IMG/VR virus record: IMGVR_UViG_3300025133_000038
Coordinates: 1-64,000 of that record
Strand: one strand, 5' to 3'
Origin: a virus
DNA length: 64,000 nt
Shown: piece by piece, positions 1 to 64,000 of the stretch
Numbering within the stretch: the first letter of the stretch is position 1
Layout: every line of letters starts with the position of its first letter
The notes under the pieces: generated by a model
Database searches by the model: none
What the model saw: only the letters and a program-made list of their open reading frames with translations
What the model was told of the DNA's origin: nothing
Translations under genes and position numbers: made by a program

Positions 1-172
1 CTTTGGTAGTAGGGGTTTACATCGTCGCCGTAAGTCGTATAATAGTATAGGGTTACGACGATTCCCCAGGAAGAGGCGGCTAGTTACATTGAGGTGCTAA
101 AGACCCCAGTGTGAGTACTACCTATGGTGGCTGAGATATGCCAATTGGGGGAGAGATATGTCCTCTCTAATA

Positions 173-430
173 TAGAGCGATGCGACTGCGAATGGAAGTA
201 GTCAGCGAGTTTCGCCAGCCGGTGAGCTGCCGGATGTGATTTCAACAGTATGGGGAGTGGTGTGTCTCGTCTGAGCTAGAGCGATGCGTTTAGGAGTGTT
301 TGTAGTCAGCGAGTATTGCCTGCCAGTGAGCCTGGAGATGATTTCCACAGCATGTGGGAGAGGTGCGTCTTGCCTAAGCTAGAGCGATGCGACTACGAAT
401 AGATGTAGTCAGTGAGTTCCTGGAGCCGTG
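173..430. repeat. Three imperfect tandem ~103-bp repeats
   Basis: Units begin with TAGAGCGATGCG at 173, 277 and 380 (third unit partial). Each continues with GTAGTCAG(C/T)GAGT and, in the two full units, TGATTTCAACAG/TGATTTCCACAG and a GGGAG run. Unit 3 can form a hairpin GACTAC(391-396)/GTAGTC(405-410); unit 1 keeps it with one mismatch and unit 2 has lost the 5' arm. No protein gene runs through. Upstream, 1-172 has no recognised gene, only an inverted repeat around 23-66. Could be a structured RNA array or protein-binding region; strand unknown. Confidence 0.7.
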
Positions 431-667
431 TTAGATTGGGCCTAGAGTGGAACCTAATACATCATCAGGTCTTGCAGGGAGAAAAGGGTTAGCCTCAGGT
501 GTGGGCAACTCATCCTGCATGGGAATGATAAAGACTGGCTTATCAATGGTGATTGTCTTAGTTGTGGGCGCGACAGAGCGAGTACTGTTGTACCTATCCA
601 GGGCGAACATGCCTAGGGAGGTGCCAAGTAGAAAGGCTGTTAGTAGCCCTAAGGTAGAATGCTTCAT
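431..667 (-). CDS. Small signal-anchored or exported protein
   Basis: A 78-residue leftward protein. The start is supported by AAGGAG seven bases upstream of ATG. Residues 5-23 form a hydrophobic segment after a single Lys/His-containing N-terminus, so it is either a signal anchor or a cleaved signal peptide; the remainder is Pro-rich and probably outside the membrane. It is the only convincing leftward protein in the left end and lies downstream of the three leftward promoters. Function unknown. Confidence 0.75.
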   Translation of the reverse strand: MKHSTLGLLTAFLLGTSLGMFALDRYNSTRSVAPTTKTITIDKPVFIIPMQDELPTPEANPFLPARPDDVLGSTLGPI

Positions 668-689
668 AATATCTCCTTGTTAGATTGAG

Positions 690-758
690 TAGCTCAGGAG
701 GGAGTCGAACCCACTCGTTTAGGTTTAGAAGACCTAACGCCTATCCTCAGGCTGAGCC
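690..758 (-). tRNA. tRNA-Arg(TCT), D-arm short, possibly degenerate
   Basis: On the - strand the anticodon arm TAGGT/ACCTA encloses loop CTTCTAA (anticodon TCT) and the T-loop is TTCGACT. Acceptor GGCTCAG pairs with CTGAGCT through a G1-U72 wobble, followed by discriminator A and CT as in the other tRNAs here. Only about 15 nt separate acceptor and anticodon stems, so the D-arm is truncated and one T-stem pair is mismatched. It may be decaying. Confidence 0.5.
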
Positions 759-1215
759 ATACAGGTGCTTGAACCTAGCCACTGGGGGTGTTATTCCAGG
801 TTCCAATCAGGATGAGACTCCACGCCGCGTGGGAATGATTACCCACCGCAAACGCTTCAGCGCCACAAATCAACTTACATTGAGAGGATAGGGTTTTTCG
901 GAGCCTACCCTCAAAGCACCATGTTTCATGGCGTAGTAACCTCCTGTTGCTCAGGTGCGACCTGAACAGAGCAGACCAAGGTACGATGGAATCGAACCAC
1001 CTTTACGCCGTGTTTCAAAAGGGGTATTGTTGCAGAGGATAGAAATCACTCGAAAGCCCTACAACACGACCGGGGAATTGTGGATAACATCTTTTAGCGT
1101 CAACTCTCTAGGAGTGTATAGCCTACTTTGTCTATTAAATTCAACCCTGCGTCGTCAGAAGGCGAGGAAAGTTCCCACTGACCCGCCCTCAAATACCCTT
1201 TGTGTCTTGTACTCC
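759..1215 (-). other. Non-coding leader of the leftward transcripts
   Basis: No credible protein gene. It lies between the leftward promoters and tRNA-Arg. A short perfect hairpin TCAGGT-GCG-ACCTGA sits at 951-965, and a T-arm-like GGTTCGATTCC on the - strand (988-998) lacks a matching acceptor or anticodon arm, so it is probably a tRNA remnant. Confidence 0.5.
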
Positions 1216-1216
1216 T

Positions 1217-1244
1217 ATTATACACCTAAAAGTCGCCCTGTCAA
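1217..1244 (-). promoter_or_regulatory. Leftward sigma70-type promoter
   Basis: On the - strand: TTGACA (1244-1239), 16-nt spacer, TATAAT (1222-1217). Most proximal of three tandem leftward promoters. Confidence 0.85.
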
Positions 1245-1419
1245 GGTGCGAGATTCATAATATCTTGCTTTTTGGTCCCAGTCTCATTTTGAGACGATTC
1301 TGTAGTCTGGACATATCTCCGAACTACCAGCTCTCTGAAAATTTCAAAACTTAGAACAGTAAAAGCCACTAGGCGAGCTAATCAAAACCCTCTCTTTTGG
1401 CTTCCCCTCTTATGTGTCC

Positions 1420-1447
1420 ATTATAAATGATATGAAAATTTTGTCAA
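1420..1447 (-). promoter_or_regulatory. Leftward sigma70-type promoter
   Basis: On the - strand: TTGACA (1447-1442), 16-nt spacer, TATAAT (1425-1420). Nearly back-to-back with the rightward promoter at 1452-1479. Confidence 0.85.
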
Positions 1448-1451
1448 GGGG

Positions 1452-1479
1452 TTGACTTTCCACTTTTATCCTCTAAAAT
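1452..1479 (+). promoter_or_regulatory. Rightward sigma70-type promoter
   Basis: TTGACT (1452-1457), 16-nt spacer, TAAAAT (1474-1479). Upstream of the 1668 promoter and gene 1747. Confidence 0.75.
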
Positions 1480-1573
1480 AGAACATGTGAAGTAAAGGGA
1501 TGGGAGTTAAACTTAGTTAGTGTTTACTAATTTGATTCGTCCCATCAAACATTGCTCTCTTCCTCTGCAAGAC

Positions 1574-1602
1574 ATTATAGACTCAAACGGGTGTCTTGTC
1601 AA
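1574..1602 (-). promoter_or_regulatory. Leftward sigma70-type promoter
   Basis: On the - strand: TTGACA (1602-1597), 17-nt spacer, TATAAT (1579-1574). Most distal of the three leftward promoters. Confidence 0.85.
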
Positions 1603-1667
1603 GGTGCTAGGGGCGGTATTTTCGGGTTTCTGAGAAAAACTTTCTGGGAAAAGTTGTCGTCTGAGCC

Positions 1668-1695
1668 TTGACTTCTCCTCTGGATGCCCTATAAT
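1668..1695 (+). promoter_or_regulatory. Rightward early-type promoter
   Basis: TTGACT (1668-1673), 16-nt spacer ending GCCC, TATAAT (1690-1695), 51 bp before the first rightward gene. Confidence 0.85.
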
Positions 1696-1746
1696 GGGAG
1701 TATAAGAGACAAGGAAACGGAAACTTGAAATTAGCAAAGGAAAATC

Positions 1747-1989
1747 ATGTCAAAAATTGAAAAAATCGTCGTTGAGCCGATGTACGCTATCACCGTTACT
1801 AAGCAACAGGCCGAGATTATCCGCCTGTTTACGGGTAATGTTATGTGTTCCGACCGAGATAATGCGGAACAGTGTGCAGCTTATGATGCTTGTGCCGAGT
1901 TGTATAACTCGCTTGGCGAGGCCCAAGTCAACATGCCGCCTAACCTAGATTTATTGAAAAACATCCAACTACAGAACAATACATGGTAG
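1747..1989 (+). CDS. Small unknown protein, first gene of rightward block
   Basis: 80 residues, ATG preceded by AAAGGA. Mixed charged sequence with several Cys (MC..C) but no recognised zinc motif and no membrane segment. It directly follows a strong promoter, so it is probably expressed early. The tiny ORF 1983-2045 starts inside its last codons. Confidence 0.75.
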   Translation: MSKIEKIVVEPMYAITVTKQQAEIIRLFTGNVMCSDRDNAEQCAAYDACAELYNSLGEAQVNMPPNLDLLKNIQLQNNTW

Positions 1990-2045
1990 TAATACTCATA
2001 GCTTGTAGCTTAATGTTCATTGTATTCTCTTTTTTACTCGAATAG
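1983..2045 (+). CDS. 20-residue membrane microprotein
   Basis: The ATG lies within the last codons of the preceding gene (stop 1987-1989), a typical translational-coupling overlap. The product begins MVVILIACSLMF and is almost wholly hydrophobic, enough for one membrane span, ending in Glu. No own ribosome site is seen. Could be spurious; the overlap and hydrophobicity are the only support. Confidence 0.4.
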   Translation: MVVILIACSLMFIVFSFLLE

Positions 2046-2235
2046 AGGCCCCTTTCTTCCTGCATGAATCACTTTTAGCCTGAATCTAAGCGGTTTTAAG
2101 CCCGTGTGTAGCGGAATTGCGCTTGCCCGTCATGCGTATGGTCAACCTACCACTTTACAGTTGCCACTAACTAACTCTATAGCCTCTATAGTTATCTTCT
2201 ATGTTGCTATGGTCTAATTATGAAGGAAAATAGGG

Positions 2236-2418
2236 ATGGATATTTACGACCCAGAACGTCATAGACTCGAAAAAACAAGGCTTAAAGCCGAAACTAAGCT
2301 CTACAATGAGCTATCCTCATTAGGGACAGCAATGTATATGTGTGCATGGATGTTATTCATCCTTTTGAGTGGCTGTGTAGCCCTAATCTGGGACCAAGTG
2401 AACCAACTCTACAATTAG
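2236..2418 (+). CDS. Small single-span membrane protein
   Basis: 60 residues. AAGGAA precedes the ATG. The N-terminal 30 residues are strongly charged and helical; residues 31-52 are hydrophobic (one membrane span), with a short tail. Likely cytoplasmic helix plus anchor. The 190 bp upstream carry no other gene. Function unknown. Confidence 0.7.
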   Translation: MDIYDPERHRLEKTRLKAETKLYNELSSLGTAMYMCAWMLFILLSGCVALIWDQVNQLYN

Positions 2419-2485
2419 GCCCAATACCCACCATTTAGACCAATTAGGTATCACATTGGGTAATTAACCCACAATGGAGAGATAT

Positions 2486-2755
2486 ATGAGGTTAAATAGG
2501 ACTGCCTACTTAAAGAACCCACAAGAATACCCAAAAACAGCGTGCGACTTTCCCTGTATCCTAATCACTATTGATGATGGTGAGCTTGTATCACAAGACA
2601 TTACCATCTTCGATGAGGAGGATATAAAGATTTGCCAGTATATGACTTTGGATAGGCACTTTGCTCAGGTCAAACACCTGTTGTATTACGATATGCAGGG
2701 GCGTGTTGAGTTGGACGGTGCAATCCTTATTAAGCCTAGAGAGGTAATCAAATGA
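2486..2755 (+). CDS. Unknown 89-residue protein
   Basis: Start chosen at ATG 2486 because GGAGAG lies just upstream; an earlier ATG at 2474 lacks a ribosome site. Soluble and acidic in the middle. Ends in an ATGA overlap with the next gene. No family recognised. Confidence 0.7.
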   Translation: MRLNRTAYLKNPQEYPKTACDFPCILITIDDGELVSQDITIFDEEDIKICQYMTLDRHFAQVKHLLYYDMQGRVELDGAILIKPREVIK

Positions 2756-2991
2756 AAACACCAGAAAGACTTCGTAAAATAGCCATGTGGTTAGAAGTAA
2801 GCCAAAGTAGAGGTGTTATTAAACACGTTAGCTCGGATATTGAGACTCTAATTGACGCAGCAAAAGAGATTGAATTGCAGAATGAGCTTACACAATTATT
2901 GTTCGCTGAACTTGAAAAGAAAAGCAATAAGATTGAAGCACTTCATCGTGAACTAAATCCTGATATGTATGACTATGCGAAAGGGTGCTAA
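2752..2991 (+). CDS. Unknown helical protein
   Basis: 79 residues, joined to the previous gene by ATGA. Mostly helical with a heptad-like region at residues 35-70 (probable coiled coil). No recognised domain. Confidence 0.7.
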   Translation: MKTPERLRKIAMWLEVSQSRGVIKHVSSDIETLIDAAKEIELQNELTQLLFAELEKKSNKIEALHRELNPDMYDYAKGC

Positions 2992-2992
2992 A

Positions 2993-3253
2993 ATGAAAAA
3001 GCTACCTGAGATGCTAAGACGCTGGAATACGTTCGAGACTGTCTACAATGAGTTCTGTAGGGGCCTGTGGCAACATAGTAGTCAGGAACATGCCCTTTAC
3101 GTGGATTCGCTGGTGGCGGCTTGTACTGGCCGTGGGAATAACCAGAGACAGCTTGACCTTCATGGTCTGTCTCCTGAGTGGGTGAATAGGTATATCAATA
3201 TGGCTTGGGATGACTTTGAGAAACAGTGGGCCTTGGATGAGGCGAAAGGATAG
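2993..3253 (+). CDS. Unknown 86-residue protein
   Basis: ATG 2993 follows the previous stop by one base and has an AAGG site upstream; an upstream in-frame ATG at 2969 would overlap the previous gene. Trp-rich (W near residues 11, 27, 63, 72, 80), soluble. No recognised family. Confidence 0.7.
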   Translation: MKKLPEMLRRWNTFETVYNEFCRGLWQHSSQEHALYVDSLVAACTGRGNNQRQLDLHGLSPEWVNRYINMAWDDFEKQWALDEAKG

Positions 3254-3257
3254 TTAA

Positions 3258-3521
3258 ATGTCTACAAAAGTAAGCGTAGTAACGGCAGAACCCAGACCAG
3301 TTCACATGAGGCTCGTTGACGCTCCAACCTTGGAGTTGTTGCAGGAGGTTCATGGCTTTCAAAGGCTACTTATAACTTCTGGCAGAAAAGATAATCGTAT
3401 GGTCATCTTTTTTAATAACGATGGTATGAGTTGGGGTAGTGCTAGTGCTGTGGGTAATCAAGATATAGCGGTTCGACGAGCACCATTAGGTTCACAAGTA
3501 ACTCTCGAAGGGGGTAAGTAG
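3258..3521 (+). CDS. Unknown 87-residue protein
   Basis: Preceded by AGGATAGTTAA-ATG, a ribosome-site pattern shared by many genes here. Predominantly beta-strand-like with no membrane segment. Function unknown. Confidence 0.7.
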   Translation: MSTKVSVVTAEPRPVHMRLVDAPTLELLQEVHGFQRLLITSGRKDNRMVIFFNNDGMSWGSASAVGNQDIAVRRAPLGSQVTLEGGK

Positions 3522-3522
3522 T

Positions 3523-3684
3523 ATGAGCTTTAATCAATTAGAGGAAAACGCTGAGCTTAACAAGAAGGTGATTCTATTGCAGGCCCGCATTAACATGCAG
3601 GATATTGCCATTCAGAAACTTTCAAGGGAGCTTAAAGAGAGTAAGGCGGCCCATCAGGAAACCCTAGAAGAGTATCTCTATTAA
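3523..3684 (+). CDS. 53-residue coiled-coil protein
   Basis: Starts one base after the previous stop with GGGGG/AAG upstream. Almost entirely helical with leucines at heptad spacing (ELNKKVILLQARI...). Small dimerisation peptide or regulator; not recognised. Confidence 0.6.
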   Translation: MSFNQLEENAELNKKVILLQARINMQDIAIQKLSRELKESKAAHQETLEEYLY

Positions 3685-3696
3685 AGGATAGTTAAT

Positions 3697-3891
3697 ATGT
3701 TTAATAAGGTACAAGCCAACCTATGTGCAGCTACCATCATCGACGACCTATGTGGGCGTAACGGACTGATGGAGGAGTGGGATAACCTTGACGAGGATAT
3801 TCAGACCGAGATTATTTTGGAGATTCGAGATAGAATCTTAGACCAAGACCCTGGCGAAGAAGAATATGAAACTTTGGGTATGGTTTATTAG
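3697..3891 (+). CDS. Unknown acidic 64-residue protein
   Basis: AGGATAGTTAAT-ATG start. Strongly acidic (DEDIQTE, DPGEEEYE), soluble. No known domain. Confidence 0.7.
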   Translation: MFNKVQANLCAATIIDDLCGRNGLMEEWDNLDEDIQTEIILEIRDRILDQDPGEEEYETLGMVY

Positions 3892-3913
3892 GACTTTGAA
3901 AGGATAGTTAAAA

Positions 3914-4111
3914 ATGCTAAAGGTAACAATTGAGGCGACGAGCATGGATGGGTTGGAGCAAGCTGAGATGCTACGTGACCATATCTGCTATCATATCGAC
4001 AACGAACTTATGTGTGAGTTGGAGGGTAGTGAGTGGTCTGGTCATTCAGGTGGCGACGACGCTTATTTTGGGCTAGAGGATAGTATTATTCAGGTGAGGG
4101 TGGTTAAATGA
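3914..4111 (+). CDS. Unknown 65-residue protein
   Basis: AGGATAGTTAAAA-ATG start. Alternates beta (LKVTIEA, IIQVRVV) and helix, compact alpha/beta appearance. Overlaps the next gene by ATGA. Confidence 0.7.
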   Translation: MLKVTIEATSMDGLEQAEMLRDHICYHIDNELMCELEGSEWSGHSGGDDAYFGLEDSIIQVRVVK

Positions 4112-4296
4112 GCGACACAGTAATTTCAGACCTAAGAGACATCGTGGACTTCCATGAGAATACCATTACCGTTCTACGCGAGCAAATCAAACGTCTCGAA
4201 ATGGAGAGGGAAGAAGCGTTAAACGAGGCGTATGATTACAGACAGGAAATCATGGACCTTGAAGAACATGTTAGAAACCTAGAAAGGGCGCTATGA
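4108..4296 (+). CDS. 62-residue coiled-coil protein
   Basis: Continuous charged helix with heptad repeats from about residue 10 to the end (LREQIKRLEMEREEAL). Overlaps neighbours on both sides by ATGA, so it is in a tight translational chain. Confidence 0.7.
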   Translation: MSDTVISDLRDIVDFHENTITVLREQIKRLEMEREEALNEAYDYRQEIMDLEEHVRNLERAL

Positions 4297-4445
4297 TTCA
4301 AACAATTAGTCTATTTTGCGTAATCTGGTTTACACCAGTAATCTTAATCAGGGGCTTTCGAGGGCAGGAAATACCAGCATATATGTTTATGTGTATGGCT
4401 ATGGCATGGGTCGCGTTCGTTCATTCTATGGGGTGGCTAGTCTAA
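4293..4445 (+). CDS. 50-residue membrane protein
   Basis: ATG overlaps the preceding stop (ATGA). Two hydrophobic stretches: residues 5-19 and 30-48 (Met-rich MFMCMAMAWVAF). Probably two membrane spans. Its stop overlaps the next start (TAATG). Confidence 0.6.
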   Translation: MIQTISLFCVIWFTPVILIRGFRGQEIPAYMFMCMAMAWVAFVHSMGWLV

Positions 4446-4798
4446 TGATAGTACTAACGAAGTCTCTCAAGGTGACAAAGATACTTAAAAAGACTCAGGC
4501 TGCCTTCTTCAATCAGCTAGTAGTTGATGACATTATCCACCTAGCCTTTGAACTAAAAGATAGTTACTACAAGGCATCTTTGAGTTGTACGTGCGACAGG
4601 CTCTTGCGAGAATACCATGTTACTGCGAACTCAGCAGCAGTGAGGCTTAAAGAGTACTTTGAGGTTGAGGAAGTGGATACTAATGATTCTTCTGAACTAA
4701 GCATGAAAGACCGAGAGATTGCCCACCTAAAAGAACGACTAGGGGCTATGTATGTTGAGAATACTGAGCTTCGCAATAAGAGAGGAAGGTTTTCATAA
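4445..4798 (+). CDS. Unknown 117-residue protein
   Basis: The start at 4445 is set by the TAATG overlap; an earlier in-frame start would overlap a real gene. The C-terminal 35 residues form a likely coiled coil (EIAHLKERLGAMYVENTELR). The central part may be a small helical DNA-binding-like fold, but this is not established. Confidence 0.65.
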   Translation: MIVLTKSLKVTKILKKTQAAFFNQLVVDDIIHLAFELKDSYYKASLSCTCDRLLREYHVTANSAAVRLKEYFEVEEVDTNDSSELSMKDREIAHLKERLGAMYVENTELRNKRGRFS

Positions 4799-4998
4799 TG
4801 TCTGGTAAATTTTTTGCTCATAACGTATTGAGCTTATTGACGTTGATTTGTGGCATTAGCTTCGCTCTTGTCGCTAATTTGTACTTCACATTTGAGAGAT
4901 TGAGTATGGACAATGTCGTACAGATAGCATTAACAACTATTATCTTCTGTTGCCTGTGCTGGGGGCAGAAGCTAGTAGGGGAGGATAAAAACTTATGA
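4798..4998 (+). CDS. Two-span membrane protein
   Basis: 66 residues. Hydrophobic segments at about 8-30 and 41-56. Overlaps the preceding stop (TAATG) and the next start (ATGA). Unknown function. Confidence 0.7.
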   Translation: MSGKFFAHNVLSLLTLICGISFALVANLYFTFERLSMDNVVQIALTTIIFCCLCWGQKLVGEDKNL

Positions 4999-5186
4999 AA
5001 ATTTGGGAATTGCTTGAGATACTAAGAGAGTGTAACTGCAACGCAGAAGTCAAGATACAAGGCAATACTTGGGTGCTTGATGACGGTACGTGGATGTGCG
5101 ACGACCCTGTGGGTATCATGGGCATCACTCCGGTCGAGACCACTGAGCGTAATCACTGTACTGAGGTAATCATTCAGAAGCTCTAG
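4995..5186 (+). CDS. Unknown 63-residue protein
   Basis: Overlaps the previous stop by ATGA. Begins KIWELLEILRECNCNAEVKI, a pattern seen in small phage proteins that measure 'x% value' repeats, but no firm family. Four Cys, not in CxxC pairs. Last gene before a short promoter-like gap. Confidence 0.65.
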   Translation: MKIWELLEILRECNCNAEVKIQGNTWVLDDGTWMCDDPVGIMGITPVETTERNHCTEVIIQKL

Positions 5187-5228
5187 GAGGCCGTTCTGGG
5201 CGTTGCCCTGGAATACGATTGGGAACCC

Positions 5229-5276
5229 GAAAATTTTTTGGCAGAGCCTTAGCGGGTCGCCAGGACGCTCTATAAT
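5229..5276 (+). promoter_or_regulatory. Probable weak promoter with A/T tract
   Basis: A CGAAAATTTTTT tract (5229-5240), like those upstream of other promoters here, precedes a TATAAT at about 5270, but no good -35 hexamer is present at 16-17 bp. Lies in the 110-bp gap before gene 5297. Confidence 0.4.
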
Positions 5277-5296
5277 TTACCTGAGAGGCAAATAAG

Positions 5297-5710
5297 ATGA
5301 AAAAGTATGTAATAACCGTAGGAACGTGGGACATGAACGATGGCGGCTTAATTGGGGACGTTAGTTTTCTCCTGCCAGACGAACAGTGTGCCTTACCTGC
5401 TTTTGAGAGGGATAAGTCTATCTTAGATGTTATCAGGAATAGTGAGACTATTCTTGACGCTATTAAAGAGGCTCAGGCTGACGACCTATTCTATCAGACT
5501 CTTGAGGACTATGGTTATGGTTCATGGTATGATGATGAACCTGCTCCAGAATGTAGTGAATTAAAAGTTAAGAGCGTTAGCTGGGTACACTACAACCTAA
5601 ATATTTGTATCCAGTACGAAGACCAAACCGTTATCATTAACGGTGAGGAAGAGACTATGGAACTTATTCTTGAACTTCAATGTGAAACACGGGAGCTAAC
5701 TAATGTCTAA
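5297..5710 (+). CDS. Unknown acidic 137-residue protein
   Basis: GAGAGG upstream of ATG. Acidic and soluble, with an N-terminal beta-like stretch (KKYVITVGTWD). It overlaps the next gene by 8 nt. No family recognised. Confidence 0.7.
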   Translation: MKKYVITVGTWDMNDGGLIGDVSFLLPDEQCALPAFERDKSILDVIRNSETILDAIKEAQADDLFYQTLEDYGYGSWYDDEPAPECSELKVKSVSWVHYNLNICIQYEDQTVIINGEEETMELILELQCETRELTNV

Positions 5711-6065
5711 GAAACATAAGCCTACTAAGAATCAAATGTCGGTCCTGCGAAGATTAGAGGCGGGAGATTTTCTATGCGCTCACTTTGGCTGTTCAATGAA
5801 TGGGTATGTTGCCTTTGTTGACTCTAATCAGAGGCTTCCGGGCGGTAGAGACACAGTACTTCACAACATTACCTTTACATCCCTAAGAGAACATGGATAC
5901 ATTGAGGAAGATTCCACATATAATTCATGGGAGGGCGATGCTCCTAAAGATACCACTTATTTTTCCAATAGGGATTCAGGAGGGCAGCATGTTGAGACAG
6001 TCCTCTACTTTAGGCTTGCTCAGGCAGGAAAGAACAAAATCATAGAAGCTACAAGGTTAATTTAA
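5703..6065 (+). CDS. Unknown 120-residue protein, possible winged helix
   Basis: Residues 9-20 (NQMSVLRRLEAG) followed by a strand-turn region and LREHGYI resemble winged-helix proteins of the marR type, so a DNA-binding role is conceivable. Not confirmed. Overlaps the next start by one base (TAATG). Confidence 0.6.
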   Translation: MSKKHKPTKNQMSVLRRLEAGDFLCAHFGCSMNGYVAFVDSNQRLPGGRDTVLHNITFTSLREHGYIEEDSTYNSWEGDAPKDTTYFSNRDSGGQHVETVLYFRLAQAGKNKIIEATRLI

Positions 6066-6280
6066 TGAAGGTACTAATTCGCTATATGGGTGATAAGGGT
6101 GCTATCGGCCAACAGGTTGCAGGTAGAACGATTGGGCGATTGCAGGGTGGATGTGCTGTAGACATTCATGGTGTTGTCTTTGCCAAGTTCGAGAGAATTA
6201 AGGTTGATGCAGGAAGAACGGGCAAATGGCAGGAGATTGAGTTTACTATTGAGGAGGAAGAAATCCATAAAAAACCATAA
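6065..6280 (+). CDS. Unknown 71-residue protein
   Basis: Small beta-rich protein (KVLIRYMGDKGAIG...), basic N-half, acidic tail. Ends just before a promoter. Function unknown. Confidence 0.65.
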   Translation: MKVLIRYMGDKGAIGQQVAGRTIGRLQGGCAVDIHGVVFAKFERIKVDAGRTGKWQEIEFTIEEEEIHKKP

Positions 6281-6287
6281 GAGGGGG

Positions 6288-6315
6288 TTGCCTTTGGTTG
6301 TTCTTCCCCTATAAT
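6288..6315 (+). promoter_or_regulatory. Sigma70-type promoter
   Basis: TTGCCT (6288-6293), 16-nt spacer ending CCCC, TATAAT (6310-6315). Serves the 6356 gene block. Confidence 0.7.
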
Positions 6316-6355
6316 AAGAGAACAAAGCAACGAAACACACATTTTGGAGGCTCAA

Positions 6356-6565
6356 ATGAGCGAAAACGAACAAAATTTTGACTTTTCCCTTGTCACCTTT
6401 GGCGAGTTGGAGGAAATGGAACGATTCATGGCTGACGTTGATGGTAAAAGCATAACCTTTAAGAAGGTTAAAGGCTCTTTCAAAGGTATCGACTATGATG
6501 CTATTGATTCTAAGAACAGCGAATGTTGGGAGTTTGACTCTAGTGATGAGGTGATGCGAGTATGA
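6356..6565 (+). CDS. Unknown acidic 69-residue protein
   Basis: ATG 6356 is seven bases after GGAGG; a TTG further upstream is less likely. Acidic and soluble. First gene after a promoter; overlaps the next start by ATGA. Confidence 0.7.
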   Translation: MSENEQNFDFSLVTFGELEEMERFMADVDGKSITFKKVKGSFKGIDYDAIDSKNSECWEFDSSDEVMRV

Positions 6566-6828
6566 GTAAGCAAACAATTAAAGTTGGTGTGTACTGTCAA
6601 GACAATGGCGACGGTAGTAATGGGACGACCTTGTATCCAACCCTTGCTGATGCTAAACAGGCTCAAGCAGAGCGTAATCAGTGGGAGACTCCTGAAGATA
6701 TTCCAGATGACTATGACCTTTGCTACTATGAACATGGTAGCGTACAAGAGGATACACTTCAAGTAGAAGTTCATGCTGATGGTAGTGTTACTTTGGCATC
6801 ATCCTACTATGTTGAAGGGGGTGCCTAA
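6562..6828 (+). CDS. Unknown 88-residue protein
   Basis: Soluble, beta-rich. Contains TLYPTLADAKQAQAERNQ and a motif VEVHADGSVTL typical of small phage 'increased frequency' repeats, but unassigned. Immediately precedes the macro-domain gene. Confidence 0.65.
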   Translation: MSKQTIKVGVYCQDNGDGSNGTTLYPTLADAKQAQAERNQWETPEDIPDDYDLCYYEHGSVQEDTLQVEVHADGSVTLASSYYVEGGA

Positions 6829-7581
6829 ATGAAAATCAGTTACGTTATTGGGGACATAACAGAGACAGTTAAGAGAGATAAGCCTCGTTGTATTGGGCAT
6901 TGCGTTAATAATCAAGGCGGTTGGGGTTCAGGTTTCGTCCTTAGCCTTGATAAGAAATGGCCTCATATCGGTGACTGGTATCGTTATTGGGCGTGGGGCA
7001 AAGACTTTAAGCCGTTCTTTAAGGAGGATGATACTGGCTACGGTATGAGAGAGGGAATGACTGGTAAGTTTGAGCTTGGTCAGGTACAATGGGTTAAAGC
7101 AGATGAAAACACTACTGTATTTAACATCGTTGGTCAACACCGTACTGGTATTCGAGAAATTGCTGGTATTCGTATTCCTCCCGTAGACTATCGCTCATTA
7201 CGAGAGGGTTTTGCTCGAATCAAAGAGTTTTATCTAAAGAGCGTTAAGCAAGACAACGCTTTTGACCTAGACTTAGTAAGGCTAGGCTGTGGACTTGCAG
7301 GTGGTAAGTGGAGCGAGATTGAGAAGATTCTCAATGAGGTCTTTGGCGACACTCTTATGGACATTACAGTATATGACTTTGCTCCTGGCATCCCCATCCT
7401 TGAAGAAAAGCATTTTGAGATAAAGATTCATTTGAGAGCTATCTCAGTTAGCAATGAAGTGTCGGACCCCGAAATTTTTTGGGATGGTGCGGTATGGTCT
7501 CTTGATGAGTCTATTAATCATAGGCACGTTCAATATCATAATGTATACAGATTAAAAATAGATTTTACAGGAGATAGGTAA
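6829..7581 (+). CDS. Macro-domain protein (ADP-ribose binding/hydrolysing)
   Basis: 250 residues. Residues 1-190 have the macro-domain landmarks in order: GDIT (8-11), HCVNNQGGWGSGF (24-36, the asparagine/glycine loop), VFNIVGQ (about 97-103) and LGCGLAGGKW (about 151-160), closest to the ADP-ribose-1''-phosphate phosphatase/TARG1 type, which hydrolyse ADP-ribose derivatives or remove ADP-ribose from macromolecules. About 50 extra C-terminal residues (from ~200) are unassigned. The catalytic activity is inferred. A Nudix hydrolase follows 2.4 kb downstream, consistent with ADP-ribose handling, possibly against NAD-based host defences. Confidence 0.85.
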   Translation: MKISYVIGDITETVKRDKPRCIGHCVNNQGGWGSGFVLSLDKKWPHIGDWYRYWAWGKDFKPFFKEDDTGYGMREGMTGKFELGQVQWVKADENTTVFNIVGQHRTGIREIAGIRIPPVDYRSLREGFARIKEFYLKSVKQDNAFDLDLVRLGCGLAGGKWSEIEKILNEVFGDTLMDITVYDFAPGIPILEEKHFEIKIHLRAISVSNEVSDPEIFWDGAVWSLDESINHRHVQYHNVYRLKIDFTGDR

Positions 7582-7832
7582 TGGAAGCGACGAGAAAAAC
7601 AGAGGTAGTAACGGTTGGTGTTACTTTGGAGCTAACTGCTTTTGAGGCATCAGTACTCAAGTTGGTTTGTGGGTCTGTGGGTGGACTAGGTAAGCATAAG
7701 GATGTTGCTACTAAGGTCTATGATGTTTTAACCCAGGTTGGGGTTGATACTGTTAAAGATGGATATACACTCAAAAGTGAGTACGGAGGTCTCTACCTTA
7801 ACGAACAAGAAAAAGACGACATTCCCTTTTAG
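7581..7832 (+). CDS. Unknown 83-residue protein
   Basis: Start overlaps the macro-domain gene by one base (TAATG). N-terminal strands then an amphipathic helix (FEASVLKLVCGSV); ends YLNEQEKDDIPF. Soluble. No family recognised. Confidence 0.65.
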   Translation: MEATRKTEVVTVGVTLELTAFEASVLKLVCGSVGGLGKHKDVATKVYDVLTQVGVDTVKDGYTLKSEYGGLYLNEQEKDDIPF

Positions 7833-7841
7833 GAGATAGTT

Positions 7842-8036
7842 ATGAATGAGTATGAGATGGTTATAGGATGGGGTGACGACAAGGAATACACCGTAACAGT
7901 ACAGGCTACCAGTTACGCAGATGCAGAACGAGTCTGTCGCCTCACATGGCATAACCACAAAGAAATTCTATCAATTAAGATGCTCCATCGGGGCATCGTA
8001 CCACATGACCTATCAAGTGGAACATCGGAGTCATAA
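7842..8036 (+). CDS. Unknown 64-residue protein
   Basis: AGGAGATAGTT-ATG start. The pattern EYTVTVQATSYADAERVCRLTW resembles small ferredoxin-fold-like proteins in which a strand is followed by an A-x-A-E helix. Function unknown. Confidence 0.65.
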   Translation: MNEYEMVIGWGDDKEYTVTVQATSYADAERVCRLTWHNHKEILSIKMLHRGIVPHDLSSGTSES

Positions 8037-8037
8037 A

Positions 8038-8328
8038 ATGATTGTCGGTAAGAACCATCGTAAGAAAGTGGAGCAGAGAAAGAGGGATGTGCGAAAGAGT
8101 AGAGCGTGGCGCAAATGGGGTGCTGCCCGCGTTTTGGATGTAGCTATGCGTTACCTAAGAACTGAACATGGTTGTATCGTATCTCAAACTTTTGTCTATG
8201 GGCCTCTCTATGAGACTACAGGGGTAGAGAAGGTTAGGACTCACGTTACTATTCCAAGTGGTGGTAGGTATACTGTCACGATTGAGAAGGTTTTACCTGA
8301 TGAAGAATACAGACAGAGAGGATTCTAA
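8038..8328 (+). CDS. Basic unknown protein
   Basis: Start at ATG 8038, one base after the previous stop. The first 30 residues are very basic (KNHRKKVEQRKRDVRKSRAWRK), suggesting nucleic-acid contact. 96 residues, no known domain. Confidence 0.6.
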   Translation: MIVGKNHRKKVEQRKRDVRKSRAWRKWGAARVLDVAMRYLRTEHGCIVSQTFVYGPLYETTGVEKVRTHVTIPSGGRYTVTIEKVLPDEEYRQRGF

Positions 8329-8329
8329 G

Positions 8330-8614
8330 ATGGACATGGACCTATTAGCGGCACGCATATTAAACCAAAGAGACACTGTTCATATAGAGCAGAAGAACCT
8401 TGGCGACCTATTAAGGCGTTGTACTCACCGTATAGTTAATGATAGAGATTCTGCTCATTGTAATGTGTGCGGGATTAACTTCGGATGGTGGTGTCCTGAT
8501 AGCGACAACCATCAGTGCGACTACTTCCATCAAGCCGAAGGTGAAGCAGAAGGAATAGGAACGTGGGACTATGATGAATGTATCCACTGTGGTGGACCGG
8601 AAGAGAGGAAATAG
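8330..8614 (+). CDS. Putative zinc-binding small protein
   Basis: 94 residues. Cys/His pairs at CTH, CNVC, CP and CIHC form a plausible zinc ribbon spanning about residues 30-90. ATG overlaps the previous stop (TAAGATG spacing). Role unknown. Confidence 0.65.
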   Translation: MDMDLLAARILNQRDTVHIEQKNLGDLLRRCTHRIVNDRDSAHCNVCGINFGWWCPDSDNHQCDYFHQAEGEAEGIGTWDYDECIHCGGPEERK

Positions 8615-8615
8615 T

Positions 8616-8765
8616 ATGATTTTTGGATGGCAGGGTAGGCCCAAGTATAGAATTATATGGTATTGGCGACCTCGCATTATTATTCAACGAGGTTGGGTCC
8701 ATGTGTGTTGGCTAGGTCAATGCTGCGAGTGGATGACCGATAAATTTAATAGGGAAAGACAATGA
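8616..8765 (+). CDS. 49-residue Trp-rich protein
   Basis: GAGAGGAAATAGT-ATG start. Highly Trp/Arg-rich (WYWRPRIIIQRGW). Overlaps the next gene by ATGA. Function unknown. Confidence 0.55.
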   Translation: MIFGWQGRPKYRIIWYWRPRIIIQRGWVHVCWLGQCCEWMTDKFNRERQ

Positions 8766-9454
8766 AAGACTACCTACGCATCATCGGTGATGTTCATGGT
8801 CTAGTGTCGCTCAAGCGACCGAATGGGCGAAACAAGGGCAAGAACTATATGAATGTGGCTCAAGCCGCAGAGTATAGCATCCAGCTTGGTGATATGGCTT
8901 TCGACTATAGTGACCTGAATAAGCTAGACCCACTTAAACATACCTTCTTTGGTGGCAACCATGATAATTATGATGTTATTGCTTCTTCACCTCATAATCT
9001 TGGTGACTATGGAGAGACATCCGTAGGAGGTGTAGACTTCTTCTTCTGTCGGGGTGGATTCTCTATTGATAAGAAGTATAGAGTAACCAACGAGCAAATG
9101 AGTGGACATAAGACTTGGTGGCAAGAGGAACAGCTATCTTATGCAGATGGGATGATGGCTCTTAAACTATATGAAAAAACTAAGCCTAGCTTAATGATTA
9201 CCCATACTTGTCCTACTGTAATAGCTGGACTCATTGGTAATCCTCAAGTGTTGGCAAACTTTGGGTATGACCCAGCTACGTTCAACACAATGACGCAGCG
9301 ATTGCTACAAGCTATGTTTGAGGCACATCAACCCAAGGTCTGGGTATTCGGACACTTTCATCGTAACTGGGAACAAACAGTCAACGGCACAAAATTTATC
9401 TGTATTGATGAGCTTGCTCATCTTACTCTTAATGAAGATGGAGAGATAGTATGA
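8762..9454 (+). CDS. Calcineurin-like metallophosphoesterase
   Basis: 230 residues with the dimetal motifs GDVHG (9-13), GD (43-44), GGNHD (63-67), a late TH (about residue 142) and GHFH (about 197-200). Such enzymes hydrolyse phosphomonoesters or diesters (proteins, nucleotides, RNA 2',3'-cyclic ends); the substrate cannot be told here. Overlaps the next gene by ATGA. A second, unrelated-looking member is at 46381. Confidence 0.85.
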   Translation: MKDYLRIIGDVHGLVSLKRPNGRNKGKNYMNVAQAAEYSIQLGDMAFDYSDLNKLDPLKHTFFGGNHDNYDVIASSPHNLGDYGETSVGGVDFFFCRGGFSIDKKYRVTNEQMSGHKTWWQEEQLSYADGMMALKLYEKTKPSLMITHTCPTVIAGLIGNPQVLANFGYDPATFNTMTQRLLQAMFEAHQPKVWVFGHFHRNWEQTVNGTKFICIDELAHLTLNEDGEIV

Positions 9455-9981
9455 GTGAAGAAGTAACAGAGACAGCTTTAACCCCTCAACAGCAAATCCA
9501 AGAGAAAATGGTGGAGTCACTGGAGGCTATGCAGGAGTATGCTAACGCAACAGGAGAGTTTGTTGCGGAACAGGCTCCTTTGGTTGTTCAAGAGATTCAT
9601 ACTTGGGGGATGATTGAGTCGATTGGCTGGGGTTTCTTCTGGCTAGTAGCTAGTTTGTTACTTATTCTTGGCGGTCGCAAGTTAAGAACCTTAATCGGGA
9701 AAAACTGGTATGAAGAAGAATTAAATGCTCTTTCTGACAAGAGACAAGCCTCTGGAAATAGATTAGACTATACAGATGAAAGTCGTATAAGGGTCTTAAA
9801 TGAGAACAATACGTGTTCAAGTATATTTGCTCAGGTGGTGAGCATTGCTATGTTCGTATTCTCTTTCTTGTTCTTCGTATGGTTTGTCCTACCAAATTTT
9901 TTCACGGCAGCATACATTCACTTTGCCCCTCGTCTATACCTTATCGACCAACTGGTTGAAATGACCCAAAGGATTTTTTAA
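9451..9981 (+). CDS. Two-span membrane protein
   Basis: 176 residues. Membrane segments at about 51-72 (WGFFWLVASLLLILGG) and 125-150; acidic, Gln-rich N-terminus. Joined to the metallophosphoesterase and Nudix genes by overlaps. Unknown function. Confidence 0.7.
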   Translation: MSEEVTETALTPQQQIQEKMVESLEAMQEYANATGEFVAEQAPLVVQEIHTWGMIESIGWGFFWLVASLLLILGGRKLRTLIGKNWYEEELNALSDKRQASGNRLDYTDESRIRVLNENNTCSSIFAQVVSIAMFVFSFLFFVWFVLPNFFTAAYIHFAPRLYLIDQLVEMTQRIF

Positions 9982-10544
9982 TGAACATTAAGAAAATTTT
10001 CAGCGGCTACTACAACATGTTCCAAAAGGATAGGTATAGCTGGGCCTCTCGCGGAGATGTTCCTTGGTGTGAAGATGGAGGGATGCGTATAGATTGTGTA
10101 TCTATTGTTGCCAAGCATGAGAAGGGCACTGTTGTAATCAAACAGGTGAGAGATGTTATCGACGACGAGATATGGGAGTTCCCTGCTGGTAAGGTCGATA
10201 GGGGTGAGTCGGCTATTCAGGCAGCAAAGAGGGAGCTATTAGAGGAAACAGGATTAACTTTGCTTCCTGGGGCACTTCAGCTTAACTGGGCGTTCCCTTC
10301 CGCTGGTATGATTGATGAGTGCCATACCATTGTTGTCGGTCATTGTACTGGTGAGATAACCAATGAGCATAATGAGGGCGACGAACAGATTGAGGTCTTC
10401 CTTATGAGCGATGAGGAGTTGATTAACCTCAAGAAAGGCTATGAAAATTGCTCTGATTGTATCAGTGCGGGGTTGCTCCACCATATTGTGGGCCTCCACT
10501 TTCAAAGATTACTAAATTCATTCAACTATGTTGATGGAGAATAA
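9981..10544 (+). CDS. Nudix hydrolase, ADP-ribose-pyrophosphatase-like
   Basis: 187 residues. The Nudix box GX5EX7REXXEEXG is complete at about residues 71-92 (GESA...RELLEETGL) after EFPAGKV, the spacing typical of ADP-ribose/ADP-sugar pyrophosphatases. N-terminal 35 residues are an extra segment. These enzymes cleave X-linked nucleoside diphosphates to NMP plus P-X. With the macro-domain gene and the NAD-type fusion at 55717 it suggests NAD/ADP-ribose turnover; substrate untested. Confidence 0.85.
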   Translation: MNIKKIFSGYYNMFQKDRYSWASRGDVPWCEDGGMRIDCVSIVAKHEKGTVVIKQVRDVIDDEIWEFPAGKVDRGESAIQAAKRELLEETGLTLLPGALQLNWAFPSAGMIDECHTIVVGHCTGEITNEHNEGDEQIEVFLMSDEELINLKKGYENCSDCISAGLLHHIVGLHFQRLLNSFNYVDGE

Positions 10545-10545
10545 G

Positions 10546-10758
10546 ATGCTTGATATGTTTCTGGTGTTATTTCTAACGCCGATGTATCTCATAGGCTATC
10601 TGGCTGGCTTCCTATGGAGGTCGATAGGCTCAGGGTTCTATGAGGGTTTTAATGCTGTTCAGCTTAGTGCGGAAAAGCGGTTGTTACAAGAGTTTAAAGA
10701 AGTTTGTGAGGCTCACGGCCTTGACCCATTAGATTTTAACGAAGAGGGAGAAGTATGA
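10546..10758 (+). CDS. Small membrane-anchored protein
   Basis: ATG 10546 lies behind GGAG; earlier ATGs overlap the Nudix gene. 70 residues with one or two hydrophobic segments in 4-30 and a charged helical tail. Unknown. Confidence 0.65.
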   Translation: MLDMFLVLFLTPMYLIGYLAGFLWRSIGSGFYEGFNAVQLSAEKRLLQEFKEVCEAHGLDPLDFNEEGEV

Positions 10759-11045
10759 TGAAGTACTATGTTTCACTAGGTAATCATAACCGTATGACCA
10801 TTAGTATTGGCAATCCTATTGCAGCCTGCCTAAAGGCATTAGAAAGATTTGACCTTATTGACCCTCCTACCTCTTTCAAGGTATCCCAAATTGGATACGA
10901 AGTACATAATGATAGTACAGAGGAAACGTATTTCTTAAATGCTATCATGGAAATCAAACAACTCTCTCAGGAGCCTCTTGAGGGCATCGACGAGACTGAG
11001 GATTTTGGCCTAGATAATCCCGAAAATTTTTCGTCGGGGGCTTGA
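10755..11045 (+). CDS. Unknown 96-residue protein
   Basis: Starts ATGATG overlapping the previous stop. N-terminal beta, acidic C-terminal tail. Its last codons carry the CCCGAAAATTTTT tract that precedes the next promoter, so the tail may be shaped by that element. Confidence 0.65.
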   Translation: MMKYYVSLGNHNRMTISIGNPIAACLKALERFDLIDPPTSFKVSQIGYEVHNDSTEETYFLNAIMEIKQLSQEPLEGIDETEDFGLDNPENFSSGA

Positions 11046-11069
11046 CATTTGCCTAGCATCCACTAAAAT
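11042..11069 (+). promoter_or_regulatory. Sigma70-type promoter for the rII-like block
   Basis: TTGACA (11042-11047), 16-nt spacer, TAAAAT (11064-11069). An A/T tract CGAAAATTTTTC lies about 10 bp upstream, UP-element-like. Confidence 0.8.
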
Positions 11070-11123
11070 AGGACTATAAGAGAGAACGAAACCCTTTGAC
11101 CTTTGACTTTTGGAGACTCGAAA

Positions 11124-11318
11124 ATGAGCAAATCAGGCGAACAGACAATCAACGTGGCTTTGACCGAAAACCAGTGGAGTGCGATTTTACGGACGATTGG
11201 GATGCGACAGCGAGAGTGTCAGAGCGTTACGTCTGAGTTTAAGCAACATGAGAAGTTTGCTAAGTTGGACGTTGAGTACGAGAAGTTGAAGATGAACATT
11301 GTAGCACAAATTAGCTAG
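11124..11318 (+). CDS. Unknown 64-residue protein
   Basis: TGGAGACTCGAAA-ATG start. Amphipathic helices, possible coiled coil at 35-60. First gene of the rIIA/rIIB-like transcript. Confidence 0.7.
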   Translation: MSKSGEQTINVALTENQWSAILRTIGMRQRECQSVTSEFKQHEKFAKLDVEYEKLKMNIVAQIS

Positions 11319-11343
11319 TTTTGGACTTGTTTGGAGAGTAATT

Positions 11344-13470
11344 ATGAAGATTGAGAATAGTGATATTGAACTACATAGTAGTCGTTTGGGTGAGTCCCAT
11401 GTCTACAAAGTAGCACAAAACGCTCAGATTATGAAGATGCTTGCTGATAATGTGTATTCAGATAAGGTGCTTGCTCCGATTCGTGAGTTGAGTACCAATG
11501 CTCTGGATGGTCATACTAAGGGTGGAAACGTAGGTCAGCCGTTTGACGTATACCTACCAACTCGCCTAAGTCCCACTTTCCGTATTCGTGACTATGGTTG
11601 CGGTATGGACCGTGAGCAACTCACTAAGATGTATACCACCTATGGTGAGTCGGACAAGAACGACAGTAACGATTTCAATGGCTGTATGGGTATCGGGAGT
11701 AAGTCTCCCTTTGCTTATGCTCAGTCGTTCACCACTACCTCCTACCATAACGGTAAGAAGTATGTGTGTATCAACTCTAAGAACGAGGAAGATATTCCTG
11801 TTCTACAATTCGTTATTGATGGGGTTGATACTGATGAACCTAATGGAATCGACATTAGCTTCGCAGTCAAAGCCAACGATGTGTATAAGTTTGAGGAAGC
11901 GGCACAAAGGTTGTACCGTCACTTCCCTGTGATGCCTAACATCAAGACTGGTGTTTGTGTCATTCCTGAGAGAGAGTATCTCTATGAAGGTAAGAACTGG
12001 CGTATCCTGGCTCATAGTGGAGAAAGCGTTGCGGTCATGGGGTGGATTGAATACCCTGTTGCCACTAAGCACTTCTCCAAGCATAACGATGACAACTACT
12101 ACTGGCGTAGACAAGACGATACTCCTGAGGCACAGTTGCTCTCAATGGGTATCGAGATGGACTTCGAGATTGGTGAAGTTGAAATGGATATGGCTCGTGA
12201 GTCACTCCAGTACAACAAGAAGTCTATCGACAACATTAAGGCTCGACTGAAGGAAATCTTAGCCTTCCTAAAGGCTGAAATGTCTAAGTCTTTCGACGAC
12301 TGTGAATCCCTATGGGATGCTCGCGTTCGATACCAGGACTTGACTTCAGGTAAGATGCAGACCCTTCAGAAGTTGATGGGGTTGCAGAAGCCAGAGTACA
12401 ATGGTGTAGACCTAAGTAAGTCTGTTGACCTTGGTGGTCTTACTGGTTGTCACTTTGTTAAGTTTCGTAACGATGGGCTGAAGAAGGCTCGTCGTACAGA
12501 TAAGATTACTGACTATCATCCTTCTGGGACTGCAACTCTCAGTAAGTTTGACTTTTATGAAAACGATATGAAGCGTGGGGAGTATTCTGCCTGCGACCGT
12601 GTTGTTATGGATAGCGACACAGACTGTCATACTGTCTACCTGTGTAAGTTTGATGATGACACAGCTCGACAAAACTTCATTGATGAAATGGGGTGGTTGG
12701 ATGACTCCTTCCTAAAGAAAACCAGTTCTGCCCCTCAGCCAAGTGCTAAGGCTAGAGCAGCGAAAGAGAACGTATTCAAGTACCGTCTGGATAAGGCGAC
12801 CACTGGGTACACTTCTAGTCGCTATGCTAAGGATTGGTGGAAACCTGAGAAGGTTGAGTTTAGTGATGGTGGCGTGTTTGTAGAGATTAACGCTTTCCGT
12901 TGTCGCTCTGCGAGTGGTACGGATAGGTCTTCCAATGAGATTGGACAGATGATTAAGCTGTTAGAGGTTCTTGGTGTTACTCCTCCTAGTGAGGTAGTCG
13001 GCATCAAAACTGTTGCTGTCAAAAAGTATCGTAAGTCGAAAGACTGGGTTGACGTTCTTGATTGGGTTAAGGAAAAGTTTAACGCTTACCTGAAAGCCAA
13101 TAAGGTTGGTGAGTTAATTGCTAACATTCAAGAGCTGGAAAGTTTTCAGGGCGACAAGTATCGCTCGATTATCAAGATTGCAAATGGCAGTTTTGACAAG
13201 AGAAGTCCTCTCCATTCCTTTTGGGCAAAGGTAGAGGAACTAGAGAAGGTGAAAGCGAGTAGCGGTACTAAGTGTTCTAGTGCCCAGAAGTTGGCTAACA
13301 TCATGCGGCTAGACCTAGCTGGTGATGCAAAGTACAACCTCGAAAACGAAGAGGCTGCCATCCTTAATCGGTATGGTATGCTTGAAGTAATCGAATCGTG
13401 GGATGTAAGGAATCACGGTGCGAAGATTGTTAGTTATGTTAACCTTATTGACAAATGTGAGGGAATTTAA
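11344..13470 (+). CDS. rIIA-like GHKL ATPase
   Basis: 708 residues, close to the T4 rIIA length. The N-terminal 200 residues carry the Hsp90/GyrB/MutL ATP-binding motifs: RELSTNALDGH (47-57, N-box), DYGCGMD (83-89, G1) and GCMGIGSKSPF (112-122, G2). rIIA proteins are membrane-associated phage factors that protect against superinfection exclusion and Rex-type abortive systems in T4; here that role is inferred. GGAG lies upstream of the start. The rIIB-like gene follows after one base. Confidence 0.85.
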   Translation: MKIENSDIELHSSRLGESHVYKVAQNAQIMKMLADNVYSDKVLAPIRELSTNALDGHTKGGNVGQPFDVYLPTRLSPTFRIRDYGCGMDREQLTKMYTTYGESDKNDSNDFNGCMGIGSKSPFAYAQSFTTTSYHNGKKYVCINSKNEEDIPVLQFVIDGVDTDEPNGIDISFAVKANDVYKFEEAAQRLYRHFPVMPNIKTGVCVIPEREYLYEGKNWRILAHSGESVAVMGWIEYPVATKHFSKHNDDNYYWRRQDDTPEAQLLSMGIEMDFEIGEVEMDMARESLQYNKKSIDNIKARLKEILAFLKAEMSKSFDDCESLWDARVRYQDLTSGKMQTLQKLMGLQKPEYNGVDLSKSVDLGGLTGCHFVKFRNDGLKKARRTDKITDYHPSGTATLSKFDFYENDMKRGEYSACDRVVMDSDTDCHTVYLCKFDDDTARQNFIDEMGWLDDSFLKKTSSAPQPSAKARAAKENVFKYRLDKATTGYTSSRYAKDWWKPEKVEFSDGGVFVEINAFRCRSASGTDRSSNEIGQMIKLLEVLGVTPPSEVVGIKTVAVKKYRKSKDWVDVLDWVKEKFNAYLKANKVGELIANIQELESFQGDKYRSIIKIANGSFDKRSPLHSFWAKVEELEKVKASSGTKCSSAQKLANIMRLDLAGDAKYNLENEEAAILNRYGMLEVIESWDVRNHGAKIVSYVNLIDKCEGI

Positions 13471-13471
13471 G

Positions 13472-14470
13472 ATGAGTAAAATCGAAGGCGTAGAGTTCAG
13501 TTATGTTGGTGGCGAGTTGACCATTTTTACCCTGTCGGATGGGGCTTCCTATCCGCTGGGTAAAGACCACCCTTCTTATGGTCAGATTAAGAAGAATCTT
13601 CGTACACTAACCGAGGATGAGGCAAGGGAATTGCTGGATGCTAAAAAGGCAACTGAAGCGTTCTTGAACTCTGGCTCAGGTGATGGTACGAATAAGGCTA
13701 CTGTGAAGGATGGCGTTGTATACTACAATGGCCTTCAGGTTCACAATGCTGTAGCTACACGTATCGTGGACCAGATGCAGGCAGGGTTGGATTCAACCAA
13801 CTTGCTGCGATTCCTAGAGCGTGTTGACCTTAACCCGTCCTATCAGTCGGCCCAGGAGCTATTTGACTTCCTTGACCGTAAGGGACTACCCATTACCGAG
13901 GATGGATGTTTCCTCGCCTACAAAGCTGTCCGAGATGACTTCAAGGACATCTACAGTGGAACCATCGACAACTCACCTGGACAGGTGGTTAAGATGAAGC
14001 GTGGCAAGGTTGACGACAACCGTAACCACCACTGTTCGCAAGGATTGCATGTGGGTGCAATGGAGTACGTTCGCTGGTATGGTAGTCGGGATGGCCGAGT
14101 TGTATTAGTCAAGGTTGACCCAGAGCACTGTGTCTCTGTGCCTAACGATTGCGAGTACAAGAAGTTGCGTACTTGTCAGTACGAAGTACTTAGCGAGTTC
14201 ACTGGTGAACTATTCGGTGCAGTCTACACCTCAAGAGGTGAGGAAGTTGTTAGTCCTCTGGACGACGAGGATTACGACTGGGGCTGGGCAGATAACGACT
14301 ACGACGAAGATGACTACGACGACTACGATGAGGACGACTCCTTCAGTGAAGGTGATGTTGTCAGCGAGACTGTCGGAGAGTTGGAGGCTAAGGTTGAAGA
14401 GCTAACCAGACAGTTAGCAGATGTTAAAGCTAGCCCGTCTTATCGAACCCCTAACCGGGATAATTGGTAA
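13472..14470 (+). CDS. rIIB-like protein
   Basis: 332 residues beginning directly after rIIA (TAAGATG). The central region (VHNAVATRIVDQMQAGLDS..., then FLAYKAV and DNSPGQVV with HHCSQGLHVG) matches the conserved part of rIIB-type proteins. An extremely acidic linker (DEDDYDDYDEDD, about residues 270-285) leads to a short C-terminal coiled coil. Upstream Met codons lie inside rIIA and are rejected. Acts with the rIIA-like protein. Confidence 0.8.
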   Translation: MSKIEGVEFSYVGGELTIFTLSDGASYPLGKDHPSYGQIKKNLRTLTEDEARELLDAKKATEAFLNSGSGDGTNKATVKDGVVYYNGLQVHNAVATRIVDQMQAGLDSTNLLRFLERVDLNPSYQSAQELFDFLDRKGLPITEDGCFLAYKAVRDDFKDIYSGTIDNSPGQVVKMKRGKVDDNRNHHCSQGLHVGAMEYVRWYGSRDGRVVLVKVDPEHCVSVPNDCEYKKLRTCQYEVLSEFTGELFGAVYTSRGEEVVSPLDDEDYDWGWADNDYDEDDYDDYDEDDSFSEGDVVSETVGELEAKVEELTRQLADVKASPSYRTPNRDNW

Positions 14471-14479
14471 TCTAAAAGG

Positions 14480-14511
14480 CAGGGGTCTCACTGAGGCCCC
14501 TGTCTCTTTTT
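14480..14511 (+). terminator. Rho-independent terminator after rIIB
   Basis: Stem CAGGGG/CCCCTG extended by inner CTC/GAG pairs, followed by TCTCTTTTT. Ends the rII-like transcript. Confidence 0.85.
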
Positions 14512-14532
14512 AATTTTGAGAGGAATGATAGT

Positions 14533-14829
14533 ATGGCTACCTTTTGCCTAATGATTCTTGGTATTCTTTGTAATATTTGGCGTGCTTTTGTTTTAGCCTG
14601 TGCTGCCGTGTGGTTCTTGCCAGACTTAGGAGTAAGCGTTCCTGAAAACTCATGGTCTTTAAGTTATGTGGCTCTTGTATCGTATCAGCTAATAAGCTCT
14701 AGGGTTCCAATGACTGAAAAGGAAATTGAGATAGACGGAGAATATGTCTTTCTTTGGACTTTTACCCACTTCTTTGTTACTACGATAACTCTGATTACTC
14801 TTAGTGTCGCCAGATACCTGTTCTTTTAA
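14533..14829 (+). CDS. Three-span membrane protein
   Basis: 98 residues. Hydrophobic segments near 3-28, 42-56 and 75-97. GAGAGGAATGATAGT-ATG start. Unknown function. Confidence 0.65.
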   Translation: MATFCLMILGILCNIWRAFVLACAAVWFLPDLGVSVPENSWSLSYVALVSYQLISSRVPMTEKEIEIDGEYVFLWTFTHFFVTTITLITLSVARYLFF

Positions 14830-14838
14830 GGGGCTGAG

Positions 14839-15210
14839 ATGAAACTGACACCCTATGACCATGATACAGAGTTACGATACAAATGCCCGCACTGTGAGTT
14901 CGCTCATTATAAACCCCTAAAGGAAGTGCTAAGACCGAATCCGGTCATCGACTGCTACTGCGGTAAGACAGTTGAGCTTGAGCAGCTAACCAATGCTAAG
15001 TTCACGGCTACTCCTGTCAGTCAAGTGAAAGTGCCAGTGAGTTCTAGTGTTGATACCAAATCTGCCTATCGGCTGATTAGGGCACAGGGCTACACTATGG
15101 AAGTGTCAGACACCATAATGAAAAAAGGTTTGACAAAGAATCCTCAGAGTACTGGGGAATTGGTTAGATTTGCACTTGCGGAGTTAAACGATGGAACTGA
15201 GACCAACTAA
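14839..15210 (+). CDS. Zinc-ribbon protein with RuvA domain III-like tail
   Basis: 123 residues. CPHC (16-19) and CYC (39-41) form a likely zinc ribbon. After a flexible linker, residues 73-115 (AYRLIRAQGY ... STGELVRFALAEL) follow the pattern of RuvA domain III (AxxALxxLGY ... SxxxLIRxALxxL), the three-helix bundle that binds RuvB. The adjacent overlapping gene is RuvB-like. I infer a phage adaptor that replaces the RuvA tetramer's DNA-binding part with a zinc ribbon. Confidence 0.65.
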   Translation: MKLTPYDHDTELRYKCPHCEFAHYKPLKEVLRPNPVIDCYCGKTVELEQLTNAKFTATPVSQVKVPVSSSVDTKSAYRLIRAQGYTMEVSDTIMKKGLTKNPQSTGELVRFALAELNDGTETN

Positions 15211-16105
15211 ATTTGATGATATTATCGGACAAGAACATATTAAAGAAGTCCTTGAGATACTCGTAGGAGCTTCCGAGAAACGTAAAGAGGCATTACCCCA
15301 CGTTCTATTTGAGGGTCCACCGGGACTTGGTAAGACTACTCTAGCCCGCGCTCTAGCTAATGAGGCAGGCAGGAGAATTGTAATCGGCAATGGTGCAAAC
15401 ATTGGTAGTATGAAAAAGATGCTGCCCTATGTCATGGATATTCAAGAGGGTGACATTCTGTTTATCGACGAGATTCACAGACTGCCAATACCCATCCAAG
15501 AATTTTTGCTGACTGTCATTGAAGACTTCAGGGTAGACCTGTCTGACGGCGTTGATACGACCTCGATTGAACTGCCTAAGTTTAGCTTTGTCGGTGCTAC
15601 GACAGAGGGTGGCACGCTGCTAGCCCCACTCAGAGATAGGTTCAAGCAGAAGCTACAGCTAGAGCTATACTCCAATGTCCACCTCTATGAGATTGGTAAG
15701 GGCAATGCTAAGAGGCTCAACCTGAACATGAGCGAGGAGGGTTTGCTCCACTTGGCTAGAGTGTCGAGAGGAACCCCGCGAGTCCTGAACTCAGGATTAG
15801 AGTGGATGAGAGACTATTGTACCTCAAAGAACATTAGTCAGGCAGGGAAAGAGACTGTGGTGAAAGCCCTCGCCATGACGGGTGTTGATGAGCATGGGCG
15901 AACTAAGCAGGACAGGTTGTACCTGAAGGCTCTGGCTGGTATCATTACTAAGACTAGGAACCCTGTTGGATTGGCTACTATTGTGGCTCAGACAGGATTG
16001 AAGGCTGAGGATATTACTCAGGTAATTGAACCTTTTCTCCTGCGAAACAAAATGGTGTTACGAACTCCTAGAGGAAGGGTAATTGGACAATGGAAGCCGA
16101 CATAA
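15191..16105 (+). CDS. RuvB-like Holliday-junction branch-migration ATPase
   Basis: 304 residues, somewhat shorter than cellular RuvB (~335). Order of landmarks: LRPTKFDDIIGQEHIKE (3-19), GPPGLGKTT (43-51, Walker A), LFIDEIHRL (90-98, Walker B), VGATTEGGTLLAPLRDRF (sensor 1/arginine finger region), SRGTPR (sensor 2), and RTPRGRV at the C-terminal winged helix. Starts within the preceding RuvA-III-like gene. Predicted to drive branch migration or recombination-dependent replication. A bacterial-type RuvB in a phage is uncommon. Confidence 0.9.
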   Translation: MELRPTKFDDIIGQEHIKEVLEILVGASEKRKEALPHVLFEGPPGLGKTTLARALANEAGRRIVIGNGANIGSMKKMLPYVMDIQEGDILFIDEIHRLPIPIQEFLLTVIEDFRVDLSDGVDTTSIELPKFSFVGATTEGGTLLAPLRDRFKQKLQLELYSNVHLYEIGKGNAKRLNLNMSEEGLLHLARVSRGTPRVLNSGLEWMRDYCTSKNISQAGKETVVKALAMTGVDEHGRTKQDRLYLKALAGIITKTRNPVGLATIVAQTGLKAEDITQVIEPFLLRNKMVLRTPRGRVIGQWKPT

Positions 16106-16287
16106 TCAACGTAGTCCTAGATTGCATGTTTCTTTCGTTCTACATTACCTGTATTGGCATTGCAGTACTTATGACTGTTTGTTTTATTCATATGGTTGTG
16201 AATAGTATAAATAAGATGATGTTAACAGGGAAGCCAGTCAAGAGATACAAGCAGGGAAAACCCCCTTATCCAGAGGACTTAAAATGA
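16090..16287 (+). CDS. Single-span membrane protein
   Basis: 65 residues overlapping the RuvB-like end. Hydrophobic residues 5-40 followed by a basic tail (KPVKRYKQGKPPYPED). Overlaps the next start by ATGA. Unknown. Confidence 0.65.
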   Translation: MEADIINVVLDCMFLSFYITCIGIAVLMTVCFIHMVVNSINKMMLTGKPVKRYKQGKPPYPEDLK

Positions 16288-16592
16288 TTCCTGACGAAGT
16301 ACCAATCTTTACTAAGGATGACCTCCTGCCTATGGGTAGTGAGGTCTACGAGGTTGACGATAAGGCAACGACCGTGGGTTGGCTAAAACAGTTGTTTCTC
16401 TATGGGACCAGCGAGAAAATGTCAATCACTCCTGCTGACCAGAAGGACTACAAGATGGCAGTAGATGCCTTTAAGAAGGCTAATGGTATTGGCGGTAGAA
16501 TACTACTAGATGACTGGGAAGAGACTACGACCGTCGCCAAACAGGTGAAGGCGTTAAATAAATGCATGAAGGAGTTAGACTATGCTCAGTAA
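16284..16592 (+). CDS. Unknown 102-residue protein
   Basis: Soluble alpha/beta protein with a helical C-terminus (AKQVKALNKCMKEL). Overlaps both neighbours. No family recognised. Confidence 0.65.
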   Translation: MIPDEVPIFTKDDLLPMGSEVYEVDDKATTVGWLKQLFLYGTSEKMSITPADQKDYKMAVDAFKKANGIGGRILLDDWEETTTVAKQVKALNKCMKELDYAQ

Positions 16593-16815
16593 AAATTGGT
16601 TTGGTATGGACCCTCATCCAACAGACAAATACATAAGTGGTCTCAATAGTTTTGAGAATGTCCAAAAAATAGCTGTCGAGTTTCGTCATAACTATCAAGC
16701 AATTTGTAATTGTATTGGCGAAAAAGCAGTGCAGGATTTGCTTCGAGCCTCATTTGCTGCTGGTGAAATAGAAGAAATGAGAAGTGCAAAAGCTTGGGAC
16801 TCTAAGTATAGTTAG
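16582..16815 (+). CDS. Unknown 77-residue protein
   Basis: AAGGAGTTAGACT-ATG start inside the previous gene's end. Its last bases overlap the convergent HNH gene, so the HNH insertion may have altered its natural C-terminus. Confidence 0.6.
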   Translation: MLSKNWFGMDPHPTDKYISGLNSFENVQKIAVEFRHNYQAICNCIGEKAVQDLLRASFAAGEIEEMRSAKAWDSKYS

Positions 16816-17492
16816 TTGTTTTTAGCTATAAGTTTACACCACTTAATAAAGTCTTCTTGTGGTGAATCCCACTTCATAGTATTGATTGCTTTATGTATCC
16901 ATTGAACATTACCCTCAATATAACCCTGTGATGAATCAATGCGGTCAAGAGATGCTGTTGTGTCTTTGTTTCGAGATACTAATTTTATTGGAGACCCTGA
17001 TATATTACACTTATGGTCCTGTTGGGTAAGTAGTTTATCTATATATTCCATAGTGATAGAGAACTCAAGGTTTCTACGTTCGGCCCCATGTTTAATGGAA
17101 AGAAAATAAGCATTAGGAATATGTCCTATTCCTTTCCAGTTTCCGTGATTTGCACCCTTTGTACTAATCCTACAACCGCAACTTCGGTATGATTTATTTA
17201 GTAACCTGCAAGTTGGAAGAACAATTTCTTTTCCACAATCACACAAACACTTACAACCACCATGAACATACTCAATAACTAAAAGACCTCCAAATCTTTG
17301 GTTTAAGAGTCCACTTTTACTAGAAATGGGAAGGCTGTTAGGTCTATTCTTTCTACTGTTTGAGCGTAGTATGACCCCAGCCTTATTTAATTTATTGAGA
17401 ATGGTCGATTTGCTACACTGATATTTCTTCGCTATTTGTCTGGAAGACAATCCATTGTAGTAATCTTCTGTTATTTTATCTATATCTAACAT
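16812..17492 (-). CDS. HNH homing-type endonuclease, inserted on the opposite strand
   Basis: 226 residues read leftward against all neighbours. Residues 1-45 are a helix-turn-helix (SSRQIAKKYQCSKSTILNKL). A Cys cluster CKCLCDCGKE ... CGC (about 79-102) is a zinc finger, and ASLDRIDSSQGY with NVQWIH near residues 177-197 is the HNH-type nuclease core used by many phage free-standing homing endonucleases. GGAG precedes the ATG. Opposite orientation and self-contained start fit a mobile gene. Confidence 0.8.
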   Translation of the reverse strand: MLDIDKITEDYYNGLSSRQIAKKYQCSKSTILNKLNKAGVILRSNSRKNRPNSLPISSKSGLLNQRFGGLLVIEYVHGGCKCLCDCGKEIVLPTCRLLNKSYRSCGCRISTKGANHGNWKGIGHIPNAYFLSIKHGAERRNLEFSITMEYIDKLLTQQDHKCNISGSPIKLVSRNKDTTASLDRIDSSQGYIEGNVQWIHKAINTMKWDSPQEDFIKWCKLIAKNN

Positions 17493-17550
17493 GTAATTTT
17501 CTCCGTTAAGTTAATAAATGTCCACACTATTATAATGGATACACCAAATC

Positions 17551-17982
17551 ATGCCAAAAGGCGTTAAACAATGTAATTCTTGCGGGGAACCTACTGGGCC
17601 TGCGGCTAAGTACTGTGCGTGCGGTGCTGAATTTATCTTTGCCCCAAAGCTAATCAAGCAGAACAAGGTACTCAAAGGTCCGTTCGACTGGCGAGAGTTG
17701 AAGAAGGGTGAGTTCATTAAGTCAGTGGGTGGTCATGGCCCCTTCTATCCGTACAAGGATGTTGACAGCGGAGAGACAGAAATTATACCTATGGGTCACT
17801 ATGGGATATTTAGAGTGTCTTTTGTTGACGACAAAGGTATTGGTACACATCAAGTATTTACCAACCAGGATAATGGTGGGTTTTGCTATTTGTATATGGG
17901 TGAGCCAAGGTTAAGTAAAGAAACGGGCAATGTAATGAGGCCCCACAAAATTAAAAAGGTCATTAGAAGGAAGGGAAAATAA
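17551..17982 (+). CDS. Zinc-ribbon protein
   Basis: 143 residues. CNSCGEP (8-14) and CACGAEF (23-29) form an N-terminal double-cysteine ribbon; the remainder is beta-rich. First gene to the right of the HNH insertion. Role unknown. Confidence 0.65.
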   Translation: MPKGVKQCNSCGEPTGPAAKYCACGAEFIFAPKLIKQNKVLKGPFDWRELKKGEFIKSVGGHGPFYPYKDVDSGETEIIPMGHYGIFRVSFVDDKGIGTHQVFTNQDNGGFCYLYMGEPRLSKETGNVMRPHKIKKVIRRKGK

Positions 17983-18143
17983 TGTTCAGTCCAATACTAG
18001 CAGTTGTTATCCTCCTATGCGTCTTGTACGGCATCCACGACGGCAATGTGGCGATGCGAGAGACGAGAGAGGGCAAACGGCCAGCCGCTAAGAAAATAAG
18101 TAGCCGTTACAGCTACGCGATATTTTTTTGGCTTGACATGTAG
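17982..18143 (+). CDS. 53-residue membrane-anchored protein
   Basis: ATG overlaps the previous stop (TAATG). Residues 2-18 are a hydrophobic anchor (FSPILAVVILLCVLYGI), then a basic stretch. Its last codons contain the TTGACA of the next promoter. Confidence 0.55.
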   Translation: MFSPILAVVILLCVLYGIHDGNVAMRETREGKRPAAKKISSRYSYAIFFWLDM

Positions 18144-18160
18144 AGATTTGGGTCTATAAT
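18133..18160 (+). promoter_or_regulatory. Sigma70-type promoter
   Basis: TTGACA (18133-18138), 16-nt spacer, TATAAT (18155-18160), preceded by an ATATTTTTTT tract. A ~190-nt leader follows with a possible hairpin CGACC/GGTCG near 18185-18210. Confidence 0.85.
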
Positions 18161-18367
18161 AGAGACAAAGAAACAATTTGTGTTCGACCGGAACACCAGT
18201 AATGGGGTCGGAGACAGAGAGGGTGTTGCATAACTAATGTCGTTGTGTTACTGCCTGCCTAGATAAAATACCTACAAATTACTAATTTGGGGTCTGAAAA
18301 CGTAACAGTTATGAGCTTCGAGCTTGTGACACGGTGGGTAGTAACATTAACGATTAAGGTTTATGAT

Positions 18368-18730
18368 ATGGTAGACAATGCTACTTCAAAATTTTTAGAC
18401 GCATTAAAGACACTAAACTGGATAGAAGCAGAGAACTCTGGTTATTCAACCTTTACAACAATTCAGTTGCACGCAAGGTCTCCCTCTGGTAAAGAGGTTC
18501 GTCTTATGATGCATGTTTATGATGAGCGTAGAGATTTTAATCTTTGCGTAGGCCATAGGTTTATCTTAACCAATGAAACCAAAGAGAGGCTACATGAGGT
18601 TTGGGACGAGGTATATGAATCAGCCTACTCAAACAAAATCTCTAAACTTGCTAAAGAAGCAGAGGAAAAAGTAAAGAGATTTAAAGAAAGAGAACAAGAA
18701 GAAATCAACACATTATTGGAGGAGTTCTAA
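18368..18730 (+). CDS. Unknown helical protein
   Basis: Start at ATG 18368 (AAGG upstream) gives 120 residues; an in-frame ATG at 18311 is possible but lacks a ribosome site. The C-terminal third is a charged coiled coil (AEEKVKRFKEREQEE). Overlaps the next start by TAATG. Confidence 0.6.
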   Translation: MVDNATSKFLDALKTLNWIEAENSGYSTFTTIQLHARSPSGKEVRLMMHVYDERRDFNLCVGHRFILTNETKERLHEVWDEVYESAYSNKISKLAKEAEEKVKRFKEREQEEINTLLEEF

Positions 18731-19077
18731 TGCCATACATTAGTAAAGAAGATAGAAAGTTCATTGATGATGAACTTAATCATTGGGTAGACGAAAGACA
18801 AGATACCTTACGTGGGATTGGTCTGGATTTTCAAGACCTAGCACACATTCTACGGAATGTTCCCTCCGATAAGACTAAGGGGGCGTTCAATTACTTTGTG
18901 AGTCGATTGTGGTCGCAGGTGTTCAACGTCCGCGAACTGGGCTATACGGACCTCTCAGACGCTATTGCGGTCTTTGGAGACATGGAAGCAGAGACGAGAC
19001 GACGACTGATGGATACTTATGAAGATTTCTGTATCACTGGGAATGGCGATTTACCTGAGTGGGAAAATATTAAATGA
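18730..19077 (+). CDS. DUF6899-like phage protein
   Basis: 115 residues. Begins MPYISKEDRKFID and ends with YEDFCITGNGDLPEW, matching the pattern MPYI.KEDR ... YE..KI..NGDVY of the DUF6899 family found in many phages. The family has no assigned function. The match is from memory of the pattern. Confidence 0.7.
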   Translation: MPYISKEDRKFIDDELNHWVDERQDTLRGIGLDFQDLAHILRNVPSDKTKGAFNYFVSRLWSQVFNVRELGYTDLSDAIAVFGDMEAETRRRLMDTYEDFCITGNGDLPEWENIK

Positions 19078-19688
19078 CGAATAGACTAAGAGGGTCAATG
19101 GCCTACCTTGCTGGTCCTATGGACCTAGTTCCTGACCGAGGTGTTGAATGGCGCATCGAAATATCAGAGTTTTTGTGGAAGATGGGAATAGGGGTGTTGA
19201 ATCCCTGTGACAACCCAGTAACAGACTCCCTTAAAGAGAATGATGGGTACTACGAACTAATCAAAGAGTTAAAGAAACAAGGCCGGTATGATGAGGTTGA
19301 GACGCTGGCTAAGAAGATAGTCAGGACAGACCTACACCTCATCGACCTATGTAACTTCTGCATTGTATATATTGATACGGACGTTCACTCGTCAGGTACT
19401 AATACGGAGTTGACTTACGCCTCGCTTGAGAAGAAGCCTGTAATTCTAATGTGTAAGCAGGGTAAGGCCGAGGTTCCCAACTTCTTATGGGGTATTGGGC
19501 TTGGACATAATAAATTCTTCAGTAATTGGAACGAAGTCAAAGAATACTTACTTCTTGTCGCCTATCAAAGACCTAATGCCGTTCCAGACTTTAGCGATTG
19601 GAGATTTATAGATTATAGTAAGGTATTTGGACCATGTTTAAATCAAGAGGAAAGCTACGCTACGGTAAGACCCGGTTTTGGGTTGTAG
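19074..19688 (+). CDS. Nucleoside 2-deoxyribosyltransferase-like protein
   Basis: 204 residues. Features of the family: YLAGPMD (11-17), a central D-x-x-x-I-D region (RTDLHLIDLCNF) and S-G-T-N-T-E-L (about 118-124) supplying the catalytic glutamate. Such enzymes exchange or hydrolyse deoxynucleoside N-glycosidic bonds. Fits phage nucleotide salvage with dUTPase and thymidylate synthase, or modified-base handling. Overlaps the next gene by 55 nt. Confidence 0.75.
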   Translation: MTNRLRGSMAYLAGPMDLVPDRGVEWRIEISEFLWKMGIGVLNPCDNPVTDSLKENDGYYELIKELKKQGRYDEVETLAKKIVRTDLHLIDLCNFCIVYIDTDVHSSGTNTELTYASLEKKPVILMCKQGKAEVPNFLWGIGLGHNKFFSNWNEVKEYLLLVAYQRPNAVPDFSDWRFIDYSKVFGPCLNQEESYATVRPGFGL

Positions 19689-20014
19689 TAGATTGTGATA
19701 TTGGTTTTTGCGATTACTATAAGAAATTGTATAGTCAGGCTACCCATAGGACTCGTCAGTTAATGGCTCCTATGTGGGGAGCGCATATTACAGTAGTAAG
19801 AAATGAAGTCCCGCCTAAACTAGTGCGATGGAACGCGCACGAGGGAGAAATAATAGAGTTCACATGGTATCCTGGTGTAGATAATAATGGGGTGCATTAC
19901 TGGCTTGATGTTGAGTGTGAAAGATTGTATGAGATTAGGGTTGAGTTAGGACTAGGTAAAGAACCTATCTATCCTTTCCATATGACTATCGGAAATAGAA
20001 AGCATGGCATATGA
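19634..20014 (+). CDS. 2H phosphoesterase, possibly Acb1-like
   Basis: 126 residues with two H-x-T/S motifs, HITV (51-54) in GAHITVVRN and HMTI (about 118-121) in PFHMTIGN, the signature of 2H phosphoesterases acting on cyclic phosphates or 2'-5' linkages. Length and layout (WGAHITVVR early, ELGL...HMTIGN late) recall the T4-type anti-CBASS nuclease Acb1 that degrades cyclic oligonucleotide signals. That specific call is from memory and tentative; an RNA-repair role is the alternative. Confidence 0.6.
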   Translation: MFKSRGKLRYGKTRFWVVVDCDIGFCDYYKKLYSQATHRTRQLMAPMWGAHITVVRNEVPPKLVRWNAHEGEIIEFTWYPGVDNNGVHYWLDVECERLYEIRVELGLGKEPIYPFHMTIGNRKHGI

Positions 20015-20723
20015 GAAGGTTGGACAGAAAGAAATGAGCAACAAGCTAAATAAAAAAATTATGAAGTTTCATAATGCAGGCAAAGGATACGATGCTGTAA
20101 TTTTAACCTGTGGGCCATCATTAAATAATTATACCGAAGAACAGATATTGTCTTATTGTTCTAACAAGGTTGTCTTATGTGTTAAGCAAACCATAGATAT
20201 AGTACCTAATTTAAAGAGTTACTTTCATTTCTTTAATAAGTCTCACATGCCTAGTGATGGTAAGTACAAATATACACAAGACCCTCTATTGTCAATAGGC
20301 AGCGATAGTGTTACTTCTCAGGGGCTACCTAAGCATGATGTTTTCACTAAGATTGGAAAAATGAACAGTATGAAAAATTCTGTGTGTGGAGGTGTTAAGT
20401 TAGACCCATACAGATACTCTGTTCAAAAAGACAAACCTTGCGGTCCAGGAATAATGTTTGAAACAGTTTTCTTTTTCGCTCAACATTTAGGGGTTAGGTC
20501 TGTTACTATGATTGGGTGGGATGGATACTCAAAAGGATGCAAAAAACATAATCATTTTTATGAAACTAAACAGGCATCCCGCTGCACCTTTATAAAAGAA
20601 CATAATGAAGCTGCCGTTCCTGGGAGCAGACACATCTACGAATGGCTAAAGACACACAACTGTAAACTACAGATAGTGGGAGAGAGCCACATGCATAAAG
20701 ACATACCAAGGATTGAAATATGA
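20004..20723 (+). CDS. GT42/DUF115-like nonulosonate transferase candidate
   Basis: 239 residues (or 229 from ATG 20034). AVILTCGPSLNNY near residue 31-43 is the GxGPSL nucleotide-sugar loop of Cst-type sialyltransferases and DUF115/Maf proteins; GPGIMFETVFFFAQHLGV followed by IGWDGY matches their second half. Directly followed by NeuB-like and NeuA-like genes, so it probably transfers the sugar they make. No signal peptide: cytoplasmic enzyme. Confidence 0.65.
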   Translation: MAYEKVGQKEMSNKLNKKIMKFHNAGKGYDAVILTCGPSLNNYTEEQILSYCSNKVVLCVKQTIDIVPNLKSYFHFFNKSHMPSDGKYKYTQDPLLSIGSDSVTSQGLPKHDVFTKIGKMNSMKNSVCGGVKLDPYRYSVQKDKPCGPGIMFETVFFFAQHLGVRSVTMIGWDGYSKGCKKHNHFYETKQASRCTFIKEHNEAAVPGSRHIYEWLKTHNCKLQIVGESHMHKDIPRIEI

Positions 20724-21547
20724 AAACGTATATCATAGCTGAAATTGGAATCAACCATAATGGTTCCTTGATGGATGCACTAGAACTAATGTGTGTAGCA
20801 CAACATGCTGGTTGTCATGCCGTAAAATTCCAAAAGCGTAATCCTGATGTTTGTGTACCAGAACACCAAAAGTGTATTGGTAAGGATACCCCCTGGGGGA
20901 CCATGTCCTACCTTGAATACAAAAAGAAGATAGAGTTTGATAAGCGTCAATTTGACGCAATCGACACCTATTCTAAAGACATAGGTATTGAGTGGTCAGC
21001 GAGCCCGTGGGATATAGACTCATTAGATTTCCTAATGCAGTACGACCTACCCTGGATTAAACTACCATCGGCAATGATAACGAATACTGAGTTGGTATCA
21101 CATTGTGCTGCTACTCACAAGAAGTTGATTATCTCAACAGGTATGTCAACAGAACAAGAGATTGATGATGTGGTCAAGCAGGTGAAGAGATACCATGACA
21201 ATTTCGTACTTATGCACTGTAATTCGACCTATCCTGCTCCTGTAGAGGAAATTGACCTATCTTGTATCAAGAAACTACAAGCCAAATATTTGTGCCCAGT
21301 TGGATATTCAGGACATGAGCTTGGGACAACGGTGACTTCTGCTTCTATTTATATGGGGGCGACCTATATTGAGCGACACATCACCTTAGACAAGGATAAT
21401 TGGGGAACTGACCAAGAGTGTTCCCTTGAGCCTTTAGAGCTACGGCTTCTAGTCGGGGAGATTCAGTTACTAGAACTAGCTAGGGGTAAGGGTATAATTG
21501 GTGTTACAGAGAGCGAAAAACCAGTGAGAAAGAAACTTAGAGGGTGA
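20720..21547 (+). CDS. NeuB-like sialic acid (nonulosonate) synthase
   Basis: 275 residues, TIM-barrel part of the family: EIGINHNG (8-15), KFQKR (36-40), PWIKLPSA, STGMST, MHCNSTYPAP, GYSGHE and ERHITLDK are all present. These enzymes condense phosphoenolpyruvate with an N-acetylhexosamine to give sialic, legionaminic or pseudaminic acid. The C-terminal SAF (antifreeze-like) domain of bacterial NeuB (~340 aa) is absent, so it is shorter than usual. Overlaps the previous gene by ATGA. Confidence 0.85.
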   Translation: MKTYIIAEIGINHNGSLMDALELMCVAQHAGCHAVKFQKRNPDVCVPEHQKCIGKDTPWGTMSYLEYKKKIEFDKRQFDAIDTYSKDIGIEWSASPWDIDSLDFLMQYDLPWIKLPSAMITNTELVSHCAATHKKLIISTGMSTEQEIDDVVKQVKRYHDNFVLMHCNSTYPAPVEEIDLSCIKKLQAKYLCPVGYSGHELGTTVTSASIYMGATYIERHITLDKDNWGTDQECSLEPLELRLLVGEIQLLELARGKGIIGVTESEKPVRKKLRG

Positions 21548-22242
21548 AAGATAAAAGTAAAATAGTCCTGATGACACAGGCTCGCCTGTCGTCGCAGAGA
21601 ATACCGCAAAAGATGATACTTCCGTTTGGACCTGATGACAAGAGTTTATTCCGCATATGTCTTGAGAAACTAGAACTTATTAAGGATATGACGGGATATA
21701 ACACATATGTTTCTATTCGTGAGGAAGAACTTCTTGAAGATACTAAGTTTGAGAAACAGGAAATACAAACCAAGATATTCAGAAGAAGTGAACAGTCTGC
21801 TGTCGCAGATACGGGTTTAACCTCAATATATGAGTGGTATCAGAGATTCTTAGACGAAGGGTATGAATATGTCATAATGGTTAATGCCTGTATGCCTTTC
21901 TTAAAGACCGACACGATAGTAAACTTTTTCGATGTGTTTGCTGAAAGTTCAGACGAGGGTATGTTCGGGGTAATCTCAAAAAAGGATTACTTCTGGGGTC
22001 CACACGGCCTCCTGAACGAGTGGCCCGTTGGTCAAGACCTAATGAATACCAAAGCTGTAGCACCGACCTGTCAGGCCGCTCACGCCCTCTACGCGAGCCG
22101 TATAGACGCGATTCCGCAGGGATACTGGATGGCGAGGATGCCAGAGGAAATGCCCAAACTCTTTCCTCTGCCTGAATATGAATGTTTAGATATTGATGAA
22201 CAGTGGCAGTTTGATATGTGTAAGAGACTATACAACAAATGA
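21544..22242 (+). CDS. CMP-sugar cytidylyltransferase-like (NeuA/SpsF type)
   Basis: 232 residues, GTG start overlapping the NeuB-like stop. ARLSSQRIPQKM (13-24) is the CTP-binding R-x-x-S-x-R-x-P-x-K loop, and VNACMPFLKTDTI corresponds to the N-x-D/C-x-P-F region. The usual first residues are shifted and one Asp is replaced, so activity is likely but not certain. Predicted to activate the nonulosonate with CTP. Confidence 0.75.
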   Translation: MKDKSKIVLMTQARLSSQRIPQKMILPFGPDDKSLFRICLEKLELIKDMTGYNTYVSIREEELLEDTKFEKQEIQTKIFRRSEQSAVADTGLTSIYEWYQRFLDEGYEYVIMVNACMPFLKTDTIVNFFDVFAESSDEGMFGVISKKDYFWGPHGLLNEWPVGQDLMNTKAVAPTCQAAHALYASRIDAIPQGYWMARMPEEMPKLFPLPEYECLDIDEQWQFDMCKRLYNK

Positions 22243-22850
22243 TAAAACTAAAGAACAGCGTGTTTCTCCATGTCCCTAAGACTGGTGGTAAGTGGGTTTC
22301 TTCAATATTAACAAGCCCTCCAATAAATGCCTCCGTGATGAAAGGAACTAAGAATGTTGTAGTGGTAGGTCACTCGATACACAATATAGAGTATGACTTA
22401 GATAAGCCCTGTTTTTGTTTCGTTAGACATCCTCTCAGTTGGTATCGGTCATATTGGAGCTTTCGATGGGCAACCAATACGTGGAACAGAACACACAATA
22501 ACAATTTACTGCCTATGTTCGATATGTTTTGCAAAGACCATAATTTTGCGACATATGTAGACAAGGTGATTAGTTGGAATGAGCATAATGGCTCCGTTTT
22601 AAATTCGCTATATGGTTATTTCACTCCTCATTGTGATTTTATAGGTAGGCAAGAGACACTTCAGGAGGATTTGGAGAGGGTATTATCGTTGTACGAAGGG
22701 ATAACCCTTAAAGACTTTCCAGACAAGAAAAACGAAAGTCCCTCACTTGTGAAATTCAATCCAGGCCAGCTAGATAAGCTGATGAAGTTAGACAGAAGCA
22801 TAATAGACCAATTCAACTACGACTACATTCCAGATGAGTTTCAAACATGA
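22239..22850 (+). CDS. Sulfotransferase family protein
   Basis: 203 residues. HVPKTGGKW (11-19) is the 5' PAPS-binding loop and FVRHPLSWYRSY (about 61-72) the 3'-phosphate site. Such enzymes transfer sulfate from PAPS to sugars or proteins. Located in the sugar cassette; first of four in the window. Confidence 0.8.
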   Translation: MIKLKNSVFLHVPKTGGKWVSSILTSPPINASVMKGTKNVVVVGHSIHNIEYDLDKPCFCFVRHPLSWYRSYWSFRWATNTWNRTHNNNLLPMFDMFCKDHNFATYVDKVISWNEHNGSVLNSLYGYFTPHCDFIGRQETLQEDLERVLSLYEGITLKDFPDKKNESPSLVKFNPGQLDKLMKLDRSIIDQFNYDYIPDEFQT

Positions 22851-23557
22851 AGTGCCATTGCTGTGAAGGTGAATATAAGCCACAAGATAAAGATTTCGTT
22901 TATAGAGAGTGTTCGGTCTGTAGGCATAGGTTTCGCCCCTATAAAGACAGTATAGGCTTTCATACTACAGAATATAGGACTAAAACGACCTCTCATCGTG
23001 TTAAAAATGAGTTTGATGCAGACAGGAAGGTGTTGCCAGCGTTTCACGAGTCCAGGCGATGGATTTCTAAGAGTAGGGTTGACAAAGTACGAGACTTCGT
23101 ATACAATGAAGATAAGTTGCTCGACGTTGGCTCAGGAGGTGGGAGTTTTGCTAGTCATGTAGCTTTGTTGGTAGATACTGTCCATTGTTTGGACTTAGAC
23201 CCTAGCTTAACTGATGAATCGACTAGATTGGGATTCACAACGTGGAATGCGGACTTTTTGGCTGCTGATGTTGATTCTCACTACGATGTGGTGACTAATT
23301 GGCATGTTCTTGAACATACAGATGACCCGATAGAGATTTTATGGAAGGTATACAGTTTAAACCCAAGAGTATTCTTCTGTGAGGTTCCTACAAACAGGCC
23401 ACTACCAGCAGTATTTTGCGGCCATGTCCATATGTTTACTAGAATGTCTATGGAGGCTCTGTTCACTAGGGTGTTCAATGAAGTAACAGGATATTCATTC
23501 ACAATAACTGAGGGTATTCAAAAACCCGCTATAACAGCTACAGTAAAGAGACTATGA
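22847..23557 (+). CDS. Class I SAM methyltransferase with N-terminal zinc motif
   Basis: 236 residues. CHCC and CSVC (3-24) make a small zinc ribbon; LLDVGSGGGSFASH (about 89-102) is the SAM-binding motif I, and NWHVLEHTDDP (about 147-157) the typical post-motif of methyltransferase_23 types used on sugars. Probably methylates a cassette glycan. Overlaps neighbours by ATGA. Confidence 0.8.
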   Translation: MKCHCCEGEYKPQDKDFVYRECSVCRHRFRPYKDSIGFHTTEYRTKTTSHRVKNEFDADRKVLPAFHESRRWISKSRVDKVRDFVYNEDKLLDVGSGGGSFASHVALLVDTVHCLDLDPSLTDESTRLGFTTWNADFLAADVDSHYDVVTNWHVLEHTDDPIEILWKVYSLNPRVFFCEVPTNRPLPAVFCGHVHMFTRMSMEALFTRVFNEVTGYSFTITEGIQKPAITATVKRL

Positions 23558-23916
23558 GAAAAACATTCTTTATAGATATTGATGGAACCGTCCTTTATCA
23601 GGATACTCCAGAAGAACAAGAAAGATATGGTCCTGAACAAAGAATAACAGATGCCCTCCCAGGGGCCTTAGATAAACTTAAAGAGCTAGAGGCGCAAGGA
23701 CATTGCATTGTCTTTGTCTCTGCAAGAAAAGAAAGCCTTAGAGACTTGACAGTTAAACAGTTGGGAAAATGGAATTTACCATACGACCACTTAATTATGG
23801 GAATTGGACAAGGAGAGCGAGTATTGATTAACAACAGAAAAACAGGAGACAAGGAAGATAGGGCGAGAGCCTTTAACGTAAACATGAATGAGGGTTTAAC
23901 TGACCTTCTGGTGTAA
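23554..23916 (+). CDS. HAD-type phosphatase
   Basis: 120 residues. DIDGT (8-12) with the nucleophile Asp, SAR (about 56-58) as motif II and a C-terminal GDKEDRA region that would supply the metal aspartates. Short capless HAD of the KdsC/capsule-phosphatase kind, fitting dephosphorylation of the 9-phosphate nonulosonate product. Confidence 0.75.
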   Translation: MRKTFFIDIDGTVLYQDTPEEQERYGPEQRITDALPGALDKLKELEAQGHCIVFVSARKESLRDLTVKQLGKWNLPYDHLIMGIGQGERVLINNRKTGDKEDRARAFNVNMNEGLTDLLV

Positions 23917-23927
23917 AATACTTATAT

Positions 23928-24247
23928 GGGGATGAACTGGTATCGACTGACAATGAGAACAGATTATTTGCACGTAGTGGGTGATTCGAAGGGCCACTTA
24001 AAAAATCAAATCAACAACATTAACTGCAAACTTAAATGTAAGCGTAATGACAGGTGCCCTAGCTGGCACAAGCCGTTCCTTGACCGGAACAAAAACCCGT
24101 TCTTTAACCGGAACTTTCGCCCTAGCTGCGTAAGCCAAAAGCTGGACAGAGTGATGATAGTTGTCAATAACTTAAATTGACTAAACGTGTAGACGGTAAA
24201 CATAGTAATGTTGTGCAGCTACGAGGGTTCGACTCCCTCCATCTCCA
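23928..24247 (+). ncRNA. ssrA: tmRNA
   Basis: The 5' end GGGGATGAACTGGTATCGAC matches the bacterial tmRNA start (GGGGnTGAnnnTGGnTTCGAC). The 3' tRNA-like part contains GACTAAACGTGTAGA and the T-arm GAGGG-TTCGACT-CCCTC. Acceptor GGGGATG pairs with CATCTCC, discriminator A, then CT instead of CCA. A tag frame opening at GCA AAC (24026) begins ANLNVSVMTG and ends FALAA before TAA (24131-24133), the classical ssrA degron ending. At 35 codons the tag is at the long end of known tags and contains a repeated TRSLTGT/SRSLTGT. It rescues stalled ribosomes with host SmpB. An 84-codon frame across the same span is treated as spurious. Confidence 0.9.
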
Positions 24248-24303
24248 CTTATGTTTCCCTCATCTCCACTTTTGGAGAATTTGGGAATTTTTTCCACAAC
24301 CCC

Positions 24304-24331
24304 TTGACAAAACCGATTTTAGGTGTATGAT
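24304..24331 (+). promoter_or_regulatory. Sigma70-type promoter before tRNA-Glu
   Basis: TTGACA (24304-24309), 16-nt spacer, TATGAT (24326-24331), with a GAATTTTTTCC tract upstream. Confidence 0.75.
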
Positions 24332-24341
24332 AGGGGAGCAA

Positions 24342-24413
24342 GGCCCATTAGTCTAGTGGTTAGGACGCTAGCTTCTCAAGCTAGAATCAGGAGTTCAATT
24401 CTCCTATGGGCTA
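24342..24413 (+). tRNA. tRNA-Glu(CTC)
   Basis: Anticodon arm CTAGC-TTCTCAA-GCTAG, D-arm GTCTAGTGGTTAGGAC typical of Glu, T-loop TTCAATT. Acceptor GGCCCAT/ATGGGCT with G1-U72; discriminator A followed by CT. Confidence 0.9.
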
Positions 24414-24439
24414 CTAAAACACTAAGTAAGAAAGCTAAA

Positions 24440-24643
24440 ATGAAGTACTACGTATCAAACATTAAACATAGCATCGTCCTAGATGCTGAGAGCAAACAGC
24501 TCGCCGCAGATAAGTTTGCAGGTATCCTGCACGCTCGCGGTATTGATGCGTCTGGACTCGTTGATGTTAATGAGAAGGGGTTTCCGAATCCCTATGCTTT
24601 TAACTATGATACGATTAACCTCGTAGAGATTAGCGCAGCTTAG
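24440..24643 (+). CDS. Unknown 67-residue protein
   Basis: Starts 26 nt after tRNA-Glu. Small alpha/beta protein (KYYVSNIKHSIVLDAES...). No strong ribosome site (AAGAAAGCTAAA). Not recognised. Confidence 0.6.
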   Translation: MKYYVSNIKHSIVLDAESKQLAADKFAGILHARGIDASGLVDVNEKGFPNPYAFNYDTINLVEISAA

Positions 24644-24723
24644 TTGGTGACGCTTGAAAAATTTTATACTTTCTACCGTCCTAGATTAAACGAGACAAAT
24701 CCTGAGAAAATTTTTTGAACCCC

Positions 24724-24751
24724 TTGACAAATTGGAAATTTCATCTAAAAT
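24724..24751 (+). promoter_or_regulatory. Sigma70-type promoter
   Basis: TTGACA (24724-24729), 16-nt spacer, TAAAAT (24746-24751), with GAAAATTTTTTG about 10 bp upstream. The -10 overlaps the ATG at 24750, so this promoter serves later starts. Confidence 0.75.
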
Positions 24752-24950
24752 GAAGAAGTCAGAACGAAAGCGAGTTCGACAGGAACGAAACTTGCGTAAG
24801 AACAAGAGAAGTATGGGGGCATTTGATGTTGACCCTGATGGTCGTAACGACAAGGAAGTTCGTAATGCTGATATTGAATATGCAGACGCTTTAGTAAGGG
24901 AAATTGAAGATGACTATGCAGGCAAGGTATCTCGTTCGTCCAGACGATAG
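24750..24950 (+). CDS. Basic small protein
   Basis: 66 residues from ATG 24750, very basic at the start (KKSERKRVRQERNLRKNKR). If expressed from the promoter overlapping that ATG, translation would have to begin at a later Met (24813). Nucleic-acid contact is plausible. Confidence 0.45.
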   Translation: MKKSERKRVRQERNLRKNKRSMGAFDVDPDGRNDKEVRNADIEYADALVREIEDDYAGKVSRSSRR

Positions 24951-25179
24951 TATGATTTTTGAGTATGTTGAGGAATATGGTGTCTATCAGATAAGGAATG
25001 GTCCTACTGACCTAAAAGGTAATAGACCTAAGCCGTATGCTCACTTTACTTACGAAAACTTGACTGAGAACTATGATTTCTTTCCAATCTCAGTAGGTGA
25101 GTTCTCCTTTTGGGAGGAAAAGAATAAGAAGCATTATCAAGAAATGCAACAAGAGTTAAATAAGAAACACTATGGGTGA
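24910..25179 (+). CDS. Unknown 89-residue protein
   Basis: ATG 24910 has AGGG upstream and overlaps the previous gene by 41 nt; ATG 24952 right after that stop is an alternative. Soluble, aromatic-rich, ends in a helical tail just inside the following tRNA-like sequence. Confidence 0.6.
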   Translation: MTMQARYLVRPDDSMIFEYVEEYGVYQIRNGPTDLKGNRPKPYAHFTYENLTENYDFFPISVGEFSFWEEKNKKHYQEMQQELNKKHYG

Positions 25180-25246
25180 GGTAGCTCAGTCCGGTAGAGC
25201 AGGGTCGCGCGGCCCGTGTGCGTTGGTTCAAATCCAACCCTTCCCA
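25175..25246 (+). tRNA. tRNA-like gene, anticodon unclear
   Basis: D-arm GCTC-AGTCCGGTA-GAGC, T-arm GTTGG-TTCAAAT-CCAAC, acceptor GGTGAGG/CCTTCCC with one mismatch, discriminator A plus CT. The anticodon region is GC-rich and self-complementary (GGGTCGCGCGGCCC) and does not form a normal 5-bp stem with 7-nt loop. Possibly defective. Its 5' end overlaps the preceding gene. Confidence 0.5.
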
Positions 25247-25299
25247 CTTTGATGGCCGAGGCATGGTTGTCATACTAAGAGTTTGAAGCTGCGCAGCAC

Positions 25300-25373
25300 G
25301 AAGCACAACGGAGTTGCAACTCCTAGTAAGCTAAGTAAAGCACTTAGTAGAGGGTTCAAATCCCTTAGGCTTG
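25300..25373 (+). other. Class II tRNA-like remnant
   Basis: A stem GGAGT/ACTCC with loop TGCA, a variable-arm-like hairpin CTAAGT/ACTTAG (25331-25347) and a T-arm GAGGG-TTCAAAT-CCCTT are present, but no matching acceptor or valid anticodon loop. Probably a decayed tRNA. Confidence 0.4.
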
Positions 25374-25454
25374 TTTATAATATCCCGCTGGGGGATTACT
25401 GTTGAAAGACACCCCAAGAAATCCACGACGGGATTAAAAAATATCGTGGAAGAT

Positions 25455-25529
25455 GGTGCGGTAGCTCAGTCTGGTAGAGCGATTGGTTGAAGCCCAGTGA
25501 CAGCGGAGGTTCAAATCCTCCTCGTACCA
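25455..25529 (+). tRNA. tRNA-Phe(GAA)
   Basis: Anticodon arm ATTGG-TTGAAGC-CCAGT; T-arm GGAGG-TTCAAAT-CCTCC; acceptor GGTGCGG/TCGTACC; discriminator A then CT. Confidence 0.9.
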
Positions 25530-25535
25530 CTTTAA

Positions 25536-25608
25536 CGCCTAGGGTCCAAATGGTAATGGAGTCGGATTGTCTATCCGAATGCTGCGGGTTCGATTCCCGT
25601 CTGGGTGG
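25536..25608 (+). tRNA. tRNA-Asp(GTC), copy 1
   Basis: Anticodon arm TCGGA-TTGTCTA-TCCGA; acceptor CGCCTAG/CTGGGTG; discriminator G then CT. Shares a GGTCCAAATGGTAATGGAG D-arm with the copy at 26069. Confidence 0.9.
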
Positions 25609-25639
25609 CTTACTAACGGTTTTTGCAGAAAGAGACATT

Positions 25640-25864
25640 ATGAATACGACATTTGTATTATGGATGATTGCTGCTAATCAAGCAGGTTGGGCTTTGGGGT
25701 ATACTCTATTAGCCAACGATATGATGCCTGAGATTCCTATTAAGAAGGTTGACTGGGCTGAGCGGGCTGCTAGACCACTATCTACCAATACGGGTGATAG
25801 CTGGACCAACCAAGCTAATGAGAAGTTAAATAAGATTGCGATGGTGAGAATCTATGATAACTAA
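25640..25864 (+). CDS. Small protein with hydrophobic N-terminus
   Basis: 74 residues; residues 4-26 are hydrophobic (signal or anchor). Weak AGAGA ribosome site. Overlaps the next gene by 11 nt. Confidence 0.55.
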   Translation: MNTTFVLWMIAANQAGWALGYTLLANDMMPEIPIKKVDWAERAARPLSTNTGDSWTNQANEKLNKIAMVRIYDN

Positions 25865-26063
25865 AGATATTGAAGATGCAGCAAAAGAACACTTAAGAAA
25901 ATATCCTAATTTTGATATTGAGTCTTTTCTTGAATGGGCTTTGAATAAAAAACGTAAGGGTTGGATGACACAGATGGTTAATAAGCATGGTGTTGACATC
26001 TCTTTCTTAAACAAGAAACGTAAAAGACAGAGAAGTTTCATTCGTTATGTTGAATCTTCTTGA
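25854..26063 (+). CDS. Basic unknown protein
   Basis: 69 residues, helical, basic C-terminal half (NKKRKRQRSF). Lies between two tRNA-Asp genes. No known family. Confidence 0.6.
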   Translation: MITKDIEDAAKEHLRKYPNFDIESFLEWALNKKRKGWMTQMVNKHGVDISFLNKKRKRQRSFIRYVESS

Positions 26064-26068
26064 GATAC

Positions 26069-26141
26069 GCTCTAGGGTCCAAATGGTAATGGAGGCTGAT
26101 TGTCTATCAGCACGTTGCGGGTTCGACTCCCGTTTGGAGCG
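26069..26141 (+). tRNA. tRNA-Asp(GTC), copy 2
   Basis: Anticodon arm GCTGA-TTGTCTA-TCAGC; T-arm GCGGG-TTCGACT-CCCGT; acceptor GCTCTAG/TTGGAGC; discriminator G then CT. Diverged duplicate of the copy at 25536. Confidence 0.9.
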
Positions 26142-26217
26142 CTAATGGTTCCGTAAGGAACCTCTTGGTTTGGGTGACGCTTCCAAGTAAAACAAAACGC
26201 GAAGCTAGGGAGGTATT

Positions 26218-26293
26218 CCACATGGGTGTCTGTAAAACACTTGGCCTTGTTGTATGTGGTGGTTGCCGGGGGGTTCAATTCCCTTACTTCCCA
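26218..26293 (+). tRNA. tRNA-Tyr(GTA), D-arm reduced
   Basis: Anticodon loop CTGTAAA (GTA), acceptor GGGAGGT/ACTTCCC, long variable arm as expected for bacterial Tyr, discriminator A then CT. Only about 11 nt lie between acceptor and anticodon stem, so the D-arm is nearly absent. A GNRA-type hairpin GGTTCC-GTAA-GGAACC lies upstream (26147-26162). Confidence 0.7.
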
Positions 26294-26297
26294 CTTT

Positions 26298-26392
26298 AGT
26301 GACGTTGGGATAGTCTGGTAATCCACCTGTCTTGGAAACAGGAGCCTACAAGCCGAACTTGTGGGTCGTCGGTTCGAATCCGACCGTCGCTA
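26298..26392 (+). tRNA. Class II tRNA with TGG anticodon (Ser-like/Pro)
   Basis: Anticodon arm CCTGT-CTTGGAA-ACAGG places TGG at 34-36, a Pro anticodon, yet it has a long variable arm (CCTACAAG/CTTGTGGG) and a 3-bp D-stem as in Ser/Leu tRNAs. A genuine Pro(TGG) gene is at 31772. One-base shift of the loop would give Ser GGA. Acceptor AGTGACG/CGTCGCT; discriminator A then CT. Confidence 0.75.
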
Positions 26393-26516
26393 CTGCGGCT
26401 TTGCTGCCATTAGGATAATGGGTGAGGAGTATGAGGGAGAAGGTTTACCGCCGACTCCTGCAATCTACCCATGAATACGGTGGTGGGTGGTACAAAGTTG
26501 CTCGGTGGCTTTGCCG

Positions 26517-26596
26517 CATAAGTTAGTCTTAGTGACATAGGAAGGGTTGGATTTGCCGTCCAAGGTCAGTACTCTCACTAAGGGTTATTTCTTATG
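26517..26596 (+). ncRNA. Nested-stem structured element in tRNA array
   Basis: CATAAG (26517-26522) pairs with CTTATG (26591-26596), CTTAGTGA (26528-26535) with TCACTAAG (26575-26582), and TTGGA/TCCAA (26547-26563) closes an inner loop. It resembles a tRNA without T-arm. 26400-26610 has no protein gene. Function unknown. Confidence 0.5.
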
Positions 26597-26619
26597 TGGG
26601 TGGCACATGGTCGCCACAT

Positions 26620-26691
26620 GGTCTGTAGGTGTAATGGTTGCATTGCGAGCTTTTAACTCGTTAGGACGGAGTTCGACTCTCCGGCGGACCA
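26620..26691 (+). tRNA. tRNA-Lys(TTT)
   Basis: Anticodon arm GCGAG-CTTTTAA-CTCGT; T-arm CGGAG-TTCGACT-CTCCG; acceptor GGTCTGT/GCGGACC; discriminator A then CT. Confidence 0.9.
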
Positions 26692-26705
26692 CTTAGGAGA
26701 ATATT

Positions 26706-26936
26706 ATGGATATATGGACACTCAATAAGGAAGAAACGGATAGGGTTCAGACCCTAGCTGAAAAAATGCTGGATGATAGGCGTTTGACGGGTGAAGAAAG
26801 AAGGCGTTTCTATGCAACCGCTATCTCCTTTGCTCTTTCTACCTTAAAGGGTAAGGATGTTGGGTTTAATCATGTCTTACTTAAAATGGAAATAGGGGAG
26901 CTACTCAATGCAAAGCAAACATGCTCACTGTCCTGA
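26706..26936 (+). CDS. Unknown helical protein
   Basis: 76 residues, AGGAGAATATT-ATG start shortly after tRNA-Lys. All-helical, soluble. Overlaps the next gene by 29 nt. Confidence 0.65.
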   Translation: MDIWTLNKEETDRVQTLAEKMLDDRRLTGEERRRFYATAISFALSTLKGKDVGFNHVLLKMEIGELLNAKQTCSLS

Positions 26937-27105
26937 ACACATTACATATCCTGCCAATAAGATGCTTCCCAAGGAAGCCCTGGCGACAGAGACAAATAAC
27001 GAAGGAAGAATATTGCGTAGCCGTTCACAGGCAAGCAGTAAAGAAATAAAAAGGATTCACACTAGAAGGTCTAGGCGATTTCTAAAAGATAACTTAGACT
27101 ACTAA
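26908..27105 (+). CDS. Basic unknown protein
   Basis: 65 residues, GGGGAGCTACTCA-ATG start. C-terminal half very basic (RIHTRRSRRFLKD). Unknown. Confidence 0.55.
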   Translation: MQSKHAHCPEHITYPANKMLPKEALATETNNEGRILRSRSQASSKEIKRIHTRRSRRFLKDNLDY

Positions 27106-27126
27106 AACAGAAAGAGTTACTGTGTC

Positions 27127-27303
27127 ATGCGAACTAAGAAGAGTAAATATCTCTCCACTTGGGAGCATATTCAGTTAGAATTTTGGAGTAAACTATTCAT
27201 ATGGTCGTGCAAGTCAAGAGTTCGCACTATATGCGTACCAGAAATAGTATGTAATTGGATTGACAAACAGGTATGGAAACAACTTAGAAAGATTCCTAAA
27301 TAA
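27127..27303 (+). CDS. Unknown 58-residue protein
   Basis: Trp- and Lys/Arg-rich, no clear domain. Weak ribosome site. Directly upstream of the pilin-like gene. Confidence 0.45.
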   Translation: MRTKKSKYLSTWEHIQLEFWSKLFIWSCKSRVRTICVPEIVCNWIDKQVWKQLRKIPK

Positions 27304-27319
27304 AAAGGTGCAACCTATT

Positions 27320-27598
27320 ATGTTAAAAAAACTATGGAACGATGAAATCGGCGGTATTATTTCAGCCGAGTATATTATGCTTAGCGGCATATTGGTGGCG
27401 GGGTTAGTGACTGGCTTGACAGGCGTTCGTACCGCTATGTTGAACGAGCTAGAGAATGTATCGAATGGGATTAGTTCCATCAATCAAAGCTACTATTATG
27501 ATGGTGTTGAGGGGCCTGGGGCAATGACTGCTGGTTCTTCCTACGAAGACACAAATAGTAATGAGAGATGTATTATTGTAGCTGAAATTAATGAGTGA
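27320..27598 (+). CDS. Flp-type short pilin-like protein
   Basis: 92 residues. A short basic/acidic leader (KKLWNDEIGG) is followed by SAEYIMLSGILVAGLVTGL, the glutamate-five-type hydrophobic helix of Flp/TadA-secreted pilins. The following NELENVSNGISSINQSYYY resembles short pilin-like proteins I recall from Planctomycetota. AAGG precedes the ATG. A phage-borne pilin could mimic, compete with or disguise host pili. Host attribution is inference. Confidence 0.7.
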   Translation: MLKKLWNDEIGGIISAEYIMLSGILVAGLVTGLTGVRTAMLNELENVSNGISSINQSYYYDGVEGPGAMTAGSSYEDTNSNERCIIVAEINE

Positions 27599-27770
27599 TT
27601 TTGTAGTATACACATTTCCTGTAGGACGAGTACCCACAAGAAGTTGCACCTTGTGTTCTGATTGTGGGGGTGTCCTTTACTTTGATGAAGACCTTTATTG
27701 CAAGAATTGTGCTTTTCCAGAGAAGCTGAGGGAAGAGATTAGGGAGTTGTTGAATGACAAGAATGGGTAG
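27591..27770 (+). CDS. Zinc-ribbon mini-protein with L-x-E-I-x-x-LL tail
   Basis: 59 residues overlapping the pilin-like stop. CTLCSDC and CKNC form a four-Cys ribbon; the tail EKLREEIRELLNDKNG recurs in genes 27754, 51556, 53105 and 53226. Confidence 0.65.
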   Translation: MSDFVVYTFPVGRVPTRSCTLCSDCGGVLYFDEDLYCKNCAFPEKLREEIRELLNDKNG

Positions 27771-27900
27771 TATCGGCTCAATAATGTATAGCTATTGTAA
27801 TAGCTGTAAGCATTGGTATAAGAGTGATGGTGGTTGTTCTAGGTGTGTTTACTTTTTGGAATTGAAAGAAGAGATTGGAAAGCTGTTAAATGGACATTAA
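27754..27900 (+). CDS. Zinc-ribbon mini-protein, same family
   Basis: 48 residues. CNSC and CSRC pairs, then tail LKEEIGKLLNGH. Starts within the previous gene. Confidence 0.6.
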   Translation: MTRMGSIGSIMYSYCNSCKHWYKSDGGCSRCVYFLELKEEIGKLLNGH

Positions 27901-28054
27901 GTTTGAGTATGATGACAATATTTTGGATACTATTAACAAAATCAATAAGGCCCTACATGAGCATAAGTTGCAAGTTGTCTTTATTGATGAGGAACGAGAT
28001 GATGGTATCATCGAAGGAAACATAGAAAAGAGAGAAGACATAGTCTTCGTATAA
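27890..28054 (+). CDS. Unknown acidic 54-residue protein
   Basis: ATG inside the end of the previous gene. Helix then strand-like DIVFV ending. Followed 5 nt later by a tRNA. Not recognised. Confidence 0.5.
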   Translation: MDIKFEYDDNILDTINKINKALHEHKLQVVFIDEERDDGIIEGNIEKREDIVFV

Positions 28055-28059
28055 AGTAT

Positions 28060-28134
28060 GGGGGTGTAGCCCAACTGGAAAGAGGCATCACGCTTAGAAC
28101 GTGACCAGTGCAAGTTCGAGTCTTGTCACCCCTA
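28060..28134 (+). tRNA. tRNA with TAG anticodon (Leu), class I variable loop
   Basis: Anticodon arm TCACG-CTTAGAA-CGTGA gives TAG (codon CTA). The variable loop is only about 5 nt although bacterial Leu tRNAs are class II; a normal class II Leu(TAG) gene is at 39025. Acceptor GGGGGTG/CACCCCT with G1-U72; discriminator A then CT. Confidence 0.8.
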
Positions 28135-28138
28135 CTTG

Positions 28139-28211
28139 GCAGATATAGTATAATTTGGCAGTACCACGGTTTCGTACTCCGTAAGTTTCGGTTCGAGTCC
28201 GAATGTCTGCT
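28139..28211 (+). tRNA. tRNA-Thr(CGT)
   Basis: Anticodon arm ACGGT-TTCGTAC-TCCGT (one U-U), T-arm TTCGG-TTCGAGT-CCGAA, acceptor GCAGATA/TGTCTGC, discriminator T then CT, as in the other Thr tRNAs here. Confidence 0.8.
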
Positions 28212-28227
28212 CTTACAAGGAATCCTT

Positions 28228-28599
28228 ATGAACGAAGATTATAAGATACCCGTTGAAGCTATGGTCAACGAGGAACTCCTATTAGAGGTAGCACTATTCG
28301 CTGCTACTACTAGAAGTAAAAATGTTAAGTTAGAAGGAGCAGAAGCCATAATAACTCGCTATGTTATGAACCAACTGCTCGATGAAATGACTGTTGATGA
28401 ATTGTTTTTAATGGACAAGCAAGTTATTGCAGATATGTGTAATGAGCTATTAGCAGATTATGCTATGACTAGCTTAGCTATGCTTGGATTACTAGATGCT
28501 GGTATTGATGAAAATGGTGATATTGAATATACGACAACTGAACTAGGGAAGGTTGTCAAAGAATACTCTGACAAACACCCGCTTAACGAGCAAGAGTAG
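28228..28599 (+). CDS. Unknown helical protein
   Basis: 123 residues, AAGGAATCCTT-ATG start right after tRNA-Thr. All-helical, acidic. No recognised domain. Confidence 0.65.
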   Translation: MNEDYKIPVEAMVNEELLLEVALFAATTRSKNVKLEGAEAIITRYVMNQLLDEMTVDELFLMDKQVIADMCNELLADYAMTSLAMLGLLDAGIDENGDIEYTTTELGKVVKEYSDKHPLNEQE

Positions 28600-28619
28600 T
28601 CTTGCAGGAGTAAGAGTTG

Positions 28620-28895
28620 ATGGTCTTGAAGTACGAAGATTACAAGGCTGGGGCTAAAGCCGCTAAAGTAGCCCATGAAAAGACTAGACTACAAAGAGTA
28701 AATGACACACAAGAGAAGATTGACGGCGTTTTGAAAAGACTGGGTAGATGTACCTTTAGTGTAGAACGCGAGATTGCTGAGGAAATCCACGATGCCTATA
28801 GGGTGGCGGGCTGGAAGGTTAGGGGCGAACACAGCTATGCTCCTGGCGACCAACTATTATTAGTTATAACACCAGTTGAGGACAAAAGAAGATGA
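28620..28895 (+). CDS. Unknown 91-residue protein
   Basis: AGGAGTAAGAGTTG-ATG start. Helical N-half, strand-rich C-terminus. Overlaps the next gene by ATGA. Confidence 0.65.
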   Translation: MVLKYEDYKAGAKAAKVAHEKTRLQRVNDTQEKIDGVLKRLGRCTFSVEREIAEEIHDAYRVAGWKVRGEHSYAPGDQLLLVITPVEDKRR

Positions 28896-29035
28896 ATCAT
28901 ATTGGACCTACTATTGCGACCGTTGCTATTTGGGCTTCTGTAGCCATTTCAAGTATTTTTATTGGAGAGGCTGTTGTGGCGGTGTCTATATTCGCATTGT
29001 TCGCAACGATGACTATTTGGGGAGTAGCAACATGA
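28892..29035 (+). CDS. Two-span membrane mini-protein
   Basis: 47 residues, hydrophobic almost throughout (two spans, 5-24 and 27-45). Overlaps both neighbours by ATGA. Confidence 0.6.
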   Translation: MNHIGPTIATVAIWASVAISSIFIGEAVVAVSIFALFATMTIWGVAT

Positions 29036-29175
29036 CAATGGCGTGTATATGTGGGGGAGTATTAGAGTGGACGGTGGTAATCGCCCTCATCACTATTATT
29101 TCTTCCCTGCTCGACAAATTTAGGATTAAACGCTTAAAATGTAGGTGTAAATGTAAGGATATTGGGGATATTTAA
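29032..29175 (+). CDS. Membrane mini-protein with Cys-rich tail
   Basis: 47 residues: one membrane span (12-27) followed by a basic Cys-rich tail (KCRCKCK). ATG overlaps the previous TGA. Confidence 0.55.
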   Translation: MTMACICGGVLEWTVVIALITIISSLLDKFRIKRLKCRCKCKDIGDI

Positions 29176-29187
29176 GTATCCCCTTGA

Positions 29188-29272
29188 TGTAGAGGGAGTA
29201 CGTTGGTGTACTGAGCGGACTGTTAATCCGTCGCCCGTTAAAAGGTCACAGGTTCGATTCCTGTCTCTACAG
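29188..29272 (+). tRNA. tRNA-Asn(GTT) with extended variable loop
   Basis: Anticodon arm GCGGA-CTGTTAA-TCCGT; T-arm ACAGG-TTCGATT-CCTGT; acceptor TGTAGAG/CTCTACA; discriminator G then CT. The variable region is about 16 nt, longer than usual for Asn. Confidence 0.8.
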
Positions 29273-29287
29273 CTTTGTTAGATACAA

Positions 29288-29345
29288 CTCTAAAGAAGTG
29301 GTGTATAATATTTGTGTAATATTACGCCAAGTGAACTCTTTAGAG
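29288..29345 (+). promoter_or_regulatory. Putative operator: inverted repeat around a -10
   Basis: CTCTAAAGA (29288-29296) and its exact inverse TCTTTAGAG (29337-29345) flank a TATAAT (29304-29309) and a small AATATT/AATATT hairpin. The right arm overlaps the ribosome site of gene 29356. No good -35 is visible, so activation or repression by a DNA-binding protein is plausible. Confidence 0.5.
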
Positions 29346-29355
29346 GACAAATAAA

Positions 29356-30093
29356 ATGAGGAAAACAGCTAAGATTGGGTTTTTCGCCCTATTAGCGGTG
29401 TTTATAACAGCACCTATCTTCGGGGCTATCACAGCGCCCGATAAGGTTGATGCTCATAAGCCGATTATTATTGAAGCATCTGATGGTGCTGACGTATACA
29501 TTTGGCATGTGCCTAAACCTGCAATCAGAATCGTAGTAGATGGCGGTCGCGGTCTACACGTATGGGCTCCTCCTGGTAAGTATGAGATTAGACTAACCAC
29601 CATTTCGGTTGATGTTCAAGTTGACCCTAATTGGAAGCCTGATGGTGAGAGTGTTCCAGACCTAAAGAAGAACATTCAATACGATGAGCATTTTGCTACT
29701 GTTGAAGTTGTTGGTTCTGGACCAGCTCCAAACCCTAACCCTAATCCAAATCCCAACCCTAATCCTGCTCCTTCTAATGCTTTCAAGCAAAACGTAGAAG
29801 CTGCACTAACTAAGGTTGATGCCGCTGGACTTACTTTTAAGAGTAAGGTTGCAGCTATTTATTCAAACATCGCTCAAGAGGCTGAAGCTCAGCCAGATGC
29901 TTGGGGCGTAGCAGATATGGTAAACCAAGCTAAGGTTCGCGTAACTGCAAAACTACCGAGTACTGCACTTAAGTCATGGTCAGGATTCTGGCCTGGGCTT
30001 GGTAAGTCATTTAAAGAACTAGGTTTAGATTCTACTGACCTCGATGGTCATATCGACGCCTTTAAACAAGTAGTAGAAGTTCTGGAGAACTAA
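29356..30093 (+). CDS. Exported protein with beta domain and PN-repeat linker
   Basis: 245 residues. Signal peptide (basic start, hydrophobic 8-22, possible cleavage after FGA). Residues 25-115 are beta-rich, Ig/PKD-like; a linker of repeated Pro-Asn (six or more PN pairs, about 125-138) leads to a helical C-terminal domain. First gene of an exported set with 30098, 30452 and 31432. Could be a secreted effector or virion-surface component. Confidence 0.7.
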   Translation: MRKTAKIGFFALLAVFITAPIFGAITAPDKVDAHKPIIIEASDGADVYIWHVPKPAIRIVVDGGRGLHVWAPPGKYEIRLTTISVDVQVDPNWKPDGESVPDLKKNIQYDEHFATVEVVGSGPAPNPNPNPNPNPNPAPSNAFKQNVEAALTKVDAAGLTFKSKVAAIYSNIAQEAEAQPDAWGVADMVNQAKVRVTAKLPSTALKSWSGFWPGLGKSFKELGLDSTDLDGHIDAFKQVVEVLEN

Positions 30094-30097
30094 TAAT

Positions 30098-30448
30098 ATG
30101 AGTATTGAAAAGTTCGCAGAGGAAGTCTGCGATACCTGTAACACAGAGAACTATGGTTCCATTACTGGAATTATGGCAATTATCGAAGTAATCATGGAGC
30201 TAATCCAAGGTTGTCAAGAAAACAGAAATACCTTTGTTCAGTCAGCAGCTAACCCTACTCGACTACAACAGGTTGGTCTAAGGATTCATGTTCGTAGAAC
30301 AATGGGTGTTCGTGGTCGTAAGAATGTTAAACGAGCAGCTCAGGCTATGATTGATAAAGCCGCAACAATGGATGAAGCAGCATTGGGTGCTATTCACGAC
30401 GAAGGTGTGGCAGCAATGAATCCAGCCGTTGATTACGACTTCGGATAA
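30098..30448 (+). CDS. Unknown helical protein ending in YDF
   Basis: 116 residues, all-helical, no signal peptide; C-terminus PAVDYDFG resembles the N-terminus FDYDF of the following protease. Probably part of the same functional unit. Confidence 0.65.
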   Translation: MSIEKFAEEVCDTCNTENYGSITGIMAIIEVIMELIQGCQENRNTFVQSAANPTRLQQVGLRIHVRRTMGVRGRKNVKRAAQAMIDKAATMDEAALGAIHDEGVAAMNPAVDYDFG

Positions 30449-30451
30449 ATC

Positions 30452-31429
30452 ATGCCAGTTTTTGATTATGACTTTACCCCGACTCCTAAACAGTTAACAG
30501 AGATTTACGACGGTGGTTTTAAGGGCGTTATCCATGATGCTGCATCTTATGCGGCATTAAGGACTGTTGCCCCTCGCTTCTATGATGTCTTTCCAGGCGC
30601 CAAGGGAGCAGGTAAGGGAAGAGTATCTCTTCCTTATAAGGCAGCTTTGACGCTTGACCCTGAATTTGGGGGCTATGAGAGCCAAACCACTGGTGACTGT
30701 GTTAGTCATTCCACGCGAAATGCTGGTATGATGGATTACTGTATTGATGCGATGTTCGGAGAAACAGAGTTCAAGGGACGCTTAGCCACAGAAAACATCT
30801 ATGGTTATCGTGGACATGGTGGGCAGGGAGCCAACTGTTCTCGTTTAGCACTGTATGTATCACAAGAAGGTCCAGGTGGATTCTTAGTAAGAGCAAAATA
30901 TGATGATGGCGGGAGAAATTCCGTTGACCTAAGCCGCTATAATAGCCGCACTGGTCACAACTGGGGTCGCCCAGGAACACCAAGTTGGCTTAATAAGATT
31001 GCGGCTAAGAACAAGGCTTTTAGCGTATTCTCGGTTAAGTCTTCTGACGAAGCAAGAGATGCGATAGCTTCTGGCTACGGCATCTCAATGTGTTCTGGAT
31101 ATGGCTTCAGGTCGAATAGAAATGAAGATGGCCTATGTGAACGCTCAGGTGGATGGAATCATGCTATGGCGTGGGTTGGTGTCGATGATACCGATTGGGC
31201 ACATCAAAAGTATGGTGGACCCCTATTTATGATTCAGAACTCTTGGGGTGAATGGAATAGTGGACCAAAAAGGCATGAACAGCCTGATGGCTCATTCTTC
31301 GTTCGACCTAAGATTTCATCTGCTATGATTAACGGTGGAGGTGGATATGTTATCTCCTCTGTGAGGGGTTACAATAGGGAGTTGACATATGATGTTACCT
31401 CTCAAGTCCTCGAATTGAGCAAGGCTTAA
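30452..31429 (+). CDS. Papain-like (C1A) cysteine protease
   Basis: 325 residues. Catalytic triad readable: Q..GDCVS (Cys near residue 77, with the oxyanion Gln before it), WNHAMAWVG (His near 233) and IQNSWGEWN (Asn near 263), in papain order. No signal peptide or propeptide recognised; the N-terminal 50 residues begin FDYDFTPTP. Could process virion proteins or act on the host envelope. Confidence 0.85.
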   Translation: MPVFDYDFTPTPKQLTEIYDGGFKGVIHDAASYAALRTVAPRFYDVFPGAKGAGKGRVSLPYKAALTLDPEFGGYESQTTGDCVSHSTRNAGMMDYCIDAMFGETEFKGRLATENIYGYRGHGGQGANCSRLALYVSQEGPGGFLVRAKYDDGGRNSVDLSRYNSRTGHNWGRPGTPSWLNKIAAKNKAFSVFSVKSSDEARDAIASGYGISMCSGYGFRSNRNEDGLCERSGGWNHAMAWVGVDDTDWAHQKYGGPLFMIQNSWGEWNSGPKRHEQPDGSFFVRPKISSAMINGGGGYVISSVRGYNRELTYDVTSQVLELSKA

Positions 31430-31431
31430 AA

Positions 31432-31659
31432 ATGAAAAAGACCATTACTACATTAGCGTTTTTACTAGCTGTTGGCTTATCCTACGATATGTCACCTGTG
31501 TCATATAATATGGCTCCATCGGCTAATTACGATTTTGAGCCAGTAATAGTTGAAGAAGTCGAAGAAGTCAAGCCTGAACCAAAGGCTCCTGAAGTCCCCA
31601 AAAAGGCCACTGTTAAGACCACACAGAGCCGCCGAGGGTGGTTTAGGCGTAGGAGGTAG
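31432..31659 (+). CDS. Small exported Pro/Glu-rich protein
   Basis: 75 residues: signal peptide (4-18), a SANYDFEP motif echoing its neighbours, a Glu/Pro/Lys-rich stretch and a RRGWFRRRR tail. Last gene before a terminator. Confidence 0.6.
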   Translation: MKKTITTLAFLLAVGLSYDMSPVSYNMAPSANYDFEPVIVEEVEEVKPEPKAPEVPKKATVKTTQSRRGWFRRRR

Positions 31660-31677
31660 ACAAATCCTTGAATCAAA

Positions 31678-31710
31678 GGGAGTCGCCTCACAGCGGCTCT
31701 CTTTTTTTTT
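31678..31710 (+). terminator. Rho-independent terminator
   Basis: GGGAGTCGC-CTCACA-GCGGCTCTC stem-loop followed by nine T. Ends the protease-containing transcript. Confidence 0.9.
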
Positions 31711-31730
31711 GGATTTATTTTCCACAGGGC

Positions 31731-31758
31731 TTGACATTTTGTATTTTAGGTGTAAGAT
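31731..31758 (+). promoter_or_regulatory. Sigma70-type promoter before tRNA-Pro
   Basis: TTGACA (31731-31736), 16-nt spacer, TAAGAT (31753-31758). Confidence 0.75.
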
Positions 31759-31771
31759 AATCAAAGACAAG

Positions 31772-31845
31772 CGGGAAGTGGCGAAGTTTGGCATCGCACT
31801 TGGTTTGGGACCAAGGGACCGCAGGTTCGAATCCTGTCTTTCCGA
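31772..31845 (+). tRNA. tRNA-Pro(TGG)
   Basis: Anticodon arm CTTGG-TTTGGGA-CCAAG; acceptor starts with C1 (CGGGAAG/CTTTCCG) as normal for bacterial Pro; discriminator A then CT. Confidence 0.92.
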
Positions 31846-31877
31846 CTTAATAAACTAGGACAATAAAGGAACAAGAA

Positions 31878-32240
31878 ATGGCAGATAAGAAGCAGGAAGT
31901 ACCAGTAGTACTGGTTACGATAACATCAGGTCAAACAATCGTTTGTCGAGCAAGAGCTATTACTGGTGGTGAGAGTAAACCCGTCAAGAGTATTGATTTG
32001 AATGCTACTCACTACAAGCTAGCTAATCCAGCGTTTATCGCTCAGGCTGGTGATGGTGGTTTGGGACTTGAGGCATGGCCCATGTTCTCGACTGAAGACC
32101 TTGAGGAAGTTGTTGTTAAGACACAAGATGTGATTTGTATTGTGGAAGCACACTCATCACTAAGTAAAGGCTATAAGGCTTTTGCAGATGAAGAGACGGT
32201 TATCACTCCTAAGAAACCTGGATTGATATTACCTAAGTAG
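31878..32240 (+). CDS. Unknown 120-residue protein
   Basis: AAGGAACAAGAA-ATG start. Beta-rich (VVLVTITSGQTIVCRA), soluble; resembles small SH3/Sm-like folds but unassigned. Confidence 0.6.
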   Translation: MADKKQEVPVVLVTITSGQTIVCRARAITGGESKPVKSIDLNATHYKLANPAFIAQAGDGGLGLEAWPMFSTEDLEEVVVKTQDVICIVEAHSSLSKGYKAFADEETVITPKKPGLILPK

Positions 32241-32256
32241 GCTAACGCCTACGTTT

Positions 32257-32328
32257 GGCCCATTCGTCTACTGGAAGGACTGTTAGTTTTTCAAGCTAGC
32301 AACGAGAGTTCGAATCTCTCATGGGCTA
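32257..32328 (+). tRNA. tRNA-Glu(TTC), copy 1
   Basis: Anticodon loop TTTTCAA with stem TTAGT/GCTAG; D-arm GTCTACTGGAAGGAC; acceptor GGCCCAT/ATGGGCT with G1-U72; discriminator A then CT. Close relative of Glu(CTC) at 24342. Confidence 0.9.
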
Positions 32329-32332
32329 CTAT

Positions 32333-32409
32333 GGCGGTGTTGAGGTTGTTGGCAGCCTTGCCTGGTTTTCACCCAGGAGATAGCGTGGGTTCGATTCCCA
32401 TCATCGTCA
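32333..32409 (+). tRNA. tRNA-Glu(TTC), copy 2
   Basis: Anticodon arm CCTGG-TTTTCAC-CCAGG; acceptor GGCGGTG/CATCGTC; T-arm GTGGG-TTCGATT-CCCAT; discriminator A then CT. Sequence differs strongly from copy 1. Confidence 0.85.
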
Positions 32410-32425
32410 CTAAGGAGATATGATT

Positions 32426-32599
32426 ATGTATGTTGATGAAAGGTATTGCGAACACTGTCAAGAGAATACTATGCAAAAGTGTGTTGACAGTGAACATGAA
32501 AGAGATAGTTCAGCAGACTGGGAGAAGTGCCTAACTTGTGGTTGGGAGTATCACGGTATGACTGGAAAAAGAGAATATTATGATTGGTCCTCGCGCTGA
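32426..32599 (+). CDS. Zinc-binding mini-protein
   Basis: 57 residues. AAGGAGAT lies 8 nt before ATG 32426. CEHC and CLTC pairs form a ribbon. Overlaps the next ORF by 20 nt. Confidence 0.6.
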   Translation: MYVDERYCEHCQENTMQKCVDSEHERDSSADWEKCLTCGWEYHGMTGKREYYDWSSR

Positions 32600-32762
32600 G
32601 GTTCAGCGAGTATCCCTGATAAGGACACTGGCAGGTTTCAATTACCTGGGGGACTACTTTGATTACGAGGAGTGGTTGAGAGAGGCGACGGCGAACGAAA
32701 AGCATACCGAAAGGTGGAGGCCGTGTGTAGTAATCAATAATATTGGATTCAAAGTAAGCTAA
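32580..32762 (+). CDS. Unknown 60-residue protein
   Basis: Weak AAGAGA ribosome site. Soluble, mixed. A possible GTAAGAAAGT/ACTTTTCTTAC hairpin follows in the gap to the next gene. Confidence 0.5.
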   Translation: MIGPRAEVQRVSLIRTLAGFNYLGDYFDYEEWLREATANEKHTERWRPCVVINNIGFKVS

Positions 32763-32831
32763 GTAGTATAACTAAGTAAGAAAGTATGTATCAGTCTAAT
32801 TTACTGTTACTTTTCTTACAAGGAGAATGCT

Positions 32832-33140
32832 ATGAAGGTTTACAATGTTGGTGGTGATTGTTTAGAAGGTGGGTGGGAGTGGGACCATGTTGTTGCTGAA
32901 AAGTATGACTGGTTTGTATATTCATACAGTGACAATGGGTATGATGGAGATGGAGAAGCAGTAGGTTACAGGGATGGAATCCTATACTTCTACAATCTAT
33001 GTCATTGTTCTTGTTACGGTCCACTAGACGGTGGTGGGTCTGCTACTTCGGTAGAAGACTGGAAGACCAGCGTTGACATCCATGATGTGGATACTCGTGA
33101 TGGAGACATCCGAGCGAAGCTGATTGAGTTGCTAAGCTAA
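32832..33140 (+). CDS. Unknown 102-residue protein
   Basis: CAAGGAGAATGCT-ATG start. Acidic, rich in Tyr/Gly/Asp; CHCSC near residue 57. Ends in a helix. No family recognised. Confidence 0.65.
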   Translation: MKVYNVGGDCLEGGWEWDHVVAEKYDWFVYSYSDNGYDGDGEAVGYRDGILYFYNLCHCSCYGPLDGGGSATSVEDWKTSVDIHDVDTRDGDIRAKLIELLS

Positions 33141-33184
33141 CACTATGAGGCCCCACTGAGCCAGCCTGGCAAATCAGTGAACAT

Positions 33185-33253
33185 GGGGGTACTTCATGGG
33201 TGAGCGCTGACTTTTGCAAAGTCGGACGGCGGGTTCGATTCCCGATACCTCCA
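33185..33253 (+). tRNA. tRNA-Ala(TGC), short D-arm
   Basis: Anticodon arm TGACT-TTTGCAA-AGTCG; T-arm GCGGG-TTCGATT-CCCGA; acceptor GGGGGTA/TACCTCC; discriminator A then CT. About 3 nt shorter than normal between acceptor and anticodon stem. A CACTGA/TCAGTG hairpin precedes it. Confidence 0.8.
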
Positions 33254-33268
33254 CTAAAGGAGATTAAT

Positions 33269-33544
33269 ATGAGCGAAGTACTTATACTTCAGTATATTGA
33301 ATACGTTGACGATGTAGAAGAACGAAATGAAATCATTGGGGTTTACTCTGATTTTGAAAAGGTTCAAGACGCCATTGTCTCAACTGTTGGAGAGGGACAG
33401 TATTCTCTATATAGAATGAGAGCTATGGAGTGGGACGAAGATGGTAATAGGGTGGCAGAGTTTGTTAAGGCAGATAGAAGAGTCTGTAAAGTGTTTTGGG
33501 CATCCGAAATGAAGATAGACCAGAAACCGAGTATAAAAATATGA
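33269..33544 (+). CDS. Unknown 91-residue protein
   Basis: AAGGAGATTAAT-ATG start. Alpha/beta, soluble. Overlaps the next gene by ATGA. Confidence 0.65.
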   Translation: MSEVLILQYIEYVDDVEERNEIIGVYSDFEKVQDAIVSTVGEGQYSLYRMRAMEWDEDGNRVAEFVKADRRVCKVFWASEMKIDQKPSIKI

Positions 33545-33756
33545 GCGAGCAAGAAGATTGGGAAATTCCCACTGAGGTAGCAGCAGAGTGCTGGGAGGCT
33601 GGAGCATCAATGCAAAAGTCTTTTGAAGCGAGTCCTTTGCTAAATGCTGAGGGTAAAGAGAAGTTGAAGGAAGAGATTCGTAAAACCATTGAGATGTTTG
33701 GGAGCCATGCTCCTGTGAGACTATCTCATTGGATTGACTACTTGAATGGAGTTTAA
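33541..33756 (+). CDS. Unknown acidic helical protein
   Basis: 71 residues, ATGA overlap with the previous gene. Helical (KEKLKEEIRKTIEMF), soluble. Followed by tRNA-Trp. Confidence 0.65.
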   Translation: MSEQEDWEIPTEVAAECWEAGASMQKSFEASPLLNAEGKEKLKEEIRKTIEMFGSHAPVRLSHWIDYLNGV

Positions 33757-33761
33757 GATAT

Positions 33762-33831
33762 AGGTCGCTCCTCCTGGGAGAGGCTTTCGGTTCCAACCCG
33801 AAAAGACGGGGTTCGACTCCTCGGCGGCCTG
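33762..33831 (+). tRNA. tRNA-Trp(CCA)
   Basis: Anticodon arm TTCGG-TTCCAAC-CCGAA; acceptor AGGTCGC/GCGGCCT; T-loop TTCGACT; discriminator G then CT. D-arm compact (CTC-CTGGGA-GAG). Confidence 0.88.
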
Positions 33832-33930
33832 CTTTGCCTCGCGCGGCAATTGTCCTAAGTAAGACACTAAACTACTAGGTGAAGACCAATACCTGTCGAG
33901 AGTAATTAACTCGACGAAGAGATAACCTAT

Positions 33931-34001
33931 ACTATAGTGTAATTGGAAACATACTTGGTGGAGAACCAGGAGATGCCAGTTCGAGTCAGGCTAGTAAAGT
34001 T
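33931..34001 (+). other. Degenerate tRNA remnant
   Basis: A D-arm-like TAGTGTAATTGGAAACATA and stem CTTGG/CCAGG are present, but no T33, no proper T-stem and no acceptor pairing. 33832-34014 otherwise holds only hairpins (TGCC/GGCA; GTCGAG/CTCGAC). Confidence 0.4.
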
Positions 34002-34014
34002 TCTCAGGTCTTAT

Positions 34015-34088
34015 GGGTTGCAGGTGTTATTGGTAGCATTCCAGACTCTTAATCTGAGAGGTCGCGGGTTCGAATCCCCGGCAACCCA
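34015..34088 (+). tRNA. tRNA-Lys(CTT)
   Basis: Anticodon loop CTCTTAA in stem CAGA/TCTG; acceptor GGGTTGC/GCAACCC perfect; T-loop TTCGAAT with an imperfect stem; discriminator A then CT. Confidence 0.85.
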
Positions 34089-34112
34089 CTTACTTTAATT
34101 AAAGGAAAAATT

Positions 34113-34256
34113 ATGTATTGGTTACTAAATCTATTGATGCCTGTTTGTGGAGAATGTAGGTCTTTGAAGATGGTTGATATTTCGCCTACTTCGGAGTTTA
34201 GGAAGTTCTTCCTTTGTAAGAGTTGTGGCAGTACTAAGAACTATAGGGCAAGATAA
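34113..34256 (+). CDS. Zinc-ribbon mini-protein
   Basis: 47 residues, AAAGGAAAAATT-ATG start. CGEC and CKSC pairs. Stop overlaps the next start by one base (TAATG). Confidence 0.65.
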   Translation: MYWLLNLLMPVCGECRSLKMVDISPTSEFRKFFLCKSCGSTKNYRAR

Positions 34257-34432
34257 TGAGCGGATGGGATAAATACGATTTTGCTATGGATAAATTCCAT
34301 CTTTGGATGTTAGAAGAATTTTGCGATATTTTGCTTGAAGAGCATATAGATGAAATCGCCCTAAAGGCAGTTAAGATATTTAGAGAAGAATGTGAACTTC
34401 AAAATAAGGAGACTATTGAGCCGAAACGCTAG
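34256..34432 (+). CDS. Unknown acidic helical protein
   Basis: 58 residues, all-helical and acidic, coupled to the previous gene (TAATG). Unknown. Confidence 0.6.
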   Translation: MSGWDKYDFAMDKFHLWMLEEFCDILLEEHIDEIALKAVKIFREECELQNKETIEPKR

Positions 34433-34482
34433 GTGAATGCCCACCAAGGTCGGAGCGTAATAATATAAAAACTGACAAACAT

Positions 34483-34553
34483 GCGTGTGTCGTATAATGG
34501 TATTACCTAAGGTTTCCAACCTTATGACGGGAGTTCGATTCTCCCCACACGCT
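34483..34553 (+). tRNA. tRNA-Gly(TCC)
   Basis: Anticodon arm TAAGG-TTTCCAA-CCTTA; acceptor GCGTGTG/CACACGC; T-arm GGGAG-TTCGATT-CTCCC; discriminator T then CT. Confidence 0.92.
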
Positions 34554-34661
34554 CTTGAAGTAGTATGGGACCGTAAGGCCATACCTCATCGCCCCTCATC
34601 TAATAGGTGATACATGTGTCGATAAGCCGGATATGGGTATAGCGTAAGATACTTCAAACCA

Positions 34662-34733
34662 GGGCCATTATTTCAATGGTTAGAATATCTGCTTGACGTG
34701 CAGATGATAAAGGTTCGATTCCTTTATGGCCCA
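34662..34733 (+). tRNA. tRNA-Val(GAC)
   Basis: Anticodon arm TCTGC-TTGACGT-GCAGA; acceptor GGGCCAT/ATGGCCC; discriminator A then CT. Confidence 0.92.
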
Positions 34734-34737
34734 CTAT

Positions 34738-34809
34738 AGCTTCCTAGTGTAATGGATAGCACGCAAGTTTCCTAAACTTTTAGTAGGAGTTCGAATCTCC
34801 TGGGAGCTA
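34738..34809 (+). tRNA. tRNA-Arg(CCT)
   Basis: Anticodon loop TTCCTAA in stem AAGT/ACTT; acceptor AGCTTCC/GGGAGCT; T-arm AGGAG-TTCGAAT-CTCCT; discriminator A then CT. Confidence 0.88.
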
Positions 34810-34813
34810 CTTG

Positions 34814-34954
34814 ATGGCAACCTATGTATGTAGTAAGTGTGGAGCTTCTTTTGAGTCAAAAGCAAAGAAGCAACCAAAATGTGTTTTATGTAAGGCTTGT
34901 AAGCCTAGATTAGAAAAAGGTAAGAAACCACCTAAAAAACCTGGCGGTGGCTGA
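34814..34954 (+). CDS. Zinc-ribbon mini-protein
   Basis: 46 residues. CSKC, CVLC and C pairs with a Lys/Pro/Gly tail. ATG starts only 5 nt after tRNA-Arg, so its ribosome site would fall in the tRNA 3' end. Confidence 0.55.
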   Translation: MATYVCSKCGASFESKAKKQPKCVLCKACKPRLEKGKKPPKKPGGG

Positions 34955-34977
34955 CGTTAACATAAGGAGTCACGGTC

Positions 34978-35232
34978 GTGGCTAAAGCTAAAGTAAAATA
35001 CAGACAGTGTACGTTAGAGTTAACGGTTGACCAAGGAACAGTAGTTAAAGATGTTGCCTGGATACCCTCTAAGTATGCAAAATTGAACGGATTCGTAAAA
35101 ATCCAAAAGAATGGGGTTTGGGTCAATGGATGGAAGGTTACTGGTGTCGGCTCACATGAAATCGACGAAGTTCCCGATATTAACAAGCAAATTCGCGGTC
35201 ATAGAAAAAACACTGGAGATTCGCTACGATGA
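34978..35232 (+). CDS. Unknown beta-rich protein (GTG start)
   Basis: 84 residues; AAGGAG lies upstream of GTG. Short beta protein with a basic N-terminus. Overlaps the next gene by ATGA. Confidence 0.6.
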   Translation: MAKAKVKYRQCTLELTVDQGTVVKDVAWIPSKYAKLNGFVKIQKNGVWVNGWKVTGVGSHEIDEVPDINKQIRGHRKNTGDSLR

Positions 35233-35675
35233 GTAAAGATTCTAAGATTGATTTTATTAGAAAGCTGTCTGAGTCTAAAATAGCAAAAACAAAAGTTGAT
35301 GCAGCGAAAGGGTGGGTTGTTAGAAGGGGCGAATTAGCAAAGAAGTGGTTTATCGACCAAGCTAAGAAGGCGAAAACGGCGTGGACTACTGTGGTGGCGG
35401 TTGCTGCCCTATTAGGGTATAATCTTAGTATTACGCCTATTGAGGAACCAGTGATTGTGGAGCCCGCGAAGCCCTCTGCTGTCATTAATAAAGAGGTTGA
35501 GGAGATAGTTGAGTTGGTTGAGGAGATTAAGGAAGAGGTGAAGCCAGAAGTGCAAGAACCAGAAATTAAGCCTGAAACCAAAGCTGTCCGAATCAAGGAT
35601 GGCGGCACAACGGTCATTATCAACGGAAAAGAGTACCAAAATGGACAAGTCGAAAAAGACGAAGCAGACTACTAA
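35229..35675 (+). CDS. Membrane-anchored protein with Glu/Pro-rich region
   Basis: 148 residues. Basic N-terminal 45 residues, one membrane span (about 50-68), an extended Glu/Val/Pro-rich stretch (80-118) and a small beta tail. Topology suggests an envelope-spanning factor; role unknown. Confidence 0.65.
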   Translation: MSKDSKIDFIRKLSESKIAKTKVDAAKGWVVRRGELAKKWFIDQAKKAKTAWTTVVAVAALLGYNLSITPIEEPVIVEPAKPSAVINKEVEEIVELVEEIKEEVKPEVQEPEIKPETKAVRIKDGGTTVIINGKEYQNGQVEKDEADY

Positions 35676-35685
35676 GTAGTCAAAT

Positions 35686-35757
35686 GCGCCTGTCGTATAG
35701 TGGTTATTATGGAACATTGCCAATGTTCAGACAGCAGTTCGATTCTGCTCAGGCGCA
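35686..35757 (+). tRNA. tRNA-Gly(GCC)
   Basis: Anticodon arm GAACA-TTGCCAA-TGTTC; acceptor GCGCCTG/CAGGCGC; T-arm AGCAG-TTCGATT-CTGCT; discriminator A then CT. The CT is immediately followed by the ATG of the next gene. Confidence 0.92.
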
Positions 35758-35759
35758 CT

Positions 35760-36455
35760 ATGAAGACAATAGCTATAACACTACACAAGAGAGCTGATTA
35801 CACTAAACAGGTATTAGACGCCCTCTCCTCTTGCGAGGGAATTGAAGACTATCATGTCATTATGTCTATAGACGGATATGACGCAGATGTGACTAATGAG
35901 GCAAATGCCTTTTCTTCCTGCAAGACTAAAGAAGTGTTAAATCACGAGATTTACGGATGTAGCCTAAATACCTACTTTGTGCTAGATAGGGCATTTTCCA
36001 AATCGGACTATGTTATCCATATTGAGGATGACACTGTTCCTTCGGTTGATGCTCTCCGTTACTTTGAGTGGGGCTATCAGCATATGCTGAATAGGGAGAT
36101 ATTCTCCATAGGTGGATATAACAGAGAAGGTACTATTGACAGTTCTGCCTCTGAGCTAAATACAGCAGAGGGTTTTATCTGTTGGGGTTGGGCGACTTGG
36201 AAGAATAGATGGGAGTGGGTAAAGTTTAACCTAAACCACTATCCAGACCTTTCATGGGCTGTTCGAGTTAATCATACTGTAAATACTAAGAGGATGAAAC
36301 ATATTTTCCCTGATGTTTCACGAATACAGAATGTTGGTGCCAGAAACGGCGTTCACATAACTGAAGAAGAACATGCTGATATTCATCACGTTAAACATTG
36401 GATGGGTGATAGAAAGCCATATTTTGGGGACTATTTACTTAAAAGTGGTCACTAA
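35760..36455 (+). CDS. Glycosyltransferase-like protein
   Basis: 231 residues. VIMSIDGYD (31-39) and HIEDDTVPS (about 81-89, a D-D metal motif) followed by IFSIGGYNREG and CWGWATWKNRW match nucleotide-sugar glycosyltransferases of the GnT-I/GT-A fold. Starts two bases after tRNA-Gly. Likely modifies a phage or host glycan together with the nonulosonate and sulfotransferase genes. Confidence 0.75.
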   Translation: MKTIAITLHKRADYTKQVLDALSSCEGIEDYHVIMSIDGYDADVTNEANAFSSCKTKEVLNHEIYGCSLNTYFVLDRAFSKSDYVIHIEDDTVPSVDALRYFEWGYQHMLNREIFSIGGYNREGTIDSSASELNTAEGFICWGWATWKNRWEWVKFNLNHYPDLSWAVRVNHTVNTKRMKHIFPDVSRIQNVGARNGVHITEEEHADIHHVKHWMGDRKPYFGDYLLKSGH

Positions 36456-36552
36456 CTCTGAAATGTCCGAAAAATTTTTGCCCTTTTAGTGATTTTACCT
36501 AAAAGTGGTCGGTAGCTTCTGAAAGTCCCGAAAAAATTTTCACCTCTTAGGG
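36436..36552. repeat. Duplicated promoter-proximal segment
   Basis: Two ~58-bp direct repeats: unit 1 from 36436 and unit 2 from 36494, each reading (C/T)TAAAAGTGGTC ... CTGAAA ... CCGAAAAA-TTTT ... CTTTTA/CTCTTA. The second abuts a strong -35. Looks like a duplicated A/T upstream element, one copy now without its promoter core. Confidence 0.65.
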
Positions 36553-36580
36553 TTGACAGGACGAGATTTTCCTCTATAAT
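36553..36580 (+). promoter_or_regulatory. Sigma70-type promoter
   Basis: TTGACA (36553-36558), 16-nt spacer ending CCTC, TATAAT (36575-36580), with a CGAAAAAATTTTC tract upstream. Confidence 0.88.
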
Positions 36581-36618
36581 GGGGGAATGGGAAACGAGAA
36601 CCTTTAAGGATTTTATTA

Positions 36619-36843
36619 ATGAGACCTGACTTAACGAGAAAAGAAAAGATTAAGTGTGCCATAGGAGCAGTAATGCTTATTTTTGGGGGCGTTGGCTTAC
36701 TAGGAATGGCAGTTCTTTATTCTGAAATAGTAACTCTTATCTTTGCATTTATTGTCCTTGCTTTTGCTCTTATAGCTTTTACTTACGTTGTATATGATTG
36801 TCTTTGTATGCGAATAGAAAACAAAAAGAGGTATAAAAAATGA
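36619..36843 (+). CDS. Two-span membrane protein
   Basis: 74 residues, basic ends, hydrophobic 12-32 and 35-60. TAAGGATTTTATTA-ATG start. First gene after a strong promoter. Unknown. Confidence 0.65.
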   Translation: MRPDLTRKEKIKCAIGAVMLIFGGVGLLGMAVLYSEIVTLIFAFIVLAFALIAFTYVVYDCLCMRIENKKRYKK

Positions 36844-36911
36844 ACACAGTTTTGAAAGGGTACTCTGATGATTAGGAGGTAACTACTAATCTAACTTAAA
36901 GGAGTACTATT

Positions 36912-37523
36912 ATGAAAAACCGCAATGGTGATTTTCATCACCGTAGGCCGAAAACTACAGCGGAACGAAGAGCAAACCAGGATGTTGACCATAAGGCATA
37001 TGTCCGAGGGAAGAGAACACCAAGAATGCTTCCCAACTCTTACGATGACCTTTGTTCTAATCCACCTCGAAAGAGCTGGAAGTGGCAACAAAGACGTAAG
37101 AAACAGTACCATGAGGCACAAGTCACTAAGCACAGAGTAGAGTTCTCTGCTGATGAGTGGGAGGAAACATGGGCTGTAGAAGAATACCTTCGTAAAAATA
37201 ACATTCGTTATCATATCGAAGAGACTAGGGGAGACCCTATTCACCACAGAAGAGAGATACAAGAAAGAGTTGGTGTTGGACACCCTCGCCCAAAGTATCA
37301 CTTCTACTGGGGTAGAGACGAAAATAAATGTCTTATTAGAGTAAGAGGCCATCAAATAGGATGGGAATACTGGGAATATAAATGGGTTGGCACTGGTAAG
37401 TTCAAAGAGTGGACGACCAGAGACACAATCTCAGTTGAAGTATCCTGGTGGTATGATAAAGATATTGGCTTGGACTATATCCTAGCCAAAGTACAGCACT
37501 ATCGCTATCGTCGATGGTACTAG
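36912..37523 (+). CDS. Basic unknown protein
   Basis: 203 residues, AAAGGAGTACTATT-ATG start. Very rich in Arg, His, Trp and Tyr; N-terminal ~65 residues basic and probably disordered, C-terminal half beta-like. Nucleic-acid binding is plausible; no family recognised. Confidence 0.6.
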   Translation: MKNRNGDFHHRRPKTTAERRANQDVDHKAYVRGKRTPRMLPNSYDDLCSNPPRKSWKWQQRRKKQYHEAQVTKHRVEFSADEWEETWAVEEYLRKNNIRYHIEETRGDPIHHRREIQERVGVGHPRPKYHFYWGRDENKCLIRVRGHQIGWEYWEYKWVGTGKFKEWTTRDTISVEVSWWYDKDIGLDYILAKVQHYRYRRWY

Positions 37524-37530
37524 TACGGAT

Positions 37531-37609
37531 GAGGTTAGAGACTAATGCTTCATGGTGGAGTGCCGATTTGCAACGTCGGTGTCAAGCGGTTCGATTCCGT
37601 CTTTCCTCT
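37531..37609 (+). tRNA. tRNA-Cys(GCA)
   Basis: Anticodon arm CCGAT-TTGCAAC-GTCGG; T-loop TTCGATT. The acceptor GAGGTTA/TTTCCTC has two mismatches, and discriminator T is followed by TT, the one exception to the CT rule. D-loop unusually large. Confidence 0.65.
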
Positions 37610-37610
37610 T

Positions 37611-37673
37611 TATGCGAGAGAGTAGACTGCCTGAAAGGGTGAATGAGGATTCTCACTTAATGTGACTCGCATA
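37611..37673 (+). ncRNA. Stem-enclosed spacer between tRNAs
   Basis: TATGCGAG (37611-37618) pairs perfectly with CTCGCATA (37666-37673), closing a 47-nt interior. No coding potential. Could be a processing spacer or small RNA. Confidence 0.45.
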
Positions 37674-37679
37674 TTTAAT

Positions 37680-37749
37680 GGCTGGTCCAATGGATTGTGG
37701 CTTCGGGTCTACGAAACCTGACTGATTGGTTCGATTCCAATACTGGCTA
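37680..37749 (+). tRNA. tRNA-Arg(ACG)
   Basis: Anticodon arm CGGGT-CTACGAA-ACCTG; A34 would need host TadA deamination. T-arm ATTGG-TTCGATT-CCAAT; acceptor GGCTGGT/ACTGGCT with several wobbles; discriminator A then CT. Confidence 0.85.
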
Positions 37750-37781
37750 CTTAACTAGGACAATATTAAAAGGAAATTGTT

Positions 37782-38207
37782 ATGAATTGCGATAAGCAGA
37801 TTAGATTAGCACATGCCGCAGGCGTCTTCGATGTACGTGGAAGCATTCTCCTTCGTAAGAGTTACGTTGGTAAGAATACTCCCAGGGTTTTAGAAGTAAG
37901 GCTCACTGGCATTGAAAAGATTTGGCCTGTTATGGAGTACCTACAGTCAGAGTTTGGCGGCATCATCACTAATGGTGTGAAAGATGGTAGTCGTAAGAAT
38001 TGGGTGTTAGTGGGTCAAAAAGCTCAAGACTTTTTAGGGCAGATAGAGCCCTACTTTAAGAACACTAAGCGTATCGCAAGGGCTTCATTCATTCGCCGCC
38101 GCCTTCGTCTTAGAGATAAGAACTATAAAGGTCTCGGTAAACGAGAGTATGACAGACGAGAGAAGATGGAAGCGGATTGGGATACTCTATTTATTGGAGG
38201 TAGATAG
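37782..38207 (+). CDS. LAGLIDADG-like endonuclease or maturase fold
   Basis: 141 residues. LAHAAGVFDVRGSILLRK (9-26) occupies the place of a LAGLIDADG helix (LAGFxDGDGSI), with one acidic residue kept, followed by the alternating strands LEVRLTGIEKI and the helix YLQSEFGG seen in homing endonucleases. Single motif, short; homodimer or degenerate copy. Located between tRNA-Arg and tRNA-Leu. Confidence 0.6.
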   Translation: MNCDKQIRLAHAAGVFDVRGSILLRKSYVGKNTPRVLEVRLTGIEKIWPVMEYLQSEFGGIITNGVKDGSRKNWVLVGQKAQDFLGQIEPYFKNTKRIARASFIRRRLRLRDKNYKGLGKREYDRREKMEADWDTLFIGGR

Positions 38208-38218
38208 GATGGTTTATA

Positions 38219-38374
38219 ATGTTATTTTGTAGTGATTGTGCAAACGAAAGAGAGTGGCCTGATGATGCAGTCGTTAGGTCGTTTGGTATATGTGAGCTAT
38301 GTAATACGGTATCACACTGTAATGATGTAGAGGTAGAGTATCTACCTCCTGATGCATTGCTTTTGGAGGAATAA
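38219..38374 (+). CDS. Zinc-ribbon mini-protein
   Basis: 51 residues. CSDC and CELC pairs. GGATGGTTTATA-ATG start. Acidic tail. Unknown. Confidence 0.55.
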   Translation: MLFCSDCANEREWPDDAVVRSFGICELCNTVSHCNDVEVEYLPPDALLLEE

Positions 38375-38434
38375 GATGGGTGTTCTATCATGTAGACGAC
38401 ATTTTTGTCCCTCGTAATACTTATGGTTAAGAGA

Positions 38435-38519
38435 GGTGACGTGGTGGAACTGGATATACACATAATGCTTAAACCATTACGCCCATTGAGGATTGAGGGT
38501 TCGAGTCCCTCCGTCACCA
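38435..38519 (+). tRNA. tRNA-Leu(TAA)
   Basis: Anticodon arm TAATG-CTTAAAC-CATTA; long variable arm; acceptor GGTGACG/CGTCACC; discriminator A then CT. Confidence 0.92.
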
Positions 38520-38593
38520 CTTATCGTTTAATATTTTTACCTCTGTAGGTAGAAGTTTGAGTACCGAAATCAGGGGCCTTGGGATGGTATAGT

Positions 38594-39019
38594 ATGGATA
38601 AGACATGTACTAATTGCAAAAAGACGTTAAGTATTACTAGTTTTTCTTTTAAAAATAAGAAGAAGAACATTCGTCATGCTCGTTGTAAACCTTGTGTAAA
38701 TTTTTTTGGTAGTAAACACTACAGGGCTAACTTAGAGGAGTATAAAGCACGTTCTAAGAAGCATAGACCCTTATTAAGAAAACGCAACAAGAAATATTTT
38801 AACGAATACAAAGAGTTAAAAAGGTGTAAGTATTGTTCAGAAAGTACTGCTGTTTGTCTTGACTTTCATCATCGTGATGCTAGTCAGAAAGAGAGTGCTA
38901 TCTCTCGTTTGATTGCATCAAATCATAGTATTGAAACTATATTGAAAGAAGTATCGAAGTGCGATGTTGTTTGTTCTAACTGTCATCGCAAGATACACGC
39001 TGGTATTATTAAAGAGTAA
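38594..39019 (+). CDS. HNH endonuclease
   Basis: 141 residues from ATG 38594. CTNCKK and CKPC near the start and CKYC, DFHHRD (about 99-104), CSNCHRKIH at the C-terminus form the zinc-stabilised HNH site. Typical free-standing phage homing endonuclease, sitting between two Leu tRNA genes. Confidence 0.85.
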   Translation: MDKTCTNCKKTLSITSFSFKNKKKNIRHARCKPCVNFFGSKHYRANLEEYKARSKKHRPLLRKRNKKYFNEYKELKRCKYCSESTAVCLDFHHRDASQKESAISRLIASNHSIETILKEVSKCDVVCSNCHRKIHAGIIKE

Positions 39020-39024
39020 TCGCT

Positions 39025-39109
39025 GGGCGAGTGGCGGAATTGGCAGACGCGCGAGGTTTAGGCCCTCGTTCCCCACAAAGGAGTGCAGGTTCGATTCCTG
39101 TCTCGCCTA
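39025..39109 (+). tRNA. tRNA-Leu(TAG)
   Basis: Anticodon arm CGAGG-TTTAGGC-CCTCG; class II variable arm; acceptor GGGCGAG/CTCGCCT with G1-U72; discriminator A then CT. Confidence 0.92.
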
Positions 39110-39126
39110 CTAAATAGGATAAAGCC

Positions 39127-39234
39127 ATGAGAATACTTTGGTGTAAATTGTTCCATCGCAAATGGTGGTTTCTTAATACTAAAATACGAATGCGTTGTGC
39201 ATGGTGTGGAAGATACTGGGAGAATAAGAAATGA
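39127..39234 (+). CDS. 35-residue basic mini-protein
   Basis: AGGATAAAGCC-ATG start. Trp/Arg/Lys-rich with CAWC near the end. Overlaps the next start by ATGA. Confidence 0.5.
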   Translation: MRILWCKLFHRKWWFLNTKIRMRCAWCGRYWENKK

Positions 39235-39386
39235 GCATTGAAGACTACTTGACTAACCACCTTCGTGAAGAGGAGGGGTTACACTTTGAGTTTGACGATG
39301 ACGAGTCGCACATTGAGAAACTAGCAACGAAAGTTTTCCCGAATAATTTCGACCAGGGCTTGACTTCTTTCGAGGATGGTCTATAA
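39231..39386 (+). CDS. Acidic 51-residue protein
   Basis: ATGA overlap upstream, TAATG overlap downstream. Strongly acidic (FEFDDDESHIEKL). Its 3' end contains the promoter at 39360. Confidence 0.55.
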   Translation: MSIEDYLTNHLREEEGLHFEFDDDESHIEKLATKVFPNNFDQGLTSFEDGL

Positions 39387-39387
39387 T
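39360..39387 (+). promoter_or_regulatory. Sigma70-type promoter inside coding sequence
   Basis: TTGACT (39360-39365), 16-nt spacer, TATAAT (39382-39387). The -10 overlaps the ATG at 39386, so transcripts would begin inside that gene and serve genes from 39658 on. Confidence 0.7.
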
Positions 39388-39661
39388 GGATGAACAAGAA
39401 CCAACGAAGCTCCTTTGTAAGACAGAGTGCCCAGGTTGTAAACAGGTTTGGTCAAGAGAGATTTGGCCTGAGATGCCTTTGGGTGTCATGGCTCTTACCT
39501 TGTGCCCTGACTGTGACGAAGGTGAGAAAGTTACCTTGATTGGTAATTCTAAGGCGTGGGATGATATTAAGTGGCAGCTAGGAGATATGACTGACGGGTA
39601 TCCCTCTAATAGAGGGTTTGATACCATTCATGTTCCAACTTATAGGGTAGACGATAAATGA
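39386..39661 (+). CDS. Zinc-ribbon protein
   Basis: 91 residues. C...CPGC and CPDC form a ribbon within the first 45 residues; remainder soluble. Coupled by TAATG and ATGA overlaps. Confidence 0.65.
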   Translation: MDEQEPTKLLCKTECPGCKQVWSREIWPEMPLGVMALTLCPDCDEGEKVTLIGNSKAWDDIKWQLGDMTDGYPSNRGFDTIHVPTYRVDDK

Positions 39662-40014
39662 GTACAGAATACTACTTAGTATGTCCAGACCAAAGAAAAG
39701 TGCTGGAACTTTACAAAGAACATCAGTATCTATATACACTTAACAGTATTGATTGTTATGTTGGTGGATACGAGAGCTTTCTAAAGGATTTACATGCAGA
39801 AGATTGGTTTAGTCCTAAATATGATGCTGCTGCTATTCTTACAAAAGTAATTGCTTTTCTTAAGGATTGTGATGGTGAAGAAATACTACACTTGAATGAC
39901 AACGAGTGGATTGATTGGTGGTATGAGAATATTGCCCATCAATACGATGATACGATTGGTATTCCTGGTATGTCTAAGGCGTACCCAGATGATTGGACTG
40001 TTTATTATTGGTAA
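39658..40014 (+). CDS. Unknown 118-residue protein
   Basis: Acidic, aromatic-rich alpha/beta protein. ATGA overlap with the previous gene. No family recognised. Confidence 0.65.
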   Translation: MSTEYYLVCPDQRKVLELYKEHQYLYTLNSIDCYVGGYESFLKDLHAEDWFSPKYDAAAILTKVIAFLKDCDGEEILHLNDNEWIDWWYENIAHQYDDTIGIPGMSKAYPDDWTVYYW

Positions 40015-40024
40015 AGGTGATTAA

Positions 40025-40192
40025 GTGGACGTTGGATTGAAGATTGAGGGAAGGGACGACTGTCCTTTCTGTGGTGGTTTAAAAGAGCTACCTGTTTGTG
40101 CTTGGTGTGAAGAAGGTGCTAAGCACTCACACTGTGATGACAGTTGGACAAAACCTTGTGAGTATTGCGAAGATAAGGAAGTGGTACAATGA
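40025..40192 (+). CDS. Zinc-finger mini-protein (GTG start)
   Basis: 55 residues, AAAGGTGATTAA-GTG. CPFC, CAWC and CEYC pairs with a His pair. Overlaps the CCA-enzyme start by ATGA. Confidence 0.6.
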   Translation: MDVGLKIEGRDDCPFCGGLKELPVCAWCEEGAKHSHCDDSWTKPCEYCEDKEVVQ

Positions 40193-40875
40193 ACAAAGAA
40201 ATTAAATTCTACCAAGTAGGTGGTTGCGTGCGAGACGAAATCCTTGGGCTAAAGTCTAAGGACATCGACTACTCTGTAGTTGCACCCTCCTATGCGGCAA
40301 TGAAGCTAGAGATTCAGAAGCGAGGTGGAGAAATCTTCCTTGAGAACCCTGAGTTCCTAACAATTCGGGCTAAGGTTCCTGGTATGGGAGCTTGTGACTT
40401 CGTTTGTTGCAGGAAGGACGGTGCTTATTCTGATGGGCGTCACCCTGAGAGCGTAGAGATGGGTTCTCTTGAGGACGACCTTGGGCGTCGTGACTTTACA
40501 ATGAATGCGATTGCTAAGGGCGAAGACGGTAAGCTGATTGACCCTTTCGGTGGTCAGCGTGACATTGAGCGTCAGGTGATTGAGTCCGTTGGTATGGCTG
40601 AGGACAGGTTCCGAGAGGATTACCTGCGTATCCTGCGGGCTGTTCGGTTCGCTGTTACAAAGCGTATGGAACTGTCTGAGGAGGTTGAGCGAGCTTGCTC
40701 TAAGCTATACAGGGGAGTGCTTAAGGTTTCTGTTGAGCGTATTCGTGAGGAGCTACACAAGGCTTTCATGTGCGACACAATGGAAACACTTGGTCTACTG
40801 TCTCAGTATGGACTAGACGAGGTAGTGTTCAGTAAGAAGGTTGGCCTTCGACTCAAGCCTACACTGGAGAAGTAA
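40189..40875 (+). CDS. CCA-adding enzyme/poly(A) polymerase head (class II)
   Basis: 228 residues carrying the class II nucleotidyltransferase motifs: VGGCVRD (10-16), KDIDYSV (24-30), RRDFTMNAIA (about 101-110), DPFGGQRDIE, YLRILRAVRF and SVERIREEL. Cellular enzymes are ~400 residues; the C-terminal body/tail domains are missing. It adds CCA to tRNA 3' ends, which fits a phage whose tRNA genes all lack CCA. May need host partner or act as a minimal form. Confidence 0.85.
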   Translation: MNKEIKFYQVGGCVRDEILGLKSKDIDYSVVAPSYAAMKLEIQKRGGEIFLENPEFLTIRAKVPGMGACDFVCCRKDGAYSDGRHPESVEMGSLEDDLGRRDFTMNAIAKGEDGKLIDPFGGQRDIERQVIESVGMAEDRFREDYLRILRAVRFAVTKRMELSEEVERACSKLYRGVLKVSVERIREELHKAFMCDTMETLGLLSQYGLDEVVFSKKVGLRLKPTLEK

Positions 40876-40876
40876 G

Positions 40877-41242
40877 ATGGAAGTACTTGAAAAACTAAGG
40901 TTAAAAGAAGACAAACTCAAAGTTAGTTTAGCTAAAGTAGAAGGGCAGATTAAATATCAACAATCTTTAACTACAGTTACTTGTATTTCTCATTGCAACC
41001 ATGACTATGAGGACACTAATAAGAATGGGTGTGGTAAGACGAGTCAGATTAAAGACTTAGAATACATCCAAACCCACTGGTATGAAGACCCTTATAGTTG
41101 TATGGCTGGTGATAGATGGCATGAGGCTGAGGGGCAGTTCAACTGTCCACATTGTGGTAAATTAAATAGATTGTATAAGCGCGAAGAGATACAAAAGCTC
41201 AAGCATTTATTCAAATCTATAAGAAAGGTGTATAATAAGTAA
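40877..41242 (+). CDS. Zinc-binding helical protein
   Basis: 121 residues. N-terminal coiled coil, then C..C-H-C and CPHC (about 97-100) as a probable zinc site, basic helical tail. Immediately follows the CCA enzyme; role unknown. Confidence 0.6.
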   Translation: MEVLEKLRLKEDKLKVSLAKVEGQIKYQQSLTTVTCISHCNHDYEDTNKNGCGKTSQIKDLEYIQTHWYEDPYSCMAGDRWHEAEGQFNCPHCGKLNRLYKREEIQKLKHLFKSIRKVYNK

Positions 41243-41249
41243 TAGTATG

Positions 41250-41334
41250 GTAGATGCGTCCGAGTTGGAGAGCGGAGCGAAGTTGTGACCTTCGTGTGCG
41301 TAAGCACTAGCGAGTTCGAGTCTCGTCATTTACC
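41250..41334 (+). tRNA. tRNA-His(GTG) with long variable arm
   Basis: Anticodon arm CGAAG-TTGTGAC-CTTCG; acceptor GTAGATG/CATTTAC with an encoded G-1 (41249) opposite C73, the His identity pair. Unusually, the variable region forms a hairpin GTGC-GTAA-GCAC like class II tRNAs. Followed by CT. Confidence 0.88.
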
Positions 41335-41339
41335 CTTAT

Positions 41340-41425
41340 GGAGAAGCGGCACAGTATTGGTGAGGTGCAGCGGTTTGCTAAACCGTGGTCGTAAGGGCCT
41401 GTGGGTTCAATTCCCTCCTTCTCCG
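41340..41425 (+). tRNA. tRNA-Ser(GCT)
   Basis: Anticodon arm GCGGT-TTGCTAA-ACCGT; class II variable arm with a GTAA loop; acceptor GGAGAAG/CTTCTCC; discriminator G then CT. Confidence 0.92.
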
Positions 41426-41454
41426 CTTACATTAATGAAATAAAGGAGTATAAA

Positions 41455-41703
41455 ATGGGTCGATTGAGAAAAAGATTGGACGGACTAGAAGGACATGCTC
41501 ATAGTACTATGTCTAGTGCTGACGCAAAGATAGAGAGAGTCGCCGGTTTGGTAGAGGATTTTATCCTTGACCTTCAAGACGGCATGGGTATCACGCTAGA
41601 AAGAACTGGTGAGGATTCTATTTATGATTTTCTTATTGGTAGGGTTGATAAGCTACCTCTCAAGGTAGTGATTGACATTTCAGAGGATGAACCAGAAGTT
41701 TAA
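41455..41703 (+). CDS. Unknown 82-residue protein
   Basis: AAAGGAGTATAAA-ATG start. Helical N-half, strands at the end. Last gene before a terminator. Confidence 0.65.
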   Translation: MGRLRKRLDGLEGHAHSTMSSADAKIERVAGLVEDFILDLQDGMGITLERTGEDSIYDFLIGRVDKLPLKVVIDISEDEPEV

Positions 41704-41727
41704 TCAAATTCCATCTACTAATTTAAT

Positions 41728-41759
41728 AGGGACGCTGTAATGGTGTCCCTTTTCTTTTT
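41728..41759 (+). terminator. Rho-independent terminator
   Basis: AGGGAC ... GTGTCCCT stem-loop followed by TTTCTTTTT. Confidence 0.85.
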
Positions 41760-41774
41760 GTATAGGTTCAAACG

Positions 41775-42260
41775 ATGAACGAAAAAGAAGATGTTGTAGG
41801 TAAGCGTAGGACTAACCTTCTACGCCACATTGACAACGTAAGAAACAACTGCATTTTATTGTCAGCAAAACTCATTGAGAATGGAGAGATTGAGTTGGGC
41901 CATCAGCTAATAGCTAAGGGCTACGGTCACGACCAATCAAAATTCTATGGTATAGAGTGGACCTATCTTAATGAAGAAGCTAGGGAGAAATACCCCGACT
42001 TGTTTAAGGCAGCGCTCCTACAGCACGTTAGCGGCAACCGCCATCACCCAGAGGCATGGGCTGGTGGTATTAAGCAGATGGACAGGCTACACAGAGCAGA
42101 GATGGTATGTGACTGGGCCGCGCGTTCCTCAGAGTTTGGTAAAGACCTAAGGGAATGGATAAAAAAAGAAGCTACCAAACGCTTCGACTTCTCATTACAA
42201 AGCGGTGCCTACAAAGAGATTAAGGGGTTGGTTGATATGCTCCTAGATAACTCATTCTAA
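41775..42260 (+). CDS. DUF5662-like protein
   Basis: 161 residues. HDQSKF (about 53-58), QHVSGNRHHPEAW (about 82-94) and EMVCDWAARSSEFG match the His/Asp-rich pattern of DUF5662, an HD-like putative metal-binding family of phages and bacteria. No established function. Followed by a terminator. Confidence 0.75.
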   Translation: MNEKEDVVGKRRTNLLRHIDNVRNNCILLSAKLIENGEIELGHQLIAKGYGHDQSKFYGIEWTYLNEEAREKYPDLFKAALLQHVSGNRHHPEAWAGGIKQMDRLHRAEMVCDWAARSSEFGKDLREWIKKEATKRFDFSLQSGAYKEIKGLVDMLLDNSF

Positions 42261-42284
42261 ACCCCCTCTGGGGGTCTTTCTTTT
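42261..42284 (+). terminator. Rho-independent terminator
   Basis: ACCCCC-TCT-GGGGGT hairpin followed by CTTTCTTTT. Confidence 0.8.
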
Positions 42285-42307
42285 CCTGCAAAAATTTCTT
42301 CTGCCCC

Positions 42308-42335
42308 TTGACAGGGAGCGTCTATCGTCTATAAT
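42308..42335 (+). promoter_or_regulatory. Sigma70-type promoter
   Basis: TTGACA (42308-42313), 16-nt spacer, TATAAT (42330-42335), CAAAAATTTC tract upstream. Confidence 0.88.
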
Positions 42336-42356
42336 AGGTCTATCAAGGAGAGCGAT

Positions 42357-42899
42357 ATGAAAATACAACAACTCAAAATCATTCAAGACGAATTAAGAAA
42401 CCCTAAAGACATTATCCCTATGGCTAAGTTTGTAGTTGGGGGTGGTATCTTTTGTTTGGGTCATCTGGCTGAGTATTTAGATGTACTACCAAGCGAGGAC
42501 TTGCTAATAGAACTGGTCCGCTTCCCAGATGGTGAGGTATACGTCCATGATGGACACCACAGGGCTGTGGCTATTTACCTAGCAGGTAGGAAGTTCCTCC
42601 ATGAGGACGAGTACTACCTAGTAGAGAGAAGCTATGAAGACTATCAAGACATAGTCTTTATGAGAAACGGTTACTACTTTGGGTACGTCACCCCCTTTAA
42701 TGTAAAGAGTGAGGCTAGGTTCGGAGACATTAGTGCCTGGAAGCACCGAGTCAAAAACATTTACTTTGAACAAAGCCCACAACATGCTAAGCATTTAATT
42801 GAAACAAGACCAGATTTATATAAGAGGGCAAAGAAGTTCTCTTCCGTTGAGGAACTAGCAAATGAAACTAGACATTACAAAAATCGAACAGGCAATTGA
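42357..42899 (+). CDS. ParB/Srx-like domain protein
   Basis: 180 residues. VHDGHHRAVAIYLAGR (about 63-78) is the GxHR-type motif of ParB/sulfiredoxin-fold proteins (DNA-binding, nuclease or ATP-dependent). The rest is unassigned. AAGGAGAGCGAT-ATG start. First gene of the RNA-repair transcript; overlaps the ligase by 38 nt. Confidence 0.7.
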   Translation: MKIQQLKIIQDELRNPKDIIPMAKFVVGGGIFCLGHLAEYLDVLPSEDLLIELVRFPDGEVYVHDGHHRAVAIYLAGRKFLHEDEYYLVERSYEDYQDIVFMRNGYYFGYVTPFNVKSEARFGDISAWKHRVKNIYFEQSPQHAKHLIETRPDLYKRAKKFSSVEELANETRHYKNRTGN

Positions 42900-43983
42900 A
42901 GACGGCTGGGTTACAAAGCGTAAGCACCCTACTGCTGACTTGTGGATTCTAAACTACTCTAAGCAGACTCAGTTTGAGTTCTACTGGGAGCCAGGAACTA
43001 CAATGACATGCCGTGGGCTAATTGTTGATGAAAAGTGGTCGGTTGTTTCACGACCTCTCGAAAAATTTTTCACACTAGACCAGCTTACTAGCATGAGAAA
43101 TAAGGTACACCACCTGTATGGTATGAAGTTTAAGAACATGTTCAAGGGTAACTTTCGATGCTTTGACAAGCTAGATGGTTCCTTGGGTGTCTTGTACCCA
43201 TTGGGTGACAAGGTGTGCGTTGCTACTAGGGGTTCGTTCGAGTCAGAAATGGCTGTTCGTGCTACTGAAATGTTAGAGGGGATGGGTCTAGCTGACCACT
43301 CTAAGTGGAAGACTGTTCATGGTGAGAGTTTGCTCGATGAAATGACTGTCATGGTGGAGATTATCTATCCAGACAACCAAATCGTTGTAGACTATAAGGG
43401 TGAAGAAAAGTTAGTCTTACTAGCTGTGGTTGACAAGAGAACAGGTAAGGATGACTGGTCTATGTACCGCATGTTTTCAAAAAAGTTTGAACCAGCTAAA
43501 GAGTTCTTCCACGTTCAAACTCTCGAAGACCTAACAGAAGAAGACTACAATGGACAAGAAGGTTATGTCCTAGTCTTTGACAATGGGTTACGAGTGAAGT
43601 GGAAGTACGAAGAGTACAAGAGGCTCCATCGTATCGTTACTGGACTAAGTGAAAACACAGTCTGGGAATGGTTGCGTGATGGTGTGGATATTAAAGATGT
43701 CCTAAAGGATGTGCCTGATGAGTTCTACAAGTGGGGCAAAGAGGTAGCATCAAGATTAAAGAGCAGGTTTAACGAGATTAACGAAGAAGCACACGATGCC
43801 TTTGTTAAGTACAATACGTTTAATGTTTCTCGTAAAGAACTTGCGGCTTGCATCAACCAATTTAAGTATAAAGGATTAGTTTTCTCTCTTGCAGACGGTA
43901 AGAGCATTAACCTATCCATATGGCAAATTATTAAACAGGAGATGAAGGATGAAAAAAGACATTCGCAACTTAAAGAAGGGTGA
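42862..43983 (+). CDS. T4 Rnl1-like RNA ligase
   Basis: 373 residues, like T4 RnlA (374). Nucleotidyltransferase motif I DKLDGSLGVL (about 102-111, adenylated Lys), CRGLI upstream, motif IIIa region EIIYPDNQIV, motif IV EGYVLVF and motif V LRVKWK are in order, plus a helical C-terminal domain. Seals broken RNA, e.g. tRNAs cut by host anticodon nucleases. Works naturally with the kinase at 45721. Confidence 0.88.
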   Translation: MKLDITKIEQAIEDGWVTKRKHPTADLWILNYSKQTQFEFYWEPGTTMTCRGLIVDEKWSVVSRPLEKFFTLDQLTSMRNKVHHLYGMKFKNMFKGNFRCFDKLDGSLGVLYPLGDKVCVATRGSFESEMAVRATEMLEGMGLADHSKWKTVHGESLLDEMTVMVEIIYPDNQIVVDYKGEEKLVLLAVVDKRTGKDDWSMYRMFSKKFEPAKEFFHVQTLEDLTEEDYNGQEGYVLVFDNGLRVKWKYEEYKRLHRIVTGLSENTVWEWLRDGVDIKDVLKDVPDEFYKWGKEVASRLKSRFNEINEEAHDAFVKYNTFNVSRKELAACINQFKYKGLVFSLADGKSINLSIWQIIKQEMKDEKRHSQLKEG

Positions 43984-44548
43984 TATTGTCACCTTCAAGG
44001 ATGGAGAAACTATTGCGGATGTTCTAGCTGAAACAGGTAAGGCTGTTCTCGGCCAAGATTTAAGGGTCGAGAACGTCCTTACTATTAATCAGTCTCATGG
44101 TCTTGTTAGGTGGACTCGCGTTCATTTTACAAAGTCTGAGAAGACCCTAATAATTAAAGAGGTTGAAGACCTATGCGACGTAAGGATATGTTCTGCCCCA
44201 GAAAGTTTTGAGTGTGGAGACAGACAAGACCTTGATGATTCAGGTTGGTTAGAATATCTTTTTGACTTTGAGGAAGAGCAGACTTTAACAGAGCGTGACT
44301 TCCTAAGGCTCTTAAGTATGGACTATGATAATGAAGAGGCTGTAGAATTTAAGATTAAGGGCGGTGTCCTTTATGGTGAAGATAAGAAGGGTCGATTCTG
44401 CGGAGTAGCAGAATGGTCTGCCCTCTCTGATACTGACTACCCAGAAGTCATGGCGATTGAAATTGGTGGTGAGGACAGTGAGAGTGGTGGATACATTGAG
44501 TTGTACCAGGGTATTAACATGTTTGAAGAGGAGTATGAAGTATTATGA
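43949..44548 (+). CDS. Unknown acidic protein
   Basis: 199 residues, overlapping the ligase end by 35 nt. Beta-rich N-terminal 50 residues (KKGDIVTFKDGE), then strongly acidic. No known family. Confidence 0.65.
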   Translation: MKKDIRNLKKGDIVTFKDGETIADVLAETGKAVLGQDLRVENVLTINQSHGLVRWTRVHFTKSEKTLIIKEVEDLCDVRICSAPESFECGDRQDLDDSGWLEYLFDFEEEQTLTERDFLRLLSMDYDNEEAVEFKIKGGVLYGEDKKGRFCGVAEWSALSDTDYPEVMAIEIGGEDSESGGYIELYQGINMFEEEYEVL

Positions 44549-45255
44549 GTTTAATTGGAATTGTTATTGCTGTTGTTGCTGTGGGTATCTTTGCTGTATA
44601 CTTGTTCCCTAAGCTAAAGTATCGAGCCCGAGACGTTCAGGATGCTATCAATAATAAGCTATCTGACCCAGTAAAAGACCACGGGCATCAGATTGATGAC
44701 GCTAAAGATGCCGTCGTCAAGGCACAAGAAGAAGTTTTAGCTGCTATCACCTCCAACAAGGGGTTGAAACAAAGAGTTGAAGCATCAAAGAGGGAGATTA
44801 AGAGATACTCAGACCTATCTGTTAAGGCAGCTAGTGATGGAAATACTGAGGCGGTAACGACGTTCGTAAAAGAAAAGCAGCGCGCCGAGGCAAGAGCTAA
44901 GACATTTGCTCGTCAGATTGAGGCGAACGAACATATTATTTCTACTGTTAGGCAGCAGTTGGAAGTTCGTAAGGACCAAATAGAAGATGCTGAAATTAAC
45001 AGGGAGATTCTTGAAGTTCAGTTGGTAGGCTCTAAGATGCGTCAAGACATGGCTAAGTTAGGGTCTGGGTTGGGTGAGACAGACTTGGGTGGACTAGGTT
45101 CACTACAAGAGCATGTAAATGCAGAGACAGCAAGAGCAGAGGCTTTCGAGGAAGTCTATGGTAAGGCTGATGTTGACCTTGAAGCTAAGTATAGTCAAGA
45201 GGGAGACAGTGTTGATGATGAAGTGCAGAAGTTGCTTGCCGCAGCTAAGGAATAA
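44545..45255 (+). CDS. PspA/IM30-like coiled-coil membrane protein
   Basis: 236 residues. Membrane anchor at 3-22, then a long coiled coil. YSDLSVKAASDGN..AVTTFVKEKQRAEARA followed by a second long helix and a tail ending DDEVQKLLAAAKE follows the helix pattern of PspA/Vipp1 (ESCRT-III fold), which stabilise damaged membranes. The added N-terminal span is unusual. Could protect the envelope during infection. Family match is by pattern. Confidence 0.65.
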   Translation: MSLIGIVIAVVAVGIFAVYLFPKLKYRARDVQDAINNKLSDPVKDHGHQIDDAKDAVVKAQEEVLAAITSNKGLKQRVEASKREIKRYSDLSVKAASDGNTEAVTTFVKEKQRAEARAKTFARQIEANEHIISTVRQQLEVRKDQIEDAEINREILEVQLVGSKMRQDMAKLGSGLGETDLGGLGSLQEHVNAETARAEAFEEVYGKADVDLEAKYSQEGDSVDDEVQKLLAAAKE

Positions 45256-45266
45256 GAAAGGAAATT

Positions 45267-45728
45267 ATGATAGGTAAACATGAGTTTGCGGAGTGGACTA
45301 GAAGAGTTCAGGCAATTATAGACAATATAATTATTCCCTGGGAGATACATCTTCTTGAGGATAAAATCTTTAAAGATACAAACGGTAACGGTAGGCTATA
45401 CCTACAGATTCAGTTTGATGACATTGATAATGTGACTGGAGAGGAAGGCTACAGGGCCTACTGTCGCAAGTTCTACTTGTCTCCACACATGACTACTCAA
45501 GAAGTTGTTCGTACTGCATGGAAGGCTTACGAAGCTGCCGTAATACATGAGGCTTCGGAAAAATTTAAATTCCTAGGTCAAATGATTTACGGCCCACACA
45601 TTAGCGTTGGTGCATTGGCTAGTATTGCTAATGAGAGAGACGTTCGTATTGGTGATGTTGAACCTACTAAACCTAAAATGACACAGGCCGTATTTGCCTG
45701 GGCTGAAGCTGGAGGAACTAATGGCTAA
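45267..45728 (+). CDS. Conserved phage protein of unknown function
   Basis: 153 residues. PWEIHLLED (24-32), DNVTGE, YCRKFYLSPHMT and FGP/YGPHISV match a pattern I recall from many phages of actinobacteria, always uncharacterised. AAAGGAAATT-ATG start. Confidence 0.65.
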   Translation: MIGKHEFAEWTRRVQAIIDNIIIPWEIHLLEDKIFKDTNGNGRLYLQIQFDDIDNVTGEEGYRAYCRKFYLSPHMTTQEVVRTAWKAYEAAVIHEASEKFKFLGQMIYGPHISVGALASIANERDVRIGDVEPTKPKMTQAVFAWAEAGGTNG

Positions 45729-46185
45729 GATATGGATTATGAGGGGGCTTCCTGGCTCTGGCAAGAGTACGAAGGCTATTAAAATTTGTAAAAATAATAA
45801 TTGGCCCACCATAGTAAGCTCAGATGACTACTTTATAGCAGGTGATAACTACTACTTTGACCCGATGAAGCTGGGCTCAGCACACCGCTGGTCACAATGG
45901 AAGGTTCGTCAGCTAATCAATGCTGGTCGAGATGTTATCCTAGACAACACTAACCTACAGTGGAAAGAGATGAAGTCCTACATAGTTAATGCTCTTGAGG
46001 CTGGCTACGAGGTAGAGATTGTTGAGCCTGATACGGAGTGGGCCTGGAACATCGACAAGTTAATTGAGAAGGGTAGTCATGGGGTTCCTCGTGACACCTA
46101 CGAGAGTATGATGGCTCGCTACGAACCGCTGGCTGACATACTTGTGAAGCTAGAGAAAGAAAGGGCTAAGTACGATGGATGCTAA
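45721..46185 (+). CDS. P-loop kinase (polynucleotide-kinase/N4BP2 type)
   Basis: 154 residues. RGLPGSGKST (8-17, Walker A), SSDDYF (about 33-38) and DVILDNTN (about 70-77) match the small AAA/PNK-like kinases that phosphorylate 5'-OH nucleic acid ends. Next to RNA ligase 1, so a tRNA/RNA repair role is likely. Confidence 0.8.
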   Translation: MAKIWIMRGLPGSGKSTKAIKICKNNNWPTIVSSDDYFIAGDNYYFDPMKLGSAHRWSQWKVRQLINAGRDVILDNTNLQWKEMKSYIVNALEAGYEVEIVEPDTEWAWNIDKLIEKGSHGVPRDTYESMMARYEPLADILVKLEKERAKYDGC

Positions 46186-46378
46186 CCTAAACATGTGGGA
46201 CTACTGGAGAGATAAGTACGGCCTTACTGAAGCTATTGAGGAATACTTTCCTGACTTGCTTGGTAAGAACAAGGACGTTCAGTATGGCATGGCTATGGTT
46301 CGTGCTGGAGAAGCCCTAATTGAAAAGACAATGAATAAGCTCGTCGCGGAAGACGATGCATTCTATGAGGATGAATAA
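46175..46378 (+). CDS. Unknown 67-residue protein
   Basis: Overlaps the kinase end. Helical, acidic tail. Unknown. Confidence 0.6.
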   Translation: MDANLNMWDYWRDKYGLTEAIEEYFPDLLGKNKDVQYGMAMVRAGEALIEKTMNKLVAEDDAFYEDE

Positions 46379-46380
46379 GA

Positions 46381-46962
46381 ATGAAGATTTACATAACATC
46401 AGATACTCACTTTAACCACACTAACATCTGTGGTCCCGCCATCTCCTCATGGGACGGTGGATACAGACACTTTTCTTCCCTGCAAGAAATGAATGATACT
46501 ATCATCGACAACATCAATGCTGTCGTTGGTAAGAATGATGTACTCTATCACCTGGGAGACTTCGCCTTCGGAAATAAGAAGGAAATCCCTACTCTGAGAG
46601 AGCGTATCAACTGTGGTACAATTCACCTCCTGTATGGCAACCATGATGAGGCTATTGAGCATAAGTTTCCTGAATATCAGAAGCTCTTTGCTTCAACAGG
46701 CCACTATGTTGAGAAGCGTGTCAATAAGAAGAAGGTTTGTATGTTTCACTATCCTATTGCTGCGTGGAATGAGAATGGTCGTGGGTCTATCAACCTACAT
46801 GGTCACTCTCATGGTAACTTTAAGGCAGTAGGGCGTCAGCTAGACGTTGGTGTTGACTGTCACGACTTCAAGCCTCTGTTGCTTGAGGATGTGGTTGCTC
46901 AGGTCAGGGAGTTGGATGTTATTACTGTTGACCATCATACTAGGGAGACTAACTATGGATGA
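46381..46962 (+). CDS. Calcineurin-like metallophosphoesterase
   Basis: 193 residues with SDTHFNH (7-13), LGDFA (58-62), GNHD (85-88), HYP (about 122) and HGHSHG (about 139-144), the set seen in many phage phosphoesterases. Phosphatase or 2',3'-phosphodiesterase; after ligase and kinase it may remove RNA-end phosphates. Confidence 0.88.
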   Translation: MKIYITSDTHFNHTNICGPAISSWDGGYRHFSSLQEMNDTIIDNINAVVGKNDVLYHLGDFAFGNKKEIPTLRERINCGTIHLLYGNHDEAIEHKFPEYQKLFASTGHYVEKRVNKKKVCMFHYPIAAWNENGRGSINLHGHSHGNFKAVGRQLDVGVDCHDFKPLLLEDVVAQVRELDVITVDHHTRETNYG

Positions 46963-47137
46963 TATAGAATATGTTGTTGAATGGGATTTGTCTGCTGAGG
47001 CACTAACAAAAAGGATTAACTTAAGGTTAGGGTCAGGGTGGAAATTTCATGGAAGCCTAGTTTGCTCTCAACATCGTTTATATCAAGCTATGATTAAAAC
47101 TAAGGGGGATGAGGCTGACGAGCCGAATCCTAGGTAG
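46955..47137 (+). CDS. DUF1737-like protein
   Basis: 60 residues. LSAEALTKRINLRLGSGWKFHGSL...YQAMIK follows the DUF1737 pattern (strand-helix then GW). Function unknown. Overlaps the phosphoesterase end. Confidence 0.65.
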   Translation: MDDIEYVVEWDLSAEALTKRINLRLGSGWKFHGSLVCSQHRLYQAMIKTKGDEADEPNPR

Positions 47138-47247
47138 TGTGTAGGATAGGTGGGAGACTGAGAAGCATAGGCACAAGTCATGTGGAGTCGTTCTTGAAAT
47201 ACCACCCGCTACCTTTCCTTTTTTCTCAGAAAAACCCGTCGTCCCCC

Positions 47248-47275
47248 TTGACAAAACGGTTCCATCCCCTATAAT
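47248..47275 (+). promoter_or_regulatory. Sigma70-type promoter
   Basis: TTGACA (47248-47253), 16-nt spacer ending CCCC, TATAAT (47270-47275), A-tract upstream. Confidence 0.9.
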
Positions 47276-47310
47276 AGCTTTATACGAGACAGGAAACAAC
47301 GGAGGTCACT

Positions 47311-47529
47311 ATGAAGGCTGGAGATATTGTTTATATTAAGTCTGAGCTAAAGCAAGGACATGTTGAAGGTTTCGAGATTACCAGTGAGTATAAAGCCACC
47401 CTTCCTCTCTATGATTGGTGGCTAAGAATTGAAAGATATGGGGAGCCGGATTCGTTCGCCCCCTACAAAGAAAGTGAGTTGACATTAGACCATGAAATAT
47501 ATAGTTCAAGACATGAAACTAAGCGATAG
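47311..47529 (+). CDS. Unknown 72-residue protein
   Basis: GGAGGTCACT-ATG start. Begins KAGDIVYIKSELKQG, beta-rich, resembling small SH3-type proteins. First gene after a strong promoter. Confidence 0.65.
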   Translation: MKAGDIVYIKSELKQGHVEGFEITSEYKATLPLYDWWLRIERYGEPDSFAPYKESELTLDHEIYSSRHETKR

Positions 47530-47674
47530 TCACCCAACTAATCCTGGGGAAAAAGTCTTTCGCCTGTTGAATCTCCACACCAGACTGCTGAGCCTGGGAT
47601 ATTACACCAGCTTTGATGCGTGTGTGAAGATGTGCCAGAAAAAGAATGAGAAAGAATCACCATTACCGTCTTAA
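47492..47674 (+). CDS. Unknown 60-residue protein
   Basis: Overlaps the previous gene by 38 nt and lacks a clear ribosome site. Basic, with two Cys near CVKMCQ. Uncertain. Confidence 0.4.
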   Translation: MKYIVQDMKLSDSHPTNPGEKVFRLLNLHTRLLSLGYYTSFDACVKMCQKKNEKESPLPS

Positions 47675-47735
47675 GTATCCCTTAGGATATTTTAGATACT
47701 TTTTGGGAGAATAAGTGTATAATATGATACGAATG

Positions 47736-47807
47736 GGGCGATTAGTATAATGGTCACTACGGCTGGCTTACATCCAGCAGCAGGGGGTTCGATTCCCTCA
47801 TTGCTCA
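47736..47807 (+). tRNA. tRNA-Val(TAC)
   Basis: Anticodon arm GCTGG-CTTACAT-CCAGC; acceptor GGGCGAT/ATTGCTC; discriminator A then CT. A TATAAT lies ~17 bp upstream without a clear -35. Confidence 0.9.
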
Positions 47808-47940
47808 CTCCCGTCATTGCGGTGGCATGTTGCCGACAGACGTAAGATAAGCGTAACACATGCAGTTACTGGACACGACTATAGAAGTGTCTAGGTAGGA
47901 AAAGGGTTGGCTTGGAAACCGACTACGTCCTACCGAGCTT
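47808..47940 (+). other. Structured spacer between tRNAs
   Basis: No gene. A stem GGTAGGA/TCCTACC encloses an inner GGTT/AACC hairpin, resembling a tRNA lacking its T-arm. Function unknown. Confidence 0.35.
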
Positions 47941-48029
47941 GGAAGGTAGGCAACTATTGGTTCGTTGCGCTGGTTTTGAAAACCAGTTGTCGTAATGGCA
48001 GGGATTGGGTTCGATTCCCCCACCTTCCG
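47941..48029 (+). tRNA. tRNA-Ser(TGA)
   Basis: Anticodon arm CTGGT-TTTGAAA-ACCAG; class II variable arm with GTAA; acceptor GGAAGGT/ACCTTCC; discriminator G then CT. Confidence 0.92.
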
Positions 48030-48061
48030 CTTAATAAACAAACTTTAGATAGAGAGATAAC

Positions 48062-48433
48062 ATGGCTGGTACATTTACCCTTACTCTGTATGGTACGTTA
48101 GTCAACGGAGAACACACTGAGACATTTGGTACTTCCTCTAAGTCAAGTATTGTTCAGACTGGTCAGGGAGTTCAGGGTTCAACCGTTGCGGTTGGCACTT
48201 CTGAAGAGGTTATGGTCACTGGTGATATTACTACAGAAGGTATCATATATTTGAAGAATCTTGATTCTGTAAACTACGTTACGTATGGTCCTGAAAATGC
48301 TGGCTCCCTAGTTAATTTTGGTAGGATTGCTGCTGGTGAGGAGGCTTGGCTTAGACTTGAGCCAGGAATCACATTTAGGTGGATTGCTAATACTGCTGAA
48401 GTTAAAGTTTTAATGAAATTGTTTGAGGACTAA
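48062..48433 (+). CDS. Beta-rich protein, possible virion or adhesion component
   Basis: 123 residues, Thr/Gly/Val-rich with GSTVAVGTSEEVMVTGDI, the repetitive beta pattern seen in decoration or fibre proteins. No signal peptide. Assignment is by composition only. Confidence 0.5.
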   Translation: MAGTFTLTLYGTLVNGEHTETFGTSSKSSIVQTGQGVQGSTVAVGTSEEVMVTGDITTEGIIYLKNLDSVNYVTYGPENAGSLVNFGRIAAGEEAWLRLEPGITFRWIANTAEVKVLMKLFED

Positions 48434-48444
48434 GGTTCTCTTTT

Positions 48445-48513
48445 GCTTCTGGTTACTGGTGTACGTCGCTGTCTTGTAAACAGCTAACCTCCGTTCGATT
48501 CGGAGTAGAAGCT
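48445..48513 (+). tRNA. tRNA-Thr(TGT), very short D-arm
   Basis: Anticodon arm GCTGT-CTTGTAA-ACAGC; D-arm TAC-TGGT-GTA; acceptor GCTTCTG/TAGAAGC; discriminator T then CT. Confidence 0.85.
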
Positions 48514-48559
48514 CTTGCGGGTGGTAGGTCGGTTGAATCACTAAACTAAGAAAATGTCT

Positions 48560-48627
48560 AGTGGGTTCTTAATCTTGCTAAGCCTCATAAGCTAAGTATA
48601 AGCAGGTTCGACTCCTGTACTCCGCTA
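48560..48627 (+). tRNA. tRNA-Met(CAT)-like, irregular
   Basis: Loop CTCATAA (CAT) with a 4/5 paired stem, T-arm GCAGG-TTCGACT-CCTGT, acceptor AGTGGGT/CTCCGCT 6/7 paired, discriminator A then CT. The D-arm is very short and one extra base follows the T-stem; the true 5' end could lie further upstream (a CACTA/TAGTG stem at 48538-48563). Confidence 0.5.
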
Positions 48628-48629
48628 CT

Positions 48630-49172
48630 TGTCCCACTGTCATCGGGACACAAAACTAGTTTACCCTTTCGGAATGACGGGTGATTAGACTGCTTGCAGT
48701 ATAGATGAAAGGTCGTTCTAAACTTCCTCTTCCATGAGGGAGAATAGAGCATGGAGACTAGAGGATAAAACCTGTGGCAGGGTAGAAACCTCTCAGTAGC
48801 TAGACGGTAAGAGTGAGGGTGCCATCCCTTATGTCTGCTGAAAGGAACGATAGTTTTTGGGTGTTTTCCTGATGTACGTCATCGGTTCATAGCAAATGAA
48901 TCTGGGAAATAAAATACCATAGCAGTAGGAGGAAGTGCCTACGGTTGTTGGCGAAAGCTGATGATGCTGCTCGAAAGAGGTAAGCTAGACGGACTTCCCA
49001 GGTCTTGAAGGTTTACGAATGAAGGGTGTGGTGGCTGCAACCACTATGTTTTAAATCCAGAACTTCTACTGCTAATTCAGCGTGCTGTTGCGTGGGTGAG
49101 AACTCAACAACAGGGGTGAAGTTTGCGAAGGCTGTTATAGGTCGTGTAGTACTCCGAGAGGAGGTCACAAAC
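48630..49172 (+). ncRNA. Large structured non-coding region
   Basis: No credible protein gene in over 500 bp. Several hairpins are visible (GTCCC/GGGAC at 48631-48649, TTCCTC/GAGGGA at 48723-48741) and RNase P-like tracts (GGTAAGAG near 48806; GGCTGTTATAGGTC near 49130), but the full RNase P core could not be assembled, nor a group I intron core. It ends in a terminator (49174-49204). Candidate novel or divergent ncRNA. Confidence 0.45.
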
Positions 49173-49173
49173 T

Positions 49174-49204
49174 GAGAACATAAACTGCTAAAGTTCTCTT
49201 TTTT
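49174..49204 (+). terminator. Rho-independent terminator
   Basis: GAGAAC ... GTTCTC stem followed by six T, right before tRNA-Met. Confidence 0.75.
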
Positions 49205-49206
49205 AT

Positions 49207-49277
49207 ACCAGTGTCCCAAGGTCAGGGAGTGTGCTTTCATAAGGCATTACGCTGAGGTTCGAGTCCTCTCACTGGTA
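49207..49277 (+). tRNA. tRNA-Met/Ile2(CAT)
   Basis: Anticodon arm GTGCT-TTCATAA-GGCAT; acceptor ACCAGTG/CACTGGT; T-arm TGAGG-TTCGAGT-CCTCT; discriminator A then CT. CAT could be elongator Met or a lysidine-modified Ile tRNA; not decidable by eye. Confidence 0.85.
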
Positions 49278-49377
49278 CTTATATGAGGGGACGGTACAAA
49301 TGGCTGTCAGCAGAAGCTAGACTCAAGCGGGCTGTGGTATGCGTCGTGCAAGGGTCATTCCCCGCAACCCTCTCCAT

Positions 49378-49448
49378 TGGTCATTAGTGTAATGGTAGCA
49401 CTAGAGACTCTGAATCTCTCAGTCTAGGTCCGAATCCTAGATGACCAG
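49378..49448 (+). tRNA. tRNA-Gln(CTG)
   Basis: Anticodon arm AGAGA-CTCTGAA-TCTCT; acceptor TGGTCAT/ATGACCA; discriminator G then CT. T-loop TCCGAAT. Confidence 0.9.
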
Positions 49449-49465
49449 CTTAAAGGACAAAAACT

Positions 49466-50119
49466 ATGGACGAAGTAATACTGATGCACCCCATGAAGAC
49501 CGGGGGGCGCACACTGATAGTTAAACTCAGGAAGCATGGAATGTTATATGCTGATGGACTATTAGCTCACGATACACTTAAAGAAGTTGTGGGAAGAGTT
49601 GGTGGATATGATTCGTTTGTATCCCGCACCTCCCTCATGGTGGCAAGAAACCCCTACTCAAGGTTGGCTTCTTTCCATCGCTTCTGCGCGAGGCTACCTA
49701 AGTCTCATGCTTACGAGTATTGTCTTACTTCATTTGAAGATTTTGTCTTAGAGCATAAAGATATATTAACAACACTATGTACTCCCCAACATAAATACTT
49801 TATGTATGAGGGTAAGTGTATAGTAAATTACATAGCAAAGTTTGAGAAGTATGGACCAGAAGTAACGTGGTTCTTAAGAAGCATTGGGATTAATGACCCA
49901 ATTAAGACAGATAACTTTCGTATGTGGAAGGAGAAGTATACTCCTGAGACACAACGTATTGTTTATGAGGCTTTTGAACAAGATTTTAACCTGCTCGACT
50001 ATGAGTTTGAGATTGATGAGGAAGAGGTTAGGTTTAAGCCTGTAAGGTCTCTACCTAATATTCAGGATGAGTTGAAGTTGCTCTATCCTAAGAAGCATTG
50101 GTTCTTTTGGACAAAGTAA
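49466..50119 (+). CDS. Sulfotransferase family protein
   Basis: 217 residues. HPMKTGGRT (8-16) is the PAPS 5' loop and VARNPYSRLASF (about 59-70) the 3'-phosphate motif; a QHKYF segment follows as in Sulfotransfer_2 carbohydrate enzymes. AAAGGACAAAAACT-ATG start. Second of four in the window. Confidence 0.8.
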   Translation: MDEVILMHPMKTGGRTLIVKLRKHGMLYADGLLAHDTLKEVVGRVGGYDSFVSRTSLMVARNPYSRLASFHRFCARLPKSHAYEYCLTSFEDFVLEHKDILTTLCTPQHKYFMYEGKCIVNYIAKFEKYGPEVTWFLRSIGINDPIKTDNFRMWKEKYTPETQRIVYEAFEQDFNLLDYEFEIDEEEVRFKPVRSLPNIQDELKLLYPKKHWFFWTK

Positions 50120-50126
50120 TTAATAT

Positions 50127-50200
50127 GGACTATGGCTCCTCTGGTTGGGGAGGCCGCTCTTATAAGGCGGATGTGCGGGGTTCGATTCTCCGATAGTCTA
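50127..50200 (+). tRNA. tRNA-Ile(TAT)
   Basis: Anticodon arm CCGCT-CTTATAA-GGCGG; acceptor GGACTAT/ATAGTCT with G1-U72; T-arm CGGGG-TTCGATT-CTCCG; discriminator A then CT. Reads AUA. Confidence 0.9.
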
Positions 50201-50221
50201 CTGAGTTTGATAGTATGGGTT

Positions 50222-50329
50222 ATGTGTCGCATGGCGAATAAACTATACCTACAAGCTCTTGCGTTCGCCCTCTCTGGTAAGGGGCTGAGTCGAGGGTTGC
50301 CATGCAAGCAACTGATACAGACTCCTTGA
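50222..50329 (+). CDS. 35-residue ORF, doubtful
   Basis: Begins MCRMANKLYLQALAFALSG, mildly hydrophobic. Overlaps the next ORF and lacks a clear ribosome site. Confidence 0.3.
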   Translation: MCRMANKLYLQALAFALSGKGLSRGLPCKQLIQTP

Positions 50330-50496
50330 CTGTGACCAGCACAGGACATGACGCTTCTAAACGGTATGGAGATGACTTACGAAGTTTGAGGGTTGGTGGT
50401 GGGAACATAGCGGTGATACTGGTGTATACGGGAGGCTTTGAACTTCCTAGGCTTAGTCCGATTCTAAGTGCCGCTGCTTTTTTGATTCAAGAGTAA
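50302..50496 (+). CDS. Unknown 64-residue protein
   Basis: GAGGGTTGCC-ATG start. Polar N-half, hydrophobic C-terminal third (IAVILVYTGG). Unknown. Confidence 0.45.
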   Translation: MQATDTDSLTVTSTGHDASKRYGDDLRSLRVGGGNIAVILVYTGGFELPRLSPILSAAAFLIQE

Positions 50497-50501
50497 AGAT
50501 T

Positions 50502-50729
50502 ATGGATTTATTAACTTACTATGGGGTGGACTGGCTTGCTGAAGCACTGGTCCTTATTGGATATGCTCTTATAGTATACAAATCCCGCAACGGTTGGTTA
50601 GTGTCTGCTACTGGCAGCCTAACCTTCGTTGCATTCGGATTTATGTCTGGTAGCATCGCAGTGATACTATCAAGCCTGGTATTCCTAGCATTAAACATAC
50701 TAGGATACAAGAACGGTAAGCCTGATTAG
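50502..50729 (+). CDS. PnuC/YgjV-like membrane protein
   Basis: 75 residues, three hydrophobic segments (8-25, 33-48, 50-68). WLAEALVLIGYALIVYKSRNGW and the spacing of the helices resemble half of PnuC-type nicotinamide-riboside transporters or YgjV. Too short for a full transporter alone; could oligomerise. Its 3' end overlaps tRNA-Thr(GGT) by 11 nt. Confidence 0.6.
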   Translation: MDLLTYYGVDWLAEALVLIGYALIVYKSRNGWLVSATGSLTFVAFGFMSGSIAVILSSLVFLALNILGYKNGKPD

Positions 50730-50791
50730 TATAGCGGTTATTATTTAACTTTGGTATAGTTAAGAGGACAGTTCGACTCTGTCATTAGGCT
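50719..50791 (+). tRNA. tRNA-Thr(GGT)
   Basis: Anticodon arm TAACT-TTGGTAT-AGTTA; acceptor GCCTGAT/ATTAGGC; discriminator T then CT. Overlaps the preceding gene's end; the next gene starts 3 nt later. Confidence 0.9.
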
Positions 50792-50793
50792 CT

Positions 50794-51552
50794 ATGATTA
50801 AACAATATATATGCCCTAAATGTTATATCGAGTGGGGCAGACCAACAAAAAAACAACAAACAAATCTTTTGTGCAGGGATAAGTGTAATCCTGTTGACAA
50901 AAGTAATCCTGTTGACAAAAGTAATCCTGTTGGTAAGAAACAACAACCAAAAGTAGTAAAGAAGTTAGAGCCTATAGATGCTTTCTTCTTACATCCTGCT
51001 AAGACAGGTGGTACTGCCATAAAGGCTGCTGTAAAACAAACTAATATGAACTGGGGATGGCCTAAAAAACCAGGGTTTGCTAAGTGTTGTTCTTCGACGC
51101 ATTCCAAAACAGAAGAACTTTTTAATAGAAATATTCTTTCAAAGGATATGTTTATAGTAACCTCAATAAGAGACCCTTGGGAAAGATGTGTTTCTTATTA
51201 TTATTTTTGTCAAAGAACTAAACAGGGTGGAGCTAGAAACATGGGATTTAAACCCTTCTGTTTAAATGTCATACCTGATTATAAAAGATTTAAGCATATG
51301 TTTCCCTGTTGGGAGTATGCTCAGTATGCTGATGCTACAATAGACTTTAATCATATGCAAAGAGATTTTGATTCTGTTTGTAAAAAATTAAATAAAGAGA
51401 GTATTACTATACCAATAGTTCAAAAGATGGTTACTAATTATGAAAAACCTTATCTTGATAATTACGACCAAGAAACATTAGACTTTGTTGAGGAAATGTT
51501 TATGGATGACATTGTTCATCTAGGCTATAGGAAACCAACGCTTGAGGAATAA
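50794..51552 (+). CDS. Sulfotransferase with N-terminal zinc-ribbon and NPVDKS repeat
   Basis: 252 residues. CPKC...C-R-D-K-C (8-31) precedes three copies of NPV(D/G)K(S/K) encoded by 18-bp repeats (50888-50941). The core has HPAKTGGTA (about 67-75, PAPS loop) and SIRDPWERCVSYY (about 118-130). Noticeably more A+T-rich than its neighbours, suggesting a recent acquisition. Confidence 0.8.
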   Translation: MIKQYICPKCYIEWGRPTKKQQTNLLCRDKCNPVDKSNPVDKSNPVGKKQQPKVVKKLEPIDAFFLHPAKTGGTAIKAAVKQTNMNWGWPKKPGFAKCCSSTHSKTEELFNRNILSKDMFIVTSIRDPWERCVSYYYFCQRTKQGGARNMGFKPFCLNVIPDYKRFKHMFPCWEYAQYADATIDFNHMQRDFDSVCKKLNKESITIPIVQKMVTNYEKPYLDNYDQETLDFVEEMFMDDIVHLGYRKPTLEE

Positions 51553-51555
51553 ATT

Positions 51556-51735
51556 ATGATGTTCAGCCCACCTATTTTGAGTAATCAAATACTAGATAGT
51601 ATTCATCCCCCTATCTTATTAGAAAATGAAAGTAAGACAGAATTTCCTTTGGATTTTTTACTCTCTCATAGTGAACAACTAAAGAAAGAACTGCGGTTGC
51701 TCTTAGAGAAAAACGATACAATACCTGGAAGATAA
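51556..51735 (+). CDS. Mini-protein with L-x-x-E-L-x-x-LL tail
   Basis: 59 residues without Cys ribbon; tail LKKELRLLLEKNDTIPGR shares the C-terminal helix of the mini-protein family. Its last codons overlap tRNA-Ser(GGA). Confidence 0.55.
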   Translation: MMFSPPILSNQILDSIHPPILLENESKTEFPLDFLLSHSEQLKKELRLLLEKNDTIPGR

Positions 51736-51810
51736 GCGAATGGTTAGCAGACTCCTTGGAAAGGAGTTGCCCTGAAATACGGGTTGCGGGTTCGAGCCCC
51801 GTGTCTTCCG
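51727..51810 (+). tRNA. tRNA-Ser(GGA)
   Basis: Anticodon arm ACTCC-TTGGAAA-GGAGT; class II variable arm; acceptor GGAAGAT/GTCTTCC; discriminator G then CT. Overlaps the preceding CDS by 9 nt. Confidence 0.92.
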
Positions 51811-51838
51811 CTTAGTGGACCTGCAATTTCACTACACA

Positions 51839-51869
51839 GCTCACGTACATATGTGCGTGGGCTTTTTTT
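51839..51869 (+). terminator. Rho-independent terminator before dUTPase
   Basis: GCTCACG ... CGTGGGC stem followed by seven T; ends the tRNA array. Confidence 0.8.
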
Positions 51870-51898
51870 ACACACCTACAGAAACAAAGAGAGATACT

Positions 51899-52384
51899 AT
51901 GCTAGACTTACAATTTAAAAGACTGGACGATGCTGCTACACTACCAACCAAATCAAATCCTAAGGATATGGGCTGGGATATTTATGTTGTTGCCGATGTT
52001 AGTTTTCGTAGTCTTCCAGTAAGTGGGTGCGGCCCTAATTGCACCAGCTACATTAAGACAAAAACCCTTATGCCAGGACAATCACATAAGTTTAAGACAG
52101 GTATCGCCTGTGCTATCCCAGACGGATATGGTATGATGTTCTGGGATAGGAGTGGTCTTGGGTCGAAGGGCGTTCATAGATTAGCTGGGGTTATTGACTG
52201 TACTTATCGGGGTGAATGGCAGATTTGTTTAACCAACCTGGGCGGTAGGGCTATTAAAATTACAGAGGGCGACCGCATCGTACAGGGTGTTCTTCAACAG
52301 ATGGTTGAGGCTGAGGCTCGCTGGGTTGATGAGTTGGATGAGACTGAGCGCGGCGAAGGTGGATTTGGTTCAACAGGAGCATAA
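51899..52384 (+). CDS. dut: dUTPase (deoxyuridine triphosphatase)
   Basis: 161 residues. All five trimeric dUTPase motifs: DMGWDIY (22-28), RSGLGSKGV (about 84-92), GVIDCTYRGEW (about 97-107), GDRIVQGV and RGEGGFGSTG at the C-terminus. Hydrolyses dUTP to dUMP, feeding thymidylate synthase (58874) and keeping uracil out of DNA. Start chosen after GAGAG; an upstream in-frame Met lies before the terminator. Confidence 0.92.
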   Translation: MLDLQFKRLDDAATLPTKSNPKDMGWDIYVVADVSFRSLPVSGCGPNCTSYIKTKTLMPGQSHKFKTGIACAIPDGYGMMFWDRSGLGSKGVHRLAGVIDCTYRGEWQICLTNLGGRAIKITEGDRIVQGVLQQMVEAEARWVDELDETERGEGGFGSTGA

Positions 52385-52385
52385 G

Positions 52386-53114
52386 ATGAAAAATACAGTG
52401 ATTATTTTGGGAGCCTCTTATAGATGTGGCTCCACCTTTGTCCAGAGACTATTAAATTCGATTCCAGATGTGTTAATCCTAGGTGAGGAAAACATGGTTC
52501 TACCTAGCTCAGGGAAAAGTATATCTTCCTCATTGAGGAACGAAGAGGGGGCTAAGGAGCAGAAAGAAAAGGTCTTGGGTGGTGAGGATTGCTGGCAAGC
52601 TAATCTTGGTATGGAACCAGAGTCAGTAAGCAGAGCAGCAGGGGCATATTACTATCAGTGGTTTATGGATTCCTATAAGAGTATGGGGTATGAAAAATCT
52701 CCAAGCACTATGGGTTTTAAGAGTTTATTTGCAACAAGAGATACTCTTGGCGGGGCAATAAATATCTTTAAAAACCCGTATATTATCTTTTTACACAGAA
52801 ACCTTAGGGATTCTTTTGCTTCATATAGTAAGTGTTCATGGAAAGGGTATAACTTTAGAGAGTTTTGTGGTATGTGGCAAGATTCTATGGCTTTAATGAC
52901 AAGTCCCTACGATGATATTCTTAGTTCGCGAGTCAAATATGAAGACATTAAAGACTTTGGGTGGCTTAAAGATATGGAAGACAAACTTGGCCTAGATATT
53001 GACTGGGATAAAATAGATAAGGTGGCAAGTTCTAAAATTAGAAACGCTAAGCCTGAGCAAGACGTAGAGCTTGACGAGAAAGATAAGATTGTACTGGAGA
53101 ATCTATGCCCTTAA
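52386..53114 (+). CDS. Sulfotransferase family protein
   Basis: 242 residues. ASYRCGSTFVQRLLNSIPD (10-28) is the Sulfotransfer_1/3 PAPS loop, followed by LGEE; LHRNLRDSFASYSK (about 136-149) is the 3'-phosphate motif. Starts one base after the dUTPase stop. Fourth sulfotransferase in the window, of a different subtype from those at 22239, 49466 and 50794. Confidence 0.8.
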   Translation: MKNTVIILGASYRCGSTFVQRLLNSIPDVLILGEENMVLPSSGKSISSSLRNEEGAKEQKEKVLGGEDCWQANLGMEPESVSRAAGAYYYQWFMDSYKSMGYEKSPSTMGFKSLFATRDTLGGAINIFKNPYIIFLHRNLRDSFASYSKCSWKGYNFREFCGMWQDSMALMTSPYDDILSSRVKYEDIKDFGWLKDMEDKLGLDIDWDKIDKVASSKIRNAKPEQDVELDEKDKIVLENLCP

Positions 53115-53248
53115 ATTTAAATTCTTTCTCATGTGGGTGTTGGGAATCTCTTGATGAGAATGATACAGTCGTCGATAAAGGGTGCTGTTTGAGACATGAA
53201 ATAGAGATGCTTTTGGAGGATAATCGTGACAAAATGCACAGTGTGTAA
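53105..53248 (+). CDS. Cys-containing mini-protein, same tail family
   Basis: 47 residues. CGC and CC pairs, tail LRHEIEMLLEDNRDKM. Overlaps both neighbours. Confidence 0.55.
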   Translation: MPLNLNSFSCGCWESLDENDTVVDKGCCLRHEIEMLLEDNRDKMHSV

Positions 53249-53387
53249 GGTTCCTGTTGCAAAGTACTGCACTCATTGCAGCAAATGCATGGATACTTTA
53301 GAGGTCCAAGACTGGAGAACATACGAAGGGACTCTTCTAAGAAGAGAGATTAAAGAACTATTGGAGACTAACGATGGAAGAAAATGA
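53226..53387 (+). CDS. Zinc-ribbon mini-protein (GTG start)
   Basis: 53 residues. GGAGG upstream of GTG. CTVC and CTHCSKC pairs, tail LRREIKELLETNDGRK. Overlaps the glycosyltransferase start. Confidence 0.65.
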   Translation: MTKCTVCKVPVAKYCTHCSKCMDTLEVQDWRTYEGTLLRREIKELLETNDGRK

Positions 53388-54450
53388 AAATAAAACAATG
53401 AGCTTCATGGGAGCTAGGCAACCAACGGGTTATGGGATTGCTGGAACGAGTGTAGCCTGTGCCTTTCATAATCTCGGTCACAAAATTACCTTCCATGATA
53501 TAGCTGGACAAGCCGTTTATTATAACAGCCATAAAGAGCAATTAATACTAGAAGAGATAGTCAACCAGGGTGTTATGTTTAATTATGACGCTCCGTGCGT
53601 TAAAATGTGGCACCAGTTCAATATGGATAAGTGGATTGGTAGAGGTAAGAAGATTGGCTGGCCCATCTTTGAGCTAGATAGTTTTAACGAGGTTGAAATG
53701 CATCACCTTGCTTTCCCTGATGAACTAATAGTCTGTTCACAGTGGGCAGCCGACATAATCGAGGCTGAGCTTAAGCGTAAGGCACACGTAGTCCCTCTTG
53801 GTGTAGACCCCTCAGTATTTTATCCTGGAGAAAAAGAGCGAGACGACAGTAAACCATTCACCTTCTTAAATATGGGTAAGTGGGAAGTCCGTAAGGGACA
53901 CGATGTATTAGCCGACATATATAATATGGCCTTCCGCAAGGATGACAATGTTAAGTTGGTGGTACACGCCCCTTTTGCAGCGTCTGAAAAAGAAAGACAA
54001 GACTGGATTTCTTACTACAAGAACACTAAGATGGGGGACTCTATTGAGTTCTTACAAAGAAAACTCCCAACTCATAAAGAGGTGGCTCAGTGTATGAGGG
54101 AGCATGACTGCGGTATCTTCCCTGCCAGAGCCGAAGGTTGGAATATGGAGTTGCTAGAGATGATGGCTGTCGGTAAGCCTGTCATCGCCCTTAATGCTAG
54201 TGCCCAAACTCAGTACTGCACTGAGGATAACTGCCGTCTAGTTGACTTTGAGGAGCTAGAGCCAGCAGTAGACGGTATTTGGTTCCACGGTCAAGGTTCA
54301 TGGCCTAAGATTGATACCAAGCAGATGCAGGATATGGCAGACCATATGCGTGCTGTGTATGAGAACTGGCAGTTTAACGAAGCTGGTGTTCAGACTGGTC
54401 AAGCCTTTTCTTGGGAAAATTCAGCGAAAATACTTGCCGAAATTTTGTAG
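53374..54450 (+). CDS. GT4-type glycosyltransferase
   Basis: 358 residues, GT-B fold. N-terminal domain GYGIAGTSVACAF, then FLNMGKWEVRKGHDVL (about 168-183) as the linker/donor motif and FPARAEGWNMELLEMMAVG (about 250-268, E-x7-E) with GKPVIA. Transfers a sugar from a nucleotide donor. Likely part of the glycan-modifying set with the sulfotransferases upstream. Confidence 0.85.
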   Translation: MEENENKTMSFMGARQPTGYGIAGTSVACAFHNLGHKITFHDIAGQAVYYNSHKEQLILEEIVNQGVMFNYDAPCVKMWHQFNMDKWIGRGKKIGWPIFELDSFNEVEMHHLAFPDELIVCSQWAADIIEAELKRKAHVVPLGVDPSVFYPGEKERDDSKPFTFLNMGKWEVRKGHDVLADIYNMAFRKDDNVKLVVHAPFAASEKERQDWISYYKNTKMGDSIEFLQRKLPTHKEVAQCMREHDCGIFPARAEGWNMELLEMMAVGKPVIALNASAQTQYCTEDNCRLVDFEELEPAVDGIWFHGQGSWPKIDTKQMQDMADHMRAVYENWQFNEAGVQTGQAFSWENSAKILAEIL

Positions 54451-54457
54451 GTAGCTC

Positions 54458-54485
54458 TTGACAAATGCCAGCTATCCCCTATAAT
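54458..54485 (+). promoter_or_regulatory. Sigma70-type promoter
   Basis: TTGACA (54458-54463), 16-nt spacer ending CCCC, TATAAT (54480-54485), CGAAATTTTG tract upstream. Drives the ligase block. Confidence 0.9.
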
Positions 54486-54520
54486 TTAGGAAACAACCGA
54501 GTTCTTTTGGAGATTGAATA

Positions 54521-55717
54521 ATGAATGGTATTGCGATGGCAAGAAAGTTTTCCCCTCTTTATAAGATTGATAGTAAGGGGAAGGTTAGGGTTTGGGAAAT
54601 TAGTATTTCTGATGGAGTAGGTCTCTATCCTCAGTATATTATTCGTCATGGGGTTCATGGGGGCAAAATGGTGAAGACATCAACCGACATTAAGGTTGGT
54701 AAGAATATTGGTCGTGCTAATGAGACAACAGCAGCAGAGCAATGTTCGATGGAGGCACAATCTTTGTGGAACAAGCAGCTAAACCGTAAGGGTTATAGTC
54801 AGGCTATCCCTTCATCTGGTACGATTCAAAAGTTTAGTCCAATGCTAGCTAAATCATACAACAAACCTGGGACTGACCTAACAGACTTGAAAGACGGTCA
54901 TCATATTGGATACCCTTGTCTCTATCAACCTAAACTAGATGGTATCCGCTGCATAGCTAGTACCGATGTTCATTCTAATGGTGCATATAGTATCTACCTT
55001 AAGTCAAGACAGAATAAGGTATTTTACTCTCTTCCTCATATCTGTGATGAAATTCAAAACATGAAATACTTTCAGGTTACTGGCTCAAAACTCTATCTGG
55101 ATGGAGAACTCTATGTCCACGGCGATGAGTTTCAAGACCTAGTCTCTGCAATTAAGAGAGATAAGCCTAGTGAGGATAGCCCTAAGGTTCAATACCACAT
55201 CTACGATGTCTACGATAGAGATAATCCTGACTGGCCCTGTGATGAGCGAATGAAGTGGCTGGAGCAAAATCTTGTCACCAGCGACACAATCAAACTTGTC
55301 AAAGCAGAGACCCTTAACAATGCTAGTGAGGTTCGCACCCAACTAGACGCTCAGATTAAGCTGGGTTATGAAGGTATTATGCTTCGCAACACAGATGGTG
55401 TCTACAAGGCGAGAGGTCGAAGCAAAGACCTACAGAAGGTCAAGCTGTTCATCGACGAGGAGTTTGAGATTGTAGACGCTAAGGAAAACAAAGGTAAGAT
55501 GGCAGGTCAATGCACCTTCATCTGTAAAACTAAAGACGGACACACCTTCGGGGTTAAACCAGAGGGTACTGATGCAGTAAGAAAACAGTATTGGGTGGAC
55601 TGGCAGGCTGGCACTCTGATGGGCAAAATGCTCACAGTACGCTTCTTTGCCTGGACCACAAGTAAGAAGAGTGTACCAAGATTCCCAGTGGGAATTGCCA
55701 TAAGGGATTATGAGTGA
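54521..55717 (+). CDS. ATP-dependent DNA ligase with WGR-like N-terminus
   Basis: 398 residues. Residues 10-95 resemble a WGR domain (KVRVWEISI ... TAAEQCSMEAQSLWNKQL). The ligase core has motif I YQPKLDGIRC (about 136-145), motif III LYLDGELYVH, motif IV YEGIMLR, motif V LQKVKLF and a C-terminal OB-type domain. Seals nicks in DNA. WGR domains bind nucleic acids next to PARP or ligase activities; its presence on a phage ligase is unusual. Confidence 0.85.
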   Translation: MNGIAMARKFSPLYKIDSKGKVRVWEISISDGVGLYPQYIIRHGVHGGKMVKTSTDIKVGKNIGRANETTAAEQCSMEAQSLWNKQLNRKGYSQAIPSSGTIQKFSPMLAKSYNKPGTDLTDLKDGHHIGYPCLYQPKLDGIRCIASTDVHSNGAYSIYLKSRQNKVFYSLPHICDEIQNMKYFQVTGSKLYLDGELYVHGDEFQDLVSAIKRDKPSEDSPKVQYHIYDVYDRDNPDWPCDERMKWLEQNLVTSDTIKLVKAETLNNASEVRTQLDAQIKLGYEGIMLRNTDGVYKARGRSKDLQKVKLFIDEEFEIVDAKENKGKMAGQCTFICKTKDGHTFGVKPEGTDAVRKQYWVDWQAGTLMGKMLTVRFFAWTTSKKSVPRFPVGIAIRDYE

Positions 55718-56862
55718 TGAAATACCTTAATAAGATTAAGCAGATAGTTGGCTCTAAAAAGAAGGTCGTACTAACCGTCACTGGTGGTGGGACCGGAGTG
55801 TTTGGACACCTACTAAACTATGGTGGTGGGTCGGAGTTCCTAGTAGAGGGTATTATCAACTACTCTATGGAGAGTACTCAAGACCTAATAGGTACACCAG
55901 ACAGTTATGTTAGTAAGGAGGCCGCCCTTAAGTTGGCGGTAGCTGCCTACCAACGGTGTGTCAAGCTGGGTGTTGACCCTAAGGAAGCACACGGAGTATC
56001 AACAACGGCCAAGCTGGTGACTGAGGGTGAGCGAGAGGGTAGGGTCCATGAGATTTACGCGGCCTACCACTCAAACGACAAGTCCTCGTATGTCCACCTG
56101 AGGTTTGAACATGATAGGTCTCGCGTGCAAGAGGAGTATCTCTGTGAGAACTTTATCTTAGATGCCCTAAACCAATGGTTCTGTGGGGTGGACATTGCTG
56201 ATAAAAAGAACGGTCTTTTTACCTGCATGAAAAAGCCAGAGGTTATAGTGGGAGATACGTGTGAGACTAGCCCTGAAATAAAAGAAATAATTCGCGACAA
56301 CCGGAAAGTAATCGTTATTCATAAGTCTGAGGGCACTTGGAGCCAGCGAGATTTGGAGAAGAGTCGTCCCCTTATTTTTCCTGGGTCGTTTAATCCTATT
56401 CATGCTCAACACCTAAGGATGGCTGACGCTGCCTATAAGAAAACAGATAAGCAGGTATGGCTAGAACTATCTATAGGTAATACAGACAAGCCAGCTCTTG
56501 ATTATATTACTTTGAGGGATAGAGTCTTAGATATTATAAATAAGGTTGCCTCTAGGGATAGTGTCGCTGGGGTAGTCATTTCTAATGCACCACTCTTTAT
56601 CCAAAAAGCTGAGGCTATCAACAGTTGTGCTACCTTTCTAATGGGGATGGACACATTCAATAGAATGAATGAAAAGAAGTATTATCCCAAGGAAACTAAA
56701 CATATCCTTGATGGCTATTGGGTAAAGCTAATGGTCTTCAGTAGGAAGGGAGACAAGAGAATTTATCCTTCTGAGTTTGGAGACATAACAACTTTCATTT
56801 CAAAGCAAGAGTATAAAGATACCGGACTATCGTCCACACAGATTCGCAACGCTAAAAATTAA
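55717..56862 (+). CDS. CinA-C/nucleotidylyltransferase fusion (NAD metabolism)
   Basis: 381 residues. Residues 1-165 match the CinA C-terminal domain (PncC, NMN amidohydrolase): TVTGGGTGVFGHLL, GIINYSMES and GVSTTAKL. Residues about 205-380 match the nicotinate/nicotinamide mononucleotide adenylyltransferase fold: PGSFNPIHAQHLRMA (HxxH-like) and LSSTQIRNA (ISSTxIR) at the end. Predicted to deamidate NMN and adenylylate the product, i.e. NAD resynthesis. A similar fusion exists in plants (from memory). The GTG at 55714 is an alternative start. Confidence 0.75.
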   Translation: MKYLNKIKQIVGSKKKVVLTVTGGGTGVFGHLLNYGGGSEFLVEGIINYSMESTQDLIGTPDSYVSKEAALKLAVAAYQRCVKLGVDPKEAHGVSTTAKLVTEGEREGRVHEIYAAYHSNDKSSYVHLRFEHDRSRVQEEYLCENFILDALNQWFCGVDIADKKNGLFTCMKKPEVIVGDTCETSPEIKEIIRDNRKVIVIHKSEGTWSQRDLEKSRPLIFPGSFNPIHAQHLRMADAAYKKTDKQVWLELSIGNTDKPALDYITLRDRVLDIINKVASRDSVAGVVISNAPLFIQKAEAINSCATFLMGMDTFNRMNEKKYYPKETKHILDGYWVKLMVFSRKGDKRIYPSEFGDITTFISKQEYKDTGLSSTQIRNAKN

Positions 56863-56874
56863 GAGGCACTACAG

Positions 56875-57519
56875 ATGAGTATTGATATAGTAGCAATTGG
56901 AGACCAACTGATTGAATATCCCGAAGCTAAAGAAGAGAACTTCGAGGTATCTTTTGATAAATATCTAACCATAGCAAAGAAAACAATAAGAACTTTTGCT
57001 GCTAGGTTTCGTCCAGGTCTAGTAGAACAAATGATGAAGAGCGATGACGCTATTTCCAATGTAGCAACAGCTATTATGATGGCTGACTGGAGATGGAGTT
57101 CTGAGTATAAGAGCAGTACTGGCAAAGTAAGAACTAAGTATTGCTATCGTAATCAGTGTGCCATCTGGGCTATTCAAGCCTACGTTGGTAGACAAGCTAA
57201 GGCTCCAAGGGTTGATTCCTTAGATAGAACCCTGACTCACGACAGCGAAAAAGAAAATAGTCTTTCACATAAGATTCCTTCAAAAGATTTGGGACCGCAG
57301 GAACAAGCAGAGAGTAATGAGAGTAAGAAGGTTTTAGATAAGATTCTTAATCGTTCAGGTCTAACAAACAAACAAGATAAGTATATTAAGCAGTACCACA
57401 TGGAGGGCTTGACGTATCAGCAGATTGCTGACCAAGTAGGTTCAACGAGAGAAGCTGTTCGTCAAATTGTAGATAGAGCAATGAGTAACATTCGTCAATT
57501 CGGAGACATCCATGAGTAA
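56875..57519 (+). CDS. Sigma-70 family RNA polymerase factor
   Basis: 214 residues. Residues 25-105 look like region 2 (YLTIAKKTIRTFAARF ... WRWSSEYKS), and residues about 160-212 are a clear region 4 helix-turn-helix (LTYQQIADQVGSTREAVRQIV). Would redirect host RNA polymerase to phage promoters, most simply the late genes that follow to the right. Confidence 0.8.
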   Translation: MSIDIVAIGDQLIEYPEAKEENFEVSFDKYLTIAKKTIRTFAARFRPGLVEQMMKSDDAISNVATAIMMADWRWSSEYKSSTGKVRTKYCYRNQCAIWAIQAYVGRQAKAPRVDSLDRTLTHDSEKENSLSHKIPSKDLGPQEQAESNESKKVLDKILNRSGLTNKQDKYIKQYHMEGLTYQQIADQVGSTREAVRQIVDRAMSNIRQFGDIHE

Positions 57520-58051
57520 TATTCAAAAAGATTTAGCATTTGGTCGGGCAGCAGAAGATAGGGTCGTTAAGCTATACAAGTCCAGCGGCTTCGACTCTAA
57601 CATCCAACCAAACAAAGGTAAATTTTCTGACTGGGATATTGAAAGTAAATGCCCTATAAAAGGAACTTTGCTTTTTCACAACTTTACCACTGAGGTGAAG
57701 CATGATGCGTATGCTGCTCGTAGTGGTAACATTGCAATCGAAATGTTTAACCCTAAGTCTGGCAAACCTAGTGGTTTAATGGCTACAAAAGCAGACTTAT
57801 GGGTACACATCATATCGGACGGTGTTTATGTTGCTAACACAGAGCGGTTGAAAAAGTGGGTAAATGACACGCCCCCTAAGAGAGTTATAACTGCGGGTGG
57901 TGATGGCAATGCGACACTTTATCTGTATAGTATTGATGTTATCTTCGATGAAACAGAGGGCTCATTGTTCACAGAGATAGATGAATTGGACTCAGACAGC
58001 AGAAGAGAGGTAATTTTTGGCTGTTTAAATGAAGATTTACGGATGCTTTAA
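57512..58051 (+). CDS. PD-(D/E)XK nuclease-like protein
   Basis: 179 residues. AFGRAAEDRVVKLYKSSGFD then DWDIES (about 43-48) and TEVKHD (about 60-65) give the D...E-x-K catalytic pattern of the restriction-endonuclease/resolvase fold. Could be a resolvase or repair nuclease. Coupled to the sigma-factor gene. Confidence 0.7.
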   Translation: MSNIQKDLAFGRAAEDRVVKLYKSSGFDSNIQPNKGKFSDWDIESKCPIKGTLLFHNFTTEVKHDAYAARSGNIAIEMFNPKSGKPSGLMATKADLWVHIISDGVYVANTERLKKWVNDTPPKRVITAGGDGNATLYLYSIDVIFDETEGSLFTEIDELDSDSRREVIFGCLNEDLRML

Positions 58052-58083
58052 TAACTAACCACTTAATTTAGGGTATAATACTA

Positions 58084-58431
58084 GTGAACGTACAAATAAA
58101 ACTATTGATATTAAGCCTCGACTATAAAGACAACTCTGTTTTTATCTTGTCTGACGAGGAAAGCGAGGCTAAATTGCCTTCTGTCACCCTTAAAGAGGGT
58201 GACTTAGACAGGCAAATAAAGAGATTATTTAAGGAGTATTGTAATCTTAGTTGGGGTTTTATCTCTTGTGAACTAACAGATGTTAAACAGAAAAAAGATA
58301 TTCTTGAAGTTTATTACGGGATTATCGTTCCTAATGATATCATTATGAACAAAGGCTATAAATACATTGTTGGCCCTGCTGAGGGTGAGGAACTTAGGAC
58401 TTTAGTTAGTGGAGTGGCGAATACATTATGA
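58084..58431 (+). CDS. Unknown protein, possibly leaderless GTG start
   Basis: 115 residues. A TATAAT (58074-58079) ends five bases before the GTG, so translation may be leaderless; no ribosome site is seen. Middle part LPSVTLKEGDLDRQI...LEVYYGIIVP recalls inactive Nudix-like folds but lacks the Nudix box. Confidence 0.55.
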   Translation: MNVQIKLLILSLDYKDNSVFILSDEESEAKLPSVTLKEGDLDRQIKRLFKEYCNLSWGFISCELTDVKQKKDILEVYYGIIVPNDIIMNKGYKYIVGPAEGEELRTLVSGVANTL

Positions 58432-58874
58432 GTAGATTTTTAGATAGGCTTGTTGGACTAGACCTACCAACAGCAGAGCGTTTACTAGAGATACAAGCAC
58501 AAAAACTTCTCCAAGACAGGGCATTAGAGATGGCTTCCCGGTCGCCCGAGTCTATTGAGTTGGGTGGTCTTGCTAGTGATTCTCTTGCCCAGGTTAAGAT
58601 TGTACTGAAGTCAGACAATGACTGTAATGTTATTCTAGAGATAGCGGAAGACCTAAGTACACAAGAGGAGGCTTCAGCTATTGCTCGAATGCTATTCTCT
58701 CTTAATGAGGGTAAGATGAAGGGGACGTTTGCTGGTATCATTCAGCAACAGATGCTAACTGATGTTAGGGACACTAATTTTGGTCAGGCTATTATGGATG
58801 CTTGGGAACAAGAGTATGCTGAGCATGATGATGACTGTGTCCCTCCCTCTCAAGCACTAACGGGAGCACCCTAA
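58428..58874 (+). CDS. Unknown helical protein
   Basis: 148 residues, ATGA overlap with the previous gene and one-base overlap with thymidylate synthase. All-helical with acidic C-terminus. Unknown. Confidence 0.65.
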   Translation: MSRFLDRLVGLDLPTAERLLEIQAQKLLQDRALEMASRSPESIELGGLASDSLAQVKIVLKSDNDCNVILEIAEDLSTQEEASAIARMLFSLNEGKMKGTFAGIIQQQMLTDVRDTNFGQAIMDAWEQEYAEHDDDCVPPSQALTGAP

Positions 58875-59830
58875 TGTTAGCATACTTAGGCATAGTAAAC
58901 TATGTAGTTAGATGTGGCGTCCGTAAGAAGAACAGAACTGGTATCGACACCATCGTTGTTCCTAATATGCACTTCAATCACGATATGAGTGAGGGATTTC
59001 CCGCTCTGACTACTAAGAAGTTGGCCTTCAAGACACTGAGTGTGGAGCTTGAGGGTTTTATTGGTGGTATCACAAGTAAGAAGTGGTATCAGGAACGTGG
59101 TTGTAAGATTTGGGATGAGTGGGCTAATCCTGAGGCCGTTAATGAAGTGGTCAGGGGAGATTGGAACGTCATTAGTAATGGTGTTGACTACCCCTTTCCA
59201 GATAGGAAGAAGATACAGGCGAGACTTAATGACCTTGGACCTATCTATGGTTATCAGTGGAGAAGATTCAACGTCCCTTATGACTCAGACGAATACATCC
59301 TACACTCAGGCCAGCCAGAGTGTCCCGTCAATGAGAAGTTAGAACCTCACGACGAACCCTACGACCAACTAGCAACCATAGTTAAAACACTAAAGGAAAA
59401 CCCTAACGACAGGCGTATGGTCTGCTCAGCATGGAATCCCAATCAACTAAGTCAGATGGCCCTGCCACCATGTCACTTTGTGTGGGAGCTAACCCACGTT
59501 GACGGAACACTAAACTTACACTGGACCCAGCGGTCATGCGACCTGATGCTCGGTGTCCCCTTTAATATTGCAAGCTATGCTCTACTACTAGAGCTACTAG
59601 CTAAAGAAGCTGGCATGAAGCCAGGAAATCTCAGTGGTATGTTGTGTGACTGCCATATATATGAGAACCAAATTGAAGGAGCTAAGCTTCAACTGAAGCG
59701 AGAGCCCCTTAAACTACCTACTTTAAAAATCTCTAACTTTACCAATATTTTTGAATGGACACACGAAGACGTAGAATTGATTGACTATAATAACCTCGGC
59801 AAGATTGACTTTGGTGGAGTAGCGGTATGA
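58874..59830 (+). CDS. thyA: Thymidylate synthase
   Basis: 318 residues, near usual length. DLGPIYGYQWR (about 114-124), catalytic Cys in ALPPCHFVWEL (about 198-208), QRSCDLMLGVPFNIASYALL with the substrate-selecting Asn, and CHIYENQ (about 264-270). Converts dUMP to dTMP. The retained Asn argues for thymidylate rather than hydroxymethyl-CMP synthesis. Pairs with dUTPase. Confidence 0.92.
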   Translation: MLAYLGIVNYVVRCGVRKKNRTGIDTIVVPNMHFNHDMSEGFPALTTKKLAFKTLSVELEGFIGGITSKKWYQERGCKIWDEWANPEAVNEVVRGDWNVISNGVDYPFPDRKKIQARLNDLGPIYGYQWRRFNVPYDSDEYILHSGQPECPVNEKLEPHDEPYDQLATIVKTLKENPNDRRMVCSAWNPNQLSQMALPPCHFVWELTHVDGTLNLHWTQRSCDLMLGVPFNIASYALLLELLAKEAGMKPGNLSGMLCDCHIYENQIEGAKLQLKREPLKLPTLKISNFTNIFEWTHEDVELIDYNNLGKIDFGGVAV

Positions 59831-59838
59831 GGAATAAC

Positions 59839-60441
59839 ATGTCTGAAAAGAAGAAAACGTCACCCCAAGAAATAATCAAGAGAGCGCATAAGTCTGCTTC
59901 TATGGCTATCGGAGATAACTTCGAAGCTATAACTGCTGATGAAGCACACACTAGAACAGATGACAAGCGGTTCATTGCTTGGGAGAAATGGGTTGACCCA
60001 TATGGAGACAACTGGGAAGAGCATGAATGGCCTGGGGCTTTTAGTCCTGGTGGTGCTGAGATGGAATTTGACGAAGATAATATCGAAGAGGTAGGTATGC
60101 CTATCGACCTAGGTAGAAATATCCGAATCTTAAATACTCCGCTTGGTATTATTCCACTAACCGAAGAGAGTAAACCTAGTACTGTATTCAACTTCTGGCT
60201 AGCTGTAACCAACTTTCCAATTACTAGAAAGATGGTCTCTATTCTAGACGATGTAGAAGGAGTAGAAATACTAACTATCTATACCAGGTACAGATTCCGT
60301 ATTAGTATAGGTAAGTTGTTTAAGGACCGTGAAGTAATGGACAGGATTAATAGAAGAATGGCCGCATACCTTGAACACAAAGAGAGTAAAAAATGCCAAT
60401 TAAACTTAACGGGCGAACTCTACAGGAAAAAAGCCAACTAA
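59839..60441 (+). CDS. Unknown acidic protein
   Basis: 200 residues from ATG 59839 (GAGGAATAAC upstream); an ATG at 59827 is possible. C-terminal part RYRFRISIGKLF and Trp-rich acidic N-part. Overlaps the ClpP-like gene by 49 nt. No family recognised. Confidence 0.65.
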   Translation: MSEKKKTSPQEIIKRAHKSASMAIGDNFEAITADEAHTRTDDKRFIAWEKWVDPYGDNWEEHEWPGAFSPGGAEMEFDEDNIEEVGMPIDLGRNIRILNTPLGIIPLTEESKPSTVFNFWLAVTNFPITRKMVSILDDVEGVEILTIYTRYRFRISIGKLFKDREVMDRINRRMAAYLEHKESKKCQLNLTGELYRKKAN

Positions 60442-61073
60442 TATCTGATATACACGACCACTCTATAAACTATGAGTCTCGTGAGATATACATGCACTCT
60501 GCCTTTCAAGAAGAGGAGGAGGGTGTTGACTTTAGGATGTGTACTAAGTTAGTAAAGAACCTAAACATCCTATTTCACATGTCTCCCACTGAACCTATCT
60601 TGATTCATCAGCTTACGGTTGGTGGAGACTGGAACTATGGAATGGCAATGTATGATGCTATTAAGTCATGTTCATCTTCTATCACTGTCCTTGCTTATGG
60701 ACATGCAGGCTCAATGAGTAGCCTTATCTTTCAAGCGGCTGACTATCGCGTCCTGATGCCTAACTGTGAGTTTATGATTCACGAAGGGCAGATGGGTGCC
60801 GATGGAACAACCAAAGGTTTCTTATCTGTAGCTGAACAGCTAAAGAAAGACAACAAGACCATGATTGACATCTATCTTGAGAAGACCAAGAAGGGTGAGA
60901 AATGGAAAGGTAAGACAGACAACTGGATTCGCAAACAACTACAAACAAAGATGGACCTCAAACAAGAATGGTACTTAAACTCAAGGAGCGCTGTGGAATA
61001 TGGATTTGCAGATGCTGTTCTTGGAGATGAGAACTATGAGAACATCGAAGTATTATTAAGGCACGAGGAATAA
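60393..61073 (+). CDS. ClpP-like serine protease
   Basis: 226 residues. HQLTVGGDWNYGMAMYDAI, nucleophile Ser in GHAGSMSSL (about 107-115) and His in MIHEGQMGADG (about 133-143) match ClpP/phage prohead protease folds; the Asp lies in the C-terminal helical part. May mature capsid proteins or act in the cytoplasm. Located just before probable structural genes. Confidence 0.8.
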   Translation: MPIKLNGRTLQEKSQLISDIHDHSINYESREIYMHSAFQEEEEGVDFRMCTKLVKNLNILFHMSPTEPILIHQLTVGGDWNYGMAMYDAIKSCSSSITVLAYGHAGSMSSLIFQAADYRVLMPNCEFMIHEGQMGADGTTKGFLSVAEQLKKDNKTMIDIYLEKTKKGEKWKGKTDNWIRKQLQTKMDLKQEWYLNSRSAVEYGFADAVLGDENYENIEVLLRHEE

Positions 61074-61715
61074 ATGTATGTAGAATTAGCCTGCTTAGAC
61101 AAAACCTCTACAGCAGATGACACAAGAAAACATGTTTTTGCAGCGAGCGAACTAGCCCTAAACGGAGTAGTGGTTCTACCGCCCTATATCACCGAGGCAA
61201 GACAGTATGTTCCAGACATGGTATTAGCGGCGCCTATAGACTATCCTTATGGGACTATGGATACCAAAATACGGGAACATGCTGTGCTTTCAGCACTCAG
61301 AAAAGGAGCCAATACGGTTGATTTGGTTCTGAACCATACGATGGTGGTGAATAAGAGGCTTGAGGCCATGCTCGATGATATTGAGACATGTCAAAAGATA
61401 TGCTATGAGAATAGAGCCGCCCTCAGAATCATGCTAGAATATAGAATATATGATAATTCTAAGCTATTTCTTGACACGCTGGATATGCTAGAGCTAATAG
61501 GGGTTGAATACGTTCTTCCTGCAACAGGGCTTAGGGTAGATAATTTTACCGATAGTCTTATGGCCTCTAGAGGTATGACTCAAAGAAATAACCTTAAAAT
61601 CATAATGAATGGTGGGATTTTTACCAAAGAACAGTATGAAATAGTTAAAAAGGCTGGTATTTATGGAATTAGATTTACGTCCATTCCACTGGTTCAAAAT
61701 ATTTTCGGTGTATAA
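61074..61715 (+). CDS. DeoC-like protein lacking both active-site lysines
   Basis: 213 residues, TIM-barrel of the deoxyribose-phosphate aldolase type: ACLDKTST (6-13), GANTVDLVLN (about 79-88), IMLEYRI and GIFTKEQ. The Schiff-base Lys (K-T-S-T-G in DeoC) is replaced in LPATGLRVDN, and the second catalytic Lys region reads IIMNGG. So a classical aldolase reaction is unlikely; another function or a regulatory role is possible. Confidence 0.75.
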   Translation: MYVELACLDKTSTADDTRKHVFAASELALNGVVVLPPYITEARQYVPDMVLAAPIDYPYGTMDTKIREHAVLSALRKGANTVDLVLNHTMVVNKRLEAMLDDIETCQKICYENRAALRIMLEYRIYDNSKLFLDTLDMLELIGVEYVLPATGLRVDNFTDSLMASRGMTQRNNLKIIMNGGIFTKEQYEIVKKAGIYGIRFTSIPLVQNIFGV

Positions 61716-61793
61716 TAGAATGAAGAAGAATAAGGATTTGATTATAGGAATTACACAGGATAGGTGTTAGTAGCAATATAAAGGTAAATTCAA

Positions 61794-62687
61794 ATGGCTA
61801 CAAAAAACATCACAGCTTTCAAGATTGTCAACCCAGCAGCAGGTAACGATTATTTCGATACATCCGCTACCGCTACTACGAGTTCGACACAACCTACCCT
61901 TAATGTTGGTAGGGCTACAAACTTAGGTACATCCGCAAGCACTACAAGTGCAGGCATGACCCGTATTGATATGGGTGACGGTGGACGTACTATCTTTGGT
62001 TCACAAGTACTTGTTTCTGCTCGTCAGGGCGTTCAAGGTGCTGACGTATCCGGCTCAACAGCTATCACTAGTGTCGCAGATAGTAGCGGCTTAGCTTTGT
62101 TTACTTTGACCAGTCACGGTCTAAGTGTTGGAGATAGCATCGTTGTTTTAGATGATGGTACTAATAAGGGTGTTACGGGTCCACAAAGAGTTATTGAGGT
62201 TCCTCTCTCTAGTACTTTCCGCACAGACAAGGCATATGCCGCTGCTGTTGGAAGTCTAACCTACGGTACTGTCCAAGGCGACTTCGCCACAATGACAGCG
62301 GGACAATATGTTGCCCGTCGTGTTAGCGGTATGACTCTTCGTGGTACAGCAAGCAACATTCTTAGGAGTGGTGGTTCTGACTATGCGATTCGTCGTTCTA
62401 TTCATAAAGTAGAAACCGCATTCCGTCACGACGGTGTTGCTACTGCTATCCGTGCTGGTTATTGGGATGAGTACAGTGCTACGTTCACTACTGCCCCAAC
62501 AGCTACTAATAGCAGCGTTGGAAATGTCGCTGGCTCTACCGTTACTGATGGTACTGCTGACCATGCAGCCCAACCTACTCGCGCTATTCCAGGTGAACTG
62601 GTTTATCGTCAGAGTGGTGCGCAAACTGCTGGTGTTGCTGCCGCAGACGGTGTCCAACTTGATGACTATGTCGCAAAGACTGGATAA
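61794..62687 (+). CDS. Probable virion structural protein
   Basis: 297 residues, Ala/Thr/Ser/Gly-rich, beta-repetitive, without signal peptide or enzyme motifs. Composition fits capsid decoration, minor head or fibre proteins. Flanked upstream by a weak TATAAT (61708) and downstream by a strong terminator, as for a well-expressed single gene. Confidence 0.6.
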   Translation: MATKNITAFKIVNPAAGNDYFDTSATATTSSTQPTLNVGRATNLGTSASTTSAGMTRIDMGDGGRTIFGSQVLVSARQGVQGADVSGSTAITSVADSSGLALFTLTSHGLSVGDSIVVLDDGTNKGVTGPQRVIEVPLSSTFRTDKAYAAAVGSLTYGTVQGDFATMTAGQYVARRVSGMTLRGTASNILRSGGSDYAIRRSIHKVETAFRHDGVATAIRAGYWDEYSATFTTAPTATNSSVGNVAGSTVTDGTADHAAQPTRAIPGELVYRQSGAQTAGVAAADGVQLDDYVAKTG

Positions 62688-62698
62688 TCTAGCTTAAG

Positions 62699-62739
62699 AG
62701 GTCTGCCTAGTGGAAAAACTAGGTAGACCTTCTTTTTTT
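62699..62739 (+). terminator. Strong Rho-independent terminator
   Basis: AGGTCTGCCTAGT/ACTAGGTAGACCT 13-bp stem with GGAAAA loop, followed by TCTTTTTTT. Confidence 0.93.
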
Positions 62740-62768
62740 ACCTTATCCATACCTGAGAGAGTGCAACT

Positions 62769-63095
62769 ATGGACAAAAAGTATATAGAGTATATAGCAAC
62801 TGTCATGATTACAATTGTTATAAGTATGACGGGCTTCTGGATGATGATGGGAAGAAACTATGTCACCAGAGCAGAAGTGAATGTCATAGCTGAAGAAAAG
62901 ATGCGTTCGGTAGACGGCAAATTAAACCTATATCTTAAAAGAGAAGATAAGTTAGAGGTTATAATTAACCAGAATACGAATGCTATAAATGAATTTAAAG
63001 TTCAATCTGCAATCTTAAACCAAACTCTTCAACATATGCAAAAGCAAATGGAAAACAGAGACCTTGCGTTTGATAAATTAAGGGATGCTATGTAA
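62769..63095 (+). CDS. Membrane-anchored coiled-coil protein
   Basis: 108 residues. One membrane span (9-28) and a C-terminal coiled coil (45-105). Size and topology fit spanin- or holin-related lysis proteins, but no sequence family is recognised. Confidence 0.65.
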   Translation: MDKKYIEYIATVMITIVISMTGFWMMMGRNYVTRAEVNVIAEEKMRSVDGKLNLYLKREDKLEVIINQNTNAINEFKVQSAILNQTLQHMQKQMENRDLAFDKLRDAM

Positions 63096-63775
63096 TGGAA
63101 AGAATACTAATGCCGTATGAGCAAGGGAAAGTCCTTGTTAATGAGGCTGACGTTCTATTATTTAGGGGAACTGGTTGGGCTAGTTATTTTTTAAGCCGAA
63201 GCGGTAAGAGTACGTACACCCATGTAGCTATGGCCTCATGGATTAATGGGCGTGCTAATACCCCTGATGGTATTCTTGAGTGTGTAGAATTTAGGGAGGG
63301 CAGCCCTGTAGCGGGGCTGTTCAACTCTAATGCTGCTGGTAGTGGGCGTGCCGTTAACTTGAGCCGGGAAGTTGATAAATATCCTGGTTGTATTGACGTA
63401 TATCGCCCTATACCCTATTGCACTAAGTGGGTCTTTGATGAAGAGAACGAAGACCTCAAATTGGAAAGAACATTCCTTGTTCATAAGGATGTTACAGATA
63501 CAATGAGAAGGCTTACAGGTCTTCCCTATGGTTGGAGAAGAATCTGGTGGCTTGCCAAGCAAAGCATGGCTGGCTTCAGATTGTTCACAAACGTAGAAAG
63601 CCTACAGGATGATGAAAGCGGAGACATAATCTATCCAGTATGCAGTACTGCTGTCGCCTATTGCTTTAATAAAAACGGGTTCGACCTTATCAATAACAAG
63701 TCCGACGAGTGGACAGAACCAGGGGACGTTGCTCGTTCAGCGAGACTTTCTTATCTTTTCACGCTCGAACCTTGA
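63095..63775 (+). CDS. Permuted papain-like amidase/peptidase (YiiX/NlpC type)
   Basis: 226 residues. His in YTHVAMA (about 41-47) precedes Cys in YPVCSTAVAY (about 187-196), the circularly permuted order of YaeF/YiiX proteins, with GTGWASYFLSRSG at the start of the fold. Might hydrolyse peptidoglycan peptides or isopeptide/ester bonds. Follows the membrane protein directly (TAATG). Confidence 0.75.
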   Translation: MERILMPYEQGKVLVNEADVLLFRGTGWASYFLSRSGKSTYTHVAMASWINGRANTPDGILECVEFREGSPVAGLFNSNAAGSGRAVNLSREVDKYPGCIDVYRPIPYCTKWVFDEENEDLKLERTFLVHKDVTDTMRRLTGLPYGWRRIWWLAKQSMAGFRLFTNVESLQDDESGDIIYPVCSTAVAYCFNKNGFDLINNKSDEWTEPGDVARSARLSYLFTLEP

Positions 63776-63799
63776 CAAAATCGCTTTATCCTCTATAAT
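63772..63799 (+). promoter_or_regulatory. Sigma70-type promoter
   Basis: TTGACA (63772-63777), 16-nt spacer ending CCTC, TATAAT (63794-63799). Confidence 0.9.
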
Positions 63800-63838
63800 A
63801 AGAGTGTTGAAACCAGATTCTCAAAAGGGAGTTAGTCT

Positions 63839-64000
63839 ATGAAGTTTCTTGTTTTTCTTACTGTTTTGTTGAGTTCCACCATTTCCTATGGTTTGGATAC
63901 AATTCATGTAGACAACCTTGTTGTTACGGAAAACGTAGACCTTATAGAAACCAACCACTTCTATGATGATGCTGGTAGGCTTGTTTTCGACCAAGCAATC
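63839..64000 (+). CDS. Start of an exported protein (truncated by window end)
   Basis: AAAAGGGAGTTAGTCT-ATG start. Signal peptide MKFLVFLTVLLSSTISYG, then DTIHVDNLVVTENVD. Open to the last base; 54 codons visible. Function unknown. Confidence 0.7.
   Translation, partial: MKFLVFLTVLLSSTISYGLDTIHVDNLVVTENVDLIETNHFYDDAGRLVFDQAI

Follow-up and report, generated by a model that had tools for sequence, protein, structure and literature searches.

A phage tmRNA with a predicted 35-codon tag frame in the place of most of its pseudoknot domain

The window analysed here, a stretch of 64,000 nucleotides from a 119,350-base virus contig (119 kb), encodes a one-piece tmRNA whose distinctive feature is a long reading frame sited where most of the PK2-PK4 pseudoknot domain should be; this feature is absent from the first-pass annotation of the same DNA. 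We observe the gene, its open frame, a repeat inside that frame, and, among related phages, a trade of pseudoknot domain against coding sequence. The explanation we prefer, and consider likely, is that of a functional phage tmRNA that uses the SmpB of its host and carries a tag of 35 codons that has grown into the region of the pseudoknot arc.

Results

The contig is that of a marine-type phage. It includes genes for RIIA/RIIB, thymidylate synthase, RNA ligase, ribonucleotide reductase, DnaB and DNA polymerase, and ARAGORN finds 35 tRNA genes within the window; the phage context is therefore secure. Within this context, ARAGORN calls a one-piece tmRNA (Table 1), and cmscan matches Rfam model RF00023 at positions 23928-24250 (+) over the whole length of the model, with a score of 86.7 bits (E=3.1e-32) against a gathering score of 47. 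Both programs place the halves of the molecule in the standard order, not with the 3' half before the 5' half as in two-piece (permuted) tmRNAs. The tRNA-like domain is complete in the sequence and in the cmscan alignment, with a 7-bp acceptor stem that includes G3-U70, a D loop, a T arm of the TTCGANT type, and no anticodon arm. The G3-U70 wobble pair is the alanine identity element, and marks a tRNA-like molecule for charging with alanine. The first-pass annotation had proposed a phage-encoded tmRNA here, to be judged by a search with the Rfam tmRNA model and by whether PK1 and the tRNA-like domain can form; the Rfam score and the tRNA-like domain bear the proposal out, and membership of the tmRNA family is secure as judged from sequence and predicted structure.

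Table 1. Coordinates of the tmRNA gene and its elements in the window
Feature	Positions	Strand	Details	Basis
tmRNA (ssrA) gene, one-piece	23928..24248	+		ARAGORN; RF00023; sequence
Acceptor stem, 5' strand GGGGATG	23928..23934	+	pairs with CATCTCC 24240-24246; seven pairs, G3-U70	sequence, cmscan
H2, 5' strand GCACGT	23970..23975	+	pairs with ACGTGT 24185-24190	read by hand; helix placed there by cmscan
PK1	23976..24013	+	S1 AGTGG 23976-23980 / CCACT 23994-23998	read by hand
PK1, S2	23982..23986	+	TGATT, pairs with AATCA 24009-24013 (or 24004-24008)	read by hand
Predicted tag reading frame	24026..24133	+	resume GCA 24026, stop TAA 24131-24133; 35 codons, ANLNVSVMTGALAGTSRSLTGTKTRSLTGTFALAA	position matrix, cmscan, ORF/motif test
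Inner echo of the tag end (ALAG), GCCCTAGCTG	24056..24065	+	again at 24119-24128; probably wrong tag start of ARAGORN	
Repeat copy 1	24070..24090	+	within RSLTGT-coding stretch	
Repeat copy 2	24094..24114	+	3 differences from copy 1 over the 18 nt of RSLTGT codons, all synonymous	
H5	24121..24145	+	CC(T)AGCT 24121-24127 / AGCTGG 24140-24145; stop codon in loop	sequence, folding
Reduced pseudoknot domain, ~40 nt	24146..24184	+	hairpin GTCAAT 24163-24168 / ATTGAC 24176-24181	
T arm, GAGGG TTCGACT CCCTC	24223..24239	+		sequence, cmscan
Discriminator A	24247	+	CCA not encoded; ACTT after acceptor stem	sequence

The stems of H2 and PK1 are short, and the fold downstream of the stop codon is no better than that of shuffled sequences. 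PK1 can be drawn by hand 12 nt before GCA 24026, the automatic pseudoknot scan having picked another pairing; the corresponding gap between PK1 and resume codon is 11 nt in both E. coli and L198, a tmRNA from a related phage whose PK1 matches that of the window but is longer. In a scan of the sequence round the gene, the best promoter-like match lies downstream of the tmRNA, ahead of a tRNA-Glu gene, and no terminator was found. When annotated phages were searched with BLAST for sequences related to the tmRNA, this neighbouring tRNA-Glu alone was matched. The tRNA-Glu(ctc) region, 24342-24414, is 88% identical to a stretch of Erythrobacter phage XM05, which gives a weak hint to the host range, and 79% identical to one of a 634-kb uncultured phage.

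The position at which translation of the tag would resume was assessed with a position matrix built from distinct one-piece tmRNAs on viral contigs and a row for E. coli ssrA. GCA 24026 is the best site in the gene, with a score of 14.3, as against 4.5 for GCC 24056. It remains the best, at 12.4, after removal from the training set of two doubtful rows and of the ARAGORN call for the window itself, and the score of 24056 is 2.1 when it is left out of training. The U at -5 and the A at -4 of GCA 24026 correspond to U85/A86, which set the tag frame in E. coli (PMC2481249). The cmscan alignment sets UUAACUGCAAAC on the consensus resume region, and the head of the resulting tag, ANLNV, resembles the ANNNV and ANDNV heads of other phage tags. 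A resume codon in a UA context opens a frame with a hydrophobic, LAA-like tail, which runs to the stop codon with the canonical ALAA end. Matrix, spacing from the hand-drawn PK1, U85/A86 context and tag head all favour 24026, and a predicted tag of 35 codons is thus better supported than one of 25. The earlier description of a frame of about 35 codons ending in FALAA and a stop was accurate.

ARAGORN itself prints a tag of 25 codons from GCC 24056, ALAGTSRSLTGTKTRSLTGTFALAA. As a control, E. coli K-12 ssrA with neutral codons added to its tag was run through the program: ARAGORN was correct up to 33 codons, misplaced the start at 34-35, and reported nothing from 36 onwards. Its 25-codon call in the window is thus likely a consequence of misplacing the starts of tags of 34-35 codons, and the call was rejected on the context score together with this control. 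The related reading, that the tmRNA is functional and does resume at 24056, we regard as quite improbable. The codon is an alanine codon with an A at -4, in addition to being the program's choice; its matrix scores, however, are low, it would sit 42 nt from PK1 instead of the usual ~11-12, ARAGORN cannot place the starts of tags of at least 34 codons, and relatives with the same layout begin with ANNS and ANEN heads. The control also has a wider bearing, since ARAGORN provided the tmRNA calls of a survey of huge phages (PMC7162821) and was among the programs used for the tmRNA database (PMC11915505). Because it misplaces or misses tags of at least 34 codons, long-tag tmRNAs have probably been under-counted; the form with tags of 35-46 codons, misread or missed, lies in a blind spot of the standard gene finder.

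The length of the frame alone is not significant, as 15% of dinucleotide shuffles are open this long (P = 0.15). The combination of an open frame with an [ALVMI][AVL]A-stop end is rarely obtained by chance, with P = 0.00075 in the window and P = 0.0004 and 0.00045 in two long-tag relatives. The internal repeat noticed in the first-pass annotation is real: RSLTGT is encoded twice, in copies that are 86% identical and spaced by 24 nt. For the second repeat, GCCCTAGCTG at 24056 and 24119, the P of any exact 10-nt repeat in shuffles is 0.007. The three differences between the RSLTGT copies are all synonymous (P ~0.03-0.04), a modest sign of selection on the peptide. The GTTCC/GGAAC and GTTCT/GGAAC hairpins attributed to the repeat can form, but they have no significance as structure: the tag frame folds no more stably than dinucleotide shuffles (z -0.08, with 92/200 shuffles equally good). 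The hairpins therefore add no evidence of their own and were rejected as a selected structure.

Related phage contigs were found with a DNA polymerase profile. Apart from the window phage and its near-identical record G001, the polymerase family includes five records with a tmRNA gene or one resembling it. Two of these have long tags: L198 (record G003, polymerase 55% identical) has a tag of 44 codons, ANNSFDVALVGSPSKKSSFRSFNGTSTAQVSVVSASSFDAALAA, and is missed by ARAGORN despite an Rfam score of 119 bits, and L333 (G033) has one of 46 codons, ANENEVSGLLSRTRALAQSYVGAFNADKVGYTYAVTENAIEAALVA, misread by ARAGORN. Two others, L331 (G032) and L332 (G041), have tags of 10 codons, AEKEILALAA and ADTSVLALAA, respectively. 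The fifth, the tmRNA-like locus L334 (G035), is divergent and scores below the Rfam cut-off; a short tag can be made out in it. This locus lies at ~150690-150936 (minus), beside an endonuclease VII-like ORF; its acceptor end is CCGTCC, its 5' end is altered, and its possible tag is AEYNGILACAA. An HAD-type phosphatase gene is found upstream of the tmRNA both in the window (23554-23916) and in G032, with 40% identity, evidence that the two loci go back to a single ancestral one. In the polymerase tree the phages of L198 and L333 are sisters with full support; a single clade that also includes the window phage is not rejected (AU p 0.54), and the tree does not establish such a clade.

The exact tag of the window occurs otherwise in G001 only, a near-identical assembly in which ~40 kb are identical bar a few sites, so that selection on the tag is not measurable between strains. 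Exact-pattern scans for the window tag or PK1 matched G001/L009 and L198 only, and the PK1 core had no match when bacterial genomes were scanned. G001 differs from the window in ~197 nt that replace a tRNA-Ala stretch at 33181-33263, and in a short overlap or duplication near 50885 (window ~50885-50932). Neither the record of the window phage nor those of six relatives contains an SmpB gene, these records being fragments whose missing part could hold it.

The three long-tag genes, with 35, 44 and 46 codons, have 115, 123 and 125 nt after the stop codon, as against 216 nt in their 10-codon relatives L331 and L332 and 208 +/- 22 nt (sd; minimum 155) in 39 other one-piece tmRNAs, thirteen with tags of at least 24 codons among them. 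The distance between resume codon and 3' end is 223-266 nt in the long-tag genes and 249 nt in the 10-codon relatives. Given this similar overall length, coding sequence appears, most simply, to have replaced ~90-100 nt of the pseudoknot domain, that is, most of the PK2-PK4 arc. The usual PK2-PK4 series does not follow the tag in the window: between H5 and H2 there are ~40 nt, with room for at most one pseudoknot, and such a leftover pseudoknot is clearest in L333. Different sequences in the window, L198 and L333 each allow an H5 whose loop holds the stop codon. A home-made pseudoknot scan carries little weight here, as most sequences, and among them the E. coli control, gave no significant result.

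A different account of these lengths is that the window gene is an ordinary long-tag phage tmRNA, and that its short pseudoknot domain and long tag are unrelated quirks of the lineage, with no replacement of one by the other. A working 35-codon tag would fit this account too; only the domain trade is at odds with it. Across the 39 other tmRNAs, tag length and after-stop length are indeed not significantly correlated (Spearman -0.24, p 0.14), and many tags of 20-31 codons go with a full domain. We nevertheless consider it unlikely, because in the surveyed set fewer than 155 nt after the stop occur only in the three extended relatives and in L144, whose frame is doubtful, and because the total length of the extended relatives is about that of the 10-codon ones.

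Several further loci were encountered. L082, 4172-4565 (-), has a tag shortened by ARAGORN; resumption at position 98 probably gives 35 codons, ANTIVAEDMMNIQTSVTKGVTPFARVERARMALAA, which begin ANTIVAEDMM and match the ANAYNTEDMM... tag of L113. Its after-stop domain is of full size (187 nt), and no match to the DNA polymerase of the window was found in its record, an indication that long tags have more than one origin. L144, 4503-4753 (-), is a very compact tmRNA of 248 nt (77.8 bits) inside a large tRNA cluster, with almost no space for PK1 or a pseudoknot domain and a doubtful frame of 35 codons, ANDNSLASALFS..., ending PSYTQ. L157 (minus, 5992-6071), L164 (8514-8593) and L148 (minus) are tmRNA-like genes of 77-80 nt that consist of the tRNA-like domain only; the Rfam tmRNA score is 61 bits for L157 and L164. 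In L011, ~1367-1386 (-), a tmRNA 5' half has a 3' acceptor motif just upstream, a permuted-looking arrangement that ARAGORN does not call.

Discussion

In the mechanism we propose, the tmRNA would be charged with alanine and bound by host SmpB, enter ribosomes stalled on broken mRNA, and take over the nascent chain. The ribosome would switch to the tmRNA frame at GCA 24026 and add a tag of 36 residues, alanine followed by ANLNVSVMTGALAGTSRSLTGTKTRSLTGTFALAA. The stop codon would then free the ribosome, and the C-terminal LAA would pass the product to ClpXP-type proteases.

The tag frame would have grown into the pseudoknot-arc space in the lineage of the window phage. All three long tags contain an inner AL[AV], whose position (codons 11, 8 and 15) is close to that expected for the end of a short tag. 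In codon shuffles this pattern, which was chosen after seeing it, has P = 0.026, 0.027 and 0.14, or ~0.005 combined by Fisher's method. The inner AL[AV] and the two occurrences of GCCCTAGCTG, at 24056 and 24119, could be explained by loss of the stop after an older ALA-ending tag, with a later stop being used instead. A likely route would be that a tag of ~14 codons with an ALA end lost its stop, and that a small tandem duplication was added.

The same events might instead have been steps of decay: with its stop gone and its pseudoknot domain collapsed, the RNA would not work, or would do no more than titrate SmpB, and the long frame would be a remnant. The weak structure after the stop is consistent with decay, and phage tmRNA-like genes cut down to the tRNA-like domain do exist, namely in mycobacteriophage DS6A, which has that domain alone (PMC4131195), and in L157 and L164. 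In the window gene, however, the elements of the tRNA-like domain, the resume context, H5 and the hydrophobic LAA tail are all intact; three long frames, from phages whose polymerases are down to ~55% identity, are uninterrupted and have an AL[AV]A end, and the repeat copies differ at synonymous sites only. We therefore judge decay improbable.

A functional tmRNA with a lengthened tag also agrees with what is tolerated elsewhere. The number of pseudoknots varies among tmRNAs (PMC1168896), and they are interchangeable, three of the four being replaceable by single-stranded RNA (Nameki 2000 as cited in PMC4236655); rescue can thus be expected to survive the exchange. We suggest, tentatively, that the lineage swapped most of the pseudoknot arc for coding sequence, that the frame of 35-46 codons itself forms the arc round the ribosome, and that the long tag may be more than a plain degron. 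Its extra role might be, for example, that of an unstructured protease grip or a phage-specific mark.

The first-pass annotation held tmRNA genes to be known in few phages, a statement that is now outdated. The 2025 tmRNA database contains 79 unique phage tmRNA sequences (PMC11915505), tmRNAs have been reported in huge phages (PMC7162821), and two IMG/VR pattern scans returned phage tmRNAs, at least dozens among the matches listed. It had also called the tag unusually long. The 35 codons stand, but long tags are not unique: 20-31 codons are frequent among the phage tmRNAs surveyed, and the relatives reach 44 and 46. The commonest tag length is 10 residues and tags of just 2 have been reported, and the excerpted text gives no maximum (PMC11915505), so that 35-46 codons cannot be claimed as a record. 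In the literature library searched, no paper dealt with long phage tags. Such tmRNAs bear on the possible length of a rescue tag and, as natural cases with translated sequence in place of pseudoknots, on the purpose of the PK2-PK4 arc.

Comparison with known systems

The window gene shares with E. coli K-12 ssrA the tRNA-like domain with G3-U70, H2, a putative PK1 and the U85/A86 context and, in the tag part, an AN- head, H5 with the stop in its loop, and the LAA tail. It differs in the length of the tag (35 codons against 10), in the stretch that follows the stop (115 nt against 241), and in that CCA is not encoded. The tmRNA of Bacillus phage G is likewise phage-encoded and in one piece, but has a tag of 13 codons, AKLNITNNELQVA. 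One-piece tmRNAs with tags of 20-31 codons, such as L037 (GNTNFWSLVNESVNAPVTEELLAA) and L113, are also found on viral contigs and have long tags of non-canonical length; unlike the window gene, they keep ~187-261 nt after the stop. L198 and L333 belong to the same polymerase family and have the long tag, the reduced after-stop domain and the inner AL[AV] echo, L198 also having the PK1 core of the window, CGAAGGGCCACNTAAAAAATC. The remainder of their tag sequences is largely unlike that of the window, and L333 shows its pseudoknot after the stop more clearly.
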